From assembly GCA_001438605.1 (NCBI GenBank), contig LIDE01000024.1, forward strand, positions 1 through 55,240: a DNA stretch of 55,240 bases, in the 5' to 3' direction. A model generated the notes under the pieces. It saw only the letters and a program-made list of their open reading frames with translations, made no database searches and was not told the DNA's origin. A program made the translations under genes and the position numbers. Of this stretch, positions 1-55,240 are shown piece by piece. Position 1 is the stretch's first letter. Every line of letters begins with the position of its first letter. This stretch comes from SAR92 bacterium BACL16 MAG-120619-bin48. Lineage in GTDB: Bacteria > Pseudomonadota > Gammaproteobacteria > Pseudomonadales > Porticoccaceae.

Positions 1-840
1 GACCGTCTATTGGCGGGTATTCCAAAATCGGTCGCCCAGCTCAATGAAGCCGGTTGGGACGAAGCCGCCAAAGGCATTTTAACCACCGATACCCGTGCCA
101 AAGGCGCCAGTCTGCAATTTACGCTCAACGGTGCAGATCGCCCCGTCACCATCACCGGCATCACCAAAGGTTCGGGCATGATCAAGCCGAATATGGCGAC
201 AATGCTCGGCTTTGTCGCCACCGATGCAGAGGTTGATAGCGAACTGCTCCATCGCGCCCTGCGACTGGCCACCGACAAATCGTTCAACCGTATCACCGTT
301 GACAGCGACACCTCCACCAATGACGCTATCGTCTTAGCCGCGACCGGCGCAAGTGGCGTCACCGTTGATGAAAGCAATTTCGAGTCGTTTGTGGCCATGC
401 TCGAAAAAGTCTTTATCGATCTCGCTCAAGCGATTATTCGCGACGGCGAAGGCGCAACAAAATTTGTGACAGTGATCGTCGATAGCGCCGTCGACGGCCC
501 AGAGGCGCTTAAAGTGGGTTACACCATTGCCGAATCGCCCCTGGTCAAAACCGCGCTCGCGGCCTCTGACGCCAACTGGGGTCGAATTTTGGCCGCGATT
601 GGTCGCGCTGGTGTCGATAATCTGGATGTCAACCGCCTCACCGTTAGCCTTAATGGCGTGCTTATTGTTGAAAACGGTGGCCGCGCAGCGAGCTACACCG
701 AAGAGGCAGGGCAGAGCGCTATGGCCGAGGAAGATATCACTATTCATGTGTCGCTGAATCGTGGTCAGGCCGCTGAAACTATCTGGACCACCGACCTCAC
801 CTATGAGTACGTGCGTATCAATGCCGAATACCGCTCATAA
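1..840 (+). CDS. argJ: Glutamate N-acetyltransferase / amino-acid N-acetyltransferase ArgJ (C-terminal part)
   Basis: Arginine biosynthesis enzyme that moves the acetyl group from N-acetylornithine to glutamate (cyclic pathway), cytoplasmic. The frame is open to the first base, so the gene is cut by the window edge; 279 of the usual roughly 400 residues are present. The self-cleavage signature is visible near residues 52-67 (KGSGMIKPNMATMLGF), where the chain is cut before the Thr of MATML and that Thr becomes the catalytic nucleophile. The C-terminal half with NWGRILAAIGRAG and a final NAEYRS agrees with the family. The next gene mutT follows 18 bases later, as in Pseudomonas relatives. Whether it also keeps the acetyl-CoA-dependent activity cannot be seen here. 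Confidence 0.96.
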   Translation, partial: DRLLAGIPKSVAQLNEAGWDEAAKGILTTDTRAKGASLQFTLNGADRPVTITGITKGSGMIKPNMATMLGFVATDAEVDSELLHRALRLATDKSFNRITVDSDTSTNDAIVLAATGASGVTVDESNFESFVAMLEKVFIDLAQAIIRDGEGATKFVTVIVDSAVDGPEALKVGYTIAESPLVKTALAASDANWGRILAAIGRAGVDNLDVNRLTVSLNGVLIVENGGRAASYTEEAGQSAMAEEDITIHVSLNRGQAAETIWTTDLTYEYVRINAEYRS

Positions 841-858
841 CCACAGCCTGCTGCACCC

Positions 859-1272
859 GTGAAGCGCATTCATGTGGTGGCCGCCATTATTATTGGCCAA
901 CAGCAGCAGATTTTAATTTCCCGCCGCCCTGATCATTTGCATCAGGGTGGGCTTTGGGAGTTTCCAGGCGGAAAAGTGGAGGTAAATGAGCAGCCACAGC
1001 GCGCACTTGCCCGCGAGTTGCGAGAAGAATTAGCTATAGAAATTGAGGTACTGCAGCCGTACATGCAGATCAGCCACGATTATCCCGACAAAAATGTGCT
1101 GCTGGATATTTGGACGGTCAGACATACAGAGGGTCAAATGCGCGGAGTTGAAGGGCAAGAGTGCCGCTGGATTAGCTTGCCGCAACTGGCCCAGGCTATC
1201 GACGCTGGGACACTGCAATTCCCCGACGCCAACCAGCCCATCCTTCAACGTCTGTTGACTGCGGGCTTCTGA
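859..1272 (+). CDS. mutT: 8-oxo-dGTP diphosphatase MutT (Nudix)
   Basis: Nudix hydrolase that removes oxidised 8-oxo-dGTP from the nucleotide pool and so prevents A:T to C:G mutations. Length 137 aa, close to E. coli MutT (129 aa). The Nudix box lies at about residues 38-60: GGKVEVNEQPQRALAREL followed by REELAI, matching Gx5Ex7REUxEExGU except that the final Gly is Ala. The N-terminus KRIHVVAAIIIGQQQQILIS and the GLWEFPGGK element are typical of MutT. The start is GTG at 859; no strong ribosome site is seen, so translation may be coupled to argJ. Unlike the Pseudomonas protein it has no thiamine-phosphate-synthase-like C-terminal domain. Confidence 0.92.
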   Translation: MKRIHVVAAIIIGQQQQILISRRPDHLHQGGLWEFPGGKVEVNEQPQRALARELREELAIEIEVLQPYMQISHDYPDKNVLLDIWTVRHTEGQMRGVEGQECRWISLPQLAQAIDAGTLQFPDANQPILQRLLTAGF

Positions 1273-1372
1273 CTACTGGCCTCTTGACTACTGGCACATG
1301 ACGCCTGAATTGAATTCCCAGGATTTGGCCTAGATTACCGCTCGAAAACCAGGCCGAATAAGCCTGCCCAGC

Positions 1373-1678
1373 TTAATAATTATCAATATCCGAAAAGTCA
1401 TCCGACACGGCATCGGGATCAATCAGCTTGCCGTCAGCCGAATCTGCATCAAATAGCGACATATCAAAAAGCGCTGGATCAAAAAGTTTCGGATCGAGCA
1501 GAGCGGGATTAAATTTACCGTTCAGCGACGGCGCCTCAGGAATAGTAAACTCCTCATCGGCCCACCCAACAAAATCGATTTGCTGGCAGCGCACACTGCA
1601 AAAAGGCCGCGCAGGAAACTTATCGCTCCACTCGATAGCCGTCTGGCAGGTGGGACAATTGAGACGGGTCACACTCAT
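1373..1678 (-). CDS. yacG: DNA gyrase inhibitor YacG with acidic repeat tail
   Basis: Small zinc protein; the E. coli homologue binds GyrB and inhibits gyrase. The zinc site is complete: Cys8, Cys11, Cys27 and Cys31, followed by VGWADEEFTIP. The family is usually about 65 aa, while this protein is 101 aa: residues 51-101 form an acidic tail holding four tandem five-residue units, NPALL, DPKLF, DPALF, DMSLF (residues 57-76). The start codon overlaps the coaE stop by 4 bases, so it is translationally coupled to coaE and lies in the same operon. It faces mutT tail to tail. The zinc domain is certain; the role of the tail is unknown. Confidence 0.92.
   Translation of the reverse strand: MSVTRLNCPTCQTAIEWSDKFPARPFCSVRCQQIDFVGWADEEFTIPEAPSLNGKFNPALLDPKLFDPALFDMSLFDADSADGKLIDPDAVSDDFSDIDNY
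1451..1510 (-). repeat. 15-bp coding tandem repeats in yacG (DPxLF x4)
   Basis: Four consecutive degenerate 15-base units encode NPALL-DPKLF-DPALF-DMSLF at residues 57-76 of YacG. The amino-acid period is clear; the DNA copies have diverged, so it is not a fresh slippage product. Confidence 0.8.
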
Positions 1679-2370
1679 CGTATACTCTCTTGCGGCCTGT
1701 TCACTCGCCGCATAAATTCGTTGTGAAGGGCCAATACTCGGGCATCTAGCGTCGCCAGTGGCAGAGAATTATCCAAGATATAGGTCGCCCGCGAACGCTT
1801 TTCCTCACGGGGCATTTGTGCGGCAATAATACTCTCAATCTGCGCCGTCGACTGACCATCGCGGGCTGCCGCGCGGGTTATTTGCAGCGGCACCGGCACA
1901 TCAACCAAGAGCGTGGCCTGTGTTAAAAGATGCTGATTGGTCTCAAATAGCAGCGGCGATTCAAGAATAACATAAGGGCTTTTGGCCGCCTGCAGCTGCG
2001 CCACAATCCATTCGCGAATTAGCGGGTGTAACAGCGACTCCAGCCACTGTTTTTCGGCGGGGTTTGAAAAGATAATCTCTCTCAGTGCCGCGCGATTCAA
2101 ACCACCGTCCGGCAACATAACAGCCTCACCGAAATGCTCTGCGATAGCCGTCAGAGCAGGCATCCCCGGTTCAACCACCGCACGTGCCGCTTGATCTGCA
2201 TCGACGCTGACAATCCCCAACTGGCGAAATGCTGCCGCCACGGTACTTTTGCCGCTGCCAATACCGCCAGTTAAGCCAACAATGATTGGTTCCGATGTCG
2301 GGTGCTGTGATGCCCCGAGTGAGGATTTTTGAGAGAAAGACTGGTCTATCTGTTTTTGATCTGCTGCCAC
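1675..2370 (-). CDS. coaE: Dephospho-CoA kinase
   Basis: Last enzyme of coenzyme A synthesis, phosphorylating the 3'-OH of dephospho-CoA with ATP. The P-loop GLTGGIGSGKST is at about residues 33-44, followed by VDADQAARAVVEPG (substrate site), ESPLLFE and a conserved DGQST-like lid region with Arg residues. The body matches the roughly 200-residue family; an extra Ser/Gln-rich stretch of about 29 residues precedes the P-loop strand and has no internal Met or obvious alternative start, so the true N-terminus is uncertain. The gene sits between pilD and yacG, as in Pseudomonas. Confidence 0.94.
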   Translation of the reverse strand: MAADQKQIDQSFSQKSSLGASQHPTSEPIIVGLTGGIGSGKSTVAAAFRQLGIVSVDADQAARAVVEPGMPALTAIAEHFGEAVMLPDGGLNRAALREIIFSNPAEKQWLESLLHPLIREWIVAQLQAAKSPYVILESPLLFETNQHLLTQATLLVDVPVPLQITRAAARDGQSTAQIESIIAAQMPREEKRSRATYILDNSLPLATLDARVLALHNEFMRRVNRPQESIR

Positions 2371-2413
2371 ACTAGACTGCCGTAATAAGATAACGCTGGG
2401 TGAAAGCGCGCTG

Positions 2414-3280
2414 CTATAAACCCACCGCGCTCAAATAAGAGCCGAGAATCTTATCACCCCAGATCAAAGCAATCCAACCCGCAGTCGCCAAGAACGGGCC
2501 AAAGGCAATAGGCACCTCACGCTGCCGTGATTTAACCAACACACCCACAACGCCCACCAGCGCACCGACAAAGGTCGAGATAATAATAATCAGCGGCAAT
2601 AACTGCCAACCCATCCAAGCCCCCAGCGCCGCCAGCAGCTTGAAATCGCCGTACCCCATGCCCTCCTTGCCAGTGACCAGCTTAAACAGCCAAAACACCG
2701 ACCACAGCGACAGATAGCCGCCAATCGCCCCCAGCACGGCTTCGTTTAACGGCACAAAGGTACCGCTGAGATTGGCAAACAGGCCCAGCCACAGCAGGGG
2801 CAGGGTGATTTGATCCGGCAGTAGCTGCTCGTGAAAATCAATACCAGTGAGCGCAATTAAGGCGTAGGTAAACAGCAGGCTGTAGGCTGTCACGGCAGTT
2901 AAACCAAATTGGTAAACAATAAACATTGTAGCCACGCCCGCCAGCAGTTCGACCATGGGGTATTGCAGAGAAATGGTCTGCGAGCAACAGCTGCACTTGC
3001 CGCCCAAAAAGATGTAGCTAATCACTGGAATATTGTGCCACGGCTTAATCGCCGCGCCGCAGCTGGGGCAGCGCGATGCCGGTTTGGCAATGGTGACCGG
3101 TTCTTGCGCCTGCGAGGGTAAGCCCAAAAAACCCTCAGACTCGCGGCGCCAGCCATTTTTTAGCTGCACGGGCAGCCGCAAAATCACCACATTGAGAAAA
3201 CTGCCAACAATTAAACCAAAAGGCAGAGCGGCCAAGGCTAGCGCGAAGGGGGATAAATCGGTTTCTAATACCATAGTCAC
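2414..3280 (-). CDS. pilD: Type IV prepilin peptidase / N-methyltransferase PilD
   Basis: Inner-membrane aspartyl protease that removes the leader from PilA and pseudopilins and methylates the new N-terminal Phe. Length 288 aa, about that of P. aeruginosa PilD (290). Visible are the cytoplasmic zinc cysteines Cys71-x2-Cys74 and Cys96-x2-Cys99, and both catalytic aspartates, Asp148 in TGIDFHEQLLPD and Asp212 in GMGYGDFKLL. About eight hydrophobic segments follow the first PFALALAALPFGLIVGSFLN helix. It is the third gene of pilB-pilC-pilD and its substrate pilA lies just beyond pilB. Confidence 0.97.
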   Translation of the reverse strand: MTMVLETDLSPFALALAALPFGLIVGSFLNVVILRLPVQLKNGWRRESEGFLGLPSQAQEPVTIAKPASRCPSCGAAIKPWHNIPVISYIFLGGKCSCCSQTISLQYPMVELLAGVATMFIVYQFGLTAVTAYSLLFTYALIALTGIDFHEQLLPDQITLPLLWLGLFANLSGTFVPLNEAVLGAIGGYLSLWSVFWLFKLVTGKEGMGYGDFKLLAALGAWMGWQLLPLIIIISTFVGALVGVVGVLVKSRQREVPIAFGPFLATAGWIALIWGDKILGSYLSAVGL

Positions 3281-3322
3281 ATCTAACCTAGTTATGTCTA
3301 AAAAGCAGCTGAATTTAAACTA

Positions 3323-4540
3323 TTAAACCACATTACCCAACTGGAAGATGGGCAGATACATGGCGATCAACAAACCACCGACCAACACACCCAGCACCGA
3401 CATAATCATTAGCTCGAGCAGGCTGGTTAGATTGTCCACGGCATTATCAACCAGTTCTTCGTAGTGGGTCGCGGCTTTCTCCAGCATCTCATCCAGGGCG
3501 CCAGATTCTTCACCAATAGCAGCCAGTTGTTGCAGAAGCACAGGGAACATTTTGCGCGAGCGAATCGCCTGCTGCAGTTGAACACCGGTGGTGACGTCAT
3601 CGCGCACCCGCAAGATGGCATCGCGGTACAGCGCATTGCCAGCGGCACCCGCCACAGACTCGAGCGCGTCCACAATCGGCACACCGGCGGCAAAAGTCGT
3701 CGCCAGCGTGCGAGCAAAGCGCGCCACCACAGCGTGGTAAATAATATTGCCGACGATCGGTATTTTCAGCATGTATTTATCCACCATGTAGGCAAATTTT
3801 GCCGAGCGGAAACGCGCCTCTTTAAAGGCATACAGCGAGACACCAATAATCACCAAAATATACATCCACGAGGCTTGCAGCGATTCAGAGAGACCCAGCA
3901 CGAACAGGGTAAAGGCGGGCAGATCGGCGCCGAAGCTGCTGAATGTCTCAGCAAAAACAGGCACAACTTTGATCAGCAAAATAGCGGTAACCACAATCGC
4001 CACCACCATCACTGCAATGGGGTAGGTCATGGCTTTTTTGATTTTGGCTTTTAATTTTTCGGTCTTCTCTTTGTAGGTCGCCACACGGTCAAGCATGGTT
4101 TCCAGCGCACCGGCGGTTTCGCCGGAATCGACCAAACTGCAAAAGAGGTCGTCGAAGTAGCGCGGATGTTTGCGCAACGCATTGGCAAAACTGCCACCTG
4201 AGGCCACATCATCGCGAATCTGAAAGACCAAGTCGCGCATGGTGAGGTTCTCTAATCCGTCCGCGACAATATCGAAAGACTGCACCAGCGGCACACCTGC
4301 CTTCATTATTGTCGCCAACTGACGAGTGAACAGGGCAATATCGCCTGGGGTGATTTTCTTCTTATTACCGCCAAACAGAGGCTTAGATTTTTTTTTCAGC
4401 GACGTCGAAATAATGCCCTGTTTGCGCAGCAAGCCCTTCGCCATGCTTAGATTGCCCGCGCGCAACTCACCTTCAACTTTTTCGCCTTTGCGATTTTTAC
4501 CCTTGTAAACAAAACTCATGGTCTCGGCAGTGGCAGCCAT
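3323..4540 (-). CDS. pilC: Type IV pilus inner-membrane platform protein PilC
   Basis: Polytopic platform that couples the PilB/PilT ATPases to pilin extraction from the membrane. At 405 aa it has the normal length. Two GspF-type repeats are visible, each with a TRQLATIMKAGVPLVQS-like motif (about residues 68-84) or its counterpart FARTLATTFAAGVPIVDAL in the second half, and with hydrophobic helices near residues 170-192, 210-235 and at the C-terminus (LLELMIMSVLGVLVGGLLIA). It lies 30 bases downstream of pilB and 42 upstream of pilD on the same strand. Start ATG at 4540 is preceded by an AGGGAAAGGAT-type purine tract. Confidence 0.97.
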   Translation of the reverse strand: MAATAETMSFVYKGKNRKGEKVEGELRAGNLSMAKGLLRKQGIISTSLKKKSKPLFGGNKKKITPGDIALFTRQLATIMKAGVPLVQSFDIVADGLENLTMRDLVFQIRDDVASGGSFANALRKHPRYFDDLFCSLVDSGETAGALETMLDRVATYKEKTEKLKAKIKKAMTYPIAVMVVAIVVTAILLIKVVPVFAETFSSFGADLPAFTLFVLGLSESLQASWMYILVIIGVSLYAFKEARFRSAKFAYMVDKYMLKIPIVGNIIYHAVVARFARTLATTFAAGVPIVDALESVAGAAGNALYRDAILRVRDDVTTGVQLQQAIRSRKMFPVLLQQLAAIGEESGALDEMLEKAATHYEELVDNAVDNLTSLLELMIMSVLGVLVGGLLIAMYLPIFQLGNVV

Positions 4541-4570
4541 AATTACATCCTTTCCCTAGGTATTTACAGA

Positions 4571-6301
4571 TTAATCTTTGGTAATGCGATTGGCTTCTTC
4601 AATACTAATTAGACCACGAGCGGCCTTGCGTAAAGCGGATACGCGCAATGTTTTGAAGCCTTCCTTAATGGCCGCAGCCAGAATATCCAGCGAACTACCG
4701 CCCTCCATAATCAAACGCGAAATGGCTGGGCTAATTTTCAGGGTCTCGTAAACACCAACGCGCCCCTTGTAACCGTTGGTGCACATTGGGCAGCCCACTG
4801 GCTTAAACAGCGTCATTTCCTCACGAGGTATGCCAATGGTATCGAAACCCTCTTCGCTGAGCACATTGTCGGGCACATCATTAAAGGGTTCGCGGCACTG
4901 GGTACAAAGCTTGCGGCCCAGCCGCTGGGCAATAATAAGGTTGACCGATGTCGCCACGTTAAAGGCTGGCACACCCATATTGAGCAAACGCGTCAAAGTC
5001 TCTGGGGCACTGTTGGTGTGCAGTGTCGATAGCACCAAGTGACCGGTTTGCGCCGCTTTAATGGCAATTTCGGCAGTCTCTAAATCGCGTATCTCACCAA
5101 CCATCACAACATCGGGATCTTGGCGCAAAAACGCGCGCAGCGCCTCGGCAAAAGAGAGGCCTACACGCATATTAATTTGCGTCTGATTAACCCCTTCCAA
5201 ATTAATTTCAATCGGGTCTTCGGCTGTAGAGATATTTCGTTCTGCTGTGTTGAGAATATTCAAACCAGTATAGAGCGACACCGTTTTACCGCTACCGGTC
5301 GGGCCCGTAACCAAAATCATGCCCTGTGGTCGCGCCAGTGCATCCATGTACGCTTTCTTTTGGTCTTCCTCATAACCCAGTGCATCAATCCCCATTTTTG
5401 CACTGCTGGGGTCGAGAATACGCATCACAATTTTTTCACCAAACTGCAGTGGCAAGGTATTCACACGGAAGTCGATCGCTTTATTTTTCGACAGTTTTAG
5501 TTTCACCCGGCCATCTTGCGGCACACGGCGCTCCGAAATATCCATGCGCGACATTACTTTGATACGCGCAGCAAGGCGCGGCGCAAGGTTTGATGGCGGC
5601 TTGGCCATCTCTTGCAAAATGCCGTCAATGCGAAAGCGCACACGGTAGGTTCTTTCGTAGGGTTCAAAGTGGATATCAGAGGCGCCGAGGCGAATCGCGT
5701 CCAGCAACATTTTGTTCACAAAGCGCACAATTGGCGCATCGTCTTCGCCATTGTTCGTTTCTGGCCGAGCGTCGTCTTCATCGATGGCTTCCATATTCAG
5801 GTCGTCGAGATGCACGTCATTAATGGTGCCCAGTGCTTCACCAATATCGCCGTCGTTGGCACTCTCCTGCCAATTCTCCAGCATCTCGCTAATCTCGGAA
5901 TAGAGCGCCAGAACCGGCTCAACGGTAACACCGGTCTGAAACTGAATTTCGCTAATAGCGCGCTGATTGGTGGGGTCGGCGATGGCCACAAACAAACGAT
6001 TGCCGCGCAGCATCAGCGGCAGGGTTTGGTGCTTTTTCAGCAGTTTAATATCGACGAAGTCCCGCGGGAAAGTGTCCGGGTTGTGCTGTTTCAGGTCGTA
6101 GAGCGGGATGCCAAACTCTTTGGCCGCTGTCTTACCTATTTGTGCGGGAGAGAGTAGATTTTTTTCACAGAGATACTGCACTAGGGAGATTTTTTTGGTT
6201 TTTGCAGTGGTATTCGCCTCTTCCATAATGCTGGCTGCAATCAGCTGATCGTCTACCAGTCGCTTGGGCAGCCCATGCAAAACAACGTGCGCCATATTCA
6301 T
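4571..6301 (-). CDS. pilB: Type IV pilus assembly ATPase PilB
   Basis: Hexameric cytoplasmic motor that powers pilus extension. It shows an N-terminal MshEN/T2SE-N region, Walker A VTGPTGSGKTVSLY, Asp box, Walker B PDVVMVGEIRDLETAEIA, His box GHLVLSTLHTN and a zinc tetracysteine (CTQC and CPMC). The open frame reaches back to an ATG at 6400, which would give 609 aa. I prefer the ATG at 6301 (576 aa): the protein then begins MNMAHVVLHGLPKRLV, like known PilB proteins, with GAAGG 8 bases upstream. The upstream ATG also has a GAGGGG about 11 bases away, so the longer form is not excluded. Confidence 0.95.
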   Translation of the reverse strand: MNMAHVVLHGLPKRLVDDQLIAASIMEEANTTAKTKKISLVQYLCEKNLLSPAQIGKTAAKEFGIPLYDLKQHNPDTFPRDFVDIKLLKKHQTLPLMLRGNRLFVAIADPTNQRAISEIQFQTGVTVEPVLALYSEISEMLENWQESANDGDIGEALGTINDVHLDDLNMEAIDEDDARPETNNGEDDAPIVRFVNKMLLDAIRLGASDIHFEPYERTYRVRFRIDGILQEMAKPPSNLAPRLAARIKVMSRMDISERRVPQDGRVKLKLSKNKAIDFRVNTLPLQFGEKIVMRILDPSSAKMGIDALGYEEDQKKAYMDALARPQGMILVTGPTGSGKTVSLYTGLNILNTAERNISTAEDPIEINLEGVNQTQINMRVGLSFAEALRAFLRQDPDVVMVGEIRDLETAEIAIKAAQTGHLVLSTLHTNSAPETLTRLLNMGVPAFNVATSVNLIIAQRLGRKLCTQCREPFNDVPDNVLSEEGFDTIGIPREEMTLFKPVGCPMCTNGYKGRVGVYETLKISPAISRLIMEGGSSLDILAAAIKEGFKTLRVSALRKAARGLISIEEANRITKD

Positions 6302-6530
6302 AAGAGTACCTTCATCAGCCGTTCCATTTCTGACGCCTCTTTGCGAAAGCGCCACAGATATTTTTTGTGATGACCAGTTTACTGACCGATGCTTATCCAT
6401 GCTGTGAAGAACCCCTCAGAATAAAACCTGCAGTGTGACCATGTCCGCACCCTATTTAAAAACAGTCGGCACTAAATTAGTTGGCATTCAATTAGTGCAA
6501 GGCCGTGTTTGTTTTGTGGGTTGCTGAGCG

Positions 6531-6645
6531 TGTCAGCTGACAGGTTTTATAGTTATGTTTTTATGAATAGTTTTTAAAAGCGTAGACGAAAAATTCCATC
6601 AAGGAGAGGCATGTCTAAAAAGCATGCCACTGACAAAAAATGTCA
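6531..6645. promoter_or_regulatory. TGTC/GACA dyads upstream of pilA (candidate PilR enhancer region)
   Basis: The 440-base pilB-pilA gap contains a perfect 12-bp palindrome TGTCAGCTGACA (6531-6542), a GGCATG/GCATGCC near-repeat (6608-6627, with TGTC at 6612) and TGACA-AAAAA-TGTCA (6631-6645). PilR of Pseudomonas is reported to bind TGTC-containing elements upstream of the pilA sigma-54 promoter. Here the elements lie about 110-220 bases above the -24 box. Binding is inferred, not shown. Confidence 0.45.
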
Positions 6646-6752
6646 CTAAGTGACTCTGCAGGCGATAAAGCTAACCTAAAACGTCGATTGGGAAGAGGCT
6701 GAAAATGCTGAAGTTATATGTAACTTACTGAAAAATATAGTAAATAAGTTTT

Positions 6753-6768
6753 TGGCACGGTCATTGCA
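6753..6768 (+). promoter_or_regulatory. Sigma-54 (-24/-12) promoter of pilA
   Basis: TGGCACGGTCATTGCA matches the RpoN consensus TGGCACG-N4-TTGCW exactly, with GG and GC separated by 10 bases. It lies 72 bases above the pilA start, which predicts transcription from about 6778-6780. pilA is the classical RpoN/PilSR target. Confidence 0.93.
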
Positions 6769-6840
6769 ATTCCCTCAAGCGTGCAAAACTGATTTTGCCG
6801 GTTAACTGGATTTACGATTTTTAATTACTGGAGAAACACA

Positions 6841-7242
6841 ATGGATATTAAGAGAAAGCAAATGGGTTTTACCCTGATCGAATTAATGATTGTAGTGGCG
6901 ATTATTGGTATTTTGGCGGCGGTTGCATTGCCGGCTTATCAAACTTATACGCGAAAGGCTCAATTTACCGAAGTGATTTTGGCTACAAGCGCTCCAAAGG
7001 CTGCTGTAGAAATTGGTGTGCAAACAGGACTCCTGCTCACAGCATTAGATGGTGGCGCAAATGGAGTCATTGACCTTGGAGCAACTGGTTTCGTTGCGAG
7101 TGTAGTTACTGTTGATGGCGTTATAACTGCTACAGGAACGGCGACTGTTGGTAGTTACACTTACACGTTAACGCCAACTGTTGTAGGTGGTCAAGTTCAG
7201 TGGGCATCAGGCGGTACCTGCGTGCCTGTTGGCATTTGCTAG
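6841..7242 (+). CDS. pilA: Type IV major pilin PilA
   Basis: Structural subunit of type IV pili. The short leader MDIKRKQMG is cut by PilD before Phe, giving the N-methylated hydrophobic helix [20 protein letters not shown] with the essential Glu5. The mature protein is about 124 aa, at the small end of the family. The globular part is Gly/Thr/Val-rich and ends [10 protein letters not shown], so the C-terminal disulfide loop would hold only five residues between its cysteines. A GGAG ribosome site lies 7 bases before the ATG. It has its own sigma-54 promoter and its own terminator, so it is monocistronic. A minor pilin is less likely given the promoter and the position next to pilBCD. Confidence 0.95.
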
Positions 7243-7253
7243 CACCCGATACC

Positions 7254-7287
7254 TAAAAAAAAGGCTCCCAAGGGAGCCTTTTTTTAT
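7254..7287. terminator. Bidirectional intrinsic terminator between pilA and nadC
   Basis: AAGGCTCCC and GGGAGCCTT form a hairpin flanked by an A tract on one side and a T tract on the other. It can stop pilA on the plus strand and nadC on the minus strand. Confidence 0.93.
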
Positions 7288-7312
7288 TACCTCAACAGTT
7301 CCTCAAGCCCCC

Positions 7313-8167
7313 TTACTCAGCAAGCATTCGCATCGATAAATCCACCGCACGAATATGCTTGGTTAAGCTGCCCGATGAAATAAAGTTAATGACGGAATGA
7401 CTGTAGGCGCGCAGTTTTTCCTCGGTAATATCGCCGGAGACTTCAATTTTGGTATCGCCTAATTCAATCGTTGAGAGCGCTTCGATATCGGCGGGCGAGA
7501 AATTGTCCAGCATGACCACATCGGCTTTTGCCTGCAGCGCTTGATGCAGTTGGTCGATATTTTCCACCTCCACTTCAACGGCTTTTTGCGGTGCAATTTC
7601 ACGGGCGGTGGCTATGGCACTGGCTATGCTGCCGCAGGCGGCAATATGATTTTCTTTAATTAAAAATGCGTCGTACAGGCCAATGCGGTGGTTGTGACAG
7701 CCGCCAACGGTGACCGCGTATTTCTGTGCCAAGCGCAGGCCGGGTATGGTTTTGCGGGTGTCGAGAATCTTAATTGAGCTGCCGGGAACCACCGAGGCGT
7801 AGTGGTGCGCGGCGGTGGCGGTGGCTGAGAGGGTTTGCAAAAAGTTGAGGGCGACGCGCTCGCCGGTCAGCAGTGTTCGCGCATTGCCGCTGAGGGTAAA
7901 GAGCGTCTGATTGGCGTTAACCTTGTCACCTTCGGCCACGTGCCATTCGAGGGTTGTTGTGTTGTCGAGCTGACGGAACACTTCATCAACCCACGGGCGG
8001 CCGCAGACGATGGCTTCTTCGCGGGTAATCACCACGGCGCGGGCGGTTTTTTCAGCGGGTATTAGCTGTGCGGTGATGTCGCCGCTGCCGATATCTTCTT
8101 GCAGTGCGCGGGCGACGCAGTGAGGAATATCGCGAAAGGTTTCTGCGGATAAGGTGACGTTTGCCAT
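7313..8167 (-). CDS. nadC: Nicotinate-nucleotide pyrophosphorylase (carboxylating) NadC
   Basis: Quinolinate phosphoribosyltransferase of de novo NAD synthesis. From ATG 8167 it is 284 aa, the normal length. Signature stretches are [68 protein letters not shown] and SGSLTK, covering the phosphate- and quinolinate-binding Arg, Lys and His residues. An in-frame ATG at 8248 would add 27 residues without family resemblance, so I take the internal one ([11 protein letters not shown]). It is divergent from the DUF1631-like gene and convergent with pilA. Confidence 0.96.
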
Positions 8168-8366
8168 AGAAGTCTCGAGGTGCGTTGGGGCTTGGTTACA
8201 GGGCCGATTTTGTCTGGTCGAAAGTATAGCAGGAGTGTTTGAGCCCATGGCAGGATTGATTGCGCGGAGTTTTTTCTGATGGTTTATTTCAATTCGGGAA
8301 AGACCTCCTATACTTCATTAAAATACATGTGAACCTGTTCTCACTTAAACTGCCAACGGTACTTGT

Positions 8367-8432
8367 ATGAGTCGTGAAAAAGTATTGGTAGAGTTGTGCG
8401 AGGGACTTATGCCACAAGGTTGGCACAATTAA
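8367..8432 (+). other. Possible 21-residue leader ORF coupled to the DUF1631-like gene
   Basis: ATG at 8367 opens a short frame that begins MSREKVLVEL and ends GWHN; its TAA stop at 8430-8432 overlaps the ATG at 8432 as TAATG, a usual coupling arrangement. No strong ribosome site precedes it and no family is recognised. It may be chance, or it may be the true N-terminus of the next gene separated by another frame change. Confidence 0.3.
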
Positions 8433-9529
8433 TGATCAAAGGATCGGAACAATTACACGACAAGCTCGCAGTGGCGTTGGGCCAGACATGCCAACAGCAT
8501 CTTTCCGACGCGTTCAAAAAATTCTTCCAACTGGCGGCTAGCCAGCTTCCCGCGATGGCCATGACGGCCAAAAGCAATCGTCTGCAGACCCTGTTTTATG
8601 ACGCTCAACGTGTGCTGCGCAGTCAGCGGGCGGTTATTGAGAGTGCGGCGATTCAGTCGACGCAGCAGCATGTTTTTACTGCCTTTAATAAACCTGTGAA
8701 CAGAGAGATCGAGGATTACGGCACTGAATCGCCGTCAATCCTGAAAGCGCGGTCGCTTGAAAAACGTGACGGCGACAACCTGAAGTTGGTCGATGATGAC
8801 GACTTGGAGATGATGATTGCGCTGGATAATTGCTCGAGCCGTGTGCGTGAGCAGTTAAAAGCGGATCTCTACCAACTGGAGGGCCGTTTTCAGTCGTTAG
8901 TGGGAACCAAGGTGTCGATCAAAACACTGCCGCTGTCGCCTGATGCGCTGCTGGAGGGGTTTGTCACTGCAATTGCGCCTCATATCGCCGCGACCGATGT
9001 GCAGCTCACGCTGGTCGGTTTGTTTGATCAAGCCTTTTTCGCGACCTCCTACGGGCAAATGCTCGCCGCTGCTAACCAATTGCTCGATGATGCCGGTGTG
9101 ATGGTCGCCGAGAATCCCGATAAATTAGACGGTAAAAAACGCCCTCGCTCCGCTGTGAACGATGAGCCGGCAGAGTATGAGTACGAGCAAGCGAATGGTG
9201 GCCCAATGCAGCCTTCGCGTGTTCAAACACAGCTGCTGACGAGAATCGCCTCGCTGCTCGAAAACACTGACTATGAGAGTGCCGCGAGCAGCAGTGCGAC
9301 GATGCGTTCTCCTTTAGACAAAGCGTCCGCGCCACACAACAGCGCCCCTGAACAGGGAAAAAGAGCCAACGCAGCGCCAGCCGACACGGGCACAGAGCCT
9401 GATCATCGCGACGGTCGCGCCTGTTTAGATCGAACGCAATTATTTGACGAAATTAATACCCAGTTCCATAAACTCTTGGCCCGCGGCCCGCGGCCCGCAG
9501 TTGGCCAGTCATGGGCAATTGACCCGTGA
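8432..9529 (+). pseudogene. DUF1631-like protein, N-terminal fragment (frameshifted)
   Basis: By position between nadC and ampD, and by pattern, this is the first half of a DUF1631 (PF07793)-type protein, a family of about 750-800 residues with no settled function. The frame runs from ATG 8432 (an in-frame GTG at 8396 is possible) to a stop at 9527-9529, but its last dozen residues after HKLLARG are out-of-frame sequence. The recognisable part includes a Leu/Ala-rich helical N-terminus with YDAQRVLRSQRAVIES and an acidic DDDDLEMMIALDNC region. The frame is lost at three tandem copies of GGCCCGC (9478-9498); removal of one 7-base copy rejoins it to the second fragment and gives one 792-residue protein. 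Broken gene, phase-variable gene or sequence error remain open. Confidence 0.72.
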
Positions 9530-10817
9530 ACTCGCAGCCATGCTAAACCACTCCGATGCCGGGCACTCGCGCGGTCGTTTGCACCGCAATGACCAGAGCG
9601 TGTTTCAGGTGGTGGGCAATACCTTTGCCCAGTTTGGCGCCGCTGCGGCGCTTGCGCCCGAGGTGCAGCAGGTGATTAATCGCTGTGAAGTGCCCATGCT
9701 CAAGCTGGCTCTGAAAAAGCCATTAGTGTTGGAGCAGGAGAGCCATCCTATTCGCAGGCTGTTTAATGAGATGGCCAAGTACGCGATTGGCCTGGAGCAG
9801 GGCGATTGTGAGGACAATAAAATTTATCAGCAGATGCTGAAAATGTCTGAGTCAATGCTTGAGGATGGTTTTGGTGAACAGGATGTGCCGCGCCTGCTGA
9901 GTGAATTTATGGCGCTGATTGATCGCGATCGGCAGGTGACCTCGATGTTGGAGGAGCGCGAGATTGAGAAGGTTTCTGCTCAGGAAAAGGTGAATTGGGC
10001 GCGAACCCGTGTTGAAGAGGAAATTACCAAGCGCTTGCTGGGCAAGCATGTGCCCGAATTTGTCGTCGAATTTGTTCAGCGCAACTGGTGCATGGTGTTG
10101 CACATTGCCCACTTGCGCTCGGGCGAAGGGGGTGCGGACTGGATCGCAGCGCTGGTGATATTGGATCGGTTGATCGATCTCGCGCAGTGTGATGTCAGCG
10201 ATGGGGATTGGCATGCGCGGCACGATTTGCTCACTCAAATTAAGACTCGCTTGACGCATATTTCCACCGATCTGGCGCAGCGCTCGCTGCAGCTACAGCA
10301 ACTCAAACAGGCGCTCGGTGTCGATCGCCCGCTCCAGCCACTGTCGGAAGCGGGGGTGGCGACGATCTCCCCCATCAATCCTGCTATGAGGTCGAGACAG
10401 GAGCGTCACCCAGCGCGGCTGGCAGAGGAAAAGGCTGTTGCGGAAGTGAAGCGGGTGCTGGTGTCAGCGATAAAACTGCAGTTGCCCGGACACAATATCG
10501 CCGAGTCACTGCGCGATGCAGAGAGTCTTGATAGCGAGTCTCAACAGTGTTTGCGCGGGCTGCAAAAAGATTGCTGGATTGAATTGGGCGGTGATATAAA
10601 GGCGCATAAGCGTGGCAAGTTGGCGGGGATTGTTGGGCCGTCGTGGAAGTATGTGTTTGTCGACCACAAGGGCAAGCTGATTGCTGAGCGCGATCGTGCT
10701 AGGCTGGCGCTGGATATTATGCAGGGCAAAGTCACGGTGTTGGACAATTCCCATCTTTTCGATAAAGCCATTAAACAGGCAATTACTCAGATAAAAGGCT
10801 TGCCTGTTGCGAGCTGA
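9444..10817 (+). pseudogene. DUF1631-like protein, C-terminal fragment (frameshifted)
   Basis: Second half of the same gene in the +1 frame. The open frame nominally starts at ATG 9444, but residues before about 9499 are read from the wrong frame of the first fragment; genuine sequence starts near PQLASHGQLTRELAAML. It is rich in long helices (for example MLEEREIEKVSAQEKVNWAR) and ends with a compact domain, CWIELGGDIKAHKRGKLAGI then YVFVDHKGKLIAE and LFDKAIKQAI, which resembles the C-terminal region of DUF1631 proteins. The frame stays open for 457 codons without decay, so loss of reading frame, if real, is recent or reversible. ampD begins 12 bases downstream. Confidence 0.72.
9478..9498 (+). 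repeat. (GGCCCGC)x3 tandem repeat at the frameshift
   Basis: Three perfect head-to-tail copies of a 7-bp unit lie exactly where the two DUF1631 frames meet. Because 7 is 1 modulo 3, two copies put the downstream part in frame and three copies do not. With two copies the junction would read KLLARGPQLASHG. Confidence 0.97.
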
Positions 10818-10829
10818 TAGGCCGCTCAA

Positions 10830-11372
10830 ATGCACATTAATAACGGTTGGTTGACGCTTGCAGAGCGTATTTTGTCGCCCAATATTGACGACCGCCCCGA
10901 GGGCACTGCGATTGATTTATTGGTGATTCACAATATCAGTTTGCCGCCTAACCAGTTTGGCGGTGGTCATATCGCCGAGCTATTCACTAATTGTTTAAAT
11001 CCTGCTGCCGATGATTACTTTGCGGAAATTTGCGGTTTAAAAGTGTCTGCTCATTTACTCATAGATCGTCTGGGTGCCATTACACAATTTGCACCGTTTA
11101 CTCAGCGCGCGTGGCATGCGGGAGTGTCGCAGTTTTCTGGCCGCGAGCGCTGCAACGATTTTTCCATTGGCATTGAGTTGGAGGGTGCCGACCATATTCC
11201 GTACACCGACCGTCAATATGACGTGTTGGCTGCAGTCACTAAAGCGTTGCAGACGGAGTACCCCAATCTCCAAAACGATAAAATCGTCGGGCACAGCGAT
11301 ATTGCGCCGGGCCGCAAGACAGATCCGGGCGAGGCATTTGATTGGGCTCGCTATAAAAAGATGCTCGATTAA
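10830..11372 (+). CDS. ampD: 1,6-anhydro-N-acetylmuramyl-L-alanine amidase AmpD
   Basis: Cytoplasmic zinc amidase of peptidoglycan recycling; it cuts the stem peptide from anhydro-muropeptides and thereby keeps AmpR-type beta-lactamase induction off where that exists. Length 180 aa, typical. Zinc ligands are His34 (VIHNIS), His155 (VGHSDIAPGRKTDPG) and Asp165; Glu116 (GIELEG) and Lys163 complete the active site, one residue offset from the enterobacterial numbering. There is no signal peptide, which separates it from the periplasmic AmiD type. ampE follows. Confidence 0.96.
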   Translation: MHINNGWLTLAERILSPNIDDRPEGTAIDLLVIHNISLPPNQFGGGHIAELFTNCLNPAADDYFAEICGLKVSAHLLIDRLGAITQFAPFTQRAWHAGVSQFSGRERCNDFSIGIELEGADHIPYTDRQYDVLAAVTKALQTEYPNLQNDKIVGHSDIAPGRKTDPGEAFDWARYKKMLD

Positions 11373-11439
11373 GCGGGCTAAAATCCTTTACCATTGAGTC
11401 AGCGTCTAACGTAAAACGAATCATTTTTTGGGGTGTGCG

Positions 11440-12300
11440 GTGAGTTTTCTAATAGTTCTACTGGCGATTGTTGTGCTTGAAAGTAATGGCCAGCTGCCTT
11501 TTTTACAGCGCGATCAGTGGCTGCGGCAATGGCATGACCAACTGGTTGGCGTGTCTGTCTTGCGCGATTCTGCCACGCTGAGACTGGCTCTGTTTGTGAT
11601 TGCACCAGTGGCACTCTTGGTTTTCATTGTTGTGCAGCTGAGAAGCCACGAGTATGGACTGTTGCTGTTTGTCGTAGATTTGCTGGTTTTGCTCTACAGC
11701 TTTGGCCGCGGCGATCTCAAAGCCCAAATGGCCACTCTCGATGCCGATATTGCGCGAGACGATTTGCAGGCAGCATTTCACGATGCGGCGGTGTTTAACC
11801 TCGGCCACAGAGCGAGTTCTGCTGTGACCTCTGACGCTTTATTTGATGAGCTGACGCGCTCATTGCCCTACCGTATTTTTGAACGCACTTTTGCCCCGGT
11901 GTTTTTGTTCTTTTTCTTCGGCGCCCCGGCTGCGCTGGCCTACCGCTTGCTCGCACTTCATGGCGACATGGAGCTTGACCAAGACCCTGCAGAAACGGCT
12001 GACCCTGCGCCCAATACTGCAAACAAGATACTCTGGTTTTTTGAATGGCTTCCCTCCCGAGCGCTGGCGTTCACGCTGGGATTAATGGGTAATTTTTCGC
12101 ACACTGCCACACGCTTGCAAGAGCAGTTATTTTCCACCGAAACCAGCACAGCCGATCTGCTGCAGCAGTGTTTTTATGGTGCGTTGGGTGGCGTTGAAAA
12201 TGTGTCTGACAGCGATCTTGTTCCCCAGATGCGGGCGCTGTTTACCCGCGGCATTATGGCGTGGCTGGTGGTGATTGCGATTTTAGTGCTGGTCAGCTGA
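11440..12300 (+). CDS. ampE: Regulatory signalling modulator protein AmpE
   Basis: Inner-membrane protein always found with ampD; its exact activity is not settled. From GTG 11440 it is 286 aa (E. coli 284 aa) and begins MSFLIVLLAIVVLES, as expected, with a GGGG-type ribosome site just upstream; the TTG at 11428 would add four residues. Hydrophobic segments lie near the N-terminus, after LRLALFVIAPVALLVFIVVQ, around FAPVFLFFFFGAPAALAYRL and at the C-terminus (MAWLVVIAILVLVS). A conserved LFRGG-like FTRG and GALGGVEN appear near the end. Its last 18 bases overlap the end of ampG on the other strand. Confidence 0.9.
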   Translation: MSFLIVLLAIVVLESNGQLPFLQRDQWLRQWHDQLVGVSVLRDSATLRLALFVIAPVALLVFIVVQLRSHEYGLLLFVVDLLVLLYSFGRGDLKAQMATLDADIARDDLQAAFHDAAVFNLGHRASSAVTSDALFDELTRSLPYRIFERTFAPVFLFFFFGAPAALAYRLLALHGDMELDQDPAETADPAPNTANKILWFFEWLPSRALAFTLGLMGNFSHTATRLQEQLFSTETSTADLLQQCFYGALGGVENVSDSDLVPQMRALFTRGIMAWLVVIAILVLVS

Positions 12301-13554
12301 TAGCGCGGGTTTGGCGCCATTCCACGGCGCGACTTTCAGCAGCAGCACCATGCCTGGCACGGCAAGTGCGGTGCACAGATAAAAGAAATTTTCCCAGCCC
12401 GTTGTCTCAACAATCACCCCTGTGATGGAACTGGCGACGGTGCGCGGCACGGCCGTAATCGCGGTAAATAGCGCCAGTTGGGTGGCGGCATAGGCGGGGT
12501 GTGTGGTGCGCGCCATATAGGCGACAAACGCTGCCGTGCCAAGGCCGACGCCAAGATATTCAAAGCTGATCACCAGTGCCAGCAGCCACAATCCTTCGCC
12601 AACATTTGCGAGTAGCGCAAAGCCGAGAATTGAGACAATCTGCACCAAGCCAAACAGCCATAATGCACGGTTGATGCCTATTCTGAGCATCAGTAAACCG
12701 CCGACAATGCCCCCAAAAATCATCGGCCAGAGAGCGGCGTGTTTAGCGATTAAGCCAATCTCGGTCTTGCTAAACCCCAGGTCGAGGTAAAAGGGTGTCG
12801 CCAGCGCGGTGGCCATGCTGTCGCCGAGTTTGTAGAGCAGCATAAAAAGTAAAATGGCGAGGCCTTGGCGCGTGCCTTGGCGAGAAAAGAACTCTTTAAA
12901 CGGTTCTGTGACGGCAGCTTTTAAGGTGCTGGGCTGCCGTTTATCGACGGCAGGCTCGCCAATACTAAGGGTTAAGGCGATGCCGACCAGCATAAATGCG
13001 GCGGTAATGATAAACACCTGATGCCAGGGCAGGCTGTCGGCCAGGATCAGAGATAGTGAGCCGGGCACAAGGCCCGCTATCCGGTATGCGTTGACGTGGA
13101 TTGAGCTGCCGAGGCCGAGTTCATGGTCGGGCAGTAGTTGTCGGCGGTAAGCGTCCAGCACAATATCTTGGGTGGCGCTGAGAAAGGCGATGATGAGGCA
13201 GAGCCAGGCGATGGTCCAGATCTCGCTGGCGGCATTAAAAAAGCCCAGCGCTGCAATGGCGGCCAGCAGCAGTATTTGAGTGCCCAGCATCCAACCGCGG
13301 CGCAATCCCGGACGATAGCCTGCGAGGGAGAGCGGAAAGCGGTCAAGCAGCGGCGACCAGAGAAATTTCCAGGTGTAGGGCAGCCCAATAAGGGCGAAAA
13401 AGCCAATTTCTTTGAGACCGACCCCCTCTGACCGCAGCCATGCGGGAACCAGTGACACCAGCACATACAGCGGCATGCCAGAGGCCAAGCCGGTAAAAAT
13501 ACAGATCAACATACGGCGGTTTAAGACGGCCTGTTTAAACGTTACTGGGCCCAT
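12283..13554 (-). CDS. ampG: AmpG-family muropeptide permease (MFS)
   Basis: Major-facilitator protein predicted to import anhydro-muropeptides (GlcNAc-anhydroMurNAc peptides) from the periplasm for recycling. The N-terminal block FTGLASGMPLYVLVSLVPAW and LPYTWKFLWSPLLDRF is the AmpG hallmark. From ATG 13554 (MGPVTFKQAVL, with AAGGA 7 bases upstream) it is 423 aa with about 12 membrane helices, shorter than E. coli AmpG (491 aa, 14 helices). The open frame extends to 13689, but that start would overlap the neighbouring gene by more than 100 bases. Placed tail to tail with ampE, it brings uptake and AmpD processing into one locus. Confidence 0.9.
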   Translation of the reverse strand: MGPVTFKQAVLNRRMLICIFTGLASGMPLYVLVSLVPAWLRSEGVGLKEIGFFALIGLPYTWKFLWSPLLDRFPLSLAGYRPGLRRGWMLGTQILLLAAIAALGFFNAASEIWTIAWLCLIIAFLSATQDIVLDAYRRQLLPDHELGLGSSIHVNAYRIAGLVPGSLSLILADSLPWHQVFIITAAFMLVGIALTLSIGEPAVDKRQPSTLKAAVTEPFKEFFSRQGTRQGLAILLFMLLYKLGDSMATALATPFYLDLGFSKTEIGLIAKHAALWPMIFGGIVGGLLMLRIGINRALWLFGLVQIVSILGFALLANVGEGLWLLALVISFEYLGVGLGTAAFVAYMARTTHPAYAATQLALFTAITAVPRTVASSITGVIVETTGWENFFYLCTALAVPGMVLLLKVAPWNGAKPALSADQH

Positions 13555-13582
13555 GAAATTCCTTCTCTGGTTGCTGGCAGGG

Positions 13583-14005
13583 TTACCCGTGCCATTGAAA
13601 TTGTTTGAGGTTAATGCGGTTGTTGATGACGTCAATGCCCTCGTCTTGTAAGCGCTTTTTTTGCACCTTAAAGCTTGGGCTATCCTCACTGAGACTTATT
13701 TTTCCCGCCGCATTAATCACCCTATGCCACGGCAATTGCGTATCGTCTGGCAGCTTGCTGAGGACTTGCCCGACCAGTCGTGCGGCCCTCGGCAGCGCTG
13801 CGAGCTCTGCAATTTGGCCGTAGGTTGCGACCTTGCCGGCGGGTATTGCTGCTAGGGCACTGTAGATGCGCTGTTCGTTTGTCTGCCACTCGCTCAAGGC
13901 TGTTGTCTGCCACTCGCTCAAGGCTGTTGTTTGCCCTTTGCTCTGGGTTGTCGCTGCCCCTTGGCTCTTAGTCATAAACGATAAATTAGCGCGCCTATTT
14001 TTCAT
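13583..14005 (-). CDS. Alkyltransferase-like (ATL) DNA-repair protein, MGMT family
   Basis: Resembles the C-terminal DNA-binding domain of O6-alkylguanine alkyltransferase: VATYGQIAELAALPRAARLVG (helix-turn-helix with the Arg finger) and LPWHRVINAAGKIS. The reactive Cys of the PCHRV motif is replaced by Trp, so it cannot repair by alkyl transfer; ATL proteins bind O6-alkylguanine and pass the lesion to nucleotide-excision repair. The homologous part is about 100 aa. In front is a tail with two exact TTALSEWQ repeats (24-bp DNA repeats). The start is uncertain: ATG 14005 or ATG 13975. ampG lies 28 bases downstream on the same strand. Confidence 0.88.
   Translation of the reverse strand: MKNRRANLSFMTKSQGAATTQSKGQTTALSEWQTTALSEWQTNEQRIYSALAAIPAGKVATYGQIAELAALPRAARLVGQVLSKLPDDTQLPWHRVINAAGKISLSEDSPSFKVQKKRLQDEGIDVINNRINLKQFQWHG
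13881..13952. repeat. 24-bp in-frame tandem repeat in the ATL gene
   Basis: Two perfect 24-base copies (13881-13904 and 13905-13928) are followed by a degenerate third (13929-13952). They encode the duplicated TTALSEWQ in the N-terminal tail of the ATL protein; being a multiple of three, copy changes would keep the frame. Confidence 0.9.
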
Positions 14006-14093
14006 CGCTCAAGCCTACGCTATTCACGTGCATGTTGAAATAGATGAAATGGCCCCAATGTACTAGGAACTGTTAAAAAAAGAAGAGACTGTT

Positions 14094-14567
14094 TTGCGCG
14101 CTTTATTTCTGATTTTTGTGCTGGTACCTGTCGCCGAGATGTGGCTGCTGATCACTGTGGGTAACCATCTGGGTGCGCTGCCAACCATTGGCTTGGTGCT
14201 ACTAACAGCCTTTATTGGGGTGAATTTACTGCGTGAGCAGGGCTTTGAAACCCTATGGCGCGGGCGCCGCAAGCTGGCAGAAGGGCAGTTGCCTGCGCAA
14301 GAGATGGCTGAGGGAATTATTCTTGCGGTCTCTGGCGCGCTGTTGCTGACGCCGGGGTTTGTCACCGATGCGGTCGGCTTTGCTGGTCTGATTCCCCCAA
14401 TTCGACGCGCTGTCGCAGTCGCGCTGCTCAGTCGTATGGTGGTGGCTGGCGTCAATACCGGTTCACCAATGGGTGCTCGTCGTCAGCAGGGCGATATTAT
14501 TGACGGTGAATCTTGGGATGCGTCCGAGCACAAAAAATCACCCGACGATGAAATAAAAAAATTATAA
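14094..14567 (+). CDS. fxsA: FxsA family membrane protein
   Basis: Small inner-membrane protein; in E. coli, overproduction of FxsA relieves F-plasmid exclusion of phage T7, and its normal role is unknown. Length 157 aa (E. coli 158). Family features are RALFLIFVLVPVAEMWLLI, the Gly/Arg-containing REQGFETLWRGRRKLAEGQLPAQEM loop, and LLLTPGFVTDAVGFAGLIPPIR. The start is TTG 14094 with AAGAGA upstream. The cytoplasmic C-terminus is charged. In many gammaproteobacteria fxsA stands just before groESL, as here. Confidence 0.92.
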   Translation: MRALFLIFVLVPVAEMWLLITVGNHLGALPTIGLVLLTAFIGVNLLREQGFETLWRGRRKLAEGQLPAQEMAEGIILAVSGALLLTPGFVTDAVGFAGLIPPIRRAVAVALLSRMVVAGVNTGSPMGARRQQGDIIDGESWDASEHKKSPDDEIKKL

Positions 14568-14584
14568 AAAAACTACCATAGTCC

Positions 14585-14613
14585 CTTGAAAATGATTTGT
14601 CGCGCCACAATAT
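14585..14613 (+). promoter_or_regulatory. Candidate sigma-32 heat-shock promoter of groESL
   Basis: CTTGAA (14585-14590) and CCACAATAT (14605-14613), 14 bases apart, resemble the RpoH consensus CTTGAAA / CCCCATnT. It lies about 85 bases above groES. No CIRCE repeat was seen in this gap. Confidence 0.65.
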
Positions 14614-14695
14614 GTACGGCAATTGCGGCATTCCGCAATCACAACAACTGTCTGTTATTAAGAGATAGATCAACTGTAAACAGGAGAGTCAAAAT

Positions 14696-14989
14696 ATGAA
14701 AATTCGTCCATTACACGACCGAGTCATCGTTCGTCGCGAGGAAGAGGAAGCGAAAACTGCTGGTGGCATTTTGTTGCCGGGCTCAGCTCAAGAGAAGCCA
14801 AACCGAGGCGTAGTGGTTGCCGTTGGTAGTGGCCGCGTTTTGGATAACGGCGATGTTCGCCCTGTCGACGTAAAAGTTGGCGACAAAGTTGTGTTCGGTA
14901 AGTATGCCGGACAAGACACTATTGATGTTGATGGCGAAGAGCTGATTATTCTCAGCGAGTCCGACATCAAGGCTGTTGTTGAAGCTTAA
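14696..14989 (+). CDS. groES: Co-chaperonin GroES
   Basis: Seven-subunit lid of the GroEL folding chamber. Length 97 aa, standard. It starts [20 protein letters not shown], contains the mobile loop [18 protein letters not shown] that docks onto GroEL, and ends [23 protein letters not shown] ribosome site lies upstream. groEL follows after 68 bases in the same operon, with expression expected from the heat-shock promoter. Confidence 0.99.
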
Positions 14990-15021
14990 TTCGACGCTAA
15001 GCGTTGAAAAAGTATCAGTGA

Positions 15022-16710
<1,689 letters not shown>

Positions 16711-16741
16711 TTCGGTTTGCCCAAACCGCAACGCTGTATCA

Positions 16742-16774
16742 AAGCCCCGCACATTGTTGCGGGGCTTTTTTTTG
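16742..16774 (+). terminator. Intrinsic terminator after groEL
   Basis: AAGCCCCGC / GCGGGGCTT hairpin with an 8-base loop followed by eight T residues. Confidence 0.95.
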
Positions 16775-16942
16775 CCTGCTTGGGCGATTTTTGCCCCGCG
16801 CAACCAAAAATAACACTGAAAATAGGCGATTGCAGCGCAAAGGTGATTGCTATTTGAGGTCTATTGCCGAACAATTGCCACCGATTACAATAATCGCTCT
16901 CAAAAGTGATATTCATTAACAGGGTAAAAAAAGGAGTCTGCT

Positions 16943-17581
16943 ATGACCGTCGAATTTATTAATTTCTTAGTCCGTTGGGGCCATCTGCTATTCGGGATCA
17001 CCTGGATCGGCATGCTGTATTATTTTAACTTCGTTCAGGGTGGCTACTTCAAAGAAGCGACCGCAGAAGCTTTGTCTGATGCGAAAGCCAAGTTAGCACC
17101 GAGTGCGCTTTGGTGGTTCCGTTGGGGTGCAATGTTCACCTTTATCACGGGTCTCTATTTACTCCACGTTGTCACTAGCAACAGCCAGCTCAACAACTAC
17201 ATTATTGTTGGCGCTGTGATGGGTACGCTGATGTTCCTCAACGTGTGGATCGTTATTTGGCCAAACCAGAAAATTGCGTTGGGCATTGTGGCTGAAGGCG
17301 ACAAAGCCGCCGCAGGTGCCAAAGCACTGCTAGCCTCGCGCACCAACACATTGTTCTCTGCGCCTATGGCTCTGGGCATGTTGGCAGGTCCACACTACGC
17401 AGGTGCCGGTTACGGCACAACAGTTGGCGGCAACGGCTTGATCGTGATGCTGGTGATTGTTGCACTGCTGGAAGTGAATGCCTTGGTTGGCAAGCAAGGG
17501 CCAATGACAACGGTTAAGGGCGTTATTCACGCGAGCTTGGGTTTGACCGCTGTTATGGTTGGCGCACTTAACTTTTTATAA
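16943..17581 (+). CDS. Urate-oxidase N-terminal-like (DUF989) membrane protein
   Basis: Polytopic inner-membrane protein of 212 aa. The opening RWGHLLFGITWIGMLYYFNFVQG and the central NVWIVIWPNQKIALG resemble the membrane domain of PuuD-type urate hydroxylases (PF06181). PuuD enzymes carry a C-terminal cytochrome c domain; this protein ends after its last helix, and no purine-degradation gene is nearby, so urate oxidation should not be assumed. About six hydrophobic segments are visible, with conserved His14, Trp21 and a second His in MLAGPHYAGAG. Single gene between two terminators, AAAGGAG ribosome site upstream. Confidence 0.78.
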   Translation: MTVEFINFLVRWGHLLFGITWIGMLYYFNFVQGGYFKEATAEALSDAKAKLAPSALWWFRWGAMFTFITGLYLLHVVTSNSQLNNYIIVGAVMGTLMFLNVWIVIWPNQKIALGIVAEGDKAAAGAKALLASRTNTLFSAPMALGMLAGPHYAGAGYGTTVGGNGLIVMLVIVALLEVNALVGKQGPMTTVKGVIHASLGLTAVMVGALNFL

Positions 17582-17641
17582 GTGAAGCGACCTGCACTCG
17601 GTGCGTATCTTGCGCACCGAGCAGTGTTTTAAACAGTTCTA

Positions 17642-17673
17642 TTAAAAAGCCGACTTTCAGTCGGCTTTTTTTT
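17642..17673 (+). terminator. Intrinsic terminator after the DUF989 gene
   Basis: AAAGCCGACT TTC AGTCGGCTTT hairpin followed by a T tract, starting about 65 bases after the stop codon. Confidence 0.95.
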
Positions 17674-17805
17674 GCCTGCGAGGGTCTGATTGCCTAAGCT
17701 GCTTAATTAGCAGCGCAATAAATATCTTTGGCAGGCGGATGAAGCTGCTGGTCAAAGTGCGTATAATGCGCCCCATTGTTTTTTCCCAGTCCACAGGATT
17801 TTAAA

Positions 17806-18600
17806 ATGACTTCGGATAACCACCGTATCAATCCAATAGTGCCAGAGCGTGATGATATGATCGGTCGCTCATCTGGCTCAACAGCGTCTAGCAAGAGCTC
17901 ATCGTCGAAAAGTAGCGGTTCAAAGTACGACGGCGGTTCGTCGGGGGGTGGTTCCTCTGGTGGTTCGAGCAATGGTGGCGGCTCGAATAAACTGACTTTA
18001 CTGCTTTTACTTTGTGTGATCGGTGGCGGCGCGTTTGCGTGGTTCCAGTTCGATGCACTGTCGAAAAACCATGCCGAGTTGCAACAGCGTTTTAATGCCT
18101 TGGAATCGCGCTTAAGCAGCACTGATGCGTCCGTAAGTCAGTCTGGAGCCGCTCTGCAGCTAAAGATTAGCAAGCAGGCTGAAGAGCTCGACAAACACTG
18201 GAGTGAAATCAAAAAGCTCTGGGGTGTGACTAACGACATCAATAAAAATAAGATCGAAACCAACAAAAAAGATATCGCCTTTCTGAGCGGCAAGCGCGCA
18301 GCGCTGGAAAAACAAGTGGCGGACATTAGCGTACGCGTCGATAAAGATGCTCGCAGTCTGACTAATTTGAGTGGTAATTATCTGGCCATTTCGGCGGATA
18401 TCGACGCGATCAATACTGAGTCACGCAAGCTGACCGATAAAGTCTCAGGCGTGCAGTCTGGATTAACCAATATCGACCGACAGATCAAAAGTCAGGCCGA
18501 GGCCATTGCCTCCATGGATGCATTCCGTCGCCAGATCAATCAAAAAATATACGATCTCGAAAGCAAGCTCGGTATTTCAGGGTCCCCCATTAGCCAATAA
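17806..18600 (+). CDS. Ser/Gly-rich, single-span coiled-coil membrane protein
   Basis: Not assigned to a named family. From ATG 17806 (AGGA 9 bases upstream) it is 264 aa: a cytoplasmic N-terminus with a long low-complexity Ser/Gly/Lys stretch (about residues 20-65), one membrane helix LTLLLLLCVIGGGAFAWFQF, and then about 170 residues of predicted coiled coil with heptad-like Leu/Ile/Val spacing, e.g. HAELQQRFNALESRLSS and MDAFRRQINQKIYDLESKLG. Type II topology with the coil in the periplasm is likely. A TATAAT box (17762-17767) lies upstream. Fumarase follows after 23 bases, probably co-transcribed, but no functional link is evident. Confidence 0.75.
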   Translation: MTSDNHRINPIVPERDDMIGRSSGSTASSKSSSSKSSGSKYDGGSSGGGSSGGSSNGGGSNKLTLLLLLCVIGGGAFAWFQFDALSKNHAELQQRFNALESRLSSTDASVSQSGAALQLKISKQAEELDKHWSEIKKLWGVTNDINKNKIETNKKDIAFLSGKRAALEKQVADISVRVDKDARSLTNLSGNYLAISADIDAINTESRKLTDKVSGVQSGLTNIDRQIKSQAEAIASMDAFRRQINQKIYDLESKLGISGSPISQ

Positions 18601-18623
18601 GCCAGAAGAAAAGAGTCTTACCG

Positions 18624-20141
18624 ATGACCATTATTCGCCAAGATGATCTGATTCAGAGCGTTGCAGATGCACTGCAATACATCTCTTACTACCATCCCGT
18701 TGATTTTATTCAAGCGGTGAAGCAAGCCTATGATCGCGAAGAGTCCAAGGCTGCAAAAGATGCAATGGCGCAGATATTGGTCAACTCGCGCATGTGTGCA
18801 ATGGGCCATCGCCCTATTTGTCAGGACACCGGTATCGTAACGGTCTTTGTGCGTGTGGGTATGGATGTGCAGTGGCAGGGCGACATGAGCCTGACCGATA
18901 TGGTTAACGAAGGTGTGCGCCGCGCCTACAAAGACCCCGACAATATTCTTCGCGCCTCAATTTTGGCCGACCCCGATGGTGAGCGCAAAAATACCGGTGA
19001 CAACACGCCAGCAGTGATTCATTACGACATCGTGCCGGGCAATACCGTGTCGATTGATGTCGCAGCCAAAGGTGGCGGGTCAGAGGCAAAATCGAAATTC
19101 GCCATGCTCAACCCATCCGACTCAATCGTCGACTGGGTATTGAAAATGGTGCCCACCATGGGCGCTGGTTGGTGTCCGCCCGGAATTCTAGGCATTGGTA
19201 TCGGCGGCACAGCGGAAAAAGCCATGCTGATGGCGAAAGAGTCCCTGCTTGAGCACATCGACATTCAAGAATTAAAGGCTAAGGGCGCTTCCAACCGCAA
19301 AGAAGAGCTGCGTCTAGAACTGTTCGACAAGGTCAATGCACTAGGCATTGGCGCACAGGGTCTCGGCGGTCTGACCACAGTGCTCGACATCAAGATCAAG
19401 GATTATCCGTCTCACGCCGCCAACAAAGCGGTGGCGATTATCCCCAACTGTGCGGCAACCCGTCACGCCCACTTTGTCCTAGATGGCTCTGGCCCCGTGA
19501 AGCTTGATCCGCCTAACCTAGAAGATTGGCCGGATATTACGTGGGAAGCAGACGAGTCTGTGCGCCGCGTGAATCTGGATATGGTTACGCGCCACGATAT
19601 CGCTGCATGGAAGCCAGGTGACACATTGTTGCTGTCGGGCAAGATGCTCACGGGTCGCGACGCCGCCCATAAAAAGATGACCGATATTCTCGCTCGCGGT
19701 GAAAAACTGCCCGTCGACTTAACCGATCGGTTTATATACTACGTTGGCCCCGTGGACCCGATTGGCGATGAAGTGGTGGGCCCAGCAGGCCCTACAACCG
19801 CCACGCGGATGGATAAGTTCACTCGCACCATGCTCGAGGAAACTGGACTGATGGGGATGATCGGTAAAGCCGAGCGCGGTCAGTTGGGTATTGACGCGAT
19901 CAGAGACAGTCAGGCCGTTTATTTAATCGCCGTTGGCGGCGCAGCTTATTTAGTCTCAAAAGCGATTACCCATTCTCGCGTTGTCGCCTTTCCAGAACTT
20001 GGAATGGAAGCGATCTACGAGTTTGAAGTAAAGGACATGCCCGTCACTGTTGCGGTGGATACCAAGGGTGAATCTGTTCACCGCATTGGTCCGCATATCT
20101 GGCAGGCAAAAATAGAGGAAAAAACCCTAAAGTTGGACTAG
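18624..20141 (+). CDS. Fumarate hydratase, class I ([4Fe-4S])
   Basis: TCA-cycle enzyme converting fumarate and malate, of the iron-sulfur class I (E. coli FumA/FumB type, also related to L-tartrate dehydratase). The 505 aa hold the alpha-type region with NSRMCAMGHRPICQDTGIVTVF, the GAGWCPPGILGIGIGGTAEKAM motif and AIIPNCAATRH, whose cysteines are the expected cluster ligands, and the fused beta-type region beginning near VNLDMVTR with LLSGKMLTGRDAAHKK and GPTTATRMDKFT. Class II FumC is unrelated in sequence. Tartrate dehydratase activity is unlikely because both subunits are fused. Confidence 0.95.
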   Translation: MTIIRQDDLIQSVADALQYISYYHPVDFIQAVKQAYDREESKAAKDAMAQILVNSRMCAMGHRPICQDTGIVTVFVRVGMDVQWQGDMSLTDMVNEGVRRAYKDPDNILRASILADPDGERKNTGDNTPAVIHYDIVPGNTVSIDVAAKGGGSEAKSKFAMLNPSDSIVDWVLKMVPTMGAGWCPPGILGIGIGGTAEKAMLMAKESLLEHIDIQELKAKGASNRKEELRLELFDKVNALGIGAQGLGGLTTVLDIKIKDYPSHAANKAVAIIPNCAATRHAHFVLDGSGPVKLDPPNLEDWPDITWEADESVRRVNLDMVTRHDIAAWKPGDTLLLSGKMLTGRDAAHKKMTDILARGEKLPVDLTDRFIYYVGPVDPIGDEVVGPAGPTTATRMDKFTRTMLEETGLMGMIGKAERGQLGIDAIRDSQAVYLIAVGGAAYLVSKAITHSRVVAFPELGMEAIYEFEVKDMPVTVAVDTKGESVHRIGPHIWQAKIEEKTLKLD

Positions 20142-20282
20142 ATTTAGGGGGGCAGAAAAAGCCAATGGAAGGTTTTTTTTGTGCTTAAGAGTAGCTAACA
20201 CTGCTCGTCTAGTTGTTTTAAACTGTAACTGTTGTGCCGACTCCTCGGGGGGAGCATTATTTTTCTACAAGGAAAAGTCATT

Positions 20283-21245
20283 ATGAAATGCGTAAATTTG
20301 GTAATTGGTGCCATCGCTTTTGCCGTCGCAGGGGTTTCTGCCGCTAACGATGAATGGTACATGGGTGTTACCGCGGGTCACTACACGATGGACAGTGAAA
20401 GATCGATCAGCGATAACTATAAGTCTGCCACCGCAGGTCTCCAGGTGGGTCGCTATTTCGGTGACCGCGCCGCGTTTGAGCTGGGTTATGGCGCTAACGT
20501 TGGTCACGATGACGTGGATGTTATCTCTCTGAATACTTTGGTTTGGTTCGGCGAAGAAGATGCTGCCTCTTGGCGTCCCTACATGCTTTTGGGCATGAAC
20601 CAGTATGATTTTGACGATGCCAGCAATTTGGTTATTGGTCACGATGATCGCTCTAACCAAATTATGTTAGGTCTGGGTGTGGGTACACGCTTCAAAGGCG
20701 ATTTGGAATTCCGTGCCGATATTCGCGGCATGGCCGGCGCTGGCGATAACGACGGCGAAGACGTTGGTTTTCAGTTGTCGTTAAACAAAGTGTTTGGCGC
20801 CAAAGCACCCGCGCCAGCCCCTGTCGCAGCACCAGTGGTTGAACAGGCGCCAGAACCCGCGCCCGTTGCTGAGCCAGAAGTACGCACTATCACCGTTCGT
20901 TTGAATGTTGAGTTTGAATTTAACAAAGACACCGTTCTTGCGGTCTATGGCGATCAGTTAGAAGCAATTGCTGCTGCCATGAAAGCACATGACGATATCG
21001 ACCTCGTATTGGAAGGTCACACTGATAGCGTTGGCTCTGACAAGTACAACATGAGTCTTTCAGACCGTCGTGCGAAAGCAGTAAAAGCTAAGTTAGTAGC
21101 TGATTACGGCATTCCCGCTGAGCGTGTTTCAGCAGTTGGTTACGGTGAGAGCCGTCCGATTGACACCAATGACACCGACGAAGGCCGCGCGCGCAACCGC
21201 CGTGTGGTTGGAGAGATGTCATTCTCTGAGGTCTTTGCCTACTAA
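20283..21245 (+). CDS. OmpA family outer-membrane protein
   Basis: Links outer membrane and peptidoglycan. From ATG 20283 (AAGGAAAAG upstream) it is 320 aa: signal peptide MKCVNLVIGAIAFAVAGVSA, an N-terminal eight-strand-type beta-barrel region (about residues 22-180), a Pro/Ala/Glu-rich hinge (about 183-207), then an OmpA C-terminal domain with LNVEFEFNKDTVL, LEGHTDSVGSDKYNMSLSDRRA and the peptidoglycan-binding SVGYGES-like SAVGYGESRPIDTNDTDEGRARNRRV. An in-frame start 51 bases earlier would spoil the signal peptide. Monocistronic, with its own terminator. Confidence 0.93.
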   Translation: MKCVNLVIGAIAFAVAGVSAANDEWYMGVTAGHYTMDSERSISDNYKSATAGLQVGRYFGDRAAFELGYGANVGHDDVDVISLNTLVWFGEEDAASWRPYMLLGMNQYDFDDASNLVIGHDDRSNQIMLGLGVGTRFKGDLEFRADIRGMAGAGDNDGEDVGFQLSLNKVFGAKAPAPAPVAAPVVEQAPEPAPVAEPEVRTITVRLNVEFEFNKDTVLAVYGDQLEAIAAAMKAHDDIDLVLEGHTDSVGSDKYNMSLSDRRAKAVKAKLVADYGIPAERVSAVGYGESRPIDTNDTDEGRARNRRVVGEMSFSEVFAY

Positions 21246-21277
21246 TCTTGACTCACCTTTAGTTTGCAAGCACTATC

Positions 21278-21308
21278 TAAAACGGCGCCCACAAAGCGCC
21301 GTTTTTTT
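21278..21308 (+). terminator. Intrinsic terminator after the OmpA-family gene
   Basis: AAAACGGCGC / GCGCCGTTTT hairpin with a CCACAAA loop and a seven-T tail. Confidence 0.94.
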
Positions 21309-21343
21309 ATGGCTTCGATTAACGATTGCAGAGGGCGTGGCAA

Positions 21344-22816
21344 GTGAAAGAGACATTCTATTGGCATGACTACGAAACCTTTGGGGTGGATCCGTCGGTC
21401 GATCGACCGAGCCAATTTGCCGGTTTGCGCACAGACTTTGATCTCAATCCGATCGGCGATCCCCTTGTTATTTACTGCCAGCCACACATCGATATTTTAC
21501 CTGCGCCACAGGCTTGCCTAATCACCGGTATCACCCCACAGCTAGCGCAGCGCAAAGGACTGCCAGAGCCGGAGTTTATGCGCGCAATTCACGAGCAGCT
21601 ATCCCAGCCCGGCACCTGTGGTGTGGGCTACAACAGTATTCGCTTCGATGACGAAGTGACACGCTACGGCCTGTACCGCAATTTTTACGATCCGTATCAG
21701 CGCGAATGGAAAAACGGAAACTCGCGCTGGGATATTATTGATATGTTGCGCCTCACCAGAGCGCTGCGCCCCGAGGGTATTGAATGGCCCGACCATGAAC
21801 CCGGCCGGCCAAGTTTTAAACTGGAAGATTTAACTGCAGCGAATGGCCTGCTACATGAGGCTGCTCACGACGCACTGTCTGATGTGGTCGCGACCATTGC
21901 CATGGCCAAGTTAGTCAAAGAGAAACAGCCGCGGCTATTTGATTATGTGCTGCAGAACCGCGGCAAACAGGCCATTGCAGCCATGCTTAACGTGAGAGAG
22001 CGCAAGCCCTTTTTTCATATCTCAGGCATGTTAAACAAGGCCAATCTCTACGGTGCCCTGATGATGCCGCTGGCCAAACACCCGACGAATAACAATGGCA
22101 TTATCTGCGTTGATTTATCCACAGACCCGCGCGCACTCATCGAGCTTGATTGGCAGGAGATTCAACACAGAGTATTCACGGCGGCAGACCAACTGCCTGA
22201 GTCGGTGGAGAGGATTCCATTGAAAGTGGTACATATCAATAAAGCACCCGTGGTCACCACACACAAGCTAGTCGATGCAGCGGCTGCGAAGCGCTTAAAT
22301 ATTGACCTTGAGCGCTGTGACAGGCACTGGCAGCAACTTCAGGCAGTCGATTTAAGCAGTAAAATGCAGAGCGTCTTTGCCGAAACAACATACCCACCGA
22401 GACCTGAGGCGGAACAGCAGCTCTATGCGGGCTTTTTGCCGGATACCGACCGCAGCCTTCTGGAAGAGGTGCGCAATGCCAGAGCGGACGATTTTGCCGC
22501 GCGGCGCTTCTATTTTGCTGACGAACGCTACAATCGGTTGCTGTTTAGCTATCGCGCCCGCTATTTTCCCGCATCGCTAACTGCCGAAGAACAGCAAACC
22601 TGGCGCGAGGCCTGTCGCTGGCGCCTGACCAACGAGGCGTCTGGGTATCTCACCCTAGAGAGAAACACCCGCGAGTTACAGGGGTTGTTAGCCGATGAGA
22701 GCTTGTCGGAAAAGAAGCGCGAGGTATTGCTGGCGCTCCAGCAGTGGAGTGCTCAGGTTGCCGAACAGTTTTCACTCGACCATTCGCCAATTGAGAACAA
22801 CAGTCAAACAGGCTAG
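21344..22816 (+). CDS. sbcB: Exodeoxyribonuclease I (SbcB)
   Basis: Processive 3'-5' single-strand DNA exonuclease acting in mismatch repair and recombination. From GTG 21344 it is 490 aa (E. coli 475). The DEDDh active site is visible: FYWHDYETFGVDPSVDRPSQ (Asp and Glu of motif I), GYNSIRFDDEVTRYGLYRNFYDPY (motif II) and LLHEAAHDALSDVVATIAMA (motif III). The ExoI SH3-like and helical C-terminal regions follow (KPFFHISGMLN, LFSYRARYFPASLT). A GAGGGC ribosome site lies 8 bases before GTG 21344; TTG 21326 is a weaker alternative. pyrB follows 33 bases later. Confidence 0.95.
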   Translation: MKETFYWHDYETFGVDPSVDRPSQFAGLRTDFDLNPIGDPLVIYCQPHIDILPAPQACLITGITPQLAQRKGLPEPEFMRAIHEQLSQPGTCGVGYNSIRFDDEVTRYGLYRNFYDPYQREWKNGNSRWDIIDMLRLTRALRPEGIEWPDHEPGRPSFKLEDLTAANGLLHEAAHDALSDVVATIAMAKLVKEKQPRLFDYVLQNRGKQAIAAMLNVRERKPFFHISGMLNKANLYGALMMPLAKHPTNNNGIICVDLSTDPRALIELDWQEIQHRVFTAADQLPESVERIPLKVVHINKAPVVTTHKLVDAAAAKRLNIDLERCDRHWQQLQAVDLSSKMQSVFAETTYPPRPEAEQQLYAGFLPDTDRSLLEEVRNARADDFAARRFYFADERYNRLLFSYRARYFPASLTAEEQQTWREACRWRLTNEASGYLTLERNTRELQGLLADESLSEKKREVLLALQQWSAQVAEQFSLDHSPIENNSQTG

Positions 22817-22849
22817 AATCCGCCAACTCAACTGCCCTCGAGGTACCGC

Positions 22850-23863
22850 GTGAACTTTACTGGCGCGCATATTTTATCCATCAGCCAATTTCAACGCAGC
22901 GATGTTGAGTATCTCTTCACCGTAGCCAATCAAATGGAGCCCTACGCCTTGCGCAAACGGGTGACTCGCGTGCTCGAAGGCGCCATTCTCGGCAATATGT
23001 TTTTTGAACCCAGCACTCGCACCAGAGTGAGTTTCGGCTCTGCGTTTAACCTCTTGGGCGGCGAAGTGCGCGAGACTGCAGGTTTTGAGAGTTCTGCACT
23101 GGTAAAGGGCGAGTCGCTGCAAGATACCGCTCGGGTATTATCTGGTTTTAGCGATGTTATCTGTATGCGTCATCCGCAAGCAGGCTCAGTGGCAGACTTT
23201 GCCTCAGCCAGCCGCGTGCCAGTGATGAACGGTGGCGACGGCGCCAATGAGCATCCGACACAGGCGCTGCTCGATCTCTATACTATCGCCAGAGAGCTGA
23301 AAGGCAAAGGCCGCGGCATTGATGGGCTGCGCATTGCCATGATTGGTGATCTGCGCCATGGCCGCACAGTGCACTCGCTAAGTAAATTACTCTGCCTCTA
23401 CAGCAACATTCAGGTGATTTTGATATCACCCCGTGAATTGGCCTTGCCTGAGGATATTGTTGAGCAGATGCGCGCAGCAGGACTCGCTGTCACGGTCTCT
23501 GAGGAGTTGAACAGCAGCATTGCCAATGTCGATATTGTCTACTCAACCCGTATTCAGGAAGAGCGCTTCACAACGAAAGAAGAGGCGGACCTCTACCGTG
23601 GGAAATTTCGGTTGAATCAGGCCATCTACACTCAGTATTGCGAACCCAACACGGTTATTATGCACCCGCTGCCGAGGGATTCGCGCAGCGATGCCAATGA
23701 ACTCGACAGCGATCTCGACAGTAATCCCAATCTCGCCATTTTCCGTCAAACAGACAACGGACTGTTGATTCGCATGGCCTTGTTTGCGTTGGTTTTAGAT
23801 GTGGTTGGCAAGGTTGATCAGTATTCCCACGACGTGCGTTGGTATAATTCGCGCCAAAATTAA
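22850..23863 (+). CDS. pyrB: Aspartate carbamoyltransferase catalytic subunit
   Basis: First committed step of pyrimidine synthesis: carbamoyl phosphate plus aspartate to carbamoyl aspartate. The 337 aa contain the carbamoyl-phosphate motif FFEPSTRTRVSF, NGGDGANEHPTQALLDLYTI, GDLRHGRTVHSLSKLL, the 240s-loop region STRIQEERF and MHPLPRDSRSDANE. The length exceeds the 310-residue E. coli chain, with extra residues at the C-terminus (VGKVDQYSHDVRWYNSRQN). No pyrI or pyrC-like partner adjoins it here. Start GTG 22850 with GAGG 9 bases upstream. Confidence 0.95.
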   Translation: MNFTGAHILSISQFQRSDVEYLFTVANQMEPYALRKRVTRVLEGAILGNMFFEPSTRTRVSFGSAFNLLGGEVRETAGFESSALVKGESLQDTARVLSGFSDVICMRHPQAGSVADFASASRVPVMNGGDGANEHPTQALLDLYTIARELKGKGRGIDGLRIAMIGDLRHGRTVHSLSKLLCLYSNIQVILISPRELALPEDIVEQMRAAGLAVTVSEELNSSIANVDIVYSTRIQEERFTTKEEADLYRGKFRLNQAIYTQYCEPNTVIMHPLPRDSRSDANELDSDLDSNPNLAIFRQTDNGLLIRMALFALVLDVVGKVDQYSHDVRWYNSRQN

Positions 23864-23969
23864 AATAATAAATAGACGGTCGCAGTGTTTCTCGCGGCGA
23901 GTTTCCTGTATCTACAGGCTTTACGGTTGTTTCGAATAGCGCGTGACCAAGCCGTTTTTTGAGGTTGTA

Positions 23970-25121
23970 ATGACTGAATTTGATGATATCCGCCCCTACC
24001 ATGACGCCGAAGTGCCGACGGTACTCGCTCGGTTAATTGCGGACAACGAGTTCCTCGATTTGTTGATTGGCCACCGAGCGCCGGTCTTGGTGAAGCTGTG
24101 TCCCTGGTTGCTGCGCCCGTTTTTGCGCCGAGCGCTGCGCAAAGGCACCGCGCACATCAAAACGGTCAGTGACTTACAAAGCCATATTACCGTTTCGTTA
24201 AAGTCGTTAATTGCCGATACCACAGACGGGTACACCGTGAGCGGCGTGGACAAACTCGACGCCAACAGACAGTATCTGTTTTTGAGTAATCATCGCGATA
24301 TCGCCCTTGACCCTGCGATGGTCAACTTGGCGCTGCTCGATGCAGGCATGGGTGCAGTGCGCATAGCCATTGGCGACAACTTACTGCGCAAGCCATTTGC
24401 CTCTGATTTAATGCGTATCAACCGCAGCTTTATCGTCAAGCGGTCGATCAACAGCCGTCGCGAGAAGCTTGATGCGTTAAAAACCCTGTCGCGCTACATC
24501 CGTCATTCAATCACACAAGAGTCCACCTCTATTTGGATTGCCCAGCGTGAAGGCAGGGCAAAAGATGGCTGCGACCGCACTGAGACAGCGCTATTAAAAA
24601 TGTTGGCACTCTCTCGCAGTGAAGAGCAGAGTTTTGCCCAAGCGATTGCCGAGCTCGACGTTGTTCCAGTGGCCATCTCTTATGAGTACGACCCTTGCGA
24701 CATTCAAAAAGCCCGCGAAATTTACACCAAGCGTCAAGGACTGACTTACGTCAAACAGGAATTTGAAGATCTCGACACGATTAAACAGGGTTTTATCGGT
24801 TACAAAGGACGGATTCATGTGGCCTTTGGTGAGCCAGTGGGCGACCGCTACGATTCAGCAGACAGTTTGGCAGACGCGGTTGATCATCAGGTCTACACTC
24901 ACTACAAACTGTTTCCAAGCAATATTATCGCCTGTCAGTTATTGGGCTACAGTGACGCGTTTGTGTCAACGCAAACGCTCTGGCCAGACCAAGATTGGGC
25001 GCTGGCGGAAGCGCAGTTTAACGCGCGTTTAAGCAATGCCCCAGACGAACTGAAAACCACGATTACTGAGGCGTATGCCGCTCCGGTTTTAAATTATTTG
25101 CAAGCACAGCAGGGAAGTTAA
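23970..25121 (+). CDS. PlsC/GPAT-like acyltransferase domain protein
   Basis: Predicted glycerolipid acyltransferase, 383 aa from ATG 23970 (GAGG 7 bases upstream; the open frame starts at 23943). Block I reads LSNHRDIALDPAMVN, block II INRSFIVKR and block III IWIAQREGRAKDG, which together resemble 1-acylglycerol-phosphate and plastid-type glycerol-3-phosphate acyltransferases. In block I the spacing between His and the DPA-Asp is HX5D rather than the usual HX4D; the nearer Asp (HRD) may matter instead. No clear membrane helix, so it is probably peripheral. dinG follows 4 bases later. Substrate unknown. Confidence 0.8.
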   Translation: MTEFDDIRPYHDAEVPTVLARLIADNEFLDLLIGHRAPVLVKLCPWLLRPFLRRALRKGTAHIKTVSDLQSHITVSLKSLIADTTDGYTVSGVDKLDANRQYLFLSNHRDIALDPAMVNLALLDAGMGAVRIAIGDNLLRKPFASDLMRINRSFIVKRSINSRREKLDALKTLSRYIRHSITQESTSIWIAQREGRAKDGCDRTETALLKMLALSRSEEQSFAQAIAELDVVPVAISYEYDPCDIQKAREIYTKRQGLTYVKQEFEDLDTIKQGFIGYKGRIHVAFGEPVGDRYDSADSLADAVDHQVYTHYKLFPSNIIACQLLGYSDAFVSTQTLWPDQDWALAEAQFNARLSNAPDELKTTITEAYAAPVLNYLQAQQGS

Positions 25122-25125
25122 CTTA

Positions 25126-27225
25126 TTGTTAGACCCAGACGTTAGAGAGATTATTCAGCAAGGCTACCGAACATTTTTGGCCAGCCGCGAACTCAGTCCA
25201 CGCTTGGGGCAAAAGCAGATGATTGCTGCGGTGGCAAACGCCGTGACCCACGAGGATCCCGACAAGCGCATCGCTGTGGTTGAGGCTGGCACCGGTACAG
25301 GAAAAACGGTGGGTTATTTGATTGCAGCGTTGCCACTTGCCAGAGCCCTGAAAAAAACGGTGGTCGTTGCCACCGGCACCATCGCGCTGCAAGAGCAGCT
25401 TATTCACAAAGACCTGCCAGAACTGCTTGCCGCCTGCGGTTGGGATTACCGTTGCGCGCTGGTCAAAGGCCGCGGACGCTATGCCTGCAACCTTAAGCTT
25501 GAGCAGTGCTTGGATGGCATCAAAGCCAAAGACGCAGGTCTTTTTCTGTTTGACGACGAAGTCACCTTCAACCCCAATCAGCAGACCGAAAGTCTGTTTC
25601 GCGAAATGTCGGAGGCACTTGCCGACGGCAGCTGGGACGGTGACCGAGATTCATGGGAGACCCGCATTCAGGATCTCGAATGGCGCTCGCTGACGATTGA
25701 TCGCCGCCAATGTGCCGGCCGGCGCTGTCGCTTTGTCAATCAATGTGCGTTCTTCAATGCCCGCAACGAACTTGAAGAGAGCGAGTGCATTATTGCCAAC
25801 CACGATTTAGTTATGGCTGATTTGGCGTTGGGTGGGGGTGCCATTTTGCCGCCACCTGAAGACTGTATCTATATTTTTGACGAAGGACATCGCCTCGGCG
25901 ATACCGCCGTGCGGCACTTTGGTGCCGAGTGCAGAGTGAACAGCAGTATCAGTTTTCTCGAACGCCTGCAGAAGCAGTGCAAAGGACAGGCACCTCTATT
26001 TGCCAAAGATCTGGCGCTGGCTGAACAGCTGCCGCGCATCGAACGCGACGCTGGAAAAATCAGCGAACTGCTCAATTTTGCCTACCCGCTGCTGCAACAG
26101 AGTCTTGAATCTGCAGAGCAACCCGCCGAGGGTCGCTATCGATTTGCCCATGGTGATGTTGGCGCCGCTATTCGTGATATTGCTGGACAAATTACGCTGT
26201 TGACCAGCGGCTGGCTCGGTCGCCTTGAAGTGCTGGTCGACACTTTAAACAGCGCGATGGGTGATAAGCAGTATCCTGTAGCCATGCCAGACCTCGAATT
26301 ATTTTATCAACAGGCGGGAAGTTGGCAGTCGCGCGCCGAGAGTCTGCTGGCCCTGTGGGACCGTTTACATCGCGAATTGAAGCAGGGCGATATGCCGATG
26401 GCCTGTTGGCTTAAACTTGAGGATGGCGGCGGCAATATAGATATATCCGTCAATGCCAGCCCCATTCAAGCGGCAGAGCTATTGCGCGACCGTCTTTGGG
26501 GCAGCTGTTATGCCGCCGTGGTCACCTCGGCGACGCTGCGAGCGCTGGGCTCCTTCGATACACTAAAGCGCGAAACCGGTTTGCCTAACTCGGCCCATTT
26601 TATGGCAGTGGCGGGTGCTTTTGATTACGCCAATGCGGCGGTTATTCGGGTGCCCAAGGATGCTGTTGAAGGTAATTCGATTGAGGATCACAGCCGTTAC
26701 ATTGTTGATAATCTAGCGAGTTTAGTGGCGCCGCGCTGCGGGACGTTGGTGCTTTTTTCGTCCCGTCGGCAGATGGAGGGGGTTTTTGATGAGCTCTCCA
26801 ATGACCTACAAAAACAGATATTAATTCAGGGGCAATACTCCAACCGCGAAATGATCCGACTGCATAAAGAGCGTATCGATCAGGGCAAAACCAGCGTGCT
26901 GCTGGGGCTTGCAAGCTTTGCTGAGGGGGTCGATCTTCCCGGTGATTACTGTCGCCATGTTGTGATTGCCAAGCTGCCTTTTGCGGTGCCCGATGAACCT
27001 CTGCAGGAAGCGCTCGCGGAGTGGATAGAAGATCGCGGCGGCAACTCCTTTTTTGATATTTCCCTGCCTGTCGCCTCGCTGCGCTTAATTCAAGCCTGCG
27101 GCCGGTTACTGCGCACAGAGTCCGACAGTGGTACGGTGACTATTTTAGATAAACGCCTAATTACCAAGCGTTATGGTGCGCAGTTATTGAATGCGCTGCC
27201 GCCGTTTCGGCGCGAAATTGGCTAG
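25126..27225 (+). CDS. dinG: DinG/YoaA-type ATP-dependent DNA helicase (XPD family)
   Basis: Superfamily 2 iron-sulfur 5'-3' DNA helicase involved in repair and in resolving unusual DNA structures. The 699 aa show Walker A VVEAGTGTGKTVGYL (about residues 51-65), the Fe-S domain with GRGRYAC and later CAGRRC and NQC cysteines, the DEGH Walker B IFDEGHRLGDTAVRHFGA, and C-terminal motifs VLFSSRRQMEG, GLASFAEGVDLPGD and ACGRLLRTESDSGTV. No N-terminal exonuclease domain. Start TTG 25126; AGGGAAG lies about 9-15 bases upstream. Between DinG and YoaA, length favours DinG (E. coli 716 aa versus 636). Confidence 0.92.
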   Translation: MLDPDVREIIQQGYRTFLASRELSPRLGQKQMIAAVANAVTHEDPDKRIAVVEAGTGTGKTVGYLIAALPLARALKKTVVVATGTIALQEQLIHKDLPELLAACGWDYRCALVKGRGRYACNLKLEQCLDGIKAKDAGLFLFDDEVTFNPNQQTESLFREMSEALADGSWDGDRDSWETRIQDLEWRSLTIDRRQCAGRRCRFVNQCAFFNARNELEESECIIANHDLVMADLALGGGAILPPPEDCIYIFDEGHRLGDTAVRHFGAECRVNSSISFLERLQKQCKGQAPLFAKDLALAEQLPRIERDAGKISELLNFAYPLLQQSLESAEQPAEGRYRFAHGDVGAAIRDIAGQITLLTSGWLGRLEVLVDTLNSAMGDKQYPVAMPDLELFYQQAGSWQSRAESLLALWDRLHRELKQGDMPMACWLKLEDGGGNIDISVNASPIQAAELLRDRLWGSCYAAVVTSATLRALGSFDTLKRETGLPNSAHFMAVAGAFDYANAAVIRVPKDAVEGNSIEDHSRYIVDNLASLVAPRCGTLVLFSSRRQMEGVFDELSNDLQKQILIQGQYSNREMIRLHKERIDQGKTSVLLGLASFAEGVDLPGDYCRHVVIAKLPFAVPDEPLQEALAEWIEDRGGNSFFDISLPVASLRLIQACGRLLRTESDSGTVTILDKRLITKRYGAQLLNALPPFRREIG

Positions 27226-27304
27226 AACGGCTGTCTTGAGAGAGATGGTCGCTGGAGAGCTGACCGCGACAGAGGCCACAACAAGAGAGTTTGCGAGAAC
27301 TATC

Positions 27305-27631
27305 ATGCACGACCGCTACAATACGCTTGCCAGTCTGTTATTTGAAATCGAAAAAGAGTTGCGCACGTTGCAGCTGTGGGCGGTTGAGTCGCCCTCTGCA
27401 GAGGCGTTGGCCAGTGAGCAACCCTTTGCGGTCGATACGCTGAGTTTCAGCCAATGGCTGCAATTTATTTTTTTGCCGAAGATGTATCAGATAGTCGAGA
27501 GCGCCGGTGAGCTGCCGAGTAGTTGCAGCATTGCCCCCATGGCAGAAATGTCTTTTGCCGCCGAAAAAATCGATGCGAGATCGATTATTCGGCAGCTAAA
27601 AGCACTCGATCGCTTTATTTGCGATCAATAG
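27305..27631 (+). CDS. yqcC: YqcC family protein (DUF446)
   Basis: Small helical protein of unknown function; in E. coli it lies beside the tRNA pseudouridine synthase gene truC. From ATG 27305 it is 108 aa (E. coli 109) and reads HDRYNTLASLLFEIEKELRTLQLWAVESPSAEAL in pieces, then PFAVDTLSFSQWLQFIFLPKM, the family core, and ends ALDRFICDQ. An upstream in-frame start at 27191 lies inside dinG and is rejected. Its last 17 bases overlap the end of deaD on the other strand. Probably the last gene of an acyltransferase-dinG-yqcC unit. Confidence 0.85.
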   Translation: MHDRYNTLASLLFEIEKELRTLQLWAVESPSAEALASEQPFAVDTLSFSQWLQFIFLPKMYQIVESAGELPSSCSIAPMAEMSFAAEKIDARSIIRQLKALDRFICDQ

Positions 27632-29591
27632 ACAAGCGCTTGCGCGGCTTGCGTGGCTCGCTGTCTTTACCCGCTGCCGGTTTTGCTTTGCCCTTGAATA
27701 AAGGCTTTTTTCCATCACCGCGGCTAGGCTCAGCATCTCTCTGGCCCGCGCGCGACTTGCCTTTGAACGCAGGCTTTTTACCGCTAGGCGCTTCGGCGCG
27801 ATCGGACTTGCCTTTGTAAATCGGCTTGGCATCGCGCTGTTCACCGGCAGTGCCGTTGTCGACGCTAATCTTTAAAGGCTTCTGGCAAACGCGCACTTTG
27901 TAAAGGTGATCAAATAATTCCTTAGGCATTCCCTCTGGAAGATCAACGGTGCTGTAGTTGTCATAGAGCTTGATATGGCCAATAAACTGCGCGTCGATAT
28001 CCGCTTCGTTGGCAATTGCGCCCACAATATTTTTCGGTGATACATCGTCGTTGCGGCCCACTTCAATACGGTAGGTGACCATGGGAACATCGTCGCTCGA
28101 AGTGGCATTGTCACGTGCAGGACGCTCGCGCGCAGGTTTGTCTGCGCGCTCGGTTCTCTCGCCGCGATCAGGACGTTCGCTGCGCACAGGCTTTTCGCTG
28201 CGTTCGTTGCGATCGCGTTTCGGGCGGTCTGGGCGATCACTGGCGCGTTCCCGCGACGGGGCTGGGGTGTCCAGTGCAGGCAAATTGGGGAATAGCGGAC
28301 GGTCTTTCTGGAATTCTAGCGCCAGAGCCGCGGCAATATCGGCCAGATCAATGTCGCTCTCAGCGGCCACTTCTTTAACCAGCGAGCGGAATTTATCCAG
28401 TTTCGTTGATTTGGTCATGCCGACTAACTGCTCTTTAAATTGCGCTACGCGCAGACCGCTGACTTCTTCATTGCTTGGCAAATTGAACGATGAAATAGCT
28501 TGGCGCGTCGATTTTTCAATCGAGCGCAGCATGTGCGTCTCTTTCTGAGTGACAAACAAAATCGCCTTACCGTCGCGACCAGCGCGTCCTGTGCGGCCAA
28601 TACGGTGCACATAGGATTCGTTATCGTAGGGAATGTCGTAGTTGACGACGTGACTGATACGCTCAACGTCCAAGCCGCGGGCAGCGACGTCGGTGGCAAC
28701 CACGATATCCACTTGACCTTTCTTTAGGCGGTTGATGGTGCGCTCGCGCAGTGCTTGGGTGAGATCACCGTTTAAGGCTGCGGCAGAGAAGCCACGTGCT
28801 TCAAGCTTCTCAGCAATTTCTAGGGTAGCCGATTTGGTACGCACAAAAATAATCATGCCGTCAAAAGACTCAACGTCCAGAATACGTGTTAGCGCATCCA
28901 TTTTCTGATGCCCTTTGACGGTCAGATAGGATTGATCAATACGCTCTACAGTTTTGGTTTTGTTCTCAATGCTAACCTGCGTGGCATTGCCGAGGTATTT
29001 GTCGGCAACACGGCGAATTGCCGGGGGCATGGTGGCGGAAAAGAGTGCGCGCTGACAGCTGTCGGGCGTCTTCGACAGAATGGTTTCAACATCGTCGATA
29101 AAACCCATACGCAACATTTCATCGGCTTCGTCGAGAACCAAACCGGTGACTTCGCTAAGGTTCAAGCTGCGTCGACGCAAATGATCGAGAATACGTCCTG
29201 GCGTACCGACAACAACCTGCGCACCGCGCTGCAAGCCTTTAAGCTGGCCGCCGATATCGGACCCGCCGTAAATTGGCAGTACGTGAAAGCCCTTGATAAA
29301 TCTCGCATAGCTCTGGAATGCTTCGGCAACTTGAATCGCCAATTCGCGTGTTGGCGTCAGTACCAAAATTTGTGGGGTTTTCTGATTTTCGTTTAATTTG
29401 CTCAGCATCGGCAGCGCAAAAGCAGCGGTCTTACCCGTACCTGTTTGCGCTGTACCAAGTAAGTTTCCACCTTCCAACAGTATGGGAATACTCTGTGCTT
29501 GAATGGGTGAGGGTTGCTCATAGCCGAGGTGTTGCACAGCCTTGAGAACGGGTGCTGAAATACCCAGTGAAGCGAAGTCGGGTGTAGACAT
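27615..29591 (-). CDS. deaD: ATP-dependent DEAD-box RNA helicase DeaD (CsdA)
   Basis: RNA helicase for cold adaptation, ribosome assembly and mRNA decay. The 658 aa run: Q motif (GYEQPSPIQAQSIP), Walker A AQTGTGKTAAF, PTRELAIQ, DEAD box VLDEADEMLRMGF, SAT, then RGLDVERISHVVNYDIPYD and HRIGRTGRAGR; next an Arg/Asp/Glu-rich low-complexity stretch (about 455-530); then a DbpA-type RNA-binding domain starting MVTYRIEVGRNDDVSPKNIV; finally a Lys/Gly/Arg-rich tail. This order is that of E. coli DeaD (629 aa), with a longer charged linker. Start ATG 29591 with AGGAAA upstream. Confidence 0.96.
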   Translation of the reverse strand: MSTPDFASLGISAPVLKAVQHLGYEQPSPIQAQSIPILLEGGNLLGTAQTGTGKTAAFALPMLSKLNENQKTPQILVLTPTRELAIQVAEAFQSYARFIKGFHVLPIYGGSDIGGQLKGLQRGAQVVVGTPGRILDHLRRRSLNLSEVTGLVLDEADEMLRMGFIDDVETILSKTPDSCQRALFSATMPPAIRRVADKYLGNATQVSIENKTKTVERIDQSYLTVKGHQKMDALTRILDVESFDGMIIFVRTKSATLEIAEKLEARGFSAAALNGDLTQALRERTINRLKKGQVDIVVATDVAARGLDVERISHVVNYDIPYDNESYVHRIGRTGRAGRDGKAILFVTQKETHMLRSIEKSTRQAISSFNLPSNEEVSGLRVAQFKEQLVGMTKSTKLDKFRSLVKEVAAESDIDLADIAAALALEFQKDRPLFPNLPALDTPAPSRERASDRPDRPKRDRNERSEKPVRSERPDRGERTERADKPARERPARDNATSSDDVPMVTYRIEVGRNDDVSPKNIVGAIANEADIDAQFIGHIKLYDNYSTVDLPEGMPKELFDHLYKVRVCQKPLKISVDNGTAGEQRDAKPIYKGKSDRAEAPSGKKPAFKGKSRAGQRDAEPSRGDGKKPLFKGKAKPAAGKDSEPRKPRKRLSIDRK

Positions 29592-29719
29592 TGGTTTTCC
29601 TGTGAGATGGAGCCAGCGGCCCCTAAAAAATGAGGGCGGAGTATACGCCTAAGTGGTTCATTTTTATAGTTTATTTTGGCCTGTTTTTGCGGCTCCCAGT
29701 ACTGCGTGCATAGGCTAAT

Positions 29720-30190
29720 TTAGACTGATTGGCCCTCGATATTAACCTGTGCTTTGACCGAGTTAGCGATAAAACACTGCTCGTGAGCTTGGTGATGTAA
29801 TTGCTCAAGCTCTTCACTCGTTGGTCGCTTCGCGCCAGAGAAACGGATTTGGGGGCGCAGCGTCACTTCTGTCATAGCAATTTTGCCTTCATTATTTTTC
29901 GCCATAACACCTACGGCATTGTCGGTGTATTCATCGACAACGAACTTTTGTTTGCCGGCAAGCGCAAGGAAAAATAACATATGACAACTGGAAAGAGCCG
30001 CAACAAGAGCCTCCTCTGGGTCAACATTAGCCGCAACTGAAAAGGGTGATGGCACAATGTGCGGCGATGCTGACGCAGCCACAACAGCCCCGCCATCGAA
30101 TTCCCAGGCATGCCCGCGACTGTATTTATTATCGACAAATGTTTCGTTGTCGGCCCGAGCCCAAGTTACCTTGGCAAAATAATCAGACAT
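29720..30190 (-). CDS. OsmC family peroxiredoxin-like protein
   Basis: OsmC/Ohr superfamily, thiol-dependent reduction of organic hydroperoxides. From ATG 30190 (GGAG 8 bases upstream) it is 156 aa and starts MSDYFAKVTWARADNETF; an open frame back to 30286 has no family likeness. The two redox cysteines are present: SSCHMLFFLALAGK near the middle and HEQCFIANSVK towards the end. The pattern (NVDPEEALVAALSSCHM) fits the general OsmC subgroup of gammaproteobacteria rather than Ohr. Located between deaD and the divergent phosphatase-like gene. Confidence 0.9.
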   Translation of the reverse strand: MSDYFAKVTWARADNETFVDNKYSRGHAWEFDGGAVVAASASPHIVPSPFSVAANVDPEEALVAALSSCHMLFFLALAGKQKFVVDEYTDNAVGVMAKNNEGKIAMTEVTLRPQIRFSGAKRPTSEELEQLHHQAHEQCFIANSVKAQVNIEGQSV

Positions 30191-30370
30191 AGTTATTGCT
30201 CCTCTGGGGGTGCTTCTGTTTCGAGATTTCTGCACTGCTTTTTGAGTATAGCAACGGTGTGGTATTGCGCAGCGGAATAATCCCAATAGCCTGCGCAGCT
30301 ACCCACAGAGTATGAATTGCGGTTAAATACCCCCTCAAAAAAACTACCCCAACAATAACAGGATCGATTT

Positions 30371-31063
30371 ATGAGTGAACTCTACTTGGTACGCCACGCC
30401 CAAGCCTCTTTTGGCGCTGCCAACTACGACCAACTTTCAGATCTTGGACATCAGCAATCGCGCTGGTTGGGGGAGTATTTCAAGCAGCGTGGCATGGGTT
30501 TTGATGCGCTTGTGGTTGGCGATATGCATCGCCACCATCAGACCATGGACGGCATCTGTGCCGGGCTAGAGGTGGATGGAAGTGAGCGCATTGTTATGCC
30601 CGGTCTGAATGAGTATAGCTTTACAGAAATGACCGAAGCCTACGGTGCCTGCTACGGCGACGATCCCCTCTACCAAACCATCGCCAAAGACCCCGATGAT
30701 CGCAAAAACTACTACCGCTTGCTGCGCAAAGTATTAACCGTTTGGACCCAAGGCGATATTCCCGATGTGCCGGAAGCATGGGTCGCGTTTAAAGCCCGAG
30801 TTCTTGGCGCGCAGCAACAAATTCAAGGTATGGCGGATAGCGGCAAGTGTATTTTGGCGATCGGATCTGGCGGTTCAATCAGTACATTTGTCGGCGGGGT
30901 GCTGGGTATTCCCGACGAGAACGTATTTGATTTAAATCTGCAGTACAAAAATACTGCCATTAGCCATTTCTTTTTCAATACTAAGAAAATGAACCTGACG
31001 GGGTTTAACAGTGTTCCCCATTTAGATACTAATGCGATGGCGCGGTATGTCACTTATGGGTAA
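30371..31063 (+). CDS. Histidine-phosphatase superfamily protein lacking the second His
   Basis: Phosphoglycerate-mutase-like fold, 230 aa. The N-terminal RHAQ motif (Arg8, His9, phospho-acceptor) is intact, and Arg54 in GDMHRHHQT fits the second phosphate-pocket Arg. The second catalytic His, normally in a VxHGG motif, is Ser166 here (ILAIGSGGSIST). It may have reduced or altered activity; some subgroups of the family share an SGG variant. Substrate unknown. AGGA ribosome site 8 bases upstream. No operon partner. Confidence 0.85.
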   Translation: MSELYLVRHAQASFGAANYDQLSDLGHQQSRWLGEYFKQRGMGFDALVVGDMHRHHQTMDGICAGLEVDGSERIVMPGLNEYSFTEMTEAYGACYGDDPLYQTIAKDPDDRKNYYRLLRKVLTVWTQGDIPDVPEAWVAFKARVLGAQQQIQGMADSGKCILAIGSGGSISTFVGGVLGIPDENVFDLNLQYKNTAISHFFFNTKKMNLTGFNSVPHLDTNAMARYVTYG

Positions 31064-31135
31064 CTTACCGGGACTATTGTCTCGCTAAACCTGCAATTAC
31101 TATTTCGATTAACATCTCGATACAGCCCATTGATT

Positions 31136-31156
31136 GTTCTGCAATTGCGGCAGAAC
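31136..31156. promoter_or_regulatory. Perfect 7-bp inverted repeat upstream of the SDR gene
   Basis: GTTCTGC-AATTGCG-GCAGAAC lies in the 199-base gap between the phosphatase-like and SDR genes, about 107 bases before the SDR start. It could be an operator or a weak hairpin ending the previous gene (no T tract follows directly). The rest of the gap shows nothing I recognise. Confidence 0.35.
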
Positions 31157-31262
31157 TCTGGAGTCTGATATTTTTTGATGGCATTGGAATCGGCGGAGTA
31201 AACTGCGCCTCTAGATTAAGTGGCCTGCGGGTTGAAAATAAAAACAGACGGGGAGATTAAAC

Positions 31263-32030
31263 ATGGCAACAGAATTCGATATGACCGGTAAAGTCGCTAT
31301 GGTGACGGGTGCGTCCAGTGGTTTGGGAGAGCATTTTGTCAAGATTTTAGCCGAGCGCGGGGCGAAGGTTGTGGCGGCAGCGCGCCGCGTTGATCGCCTT
31401 GAAGCGTTGGTGGCTGAAATTAATGCGGCCGGTGGTGAGGCCATTGCGGTGGCGCTGGATGTTACCAACAAGGCGTCGATTACTCAGGCGTTTGATCAGG
31501 CTGAGGCGGCCTTTGGCCCGGTTACCGTTGTTTCAAACAATGCCGGCGTCGCTCATGTGGAGTCTGCACTGACGATGAGCGACGAAAAGTGGGATCAGAT
31601 TATGGATACCAACCTCAAAGGTGCTTGGATGGTGGCGACTGAAGCGGGGCGTCGGATGATCGCTGCCGGGGTAGGCGGTAGTATTGTTAATACGGCGTCC
31701 ATTCTGGGTATTCGGGTTGCTCGCGGTCAGACTGGTTACTGCGCGTCAAAAGCCGCTGTTATCCATATGACTAAGGGGCTGGCGCTTGAGTTGGTGCGCA
31801 AACATATTCGTGTCAATGCGCTCTGTCCCGGCTACTTTGCCACGGAAATGACCGCGGGCTATTTTGAAGATGTCTCTGGGCAGGCATTTTTAAAGGCAAC
31901 GCCCGCGCAGCGCGCAGGCACGATGGACGAAATTACAGCGCCATTTTTGTTGCTGGCCAGCGACGCAGGAGCGTTTGTAAATGGTGTTGCATTACCCGTC
32001 GATGGCGCTCACAGTATTGCTAATTTTTAA
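31263..32030 (+). CDS. Short-chain dehydrogenase/reductase (SDR)
   Basis: Classical SDR of 255 aa. The Rossmann cofactor motif is VTGASSGLGEHF (residues about 15-26), with AARRVDRL after strand beta-2, which suggests NADP(H) use; then NNAGV, the catalytic Ser in NTASILG and YCASKAAV (Tyr-x3-Lys). C-terminal PVDGAHSIANF is typical of 3-oxoacyl-reductase-like and glucose/3-hydroxyacyl SDRs. The substrate cannot be told. GGGGAG ribosome site upstream; pdxH starts 15 bases later, so they are likely co-transcribed. Confidence 0.92.
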   Translation: MATEFDMTGKVAMVTGASSGLGEHFVKILAERGAKVVAAARRVDRLEALVAEINAAGGEAIAVALDVTNKASITQAFDQAEAAFGPVTVVSNNAGVAHVESALTMSDEKWDQIMDTNLKGAWMVATEAGRRMIAAGVGGSIVNTASILGIRVARGQTGYCASKAAVIHMTKGLALELVRKHIRVNALCPGYFATEMTAGYFEDVSGQAFLKATPAQRAGTMDEITAPFLLLASDAGAFVNGVALPVDGAHSIANF

Positions 32031-32045
32031 GGACAGGACGCTGTT

Positions 32046-32681
32046 ATGAGTTTGCAAGACAATCGCCGCGAGTATGACTACGGTAAACTAACCCGCGAGT
32101 CGCTTTCAGATAACCCGTTTGAGCAGTTTACGCTGTGGATGACCCAAGCGATTGAAGCGAATATTCAGGACCCTACGGCGATGAGTGTGGCCACCGTATC
32201 GGCGGCGGGAAAACCGTGGCAGCGTATGGTGTTGCTAAAAGATTTTGATGAGCGCGGGTTTGTTTTTTACACCAATCTCGGTAGCCGCAAGGCGCAAGAG
32301 ATCGCTGGGAATGCGCAGGTGAGCCTGCATTTTCCGTGGTTGCAGCTCGATCGGCAGGTTATTGTCGGTGGTCGCGCAGAGCGATTGTCGACCATAGATG
32401 TGATGAAGTATTTTCTCAGTCGCCCTAAAGCCAGCCAGCTGGCGGCATGGGCGTCCAAGCAGAGCAGCCGCATCAATTCGCGTCAAGCACTGGAAACTCA
32501 GTTTGAGCAGGTCAAAGCTAAGTTCGCGCAGGGGGAGATTCCACTGCCTGACTTTTGGGGAGGTTTTCGAGTAGTCCCTGAGGAGATAGAGTTTTGGCAG
32601 GGCGGTGAACACCGCTTGCATGATCGGTTTCAGTTTAAATTGAATGAGGGTGCGTGGGATATTTCTCGACTCTCGCCCTAA
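32046..32681 (+). CDS. pdxH: Pyridoxamine 5'-phosphate oxidase
   Basis: FMN enzyme that oxidises pyridoxine/pyridoxamine phosphate to pyridoxal phosphate (vitamin B6 pathway). The 211 aa begin with [21 protein letters not shown], then [48 protein letters not shown], and end with the signature [22 protein letters not shown] and WDISRLSP. All FMN-contact regions are recognisable. It faces greB, and its terminator lies inside the end of that gene. Confidence 0.97.
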
Positions 32682-32696
32682 ACCTGTTTTTAAAGC

Positions 32697-33194
32697 TCAA
32701 TATCTAATCGCAGTAATGACAAAGCACCGGTCTCCAGCCGGTGTTTTTACATTGACTTCATCATCGATCGATTTCCCCACTAAGGCGCGCGCCATGGGGG
32801 AATCGATGCTAATCCAGTTTAAAGCGGGGTCAATTTCGTCGGAACCGACCAATCTAAAGGTTTGCTCGAGGCCGCTATCATCATCTTCCACCGTCACCCA
32901 GGCGGCGAAAAAGACTTTGTTTGGATCCCTCGGCTTGTCCTCAACAATCACCGCATTTTCAATGCGTTTGGTTAAATAACGAACACGGCTATCGACCTCT
33001 CTCAGCCGCCGCTTGCCATAAATATAATCGCCATTCTCAGAGCGATCGCCATTTTTCGCAGCTTCATGGACAATATGCGTGACCTGCGGGCGCTCAACTT
33101 TCCATAGTTGGTGAAGCTCGGCACGCATTTTACTGGCGCCGTCAGGGGTCATGTAGGGAGAGCTTTTAGGGCCCGGAGGGCGGTAGCGAGACAT
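32697..33194 (-). CDS. greB: Transcription elongation factor GreB
   Basis: Rescues backtracked RNA polymerase by stimulating transcript cleavage. The 165 aa begin SRYRPPGPKSSPYMTPDGASKM, which separates GreB from GreA; the coiled-coil tip carries AAKNGDRSENGDYIYGKRRLREVDSRVRYL with the acidic Asp/Glu pair, and the C-terminal FKBP-like domain has WISIDSPMARALVGKSIDDEV. It lies 4 bases after the SUI1 gene on the minus strand, likely one operon with the quinone reductase. Confidence 0.96.
   Translation of the reverse strand: MSRYRPPGPKSSPYMTPDGASKMRAELHQLWKVERPQVTHIVHEAAKNGDRSENGDYIYGKRRLREVDSRVRYLTKRIENAVIVEDKPRDPNKVFFAAWVTVEDDDSGLEQTFRLVGSDEIDPALNWISIDSPMARALVGKSIDDEVNVKTPAGDRCFVITAIRY
32725..32748 (+). 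terminator. Intrinsic terminator of pdxH, inside greB
   Basis: CACCGG-TCTCCAG-CCGGTG followed by five T residues, 43 bases after the pdxH stop. On the opposite strand these bases encode residues near the GreB C-terminus. Confidence 0.8.
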
Positions 33195-33198
33195 AGTC

Positions 33199-33525
33199 TT
33201 AACCGCCCGCCAACTTGACTTGATAGCCGAGCTTTTCCAGCTCAGCTTTAAGTTTTTCGCGATGGTCGCCCTGGATTTCTATCGTCCCATCTTTCACAGT
33301 GCCGCCGGTGGAACATTTCTGTTTCAGCTGTTTGGCCAAAATTTTCAGCGCGTCGTCAGGCAGGCTAAACCCCGAGACTGTGGTCACTCCTTTGCCATTA
33401 CGCCCTTTCGTCTCGCGCCTAATACGAATAACCCCATCCGTTGCCACGGGTGTTGTTGGCGTTTCACTCGGTTTTATACGCCCGCTGTCGGTGGAGTAAA
33501 CAAGGCGAGATTCTTTTTGTGTCAT
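33199..33525 (-). CDS. SUI1/YciH family translation-initiation-factor-like protein
   Basis: Bacterial homologue of eIF1 (E. coli YciH), which influences initiation fidelity. The 108 aa include RIRRETKGRNGKGVTTVSGF and CSTGGTVKDGTIEIQGDHREKL, the SUI1 core, then KLGYQVKLAGG. The N-terminal 35 residues are a variable linker with LVYSTDSGRI, as in YciH. Between the quinone reductase (9 bases upstream) and greB (4 bases downstream). Confidence 0.94.
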   Translation of the reverse strand: MTQKESRLVYSTDSGRIKPSETPTTPVATDGVIRIRRETKGRNGKGVTTVSGFSLPDDALKILAKQLKQKCSTGGTVKDGTIEIQGDHREKLKAELEKLGYQVKLAGG

Positions 33526-33534
33526 AGGGTTGCT

Positions 33535-34542
33535 CTATTCAGTGACTAACAGAATTTTACCAATATGCTGGCTCGATTCCATCAGAGCGTGGCCATCGCT
33601 CGCCTGCGCTAGAGGCAGGACACTGTGGATCACCGGTTTAAATTGGCCCCCGGCTATAAGAGGCCAAAGCAGCGCCTCGACCCCCGCTGCAATGCGTGCT
33701 TTGTCAGTCAGAGACTGCGCGCGCAGGGTCGAGCCTGTCAACACCAAGCGTTTAAGCATCAGCGGCATAAGATCGAGTTGAACATTTGAGCCGCGCAAGA
33801 ATGCAATATTGACGATGCGCGCATCAGGCGCACAGGCCGCAAAATTCTTTTGCACATAGTCGCCGCCCACCATATCTAGAACCACATTGACGCCACTGCC
33901 CGTGAGCCCGTGACACACAGCAACAAAGTCTTCAGTGTTGTAGTTGACTGCTCGCACCGCCCCAAGATCTTCACAGGCGGCGCACTTTTTGTCTGTACCT
34001 GCAGTGGTGATGACATTTACGCCGAGGGCGGCAGCCATTTGAATCGCAGTTGTGCCAATACCACTTGAGCCACCGTGAACAAGCAACCATTCGCCCGCTT
34101 GCAGTTCGGCGCGTTCGAACAGGTTGTGCCAGACAGTAAAGCACGTCTCGGGCAGCCCCGCCGAGTCAACCAGCGACAACCCCTCGGGGACAGGCAGACA
34201 GAGCGACTCTTCCGCTAGCGCATATTCGCTGTAACCACCACCGGCCAACAAAGCGCACACCTGATCGCCCACCGACCAGTCTGTCACCGCGGCGCCCACG
34301 GCAACGAGTGTGCCTGAAACTTCCAGACCAGGAATATCGCTTGCCCCTGGAGGTGGTGGATAAAAACCCATGCGCTGAAACACATCGGGTCTATTAATTC
34401 CCGCAGCAGCGACTTTAATTAATACTTGATGAGCGCCGGGCATTGGCACTGGACGCGAGGTTGTCTTTAGAACCTCTGGACCGCCGGGTTGAGTGACTTC
34501 AATACAGGTTTGGCTGCTGGGAATAGCGGAGGGTAAGCTCAT
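33535..34542 (-). CDS. NAD(P)H quinone oxidoreductase, zinc-free MDR (PIG3-like)
   Basis: Medium-chain reductase of the quinone oxidoreductase class, 335 aa. GroES-like N-domain with AAGINRPDVFQRMGFYPPPPG (typical of the TP53I3/PIG3 subgroup) and GLEVSGTLVAVG; nucleotide-binding domain with LVHGGSSGIGTTAIQMAAALG and later VVLDMVGGDYVQKN. No structural-zinc cysteines. It probably reduces quinones or enones with NADPH. First gene of a likely operon with SUI1 and greB, which share no obvious pathway with it. Confidence 0.92.
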   Translation of the reverse strand: MSLPSAIPSSQTCIEVTQPGGPEVLKTTSRPVPMPGAHQVLIKVAAAGINRPDVFQRMGFYPPPPGASDIPGLEVSGTLVAVGAAVTDWSVGDQVCALLAGGGYSEYALAEESLCLPVPEGLSLVDSAGLPETCFTVWHNLFERAELQAGEWLLVHGGSSGIGTTAIQMAAALGVNVITTAGTDKKCAACEDLGAVRAVNYNTEDFVAVCHGLTGSGVNVVLDMVGGDYVQKNFAACAPDARIVNIAFLRGSNVQLDLMPLMLKRLVLTGSTLRAQSLTDKARIAAGVEALLWPLIAGGQFKPVIHSVLPLAQASDGHALMESSQHIGKILLVTE

Positions 34543-34627
34543 GGGCGCGAAGGCTCGTTAGTTTGGGTTAGTCTGCGAGTTTAGCTGGAGTGGCTGTTGC
34601 AGTCATTAGAGTATCTATCGTAACGCC

Positions 34628-35530
34628 TTATTTTGTCGCGCCGCGAAGCTTTTGCCATGCTCGGCCATCAATCGCTGCGAGTCCGAGGCTAATAAACAGC
34701 ATGCCGATAAAGTGTTTCACCTGTAACTGCTCCTGTAGCACTAACCAGCCGAGTAAAGTCGCGGTCACTGGCACCAGAAAGGTGACCAGAACGACGTTTG
34801 TGGCGCCGGATGATGACAGTATTCGGAAATACAAAATATACGCAAGGGCGGTTGAGACAATCGCAAGCATAAAAATCGCCATCCACACTCGTGGGCTGAC
34901 AGCGGCAAAGTTGTTTGGCTGATCCATACCTATTACCACGGGTAATAAAATAAGAGTGGCGGCAGTCACCTGACCCATCGTCGTGGTAAGTGGGCTGATG
35001 CCCAATGTCTTAAACCGCCGACCATAAACTGAGGCCAGACCGCAGGAGATAGCGGCGCCAACAATGGCAAGCTGGGCAACTGTATTGGTCTCGAAGTCTG
35101 ATAGAGAGGAGGGGCCAATCAGCACAATTACGCCAAACAGCCCAATAATGACCCCAGCGATTTTTTGTGGCGTCATCTTTTCGTCGCTCAAAAAGGTACC
35201 CGCGATAAGAACAGTAAAGAGCGGTGTTGTTGCATTGATAATTGACGCAAGGCCTGAGGCGATATGAGTTTGCCCCCAAACTATCAGAGAAAATGGAATA
35301 ACATTGTTCAGCAGCCCCATAACAAAAAACGTGCGCCAGAGGGGCAGGGATGTTGGAATTTTGTCGCCGCGGATAAGCAGTATCAACCAGAGCGTTGCCG
35401 CAGCTAAACTGAGTCGCAGTGCCACAATCGTCAAGGGCGGCAACTCAGTGACGGCAATGCCAATAAAGAAGAACGAGCCACCCCAGAGTATTGAGAGCAA
35501 AAACAGCATCGCCCACTCTTTGATAGGCAT
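34628..35530 (-). CDS. EamA/DMT family transporter
   Basis: Drug/metabolite-transporter family exporter with ten predicted helices in two EamA repeats. From ATG 35530 it is 300 aa, the usual size, starting MPIKEWAMLFLLSILWGGSFF; a TTG at 35620 would add 30 polar Ser-rich residues. Family features are LWGGSFFFIGIAV, GLASIINATTPLFTVLIA, KIAGVIIGLFGVIVL in repeat one, and NVVLVTFLVPVTATLLGWLVLQEQL in repeat two. No clear ribosome site for either start. Substrate unknown. Confidence 0.88.
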   Translation of the reverse strand: MPIKEWAMLFLLSILWGGSFFFIGIAVTELPPLTIVALRLSLAAATLWLILLIRGDKIPTSLPLWRTFFVMGLLNNVIPFSLIVWGQTHIASGLASIINATTPLFTVLIAGTFLSDEKMTPQKIAGVIIGLFGVIVLIGPSSLSDFETNTVAQLAIVGAAISCGLASVYGRRFKTLGISPLTTTMGQVTAATLILLPVVIGMDQPNNFAAVSPRVWMAIFMLAIVSTALAYILYFRILSSSGATNVVLVTFLVPVTATLLGWLVLQEQLQVKHFIGMLFISLGLAAIDGRAWQKLRGATK

Positions 35531-35646
35531 AGATGTGCGAATAAAAGACGAGCTAGAAGACGGACAGCCATCAATGGCTGCGCCGTTGTCCGTTAGCGGA
35601 GTGATGCTTGGCTTACTCAATAGATGGCCCGCCTAAGTTGTCGGTT

Positions 35647-36276
35647 TTAATTGGCTTTTGTGGCTAAGACTTTTATCCCAAGTATCAGCATCGCAAGGCC
35701 GGTAAGTTGGTCAATGCGATGACCTAGGCGCTGAAATTTTCGGGTTACTTTCGGGTTTGATAAAATAAAGGTGACGAGGGAGAACCACGCCAACTGAATA
35801 AGCATCATCCAAGCACCGTAGATCGCGATGTGTAGTGCGGGCGTGGCAGCCGAGAGTACAACGGTGAACAGCGCAACAAAGTACAAAGGCGCTTTTGGGT
35901 TGAGTGCATTGCAGAGAAAGCCGAGGCCAACCGTCTTCCATGCAGAGCGCTCGGCACTTTTCTCTTGAGGCGCACCTTCTGTGGCGCTGGCGCGCGCGCG
36001 CAGGCCTTTAATGCCGAGATAAATTAGATAGCCACCCCCAAGCAGTTTAATCGCCCAAAGCGCAGTGCTGGAGCTGGCAATAATGGCAGCCAGACCAAAT
36101 GCGGAGTAAACAATGTGCACAGATAGTCCAAGGGCGATACCAATGCTACAGAGTATGCCGGCCTTTTTTCCATGGACAAGTGACTGCTGCGAAACCAAGA
36201 CAAAGTCTGGTCCAGGAGATGCGGCGGCCAAAAGGTGGACCGCCGTGATAATGATAAGTCCCTGCCAAATATCCAT
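35647..36276 (-). CDS. LysE/RhtB family amino-acid exporter
   Basis: Six-helix exporter of 209 aa. The LysE signature ASPGPDFVLVSQQSLVHGKKAGILCSIGIALG (read in parts) is at about residues 19-50; LGFLCNALNPKAPLYFVALFT is the second conserved block. RhtB-type members export threonine, homoserine or other amino acids; the exact cargo is not predictable. No purine-rich ribosome site is visible before ATG 36276. Same strand as the EamA gene and the SIMPL gene. Confidence 0.92.
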   Translation of the reverse strand: MDIWQGLIIITAVHLLAAASPGPDFVLVSQQSLVHGKKAGILCSIGIALGLSVHIVYSAFGLAAIIASSSTALWAIKLLGGGYLIYLGIKGLRARASATEGAPQEKSAERSAWKTVGLGFLCNALNPKAPLYFVALFTVVLSAATPALHIAIYGAWMMLIQLAWFSLVTFILSNPKVTRKFQRLGHRIDQLTGLAMLILGIKVLATKAN

Positions 36277-36326
36277 GGAGAGGTCTGCTGTTGTTATGTG
36301 TGTTGTTGTGTAAGTTGTTATGGGTG

Positions 36327-37130
36327 TTAGTGGGTGATCTTGCCACTTTCAATTTTAAAATCTACAACTATTTCTGCGGTGTATTCAATCTCGTCAAAAG
36401 AGACATCTCTTGGCGCAGAGTAGGCGTCCGCACTTTCAGCTTGATTTCCCATACGTTTGCTTGCAGTCACAATCACTTCTTCCAACATCAGTGCGCCGCG
36501 CGTTGCACGGTAACCAAGATTGGCGTCGCGAAAGCCAATCGGTGTCAGAGTGACGCCAAGACTAGATTCATAAAATGCTTTTTGCGCCATCACTTTACTC
36601 AATGCCTGCTGCTTGACCTTAAGTTGCGTGGCATCTTTTTGGCTGTGCTCGAAGGTAATCTCAGACAATTCGAGCGCCTCTTGGCTGTCCGCAAGTTGCG
36701 CAATTAACTTTAGATCGCGCTCATCACTAATCGTAATGGCCATGCGATTTACAACTTTATAACTGGCGGGTTTTTTGCCAAACCAACCGTACTCGGGAGA
36801 GGTCGAAAAGGTTGAGCTTTTAATCTGCGCACTCTTAATTCCAGCGGCCAGCAGTTTTTCTGAAATGGTGCTCCGCAGCTGGCCATTGCTAGCGATGGCA
36901 TTGGAAAGCAATTTGTCTTCGGTGGTAATCACCAAACTAACAATCGCTTTATCAGAATAGGCTTTTTCGTTAGCGTCGCCCACAAGGCTGACAATGCGAT
37001 CCACAGGGTGCAGAAATTGGCGCAACTCTTCGGGATTGCCTTTGAGTTCGGGCTGTGAAAAGGCCGCTGTCGACATAATGCATAACAGGGCAGTGAGCGA
37101 TAAATGTCTAAATAACGAAGGAGTGGTCAT
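36327..37130 (-). CDS. SIMPL domain (DUF541) periplasmic protein
   Basis: Secreted protein of 267 aa with signal peptide MTTPSLFRHLSLTALLCIMSTAAFS. The mature part is DUF541/SIMPL-like: VSLVGDANEKAYSDKAIVSLVITTEDK at the N-terminus, FSTSPEYGWFGKKPASYKVVNRMAIT in the middle and VTASKRM near the end, where oxidative-stress and BP26-like homologues have similar repeats. Role unknown; possibly envelope or oxidative-stress protection as reported for relatives (YggE). AAGGAG-like purines precede the start. Divergent from the K+ channel gene across 156 bases. Confidence 0.85.
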   Translation of the reverse strand: MTTPSLFRHLSLTALLCIMSTAAFSQPELKGNPEELRQFLHPVDRIVSLVGDANEKAYSDKAIVSLVITTEDKLLSNAIASNGQLRSTISEKLLAAGIKSAQIKSSTFSTSPEYGWFGKKPASYKVVNRMAITISDERDLKLIAQLADSQEALELSEITFEHSQKDATQLKVKQQALSKVMAQKAFYESSLGVTLTPIGFRDANLGYRATRGALMLEEVIVTASKRMGNQAESADAYSAPRDVSFDEIEYTAEIVVDFKIESGKITH

Positions 37131-37286
37131 GGTGTCGTCCTAGATGAACAGTTGTTAGGGTTTGCTAAGAATAGACGGAAAATCTCAGGAAGTCGCTGTG
37201 CTGCCATTGATCAAGGGTGTGTTATCTACACGCATAAGGCTTACAATAAATTCATCTTTAAGGATTCAAAGCAAAGGACAGACAAT

Positions 37287-38108
37287 ATGAATGGAGTAAC
37301 CCACAGAGAAAAAATTTACCGGGTGATTTTCGGGACTGACACGCCGGCCGGCCAGCGATTTGATATTGCGCTTATCTACATTATTTTACTGAGCGTGCTG
37401 GCGGTGATTTTGGACTCCATAGAGGTAGTCAACACGCATTTCGGTGATTGGCTGTTTCGGCTTGAATGGGTGTTTACACTTCTTTTTTCGATTGAATATT
37501 TACTGCGCCTTTATTCCTCACCAAAGCCTTTAAGTTATATGTTCAGCTTTTATGGGCTGGTAGATTTGCTGTCAATTGTGCCCACTTATTTGTCACTGAT
37601 TTTCCCCGGCGCGAGTTATTGGCTGGTGGTGCGACTGTTTCGTGTGTTGCGCGTTTTCCGCGTACTTAAACTGGTGCGCTATCTCTCGGAAGCCAATATT
37701 CTGTTGCGGTCAATGTATGCGTCTCGACGCAAAATATTGGTCTTTTTTACGGCGGTATTTGTGCTCAGTGTGATCTTTGGCAGTCTGATGTTTTTTGTGG
37801 AAGGGCCCGAGCATGGTTTTACCAGTATTCCGCGCAGTATTTATTGGACTATCGTTACTATTACGACAGTGGGCTACGGTGATATTACCCCACAGACGGC
37901 GCTGGGCCAGGTCATTGCGACCTTGGCAATGCTGACGGGTTATTCGATTATTGCGATTCCCACCGGCATTTTCACCGCTGAGATTGCCCGCGAAATTAAC
38001 AACGAAACTAACCATCGCCGCTGTATGGTTTGCGAGCGCAATGGTCATCGACCTGATGCGGATTTTTGCTTTAACTGTGGTGTGGAGTTACCCGACACGC
38101 CTATCTAG
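37287..38108 (+). CDS. Voltage-gated-type potassium channel with C-terminal zinc ribbon
   Basis: Six-helix cation channel, 273 aa from ATG 37287 (AAAGGA 8 bases upstream). The S4 segment has regularly spaced arginines, RLFRVLRVFRVLKLVRYL (about residues 114-131), and the pore filter is TTVGYGD, so it is K+-selective and probably voltage-sensing (KvAP/Kch-like). After S6 (GYSIIAIPTGIFTAEI) there is a short CMVC...CFNCG four-Cys motif, a likely zinc ribbon, instead of an RCK domain. Eight bases separate it from cls, so the two are probably co-transcribed. Confidence 0.92.
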   Translation: MNGVTHREKIYRVIFGTDTPAGQRFDIALIYIILLSVLAVILDSIEVVNTHFGDWLFRLEWVFTLLFSIEYLLRLYSSPKPLSYMFSFYGLVDLLSIVPTYLSLIFPGASYWLVVRLFRVLRVFRVLKLVRYLSEANILLRSMYASRRKILVFFTAVFVLSVIFGSLMFFVEGPEHGFTSIPRSIYWTIVTITTVGYGDITPQTALGQVIATLAMLTGYSIIAIPTGIFTAEIAREINNETNHRRCMVCERNGHRPDADFCFNCGVELPDTPI

Positions 38109-38116
38109 GGAAAGAT

Positions 38117-39592
38117 ATGCCAACATGGATGAGCGATATATCGGGGCTTATTGACGCCCACAGCCCCGACCTCTGGTTTTTGAGCTATGTCTGCCTCGAG
38201 ATTCTAGCGGTGACATTAGTGATCGACGCGGTGATGAAGTCGCGCACGTCCCAAGGCGCGGTGGCGTGGTCTGTAGCACTGATCGCAATGCCGCTGGTGG
38301 TCGTGCCAGCCTATTTAATGTTTGGTCAGCGCCGCTTTCAAGGCTATGTCAGAGCACTGCGCGAAGGCAATATTAAGTTGCGTCAGCTAGCGCAGTTTGT
38401 GATTGCTGAAATGCATGCAAAGTATCAGCCGCAGGGTGATATTGGCAGTGACTGGCCGTCTGGGAAAGTCCTCGAACAACTGGCGACCATGCCCTTTACC
38501 CGTGGCAATGAAACGCACCTGCTGGTTGATGGCGAACAGACCTTTAACGCCATTTTTGATGCCATTGAGCAAGCCAAAGACTATATCTTGGTGCAGTTCT
38601 ATATACTCCGCGACGACCGTCTTGGCGTTCTTTTTCAGCAAAAACTGATTGAGCGTGCCGCCGCCGGTGTACGGATTTATCTAATGTATGACAGCATAGG
38701 TAGCTACGGGCTATCGCGTCGCTACCGTCGGCAATTACATCGAGCGGGCATCAAAGCCGTCGCGTTCCGCACCAAGCCCATTAATTTCTTAGGGCGGTTG
38801 CAAATCAACTTTCGCAATCATCGTAAAATTGTTGTCGTAGACGGCGAAAAAGCCTTTCTTGGCGGCTTAAATGTTGGCGACGAATATCTTGGCCGCCATC
38901 GTCGACTGACACCCTGGCGCGACACGCATCTTGTTATTCAAGGACCCGCCGTGCAGGCCGCGCAGCTCTGTTTTCTGGAAGACTGGCATTGGTTGACAGA
39001 CACCTTACCCGCCCTTAACTGGCGCGCCGAAACAAGACCCGCCAACCAAACCCTGCTAGTACTGCCCACTGGGCCTGCCGATGAGACTGAAACCTGCCAG
39101 TTAATGTTTGTTCAGGCGATTAATAGCGCGCAGTCGCGACTATGGATTGTCAGCCCTTATTTTGTCCCCGACGAACCTGTTATGAAAGCCATCAAACTGG
39201 CCGCATTTCGCGGTGTGGATGTACGTATTTTAATTCCCGGTTTGGCGGACCGAAAAGTCGTGCAGCTATCGGGCTATGCCCATGTGGTTGATACAGATAT
39301 CGATGGCGTGAGTTTTTTTAGTTATGACCGCGGGTTCCTGCACCAAAAAGTACTCTTAGTTGATGACGATACCACCTACATCGGTTCAGCAAATTTAGAC
39401 AATCGCTCCTTCCGCTTAAATTTTGAACTGACTGTCATTACCCGAGACCGCGCCTTCGCCTCAGAGGTTGAGGAAATGTTGGTAGAAGACTTTAGCCACT
39501 CACACGAAATCTCCAGCGCTCAGCTACTGCAGCGCAGCTATTTGTTTCTAGTTGCTGCTCGCATGGCGCGGCTTTTTTCGCCGCTGCAGTAG
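38117..39592 (+). CDS. cls: Cardiolipin synthase (ClsA type)
   Basis: Membrane phospholipase-D-family enzyme that condenses phosphatidylglycerol to cardiolipin. The 491 aa (E. coli ClsA 486) have two N-terminal helices with the PLD-nuclease-N signature RTSQGAVAWSVALIAMPLVVVPAYLMFG (read in parts), a first HKD motif NFRNHRKIVVVDGEKAFLGG and a second FLHQKVLLVDDDTTYIGSANLDNRS. Two membrane helices plus length favour ClsA over ClsB/ClsC. GGGAAAG ribosome site. Coding sequence is visibly GC-richer than the two genes that follow. Confidence 0.95.
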   Translation: MPTWMSDISGLIDAHSPDLWFLSYVCLEILAVTLVIDAVMKSRTSQGAVAWSVALIAMPLVVVPAYLMFGQRRFQGYVRALREGNIKLRQLAQFVIAEMHAKYQPQGDIGSDWPSGKVLEQLATMPFTRGNETHLLVDGEQTFNAIFDAIEQAKDYILVQFYILRDDRLGVLFQQKLIERAAAGVRIYLMYDSIGSYGLSRRYRRQLHRAGIKAVAFRTKPINFLGRLQINFRNHRKIVVVDGEKAFLGGLNVGDEYLGRHRRLTPWRDTHLVIQGPAVQAAQLCFLEDWHWLTDTLPALNWRAETRPANQTLLVLPTGPADETETCQLMFVQAINSAQSRLWIVSPYFVPDEPVMKAIKLAAFRGVDVRILIPGLADRKVVQLSGYAHVVDTDIDGVSFFSYDRGFLHQKVLLVDDDTTYIGSANLDNRSFRLNFELTVITRDRAFASEVEEMLVEDFSHSHEISSAQLLQRSYLFLVAARMARLFSPLQ

Positions 39593-39658
39593 GGTTTTAA
39601 TTAGCGGGTTAATTTATTGGGATATGAAGCGAATCTGAACATGCTTGCCTATAGTGAT

Positions 39659-39676
39659 GATTGTGGGGAGACAATC
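39659..39676. promoter_or_regulatory. GATTGT/ACAATC inverted repeat upstream of the lipoprotein gene
   Basis: A 6-bp inverted repeat, GATTGT-GGGGAG-ACAATC, lies 45 bases before the lipoprotein start in the 128-base gap after cls. Candidate operator or mRNA hairpin; nothing else is recognised in this gap. Confidence 0.3.
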
Positions 39677-39720
39677 CCTGTAATGATAATTGGTTTAGAT
39701 GAAATGAGAGAAAGCCTCAC

Positions 39721-40476
39721 TTGAGAATAATTATTCACATAATGCTAGTATTGAGCTGCGTCGCGCTGATTGGCTGTGACAACAACTCTGATCGTTTTGA
39801 TGTTCCAACGGTAGAGGTTCCAGTAGGAGGCAAACGCTTCGCTGTGCCGCATGAGCATATTGTGTCGTCTCTGCCTATTGGTGTGGAAAGGCTTATTTAT
39901 AAGCTAAACGCTTTATCCGATGAAACAGAAATATTATTCTATTTTTCGGCGGCTTGGATGTCCGCTCATATTGACGGATATCAGCCTATTTTAAACAATT
40001 GGTTCGAGGGTGATACAGTCTTAATTTACGTTGGTGAACAGGTTAAAAAGGATTATGCGCGCCCACATTCGGTCTCCATAGATCTTTGGTATAAGCGGGG
40101 CACCTATGAAAACCGAGTTATTATGGATCAAAAAGAGCCTAATACAGGGTTTTATATTATTCAGCCTATCCCTTACCAATCAAGTCCTGACTATGATAGA
40201 GAGCACTGGTTCCTGTCGGAAACGCTCCCAGATGAATCCAAGCCCTATCCACAGAATCCGCCTTGGAAGCCCTATATTTGCCGCAGAACTAACGGAATTA
40301 TCGAAAATGCAAAAGTAATTACAAAGTGCCATATCGACGCACAGATTGCAGAGGATATTTTTATAGCGGTTGATTTTCGCAGCGAAAATTTACGAGTCCG
40401 TGAAGAAGTATTTGCTGTTTTAGCTAAGGAAATTAATTCGTGGATTATTGATAAGGATGCCAGAAATGAGCGCTAA
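39721..40476 (+). CDS. Orphan lipoprotein, paralogue of the following gene
   Basis: Family not recognised. The 251 aa start with a lipoprotein signal, hydrophobic MRIIIHIMLVLSCVALIGC, with Cys19 as lipidation site followed by DNN, which in enterobacteria would favour inner-membrane retention. The rest shows no known motif. Start TTG 39721 with GAGAGAAAG upstream. Stretches KRFAVPHEHIV, ILFYFSAAWMSAHIDGYQPI and LNNWFEGDTVLIYV align with the next protein (GRYLYPREFVA, FVFRLPAAYAKNAISGFTAL, ENYFKQDVIVTVEV), so the pair arose by duplication. The DNA is AT-rich (39961-40020 is 25/60 G+C, versus 36/60 at 38941-39000 in cls), suggesting acquisition. Confidence 0.75.
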   Translation: MRIIIHIMLVLSCVALIGCDNNSDRFDVPTVEVPVGGKRFAVPHEHIVSSLPIGVERLIYKLNALSDETEILFYFSAAWMSAHIDGYQPILNNWFEGDTVLIYVGEQVKKDYARPHSVSIDLWYKRGTYENRVIMDQKEPNTGFYIIQPIPYQSSPDYDREHWFLSETLPDESKPYPQNPPWKPYICRRTNGIIENAKVITKCHIDAQIAEDIFIAVDFRSENLRVREEVFAVLAKEINSWIIDKDARNER

Positions 40477-41002
40477 AAAATGGGTGTTGACGTTTAATAA
40501 ATCGAATTTACGTATCGTACTCGTTGGATTTTTATTGATTTCTGGAGTTCAGGCAGAAACCCGAGGGCCAATAAAAATTATTACTCAGGATGGGCGTTAT
40601 TTATACCCTAGAGAATTTGTTGCGATTGATGAGTGGGAGACATTAAAGGTACCACCACTTAAAACTAACTACTTTGTATTTCGGTTGCCAGCGGCCTATG
40701 CCAAAAATGCAATAAGCGGTTTTACTGCTCTTGAAAATTATTTTAAGCAAGATGTCATTGTGACGGTGGAAGTGTTATCTAAAAAGCGTCTCGCTGAGCT
40801 TGATGGCATTGATAGCCAGCAGTACTATCAGGGCAATCATGATACCTATCCTCAATCGGTGCCTTATAAACGATGCGAGTACCGGAAGCATTTTTCGCCA
40901 GAAGGAGTTGCTGTTAAGTATCAGTTGAATGGCGAAAATAACCAGTATTTCAGGCAGGTTGAAGCATTGATAAGGAAAAAATTAAGTGAATGGAAACAAT
41001 GA
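40466..41002 (+). CDS. Orphan secreted protein, paralogue of the preceding lipoprotein
   Basis: Family not recognised. From ATG 40466, 178 aa, with a probable Sec signal: basic MSAKKWVLTFNKSNLR, hydrophobic IVLVGFLLISGVQA, then ETRGP. It has no lipobox, so it should be periplasmic or exported. The 11-base overlap with the lipoprotein gene implies coupled translation. Resemblance to that protein continues at the C-terminus (YFRQVEALIRKKLSEWKQ against VREEVFAVLAKEINSWII), so the fold is probably shared although the sequence between has shortened. A lipoprotein plus soluble paralogue could be partners or an immunity-type pair; this is speculation. Confidence 0.72.
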   Translation: MSAKKWVLTFNKSNLRIVLVGFLLISGVQAETRGPIKIITQDGRYLYPREFVAIDEWETLKVPPLKTNYFVFRLPAAYAKNAISGFTALENYFKQDVIVTVEVLSKKRLAELDGIDSQQYYQGNHDTYPQSVPYKRCEYRKHFSPEGVAVKYQLNGENNQYFRQVEALIRKKLSEWKQ

Positions 41003-41110
41003 TGGTGGAGATTGTCGGTAAGGAGATATCGACCGTTATCGTCAACAGCACAGACCACCATGTCTTGAAAATCGTCCTCACTATGAGGCAACTATGGCTT
41101 CGGCGGATAC

Positions 41111-41164
41111 TCTATTTCCCGCTCTAAATTTCCCGCTCTAAATTTCCCACTCTAAATTTCACAC
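41111..41164. repeat. 14-bp tandem repeat between the orphan pair and comM
   Basis: Four head-to-tail copies of TCTAAATTTCCCGC (first copy short by two bases, last two with A for G and further change) end one base before the comM stop codon. The remainder of the 163-base gap has no recognised feature. Confidence 0.9.
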
Positions 41165-41165
41165 C

Positions 41166-42701
41166 CTAACTGGTCTCTTTTGTGTCAGAGGTAATTCGGT
41201 AGCTGAGGGCCTCTTGATAGTCTGCAGTTTTTACCTCATGTCTGTTCTCTAAGTCCGCAATACTTCTTGCGACTCTTAATACGCGATAAAACCCTCTGGT
41301 GGACAGGGCGAAGCGATTGATGGCGCTGTCCATTAGCGCCTGCTGTTCGGTATTGAGACGGCAGATAGTTCTGAGTTCTTGGCTGCTAAGTTGGCTGTTG
41401 ATCTTTCCCTGACGCTCTATTTGGCGTTCGCGCGCATCACTTATGCGTTGATGAATATCTCTATCGCTTTCACCCTGCGGCTTTTCGCTCTGATTTAATA
41501 ATTGTTTGTTGTCTATTTTTGTTACCTGCACCTGCAGGTCGATGCGGTCGAGTAGTGGGCCAGATATTTTACTGCGGTAACGGTTTATTTGATCGGGGGT
41601 GCAGCGGCACCGGGAGCTGCCTAAAAATCCACAGGGGCAGGGGTTCATGGCGGCGATAAGTTGGAAGTTGGCCGGAAAACATATTTGTGCGGCGATGCGG
41701 GAAATCATTATTTCACCAGATTCCATAGGTTCGCGCAGAACTTCGAGGACTTTGCGGGAAAACTCGGGAAGTTCATCGAGAAACAAAACGCCTTCGTGGG
41801 CGAGGGAGATTTCGCCGGGCCGCGGTGAGCTTCCCCCTCCGACTAGTGCGGCGGCTGAAGCGGTGTGGTGCGGTGCGCGAAAGGGGCGCGACCAGACGGA
41901 TGGCCGCAGACCTTTGCCTGCGACGGAATACAGTGCGGCCACTTCAAGGGCTTGTTGATTGGTGAGAATAGGCAGAATGCCGGGCAATCGGCTCGCCAGC
42001 ATGGTTTTTCCAGTGCCCGGTGGGCCGTAAAAAAGCAGGTTGTGGCCTCCGCTGGCGGCTATTTCTAGGGCGCGTTTGGCATGGTGTTGACCGATGACTT
42101 CATTGAGTTGTGTTGCTTGAATATCGCTGTCTGCGCTGGTGCCGCTGGGCGGGGCTGCTGCGTTGCTGCGCGACCATTCGGTGAGCAGTTGCCGTTGGTG
42201 CAAGTGTGCCGATATTTCTAACAGGTGTTTGGCTGGCAGTATGGTGAGATTGTCGACCAGCGACGCCTCTGCGGCATTGCTATGGCCAATCAGCAGTGTT
42301 TTGCCGCGCTCAGCGCAGCGCAGGGCGGCGGGCAGCACTGCATCAACGCCTCGCACTTCCCCTGACAGGGCGAGTTCACCGATAAATTCAAAGTCTTCTA
42401 GTTGATCTGCAGGCACTTGGCCGGAGGCGGCGAGGATAGCGATGGCGATGGCGATATCAAAACGGCTGCCTTCTTTGGGCAGGTCAGCGGGGGCGAGATT
42501 GACGGTGATTCGGCGTGCGGGGAAGTCAAAATGCGAGTTGATAATGGCGCTGCGCACACGATCTTTGCTTTCTTTTACCGCGGTTTCAGGAAGCCCAACC
42601 ATATGCATGCTGGGCAGGCCGTTGGAGAGATGAACCTCAACCGAGACCAAGGGTGCGTTGATACCGAGTTTGGCGCGGGTGTGGACAACGGCGAGTGACA
42701 T
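41166..42701 (-). CDS. comM: ComM/YifB family Mg-chelatase-like AAA+ ATPase
   Basis: Hexameric helicase that widens branch migration of incoming DNA during natural transformation (Vibrio, Acinetobacter), conserved also in non-transformers. The 511 aa (E. coli YifB 506) show the N-terminal Lon-like ChlI domain (LSNGLPSMHMVGLPETAVKESKDRVRSA), Walker A FYGPPGTGKTMLASRLPGILP, Walker B HEGVLFLDELPEFSRKVLEVLREPMESG, a zinc-type NPCPCGFLGSSRCRC and C-terminal helices with STRGFYRVLRVARSIADL. Together with the type IV pilus genes earlier in the window it is compatible with DNA uptake, but no comEA/comEC is seen. Confidence 0.95.
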   Translation of the reverse strand: MSLAVVHTRAKLGINAPLVSVEVHLSNGLPSMHMVGLPETAVKESKDRVRSAIINSHFDFPARRITVNLAPADLPKEGSRFDIAIAIAILAASGQVPADQLEDFEFIGELALSGEVRGVDAVLPAALRCAERGKTLLIGHSNAAEASLVDNLTILPAKHLLEISAHLHQRQLLTEWSRSNAAAPPSGTSADSDIQATQLNEVIGQHHAKRALEIAASGGHNLLFYGPPGTGKTMLASRLPGILPILTNQQALEVAALYSVAGKGLRPSVWSRPFRAPHHTASAAALVGGGSSPRPGEISLAHEGVLFLDELPEFSRKVLEVLREPMESGEIMISRIAAQICFPANFQLIAAMNPCPCGFLGSSRCRCTPDQINRYRSKISGPLLDRIDLQVQVTKIDNKQLLNQSEKPQGESDRDIHQRISDARERQIERQGKINSQLSSQELRTICRLNTEQQALMDSAINRFALSTRGFYRVLRVARSIADLENRHEVKTADYQEALSYRITSDTKETS

Positions 42702-42775
42702 AACATACCTCCATGTATGTTTAAGCGATGCGCCGAGTGCAATTTACCTCGGCAGGACAAAAAGCAGGGGTTGTG

Positions 42776-43036
42776 TTAGCTGTTGGTCAGTTTGTGCAGC
42801 GCCGCCTCTAGCTCTGCCAACTGCTGCTCGAGCTTCTCGAGTTTTTCGCGGGAGCGCATTAGTACGGCTTGTTGGGTATCAAATTCGTCGCGACTGACGA
42901 GATCCATCTTTTTTAGGGCGCTCGCGATGGCGCTGCGCATTTGCCCATGGACTTCGTCGCTTAGTGCTTGAGCCCCGGGTAAAAAGGCGTCGTTAAACTG
43001 TTTGATAAATTGATTGACCAGATTGTCCTGATTCAC
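42776..43036 (-). CDS. ubiK: Ubiquinone biosynthesis accessory factor UbiK
   Basis: Small protein (formerly YqiC/BMFP) that assists the soluble Ubi complex in ubiquinone synthesis. The 86 aa start with an amphipathic helix NQDNLVNQFIKQFNDAFLPGAQALSDEV, then KMDLVSRDEFDTQQAVLMRSREKLEKL, the family core, and end in a trimeric-coil-forming EQQLAELEAALHKL. ATG 43036 with AGGAG upstream. Often found next to comM or PII genes in gammaproteobacteria, as here. Confidence 0.93.
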   Translation of the reverse strand: MNQDNLVNQFIKQFNDAFLPGAQALSDEVHGQMRSAIASALKKMDLVSRDEFDTQQAVLMRSREKLEKLEQQLAELEAALHKLTNS

Positions 43037-43142
43037 GAATTGACTCCTAAGTCGTCGTCTATGTCGGGGAGTTTAGCAAATTGCGCTGCAATGCCCCATG
43101 CTTTTACGTTGTTTGAGACCTAGTCTAAAAATCTGCCCAGTT

Positions 43143-43191
43143 TGGTGCATGGTTCGGGAAAACCCTGAGAATGATGCACCGTCTTTGTTCG
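43143..43191 (+). promoter_or_regulatory. NtrC-like half sites upstream of the TorF-glnK-amtB operon
   Basis: TGGTGCA at 43143-43149 and TGCACC-GTCT-TTGTTCG at 43175-43191 resemble halves of the NtrC consensus TGCACY-N4-TGGTGCA. They lie about 55-100 bases above the sigma-54 -24 box, a normal enhancer distance. The full palindromes are imperfect. Confidence 0.5.
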
Positions 43192-43242
43192 ATTTCCACT
43201 CAAAAGTGCCTTAAATGTGCCGAATTGGCGATAAAAAATAGT

Positions 43243-43258
43243 TGGCACGCTACATGCA
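43243..43258 (+). promoter_or_regulatory. Sigma-54 promoter of the TorF-glnK-amtB operon
   Basis: TGGCACGCTACATGCA matches the RpoN consensus except for A in place of the first T of TTGCA, with the 10-base GG-GC spacing intact. It predicts transcription near 43269, about 53 bases before the TorF-like start. Confidence 0.9.
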
Positions 43259-43321
43259 TTGAGTAGATCGAAGTCACTTACTTTCTGTTTAATTTATTTA
43301 TTTATATCTTGGGAGATCATT

Positions 43322-44008
43322 ATGAAATTTGCTAAATCCGCTGTCTTCGCTGCAACTATGCTATCAGCCGTTAACGTTATGGCTGCTGAAGTATCTGGCA
43401 ATGTCACTGTTGCCACTGATTATTTTTTCCGCGCTATCGACCAAAGTAATGGCGAAGCATTGTCCGGTGGTTTTGATGTCGCATTTGAGTCTGGTTTTTA
43501 TATTGGCACTTGGGGGTCGTCTATTGCCTCTTGGGGTGAGGGTATCGAGCTGGACTACTACGCCGGTTACCGCGGCTCAATTTCTGAAGACGTGGGTTAT
43601 GACCTTGGTTTTATGCACTATGGTTATCCCAATGAATCCACAGGTACGCTCGACTTTGATGAGATTTACGGCAGTGTTTCTTTCGGTGATGCGTCCGTCG
43701 GTTTTGCCTACTCCGATGATTATTTCGGAGGCTCCGGCGAGATGACCTTGATCTCTTTTGAATACGGCGTTGATGTGACTGAAGACTACTCGGTGGGATT
43801 CCGCATTGCGTCGAACAAGATCGAAGACAATGTAACTTTCGGTACGGAAGATTATGTTGATTGGTCTCTTTCGCTGGGCACTGAAGCGGCTGGGTTGGAA
43901 TTTTCCTTGACCTACACCGACACTGACCTCGATGCAGCAGATTGCTTTGGCGGAGACACTGAGGCCTGCAGTGCCAACGTGACTTTTAGCATCACTAAGT
44001 CAATGTAA
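43322..44008 (+). CDS. TorF family putative outer-membrane porin
   Basis: Secreted beta-strand-rich protein of the TorF / gcw_chp family, often upstream of PII and amtB genes. From ATG 43322 (GGGAG upstream) it is 228 aa, with signal peptide MKFAKSAVFAATMLSAVNVMA. The mature start AEVSGNVTVATDYFFRAIDQSNGEALSGGFDVAFESGFYIGTWGSS (in parts) is the family hallmark (YxFRGxxQ-like and SGFYxGxWxSN-like). Alternating hydrophobic and polar residues suggest an outer-membrane barrel, and placement under sigma-54 with amtB suggests a role in nitrogen-compound entry. One base-pair-rich Cys pair sits near the end (CFGGDTEAC). Confidence 0.86.
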   Translation: MKFAKSAVFAATMLSAVNVMAAEVSGNVTVATDYFFRAIDQSNGEALSGGFDVAFESGFYIGTWGSSIASWGEGIELDYYAGYRGSISEDVGYDLGFMHYGYPNESTGTLDFDEIYGSVSFGDASVGFAYSDDYFGGSGEMTLISFEYGVDVTEDYSVGFRIASNKIEDNVTFGTEDYVDWSLSLGTEAAGLEFSLTYTDTDLDAADCFGGDTEACSANVTFSITKSM

Positions 44009-44034
44009 TTCACTCACACAATTCTTAGGTTTAG

Positions 44035-44406
<372 letters not shown>

Positions 44407-44420
44407 TAGGAGAACAGCAG

Positions 44421-45674
44421 ATGAATTCAGACATAATTGAAATTAAATATGCATTGGATACCTTTTATTTTTTAATGTCCGGTGTCCTCGTAATGTGGAT
44501 GGCCGCTGGGTTTTCAATGCTTGAAGCGGGCTTGGTTCGGTCGAAAAACACCACCGAGATTCTGACTAAAAACGTAGCGTTGTTCGCCATTTCATGCTGC
44601 ATGTACATGGGTGCGGGTTACGCCATTATGTGGGGCGGCACCACCAACGGCATTTTGCCGGATATTTGGTTCGGCAACACCATTGCTAATGCAACGGCCG
44701 AAGAAGTGCTTGCCAGCGGCGGCGAGACTTACTATTCAGGTGCGTCCGACTTCTTTTTTCAAGTGGTCTTTGTCGCCACTGCCATGTCGATTGTTTCCGG
44801 TGCCGTGGCTGAGCGTATGAAGCTGTGGGCGTTCTTGGCCTTTGCTGTAGTAATGACGGGCTTTATTTACCCGATACAGGGCATGTGGAAATGGGGCGGC
44901 GGGTTTTTGGATGCTGCTGGGTTCCAAGATTTTGCGGGTTCAGGTGTTGTGCACCTCTGCGGGGCAACAGCGGCACTGGCAGGCGTGTTGCTGCTGGGTG
45001 CGCGAAAAGGCAAATACACGGAAGATGGCCGTGCCATTGCGATTCCGGGTGCCAATATGCCACTGGCCGCCATCGGCATGTTTATTTTGTGGATGGGCTG
45101 GTTTGGCTTCAATGGCGGCTCAGAGTTGATGGTGTCGAACATTGCTGAGGCGAATGCTGTGTCTACTATTTTTGTAAATACCAATGCCGCTGCCGCCGGT
45201 GGTTTGATTGCGGCACTGGTGCTAGCGCAACTGCTCTATGGCAAGGCTGACTTGACCATGGCAGTGAACGGCGCGCTCGCCGGGCTGGTTGCAATCACCG
45301 CGGAGCCGTTGAACTGGACCGGTGGCATGGCCACTCTGGTGGGCGCGATTGGCGGTGTGATCGTTGTTTTGTCGGTGCGCTTATTGGACAAAGTGCAAAT
45401 TGATGACCCCGTTGGCGCGATCTCGGTTCATGGTGTGGTTGGTATCTGGGGCCTTCTGGCCGTCTGTTTCTCAGGTAATGAAAGCGCGACTCTGGTGGGA
45501 CAGTTGACCGGTATTGCGGTGATCTTTGCCTGGACCTTTGTGACGAGCTTTATTGCTTGGTACATCTTAAAGGCGGTGATGGGTATTCGTATCAGTGCTG
45601 AGGACGAGTTCCAAGGGAGTGATATTGCAGAGTGCGGTATTGAGGCCTACCCAGAGTTTGCGCGCGGTAAATAG
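44421..45674 (+). CDS. amtB: Ammonium transporter AmtB
   Basis: Trimeric ammonium channel of the inner membrane. The 417 aa have eleven predicted helices. The twin-His pore is visible as GSGVVHLCGATAALAG and ISVHGVVGIWGLLAV, and AGFSMLEAGLVRSKNTTEILTKN and the helix-5 block NMPLAAIGMFILWMGWFGFNGGSEL are diagnostic. It lacks the cleaved signal peptide of E. coli AmtB. The C-terminal tail ending in ISAEDEFQGSDIAECGIEAYPEF contains the region that docks PII. GGAG ribosome site upstream; a strong terminator follows. Confidence 0.97.
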   Translation: MNSDIIEIKYALDTFYFLMSGVLVMWMAAGFSMLEAGLVRSKNTTEILTKNVALFAISCCMYMGAGYAIMWGGTTNGILPDIWFGNTIANATAEEVLASGGETYYSGASDFFFQVVFVATAMSIVSGAVAERMKLWAFLAFAVVMTGFIYPIQGMWKWGGGFLDAAGFQDFAGSGVVHLCGATAALAGVLLLGARKGKYTEDGRAIAIPGANMPLAAIGMFILWMGWFGFNGGSELMVSNIAEANAVSTIFVNTNAAAAGGLIAALVLAQLLYGKADLTMAVNGALAGLVAITAEPLNWTGGMATLVGAIGGVIVVLSVRLLDKVQIDDPVGAISVHGVVGIWGLLAVCFSGNESATLVGQLTGIAVIFAWTFVTSFIAWYILKAVMGIRISAEDEFQGSDIAECGIEAYPEFARGK

Positions 45675-45703
45675 TTTCCCCCTGTAGTAACGCAGTAGTT
45701 TTG

Positions 45704-45729
45704 CCCGGGGCTTCGGCCCCGGTTTTTTG
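45704..45729 (+). terminator. Intrinsic terminator after amtB
   Basis: CCGGGGC-TTCG-GCCCCGG, a stable UUCG tetraloop hairpin, followed by six T residues. Confidence 0.97.
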
Positions 45730-45778
45730 CGTTTAAAATGTTAGATAACTTGCCGGAATAGGGTTAACAGTCAATACT

Positions 45779-45794
45779 TGGCTTCTGAGATGCA
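45779..45794 (+). promoter_or_regulatory. Candidate sigma-54 promoter of the second PII gene
   Basis: TGGCTTCTGAGATGCA keeps the essential GG-N10-GC spacing and ATGCA of an RpoN promoter but deviates at the CACG positions. It lies 60 bases before the second PII gene and after the amtB terminator, so it would give that gene its own start. No clear NtrC site was found upstream. Confidence 0.5.
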
Positions 45795-45829
45795 ATTTTT
45801 TTTTGAAACGGGTATCTTTGGCTCAATAA

Positions 45830-46192
<363 letters not shown>

Positions 46193-46258
46193 TTCTGAGT
46201 TTAGCGCAGCCAGGTAATGGCTGCGCTGACTGTCTGCGAACATCATAGGGACAAATTT

Positions 46259-47041
46259 GTGATTAATTTATCGTTAAAACGTGGCAGCATCAAAGCCTTA
46301 TTCGCCGCGGCAGTTCTGTGTCTAGTGACGCTAGCATCAGCTGTTACAGTAGCTGCTGAACCTTCAAAGCCTTCGAAAGATGCAGCTGCGGAACTCGAAA
46401 AAAGATTCTCACAAGTTCGCCCCGACCTGAGTTTTACCGTGTTGGGTGAAGCGCTGGTGCCTGGGTTTTATGAAGTGCAGATTCAAGGTGGCCCCGTTCT
46501 CTACGTTTCTCATGATGGCAATTACTTCTTTGATGGCAGTCTTTATCAGGTGACCGCAAGCCAGTTCGTCGATGTGCGCGATTTGGCGCTGATAAAACGC
46601 CGCCGCGATTTGTTCGCTACTCGCCGAACCGACGACATGATTATTTTCAAACCCGAGGGCGAAACTAAGGCAATCATCAATGTCTTTACGGATGTCGATT
46701 GTGGTTACTGCCGAAAACTGCACAAAGAAGTGCCTGAATTAATGGCGATGGGTGTCGAGGTGCGCTATTTGGCCTACCCGCGCGCCGGTATCGATTCAGA
46801 TTCGTTCCGTAAAATTGCAACGGCTTGGTGCGCAAAGTCGCCCCAAGAAACCTTAACGGATATCAAAAACGGCGACAATGTTCCATTTAATGTCTGCTCG
46901 GGCAATCCCGTTGCAGAGCACTACCGACTGGGTGGTGAGTTAGGTGTTACAGGCACGCCGGCGATTGTTCTCATGGACGGCACTATGATTCCGGGTTATC
47001 AGACCGCTAAAGCTTTCGCGAAGATGTTCGGCCTCAAATAG
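46259..47041 (+). CDS. dsbC: Periplasmic disulfide isomerase DsbC
   Basis: Homodimeric thiol:disulfide isomerase that corrects wrong disulfides. From GTG 46259 (AGGGAC upstream) it is 260 aa with signal INLSLKRGSIKALFAAAVLC then LVTLASAVTVAAEP; the frame also opens at 46217, but that start lacks a ribosome site. The mature protein has the dimerisation domain (LGEALVPGFYEVQIQGGPVLYVS) and thioredoxin domain with active site DVDCGYCRKLH and cis-Pro TGTPAIVLMDG. A second Cys pair (WCAKS...FNVCSG) matches the structural disulfide. dsbC-hom-thrC order is that of Pseudomonas. Confidence 0.95.
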   Translation: MINLSLKRGSIKALFAAAVLCLVTLASAVTVAAEPSKPSKDAAAELEKRFSQVRPDLSFTVLGEALVPGFYEVQIQGGPVLYVSHDGNYFFDGSLYQVTASQFVDVRDLALIKRRRDLFATRRTDDMIIFKPEGETKAIINVFTDVDCGYCRKLHKEVPELMAMGVEVRYLAYPRAGIDSDSFRKIATAWCAKSPQETLTDIKNGDNVPFNVCSGNPVAEHYRLGGELGVTGTPAIVLMDGTMIPGYQTAKAFAKMFGLK

Positions 47042-47133
47042 CAGTAATCTTACCGCACCACTGATTGACAGGCTCAGGTCAGGCATTTACTGTTGCCGGC
47101 CACTTTATTAATCCATTAATTCGAGGAAATACC

Positions 47134-48438
47134 TTGCGACCGGTACATGTTGGCATTTGCGGGCTGGGCACTGTTGGCTCTGGCACAGTGAACCTTTTAC
47201 AGCGTAATTCAGCGCTCATTAGTTCCCGAGCAAATTGCGATATCACTATTACCCAAATAGGCGCACGCAGAGATAACCCCAATTGTGATACCGCGGGCCT
47301 CCCTGTCGTGGCGGATATTTTTGCAGTCGCGAAAAACCCTGAGATCGATATCGTTGTCGAATTAATCGGTGGCACGACGGTTGCCCGTGATCTGGTGATG
47401 ACTGCGCTCGAGCATGGTAAGCATGTTGTAACTGCCAATAAGGCGTTGATTGCTGAGCACGGTATGGAGATTTTTGCCTATGCCGAGTCGCGCAATTTAA
47501 TCGTTGCTTTTGAAGCAGCCGTTGCCGGTGGTATACCCATTATTAAAGGTCTTCGAGAGGGGCTGTCGGGGAATCGCATCAATTGGTTGGCGGGCATTAT
47601 TAATGGCACCACCAATTTTATTCTCTCTGAAATGGCAGGCAAAGGCCGTGAATTTTCCGATGTGCTAAAAGAAGCGCAGGCCAAAGGGTACGCTGAAGCC
47701 GACCCTACGTTTGACGTTGAAGGTATCGATGCGGCGCACAAATTAGTTATTTTGGCTTCATTGGCGTTTGCCATTCCCCTCGATACGATCAATATTTTTA
47801 CCGACGGTATCACCAAGTTACAGCCTCAAGATGTCTCCTATGCAAGTGAGCTCGGCTATGCAGTCAAGCACCTTGGTATTGCGCGCCAGACAGCAGAAGG
47901 TGTCGAAGTGCGTGTCCATCCAACCCTTGTGCCCAAAAGCTGTTTGATTGCCGATGTTGACGGTGTCTTAAATGCGGTGATGATCAGTGCAGATGCCGTG
48001 GGTAAAACAATGTTTTATGGTCCGGGTGCCGGTTCTGCGCCGACGGCGTCCTCCGTGGTCGCCGATATTGTCGATGTTGCACGCACCATGAACAACGCGC
48101 CAGAGAGCTGGGTTCCCGCGCTCGGCGTCAATGTAAACAATTTAAAGAAGCTTCCTGTACTTGATATTCAAGATATCGAAACCAGTTTTTACATGCGCTT
48201 TTCAGCGCTGGATAAGCCAGGCGTGCTGTCGAGCATTACTAAAATTATGGCGGATGCCAGCATTAGCATTGAGGCTATCATTCAGCGTGAACAGCCGGCT
48301 ACGGAAGAGTATGTGAATGTGATTATTCTGACCAGCGTAACCCGCGAAAGCGCCTTGGATGAAGCCGTAGCCCGTATTGAAGCGCTTGCTACAGTGCGCG
48401 ATTCGGTTAATTTTATTCGCGTCGAACATTTGGACTAA
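47134..48438 (+). CDS. hom: Homoserine dehydrogenase
   Basis: Reduces aspartate semialdehyde to homoserine with NAD(P)H, the branch point to threonine and methionine. From TTG 47134 (GAGGAAA 7 bases upstream) it is 434 aa, the family length, starting with the Rossmann motif VHVGICGLGTVGSGTVNLL. Other marks are ELIGGTTVARDLVM, VVTANKALIAEHG, the catalytic region GIPIIKGLREGLSGNRINWLAGIINGTTNFILSEM (in parts, with Asp/Lys) and a C-terminal ACT domain (YMRFSALDKPGVLSSITKIM) for threonine feedback. Not fused to aspartokinase. An ATG-like start at 47065 gives a non-homologous extension. Confidence 0.95.
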   Translation: MRPVHVGICGLGTVGSGTVNLLQRNSALISSRANCDITITQIGARRDNPNCDTAGLPVVADIFAVAKNPEIDIVVELIGGTTVARDLVMTALEHGKHVVTANKALIAEHGMEIFAYAESRNLIVAFEAAVAGGIPIIKGLREGLSGNRINWLAGIINGTTNFILSEMAGKGREFSDVLKEAQAKGYAEADPTFDVEGIDAAHKLVILASLAFAIPLDTINIFTDGITKLQPQDVSYASELGYAVKHLGIARQTAEGVEVRVHPTLVPKSCLIADVDGVLNAVMISADAVGKTMFYGPGAGSAPTASSVVADIVDVARTMNNAPESWVPALGVNVNNLKKLPVLDIQDIETSFYMRFSALDKPGVLSSITKIMADASISIEAIIQREQPATEEYVNVIILTSVTRESALDEAVARIEALATVRDSVNFIRVEHLD

Positions 48439-48441
48439 AGC

Positions 48442-49836
48442 ATGAAATATATCAGTACCCGCGGTGGCGTGGCGCCACAAAATTTTGAAGATGTTGTGCT
48501 CACGGGGCTGGCGCCGGATGGTGGCCTGTTTGTTCCTGAAACCTTGCCAACATTTAGCCGCGAAGAAATTGCATCTTGGGCAGGCCTCTCCTACGCCGAT
48601 CTTGCCCTGAAGATTATTACTCCTTTTGTTGATGGGGCAATTAGTCAGACCGACTTAAAGCAGATTGTTGATAAGTCCTATTCGGACTTTCGCCACGGTG
48701 CCGTCGCGCCCCTAATTCAAACCGGTCACAACGAGTGGATTTTGGAGTTGTTCCACGGTCCAACGCTCGCCTTTAAAGACTTTGCCTTGCAGTTTTTGGG
48801 GCATCTTCTCGACCATATTTTGGCTAAGCGCGGTCAGAAAGTGGTGGTAATGGGCGCGACCTCCGGTGACACGGGATCGGCTGCTATCGAAGGCTGTCGC
48901 CGCTGCGAAAATATTGATATTTTTATTTTGCATCCCTATCAGCGTGTCTCTGAGGTACAGCGTCGGCAAATGACCACCGTTAAAGGCGACAATATTTATA
49001 ATATTGCGATGCATGGCAATTTTGACGACTGCCAAAATATGGTTAAAGCGAGTTTCTCTGACCAGTCTTTTTTGCCCGAGGGTCGTCAGTTAGCGGCAGT
49101 AAACTCGATCAACTGGGCGCGCATTATGGCGCAAATTGTCTATTACTTTTGGGCGGGATTGGCGCTTGGTGCCCCCGACCGCAAGGTATCTTTTTCAGTA
49201 CCTACGGGTAATTTCGGCGATATTTTTGCTGGCTATTTGGCGCACAAAATGGGTCTGCCGGTCGAGCAGTTAGTCATCGCTACCAACCAAAACGATATTT
49301 TACATCGCTGTATCAGCAGCAATGATCACAGCACTCGACCGCTGGAGCAGAGTTTGGCGCCGAGTATGGATATCATGATTTCGAGCAATTTTGAGCGCTT
49401 GCTGTTTGATCTCTACGATCGTGATGGCGCTGCGATTACTGGTTTGATGGCCGATGCTAAAGCAGGGCATATGCAGCTCAGTGACAGCGCGTTAGCCAGT
49501 GCCCGCAAGCTTTTCTCTAGCTATCGCTGTGGCAATGACGGCATGTTGCAAATGATTAGCTCTGTTTATCAAGACAGCGGTTATCTGATGGATCCGCACA
49601 CCGCGATTGGGCTTGAAGCGGCTCGCGCTTGTCGTTCTAACAGTGTTACGCCGATGGTCACGTTGGCAACGGCCCATCCAGCTAAGTTTCCGGACGCGGT
49701 TAAGCAAGCGGGCTATCCTCAGGATCCTGAGCTGCCGGCCCACATGGCAGATTTGTTTGAGCGGGAAGAGCGTTATACCGTACTGGAGAACGATCAAGCT
49801 GCAGTGCAACAGTTTATTGCGCAACATATTAATTGA
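48442..49836 (+). CDS. thrC: Threonine synthase
   Basis: PLP enzyme converting phosphohomoserine to threonine. The 464 aa start MKYISTRGGVAPQNFEDVVLTGLAPDGGLFVPE (in parts), have the PLP-lysine in HGPTLAFKDFALQFLG, the phosphate loop VVMGATSGDTGSAAIEG and FSVPTGNFGDIFAGYLA. This is the longer class found in Pseudomonas and enterobacteria. It starts 3 bases after hom, so translation is coupled. thrB (homoserine kinase) is not in the window. Confidence 0.97.
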   Translation: MKYISTRGGVAPQNFEDVVLTGLAPDGGLFVPETLPTFSREEIASWAGLSYADLALKIITPFVDGAISQTDLKQIVDKSYSDFRHGAVAPLIQTGHNEWILELFHGPTLAFKDFALQFLGHLLDHILAKRGQKVVVMGATSGDTGSAAIEGCRRCENIDIFILHPYQRVSEVQRRQMTTVKGDNIYNIAMHGNFDDCQNMVKASFSDQSFLPEGRQLAAVNSINWARIMAQIVYYFWAGLALGAPDRKVSFSVPTGNFGDIFAGYLAHKMGLPVEQLVIATNQNDILHRCISSNDHSTRPLEQSLAPSMDIMISSNFERLLFDLYDRDGAAITGLMADAKAGHMQLSDSALASARKLFSSYRCGNDGMLQMISSVYQDSGYLMDPHTAIGLEAARACRSNSVTPMVTLATAHPAKFPDAVKQAGYPQDPELPAHMADLFEREERYTVLENDQAAVQQFIAQHIN

Positions 49837-49882
49837 TTGGTCGAGCACTGTCTGAGTGCTAAGCGCGCGGCAAATAACACCG

Positions 49883-49920
49883 TAAAAAAAAGGAGCTACC
49901 TCGGTAGCTCCTTTTTTTTA
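49883..49920. terminator. Bidirectional intrinsic terminator after thrC
   Basis: AAGGAGCTACC-TC-GGTAGCTCCTT hairpin with an A tract before and a T tract after; serves thrC and, on the other strand, the cytochrome c gene. Confidence 0.95.
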
Positions 49921-49932
49921 CTTTTTGGTGCC

Positions 49933-50250
49933 TTATTTTAGGCTGGCATAGTAGGCCGAGAGATTGGCAATATCTGCGTCAGATAAGCCCTTTGACATCG
50001 CAGTCATCATCGGGTTGACGCGCTCGCCCGAGCGAAACATTTTCAGTTGTGACGCTAAATACGCTTCTTTCTGACCAGCAAGGTTTGGCCACATGCCGTT
50101 GTTGCTAATGCCGTTTGCGCCATGACATCCAGCACAGGTCATTGATTTTGCCTTGCCCGCTGCGGCGTCGCCGGCGCTAGCACCCATTGATGCGAAGGAT
50201 AATGTTGCTGCGGCAACGCTAGTCAGAAGGGCAGCAGTTAATTTTTTCAT
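49933..50250 (-). CDS. Small periplasmic class I cytochrome c
   Basis: Monoheme c-type cytochrome for periplasmic electron transfer. From ATG 50250 (GGAG 9 bases upstream) it is 105 aa: signal [20 protein letters not shown] followed by [12 protein letters not shown], heme motif CAGCH (in [15 protein letters not shown]), axial Met in [21 protein letters not shown]-terminal helix [11 protein letters not shown]. The pattern resembles one half of cytochrome c4 (c-553 type). The frame upstream to 50415 overlaps ctaA and is not used. It lies directly after ctaA on the same strand. Confidence 0.93.
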
Positions 50251-50266
50251 GGTAAATCTCCAGTGG

Positions 50267-51319
50267 TTAAATAGTTGTCTGACGGTGCGCCAGTGAGTGG
50301 CTGATAAAGAGTGAGACGCTAAGCAATGCGACCGCGCCAATTTGATGCGCTGCGGCAACGGGCACAGGCACATAAAACAGCAGGGTACTGATGCCGAGAG
50401 TGACCTGCACAACAAGCAGCGCGATCAGTGCAAATACGCAGAGCCGCACGCCGCCGCTGACACCCTGTTTTAAAGCTTTAGCGGCAAAGGTAAGAACAAG
50501 CACCACAATCAGATAAGCAAACATACGGTGGTTAAACTGAACGGTGGTGATATCTTCAAAAATTGATCGCCAAACGGGATCCATCTCATAGAGCCCCGCG
50601 GGCACGAAAGTGTCGCCCATCAACGGCCAAGTGGAATAGGCATGTCCAGCATGGGTTCCCGCAACTAGGCCGCCGGAGAGAATCATCAGAAATATCAGCC
50701 CAGACAGCGTGAATGAAAAAGTCTTGAGCTGCGACGGCTGCGTGCTGGGCTTGCTGAGCAGACCAAATGCTGTCCACAGAATAAATCCATAGATTAACAC
50801 TGCGGTGCCAAGGTGAGCTGTCAATCGGTACTGGCTTACTCGCGGATTATCCACTAAGCCGCTCTTTACCATGTACCAACCAAGTAAACCTTGAAAGCCT
50901 CCAAGTACCAACATGATGAAGAGTTTCGGTGTCAGGCCCTTTTGGATGCGTTTGGTAAAGTAAAAAAACATAAACGGAACGAAAAATAATACACCGATTA
51001 ATCGTCCGAGAACCCGATGCAGGTATTCGTACATAAAGATGTATTTAAATTCGTCCAGACTCATGCCGGCATTCACCTTTTGGTACTCTGGGAACTGCTT
51101 ATATTTGGCAAAAACAGCGAGCCAATCATCAGTAGTAATGGGCGGAATAATACCCATCAGTGGCCGCCATTCGACCATTGAAAGACCGGAGCGAGTCAGT
51201 CGTGTAACACCACCGAGTAGAATCATGCCAAAAATAACGGCCGCGCAAATTAGCAGCCAATAGGCGATTTGTTGGTTGTATTTGTGTTGCTGTTGAGCAG
51301 TTGCTGCGTGCTGTAACAT
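50267..51319 (-). CDS. ctaA: Heme A synthase CtaA/COX15
   Basis: Oxidises the C8 methyl of heme O to the formyl of heme A for aa3-type cytochrome oxidase. The 350 aa have eight predicted membrane helices in two homologous halves. The four heme-ligand histidines are visible in [35 protein letters not shown] and [33 protein letters not shown] is the family signature. The long loop and [17 protein letters not shown] match the proteobacterial type 2 proteins without the Cys pair. It implies that an aa3 oxidase exists elsewhere in the genome. Confidence 0.95.
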
Positions 51320-51380
51320 AGGTCGTTATCTTATCCAAATAGTAGCGTTTACGGGGCGGTAGTCGGTTACTGCGTGGTTA

Positions 51381-52703
51381 TCACTGGGGCATTTGCATCC
51401 ACTTTTTCTTACGGAATCGGGCCATATTTAGACCAGCCTTTAGTGAAAAATCGAGTATCGATGTTGCATACACCCAAAAAACATCGGCGCCCATGGTAAC
51501 CAATATCCAAGGGGCCAGCATCCGACTAATTAAAATACTGAAGACTGTCACCATCATTGGGAAGCGAGTGTCTCCCGCACCGCGAAGTGCACCGGCCATG
51601 CTAAATTCTATCGCCATCAGTGGCAGGCAAATCGCGAGAATGTATGTGAACTGCACCATGTGCCCGATCACTTCGTCGTCGTCGATCATAAAGCGACCAA
51701 TTTCTTCGGCGAATAGACTCATCAGAATAGCGCCGACGATCATCAGATAGACGCAGGTGCGCATGGTTTTCCAGCCAGCGTTGTAAGCGCCCTTGGGGTC
51801 GCCCGCACCGAGATGTTGGCTAATAAGTGTCGCGGCGGAGATGGCGAAACTGAAAGCGATAACAATCATCACGCCGAGTATGGATAGACCGATACCGTAG
51901 GCGGCAAACGGTGCATTGCCATAGCTCGATAAGAAGACCAAAAATACTAGCAGGCCCGACTGGAAAAATGCCTGCTCAAACGCTGCCGGCATGCCTATTT
52001 TGACTAGCGCACGTCCGTTGCTAAGAATGTCGGGAAGTGGGCTGGACAGTTTAAGGGCTAGACCACCTTTCGCCCAGATCAGCAAAAATATCACGAGGGT
52101 TAGGGTGGTCGCGATACCGCCTCCAATTGCTAATCCGGAAAGTCCTACTGCGGGCAGGCCGGCCCAACCATAGGTTAGCGCTGCACCGAAGAGAATGCTC
52201 AGCGGCACGCCAATAGCATAGGTCCACAGGGGCGTTTTACTGTCGCCAATGGCGCGAAAGGCCATATTAAAAACCAGTGTTGCCAGCATTGCGGGGGCAA
52301 AAAGCAGGGTCCAAAATACAAATTCGCCCGCGAGTCGCTGTGCTTCGGTGCTGAGACTGAAGATGCTTAAGAGCTGTTCGCGAAAGGGAATAATCAACCA
52401 AGAAAAAATAACGCCATCAATAAAAAATAGCAGTATGGACAGTGTGGCAAAGCGGCCAGCCAAGGTTTTGTTGTCTGCCCCCCAGTAGCGACCGACGAGC
52501 GCGGTTGTGCTACTGCACAGACCCATCATGATCGCGTGTAATACCCAATAGACACGCTGACCAGTGGTGACCGCAGCAACCGCATCTGCACCCATCTCGC
52601 CGGCGATTTTGAGGTACGCAATGCCCATCAACATAAAAATAATATTGCTGAGTATGGTCGGCCATGTCAGGCGCCAGATATTAAGTGTGGAGACGGGTTT
52701 CAT
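51381..52703 (-). CDS. MATE family efflux transporter
   Basis: Multidrug and toxic-compound extrusion family, Na+ or H+ driven, with about twelve membrane helices in two halves. From ATG 52703 it is 440 aa (an ATG 18 bases earlier is equally possible; neither has a strong ribosome site). Characteristic stretches are LTWPTILSNIIFMLMGIAYLKIAGEMG, VGRYWGADNK, LISQHLGAGDPKGAYNAGWKTM and GALRGAGDTRFPMM (in parts). Substrates cannot be predicted. Divergent from ung with fewer than 60 bases between the starts. Confidence 0.92.
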   Translation of the reverse strand: MKPVSTLNIWRLTWPTILSNIIFMLMGIAYLKIAGEMGADAVAAVTTGQRVYWVLHAIMMGLCSSTTALVGRYWGADNKTLAGRFATLSILLFFIDGVIFSWLIIPFREQLLSIFSLSTEAQRLAGEFVFWTLLFAPAMLATLVFNMAFRAIGDSKTPLWTYAIGVPLSILFGAALTYGWAGLPAVGLSGLAIGGGIATTLTLVIFLLIWAKGGLALKLSSPLPDILSNGRALVKIGMPAAFEQAFFQSGLLVFLVFLSSYGNAPFAAYGIGLSILGVMIVIAFSFAISAATLISQHLGAGDPKGAYNAGWKTMRTCVYLMIVGAILMSLFAEEIGRFMIDDDEVIGHMVQFTYILAICLPLMAIEFSMAGALRGAGDTRFPMMVTVFSILISRMLAPWILVTMGADVFWVYATSILDFSLKAGLNMARFRKKKWMQMPQ

Positions 52704-52759
52704 CGGCGCGTATGGTAACATTCGCGATCAGGTAGCCGATAGATTTATACGGGGTATTT

Positions 52760-53488
52760 ATGGGTGAAATAAAGGACGATGGGCGCAGTAATATTAAACT
52801 CGAGGAAACCTGGCGCGAGGTGCTGGGAGGCGAATTTACTCAACAGTATATGATTAAACTGCGCGCCTATTTAGTCGAGCGGGCTCGTGCGGGGAATGTT
52901 ATTTATCCACCCTGCGATCAGTGGTTTGCTGCATTTAACAGTACACCGTTTAGTAAAGTCCGCGTGGTGATCCTCGGGCAAGATCCTTACCACGGCCCAG
53001 GCCAAGCTCATGGCTTGTGTTTTTCGGTGCCGCCCGGGGTAAAAATTCCACCCTCGCTGGCCAATATTTACAAAGAGTTGGCGTCAGATCTCAACATCGA
53101 GGCGCCAGAGCATGGCTGTTTAACCCATTGGGCAGAGCAGGGCGTGCTGCTGTTGAATGCAACATTGACCGTTGAGCAGGCTGCTGCTGGCGCGCATCAG
53201 GGTCAGGGGTGGGAGCGGTTTACGGATGCAGCCATCCGCGCCCTCAATGAACAGCGCGAGGGTATAGTCTTTCTTCTGTGGGGCAGTTATGCGCAGAAAA
53301 AAGGCGCTTTTATTGATCAGTCTCGCCATCGGGTGCTGAAGTCTGTGCATCCTTCACCGCTCTCGGTTTATCGTGGCTTTTTTGGGTGCAAGCATTTTTC
53401 CGCGACGAACGACTATCTACAACAACATGGCATGCCCCCTATTGATTGGCAGTTACCCTCGCTGGCGAAGGTTGTCGCTAACCTCTAG
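52760..53488 (+). CDS. ung: Uracil-DNA glycosylase (family 1)
   Basis: Removes uracil from DNA to start base-excision repair. The 242 aa show the catalytic water-activating motif [22 protein letters not shown] (read in parts, Asp of GQDPYHG), the uracil-binding [11 protein letters not shown], and the minor-groove loop [21 protein letters not shown] with the catalytic His. All residues of the Ung family are present; the N-terminus is about 15 residues longer than in E. coli (229 aa). ATG 52760 with GGGG upstream. Confidence 0.97.
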
Positions 53489-53538
53489 CTTGTCTGTCGC
53501 ACTTAAGCGAAGATAGCCTACCCAATTAAGGATTGATC

Positions 53539-54726
53539 ATGCCAGCAAAGTCGTGGCAGACGCCAAAAAATCTCCTCATTATTATGTCGGTAGCGATGAC
53601 CGTCGCCTTTGCCATTTGGATGGCGTTGCTGAATAACTTTGTGATCGAACGAGCTGCATTTAACGGTGCGGAAATCGGTCTGCTGCAGAGTATTCGTGAG
53701 ATTCCGGGCTTTCTGGCATTTACTGCCGTTCTGGTTCTGTTAATTGTGAGAGAGCAAACCTTTGCCTACGTCTCGCTGGCATTGCTTGGGATTGGTGTCG
53801 CCGTTACAGGGTATTTTCCCTCGGTGGTCGGCCTGTATCTTACAACATTCCTCATGTCTGTTGGCTTCCACTACTATGAGACCGTCAAGCAGTCGCTGTC
53901 GCTGCAGTGGCTGAGCATTGATGAAGCGCCGGCGATGCTCGGCAAGTTAATTGCTGCGAGCTCCCTCGCGTCGTTGGTGGCTTATGCTTTTTTGTGGTGC
54001 GCGCAGGACTATTTTGCTCTGAGCTACGAGTCGATTTATCTTATTGGCGGCGGTGCCTGTCTTATTCTGACCTTGTTCGCGTGGTTGGCATTCCCACGAT
54101 TTGAAGCCAAAACGAAGCAGCGCAAACACCTGCTGATGCGCAAGCGCTACTGGCTTTATTATGCACTGACGTTTATGGGTGGTGCGAGGCGACAAATTTT
54201 TACTGTGTTTGCCGGGTTTTTGATGGTGGAAAAGTTTGGCTACAGTGTGAAGGATATTGCGTCGCTGTATATGCTTAATCACCTGTTTAACTGGGCTTTT
54301 GCTGGTCGCATTGGCGCGCTGGTGGGGCGTATTGGTGAGCGTCATGCACTGACGTTTGAGTACTGCGGCCTGATTGGTGTGTTTACCGCCTATGCCTTCG
54401 TGACGGATGGGGACTGGGCGGCGGCACTGTATGTAATCGACAACTTATTCTTTTCCCTCGCGCTGGCAATCAAAACCTATTTTCAAAAAATTGCCGATCC
54501 CGCAGATATTGCCTCGACTGCAGGTGTGGCCTTTACCATCAACCATATTGCGGCGGTGGTCATTCCTGCGCTGTTTGGCTTGGTCTGGCTGGTTTCACCT
54601 GCGGCCGTCTTCCTGATGGGCGCGGCTATGGCCCTAGTTAGTTTGGTGTTGGCGCGGAATATCCCGCTGCATCCCTCTCCCGGCAATGAAGTGGTGTTTG
54701 GTAAAGTGCGTTTCGCTGAGGCTTAG
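53539..54726 (+). CDS. MFS transporter
   Basis: Twelve-helix major facilitator of unknown substrate, 395 aa from ATG 53539 (AAGGA 8 bases upstream). The N-terminal half has ALLNNFVIERAAFNGAEIGLLQSIREIPGFLAF, with a motif-A-like element replaced by SIREIPGF, and a family-typical FLMSVGFHYYETVKQSLSLQWL; the second half has LYMLNHLFNWAFAGRIGALVGRIGER, which matches the second motif A. No nearby pathway genes hint at its cargo. It faces the small membrane protein at 54743 with 16 bases between stops. Confidence 0.85.
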   Translation: MPAKSWQTPKNLLIIMSVAMTVAFAIWMALLNNFVIERAAFNGAEIGLLQSIREIPGFLAFTAVLVLLIVREQTFAYVSLALLGIGVAVTGYFPSVVGLYLTTFLMSVGFHYYETVKQSLSLQWLSIDEAPAMLGKLIAASSLASLVAYAFLWCAQDYFALSYESIYLIGGGACLILTLFAWLAFPRFEAKTKQRKHLLMRKRYWLYYALTFMGGARRQIFTVFAGFLMVEKFGYSVKDIASLYMLNHLFNWAFAGRIGALVGRIGERHALTFEYCGLIGVFTAYAFVTDGDWAAALYVIDNLFFSLALAIKTYFQKIADPADIASTAGVAFTINHIAAVVIPALFGLVWLVSPAAVFLMGAAMALVSLVLARNIPLHPSPGNEVVFGKVRFAEA

Positions 54727-54742
54727 TACGTTTTTCTGAGGC

Positions 54743-55163
54743 TTAGTGCGGTGTGAGTAGGGGTGGTTTGTTGGCTTTTTTACGCAGCCAATTGAGACTG
54801 TCCAATACAGCGGGCGTGGTGACAATTTTGCGTTCAAGGCGAAATTTGCCCGGGTAATCAACCAGGAGCAGTCCGGTGACTAGAGTCAGAATGCCTTGGC
54901 CCGGCAAAAAGAGCATCAAGATACCCGCCAATATAAGGCCGTAGCCAATGACATTTTTGCCGACAAGCGCCAGTGCCCGAATGATGGGGTGCTGGTACTT
55001 CCACTCTGTGGGTTGACGTCGCTCGGTCACGAAGTAATCCTCCGGAATTTTCGCGACCAGCCAAGGCAGCGACAGCAGACTGAGCACAAACACGACAAAG
55101 GAGATCAAACCTGCCCAAAAAAGCAGGTGTTGGTGACTCTCAAGCCATGTAAATAGTGTGGTC
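54743..55163 (-). CDS. PGPGW-type small transmembrane protein
   Basis: Membrane protein of about 140 aa; coding starts with GTG whose first base is 55165. It has two N-terminal helices (LLFWAGLISFVVFVLSLLSLPWLV, one long or paired segment) and a second region VIGYGLILAGILMLFLPGQGILTLVTGLLLVDYPGK. The LPGQG element corresponds to the PGPGW motif of PF09656, with Gln-Gly replacing the second Pro-Gly spacing. The C-terminus is basic (RKKANKPPLLTPH) and cytoplasmic. Function of the family is unknown. The start overlaps the stop of the upstream gene (GTGA), so they form a coupled pair. Confidence 0.75.
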
Positions 55164-55240
55164 ACGGCGTGGTGGGAATGGTGTAGGGCAGGGGAAGATG
55201 AACAACGCTGACGGCAGACTGTTCACCAATTTGCATCTCT
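55162..55240 (-). CDS. C-terminal end of an upstream gene, cut by the window edge
   Basis: An open frame enters from the right edge and ends with TGA at 55162-55164, overlapping the next start as GTGA. The visible 25 residues end in VVHLPLPYTIPTTP. Too short for a family call; an ATG lies within it, so it could even be a very short ORF, but an overlapping stop/start favours a genuine gene end. Confidence 0.5.
   Translation of the reverse strand, partial: EMQIGEQSAVSVVHLPLPYTIPTTP

Follow-up and report, generated by a model that had tools for sequence, protein, structure and literature searches.

A heptanucleotide repeat at the frame break of a DUF1631 gene in a SAR92 bacterium: probable early gene loss in a marine genus

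The DUF1631 gene of SAR92 bacterium BACL16 MAG-120619-bin48 changes reading frame exactly where three perfect tandem copies of GGCCCGC stand (positions 9478-9498 on the forward strand of the window, by which we mean the whole 55,240-nucleotide stretch of DNA analyzed here). Since DUF1631 is dispensable in the genus and has been lost there several times, the lesion most likely represents early gene loss, and we consider it probable that a two-copy tract present by chance underwent a recent slipped-strand duplication, with which another loss of this gene began. According to this scenario, base substitutions in this lineage would have made a chance two-copy GGCCCGC tract, replication slippage would have added the third unit and put DUF1631 out of frame, and translation from the normal start would now yield no more than a truncated product of 365 residues. 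The lesion would thus be an early, nearly neutral stage of losing DUF1631, and not an evolved switch. Comparison of sequences points to this order (the two-copy tract first, the third copy later) and to slippage as the source of the third copy; the break would be real and fixed in the population, the gene presumably being no longer needed. A slipped-strand duplication in a dispensable gene explains all of the observations described below without any special mechanism.

The locus has the likeness of an incipient bacterial pseudogene formed by short tandem duplication, with its small duplication of non-triplet length, a gene undecayed in every other respect and a genus that repeatedly loses the same gene, and we found no difference from this type. 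It offers a compact series of stages of gene loss (frameshift, multiple lesions, remnant, and gap) between two fixed neighbours within one marine genus. The pattern of a repeat at a frameshift can be weighed by relatives alone, using the site length, the conservation of the repeat, the genomic repeat background, and what has become of the gene in kin.

The repeat tract and the two reading frames

The window belongs to a draft genome of 2.53 Mb, whose named relatives are marine Porticoccaceae and uncultured Pseudomonadales, including HTCC2207 and MOLA455. One DUF1631 gene was detected in this genome, its locus being at the tract, and the broken gene sits between full-length nadC and ampD genes (Table 1). 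Both halves score above the Pfam gathering score of 33.7 bits for PF07793, with the upstream ORF matching profile positions 7-288 (E 4.2e-37, 128.5 bits) and the downstream ORF matching positions 325-739 (E 3.1e-62, 211.5 bits). The upstream frame begins with the ATG at 8432, crosses the tract and terminates at 9527-9529, and the downstream frame has no stop until 10817.

Table 1. Features of the DUF1631 locus in the window
Feature	Position	Strand	Basis
nadC (quinolinate phosphoribosyltransferase), intact flank	7313..8248	-	Pfam PF01729 and PF02749
DUF1631 5' part (broken gene); frame of 365 codons, final 14 codons out of register	8432..9529	+	ORF, Pfam
GGCCCGC x3, perfect tandem copies, frame-change site	9478..9498	+	sequence
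DUF1631 3' part, in the second frame, uninterrupted as far as the normal stop	9501..10817	+	ORF, Pfam, relatives
ampD-like N-acetylmuramoyl-L-alanine amidase, intact flank	10830..11372	+	Pfam PF01510; neighbour across the genus

The first-pass annotation of this DNA had placed three GGCCCGC copies at the frame change of a DUF1631-like gene and predicted that two copies would give a single frame of 792 codons. The position and the general geometry are borne out, as a tandem repeat of a non-triplet unit does stand at the frame change. The predicted length fits as well: the interval that runs from the conserved EI to the conserved GQ is 70 bases long in the window, versus 63 (21 residues) in the nearest relatives, and the site length corresponds to a tract one unit shorter in all 11 relatives of the nearest clade. 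In length these 11 genomes agree with a two-copy tract, but GGCCCGC itself is present in none of them. Indeed, we found no GGCCCGC within 60 bases of the site, on either strand, in any of 18 relatives (11 nearest and 7 outer), and the retention in related genomes that marks an SSR contingency locus is therefore missing. Given this absence, the two-copy tract seems to be new to this lineage and to have been built by substitutions.

The two-copy GGCCCGC pattern occurs at a single site in the 2.53-Mb genome, namely here, and the pattern with one mismatch allowed has on average 0.03 matches in the shuffled window. The tract showed no excess of DNA hairpin formation (z -0.77; 40 of 200 shuffles fold equally well). 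For the wider background of short tandem repeats, we used 255,240 bases of the same genome (the window and 12 further stretches). This sample contains 13 perfect heptamer tracts of at least two copies, including the GGCCCGC tract, versus 14.3 in simulated sequence; at such a chance frequency, the raw material for slips of this kind is ordinary. Tracts with three copies of a unit of 4-12 bases number three in the sample (two tetramers and the GGCCCGC heptamer). No other three-copy heptamer tract was found there, nor did any appear in ten first-order simulations, each of the size of the 255-kb sample. Somewhat more were counted in 198 kb from four relatives (G022, G017, G002, and G033), which hold eight three-copy tracts of this unit range, including two octamers. 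These counts suggest nothing in the sampled genome that points to a set of contingency loci. A mutS-like gene is present; since loops of seven bases are not expected to be targets of mismatch repair, this gene says little about the stability of the tract.

Two other repeats were observed in the window. Approximately 3.4-4 tandem copies of the 14-base unit ATTTCCCGCTCTAA lie at 41114-41169 with 92-96 percent matches. At 13879-13935, close to the beginning of a reverse-strand ORF (13583-14005), a 24-base unit occurs in 2.4 copies that keep the frame (LSEWQTTA repeats).

Fate of the gene in the genus and the order

Of 50 genomes of the genus, 40 (including the one studied here) yielded an ampD. 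We took the nadC-ampD locus from 38 of the 39 others (G031, with ampD at a contig end, was left out), giving 39 loci together with the window. DUF1631 is open in 14 of these, openness being assessed between the first matched residue and the end without regard to the start codon, and it forms one uninterrupted frame in the 14 open relatives. In G001 the gene is open but interrupted by the contig end. G056 has an in-frame TAG at codon 9 (L008 1840) with an in-frame ATG a few codons on, which may reflect a shorter start or another break. Frameshifted copies appear in three of the 39 loci, each in a different place: besides the window, G017 has a one-base frameshift approximately 150 codons further on than the tract site, and in G029 a deletion of approximately 97 bases shifts the frame, with an in-frame stop earlier as well. 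Further decay is seen in G028 (several stops, 5' half not recognisable) and in G025 (a short remnant, E 0.002). Seventeen of the 39 loci have no DUF1631 match at E 0.01; in these, the nadC and ampD matches lie 123-322 bases apart. The locus of G024 is uninformative, its contig stopping 43 bases before ampD.

On a tree of nadC and ampD, the presence of DUF1631 has to change four times, at least three of them by well-supported branches, when G024 is scored as absent (its sister G068 also lacks the gene), the decayed copy of G028 as present, and the remnant of G025 as absent. Of 37 genomes sampled from the order, 31 have PF07793 (the one studied here included), and ampD lies beside DUF1631 in 7 of 14 loci taken from other families. 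The changes are therefore most simply explained as losses, and on these comparisons DUF1631 looks ancestral in this group. With 17 of 39 loci lacking a match, two decayed remnants, and three to four changes on the tree, the gene is dispensable or lost in the group. At closer range, it is present in all 12 members of the clade that includes the window, and 10 of the 12 have no frame break, though these 10 include the genome with the early TAG and the one whose gene runs off its contig. Its presence throughout the immediate clade makes the gene seem useful to close kin; this counts against the early-loss reading, as does the pristine state of both halves in the window.

Age of the break and competing explanations

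No stop is present in either half of the window's DUF1631 gene. Stop-creating substitutions carry a summed weight of 84.8 per unit of divergence, counting substitutions only, and a neutral divergence above approximately 3.5 percent would probably have left a stop. In a branch model, omega for the C half was 0.13 on the window branch versus 0.093 elsewhere (2dlnL 2.2, not significant), and the N half gave a loose estimate of 0.21 versus 0.23 (2dlnL 0.03), these values being averages over a long branch and blind to the period after the break. Fixing omega at 1 was worse by approximately 44 log units for the C half and 12 for the N half. Nine of the 11 nearest relatives entered the model, which excluded G017 and G001 and retained G056 with its early TAG; the topology was fixed, and its support for the window's sister is poor (59/81). 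Both halves have thus been under purifying selection on average, and this, together with the absence of stops, indicates that the break is recent. If the sequence is right, a gene that relatives keep intact has been disabled in this genome.

The main rival to slippage and loss is an error of sequencing or assembly, with the third GGCCCGC unit absent from the cell and the gene intact. We regard this as unlikely. Its rank comes from the frequency of errors among lone frame breaks; in the accessible part of PMC3711429, singleton frameshifts validated by BLASTp are expected to be sequencing errors and not genuine indels. The break studied here stands alone in a gene that is conserved apart from it, and the genome is a draft (111 contigs, a count that may not be natural). 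The sizes of contigs C1-C12 (L134-L145) of this genome recur, with 10000 for C1, C4, C7, and C10 and 90000 for C3, C6, C9, and C12, as if cut at round values. Assemblies of relatives are broken in frame even in conserved neighbours (nadC of G016, L112; ampD of G058, L106), and so some of the frame breaks seen in relatives may themselves be errors. However, exact duplication of a whole 7-base unit is typical of slippage and odd as a sequencing error, and reads of common length exceed a tract of 21 bases. Moreover, DUF1631 alone is clearly split within the 41.3 kb of the window covered by ORFs of relatives; no other clear frame break was found there, and a weak two-frame match at 12220-12559 lies near the ends of two converging genes.

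Phase variation would require a unit to be gained and lost at the tract so frequently that both ON and OFF cells persist in the population, which we think improbable. In favour of it, the unit is not a multiple of three and both DUF1631 halves are intact, the first-pass annotation having correctly called them undecayed. Three heptamers might be unstable, given that Table 1 of PMC4235727, an excerpt of which lists at least three copies of one pentanucleotide (GACGA) as hypermutable, provides a precedent. Heptanucleotide tracts also exist in Haemophilus influenzae, where, according to the portion of PMC2651432 available, they are thought to mediate phase variation; they lie in the hmw1A and hmw2A promoters, the hmw1A ORF, and an HI1369-type ORF. 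The DUF1631 tract resembles these loci in its 7-base unit and in that copy number sets the frame in their ORF cases. In contrast, the same text gives strain-variable tracts of mostly 8-38 copies, with one (AACAACC)1-7, whereas the DUF1631 tract has three copies and lies mid-gene. The partial text of PMC4235727 places tetramers at 2-4 copies in the least mutable class of its review table, and work cited in the available section of PMC4692102 has coding-region SSRs suppressed mid-gene and enriched near the ends. Phase variation, as defined in an excerpt of the later review PMC11868660, requires switching in both directions above a threshold rate, generally detectable without selection.

The claim of a contingency locus thus fares poorly: the repeat is missing at the site in 18 relatives, there is no surplus of such tracts in 255 kb of the genome, and the tract lies mid-gene, leaving the switch reading weakly supported. 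Relatives with decayed fragments and no variation had been named beforehand as the finding that would speak against it; decayed fragments there are, the genus losing the gene by other lesions elsewhere. A young contingency locus, in which a chance heptamer tract in one species toggles a gene that its kin keep or delete, also appears doubtful to us; if true, both states in one population would be an intermediate between keeping and losing DUF1631.

A functional split into two proteins through re-initiation, or recoding by programmed frameshifting at the tract, is very improbable: coupled re-initiation is conceivable from a downstream-frame ATG at 9540, 10 bases past the upstream stop, and the C half shows purifying selection on average, but no Shine-Dalgarno-like sequence precedes 9540 and the break falls at the edge of a well-conserved block (both judged by eye), the 14 open relatives keep a single frame, and G017 and G029 are broken at other places.

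Protein and sequences around the gene

DUF1631 is described in Pfam as a protein of unknown function. A gene function already tied to phase variation is one criterion for phase variation in the accessible text of PMC3711429. PA4523 is presumably the Pseudomonas aeruginosa equivalent of this gene. Induction of PA4523 at biofilm dispersal is reported in the available part of PMC13128677. An AlphaFold model of the L005 relative, made with eight other sequences, had a mean pLDDT of 51.9 and a pTM of 0.31, values too low to support a fold search. In the region 8200-10900, no promoter-like sites were found, and terminator-like sites numbered 7 versus 2.8 expected. Viral contigs gave no relative, and plasmids no match.

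Just 5' of the DUF1631 start, at 8411-8424, lies a short inverted repeat of the form GCCA-N(6-7)-TGGC with a mostly purine loop. It occurs no more than 60 bases 5' of the first matched DUF1631 codon in all 16 relatives tested (G001 and G058 were left out), and the predicted hairpin may expose or hide the ribosome-binding site, as do sites of RNA-binding regulators. In addition, a 21-codon upstream reading frame at 8367-8432 overlaps the DUF1631 start codon (TAATG), an arrangement that suggests possible translational coupling between the two.
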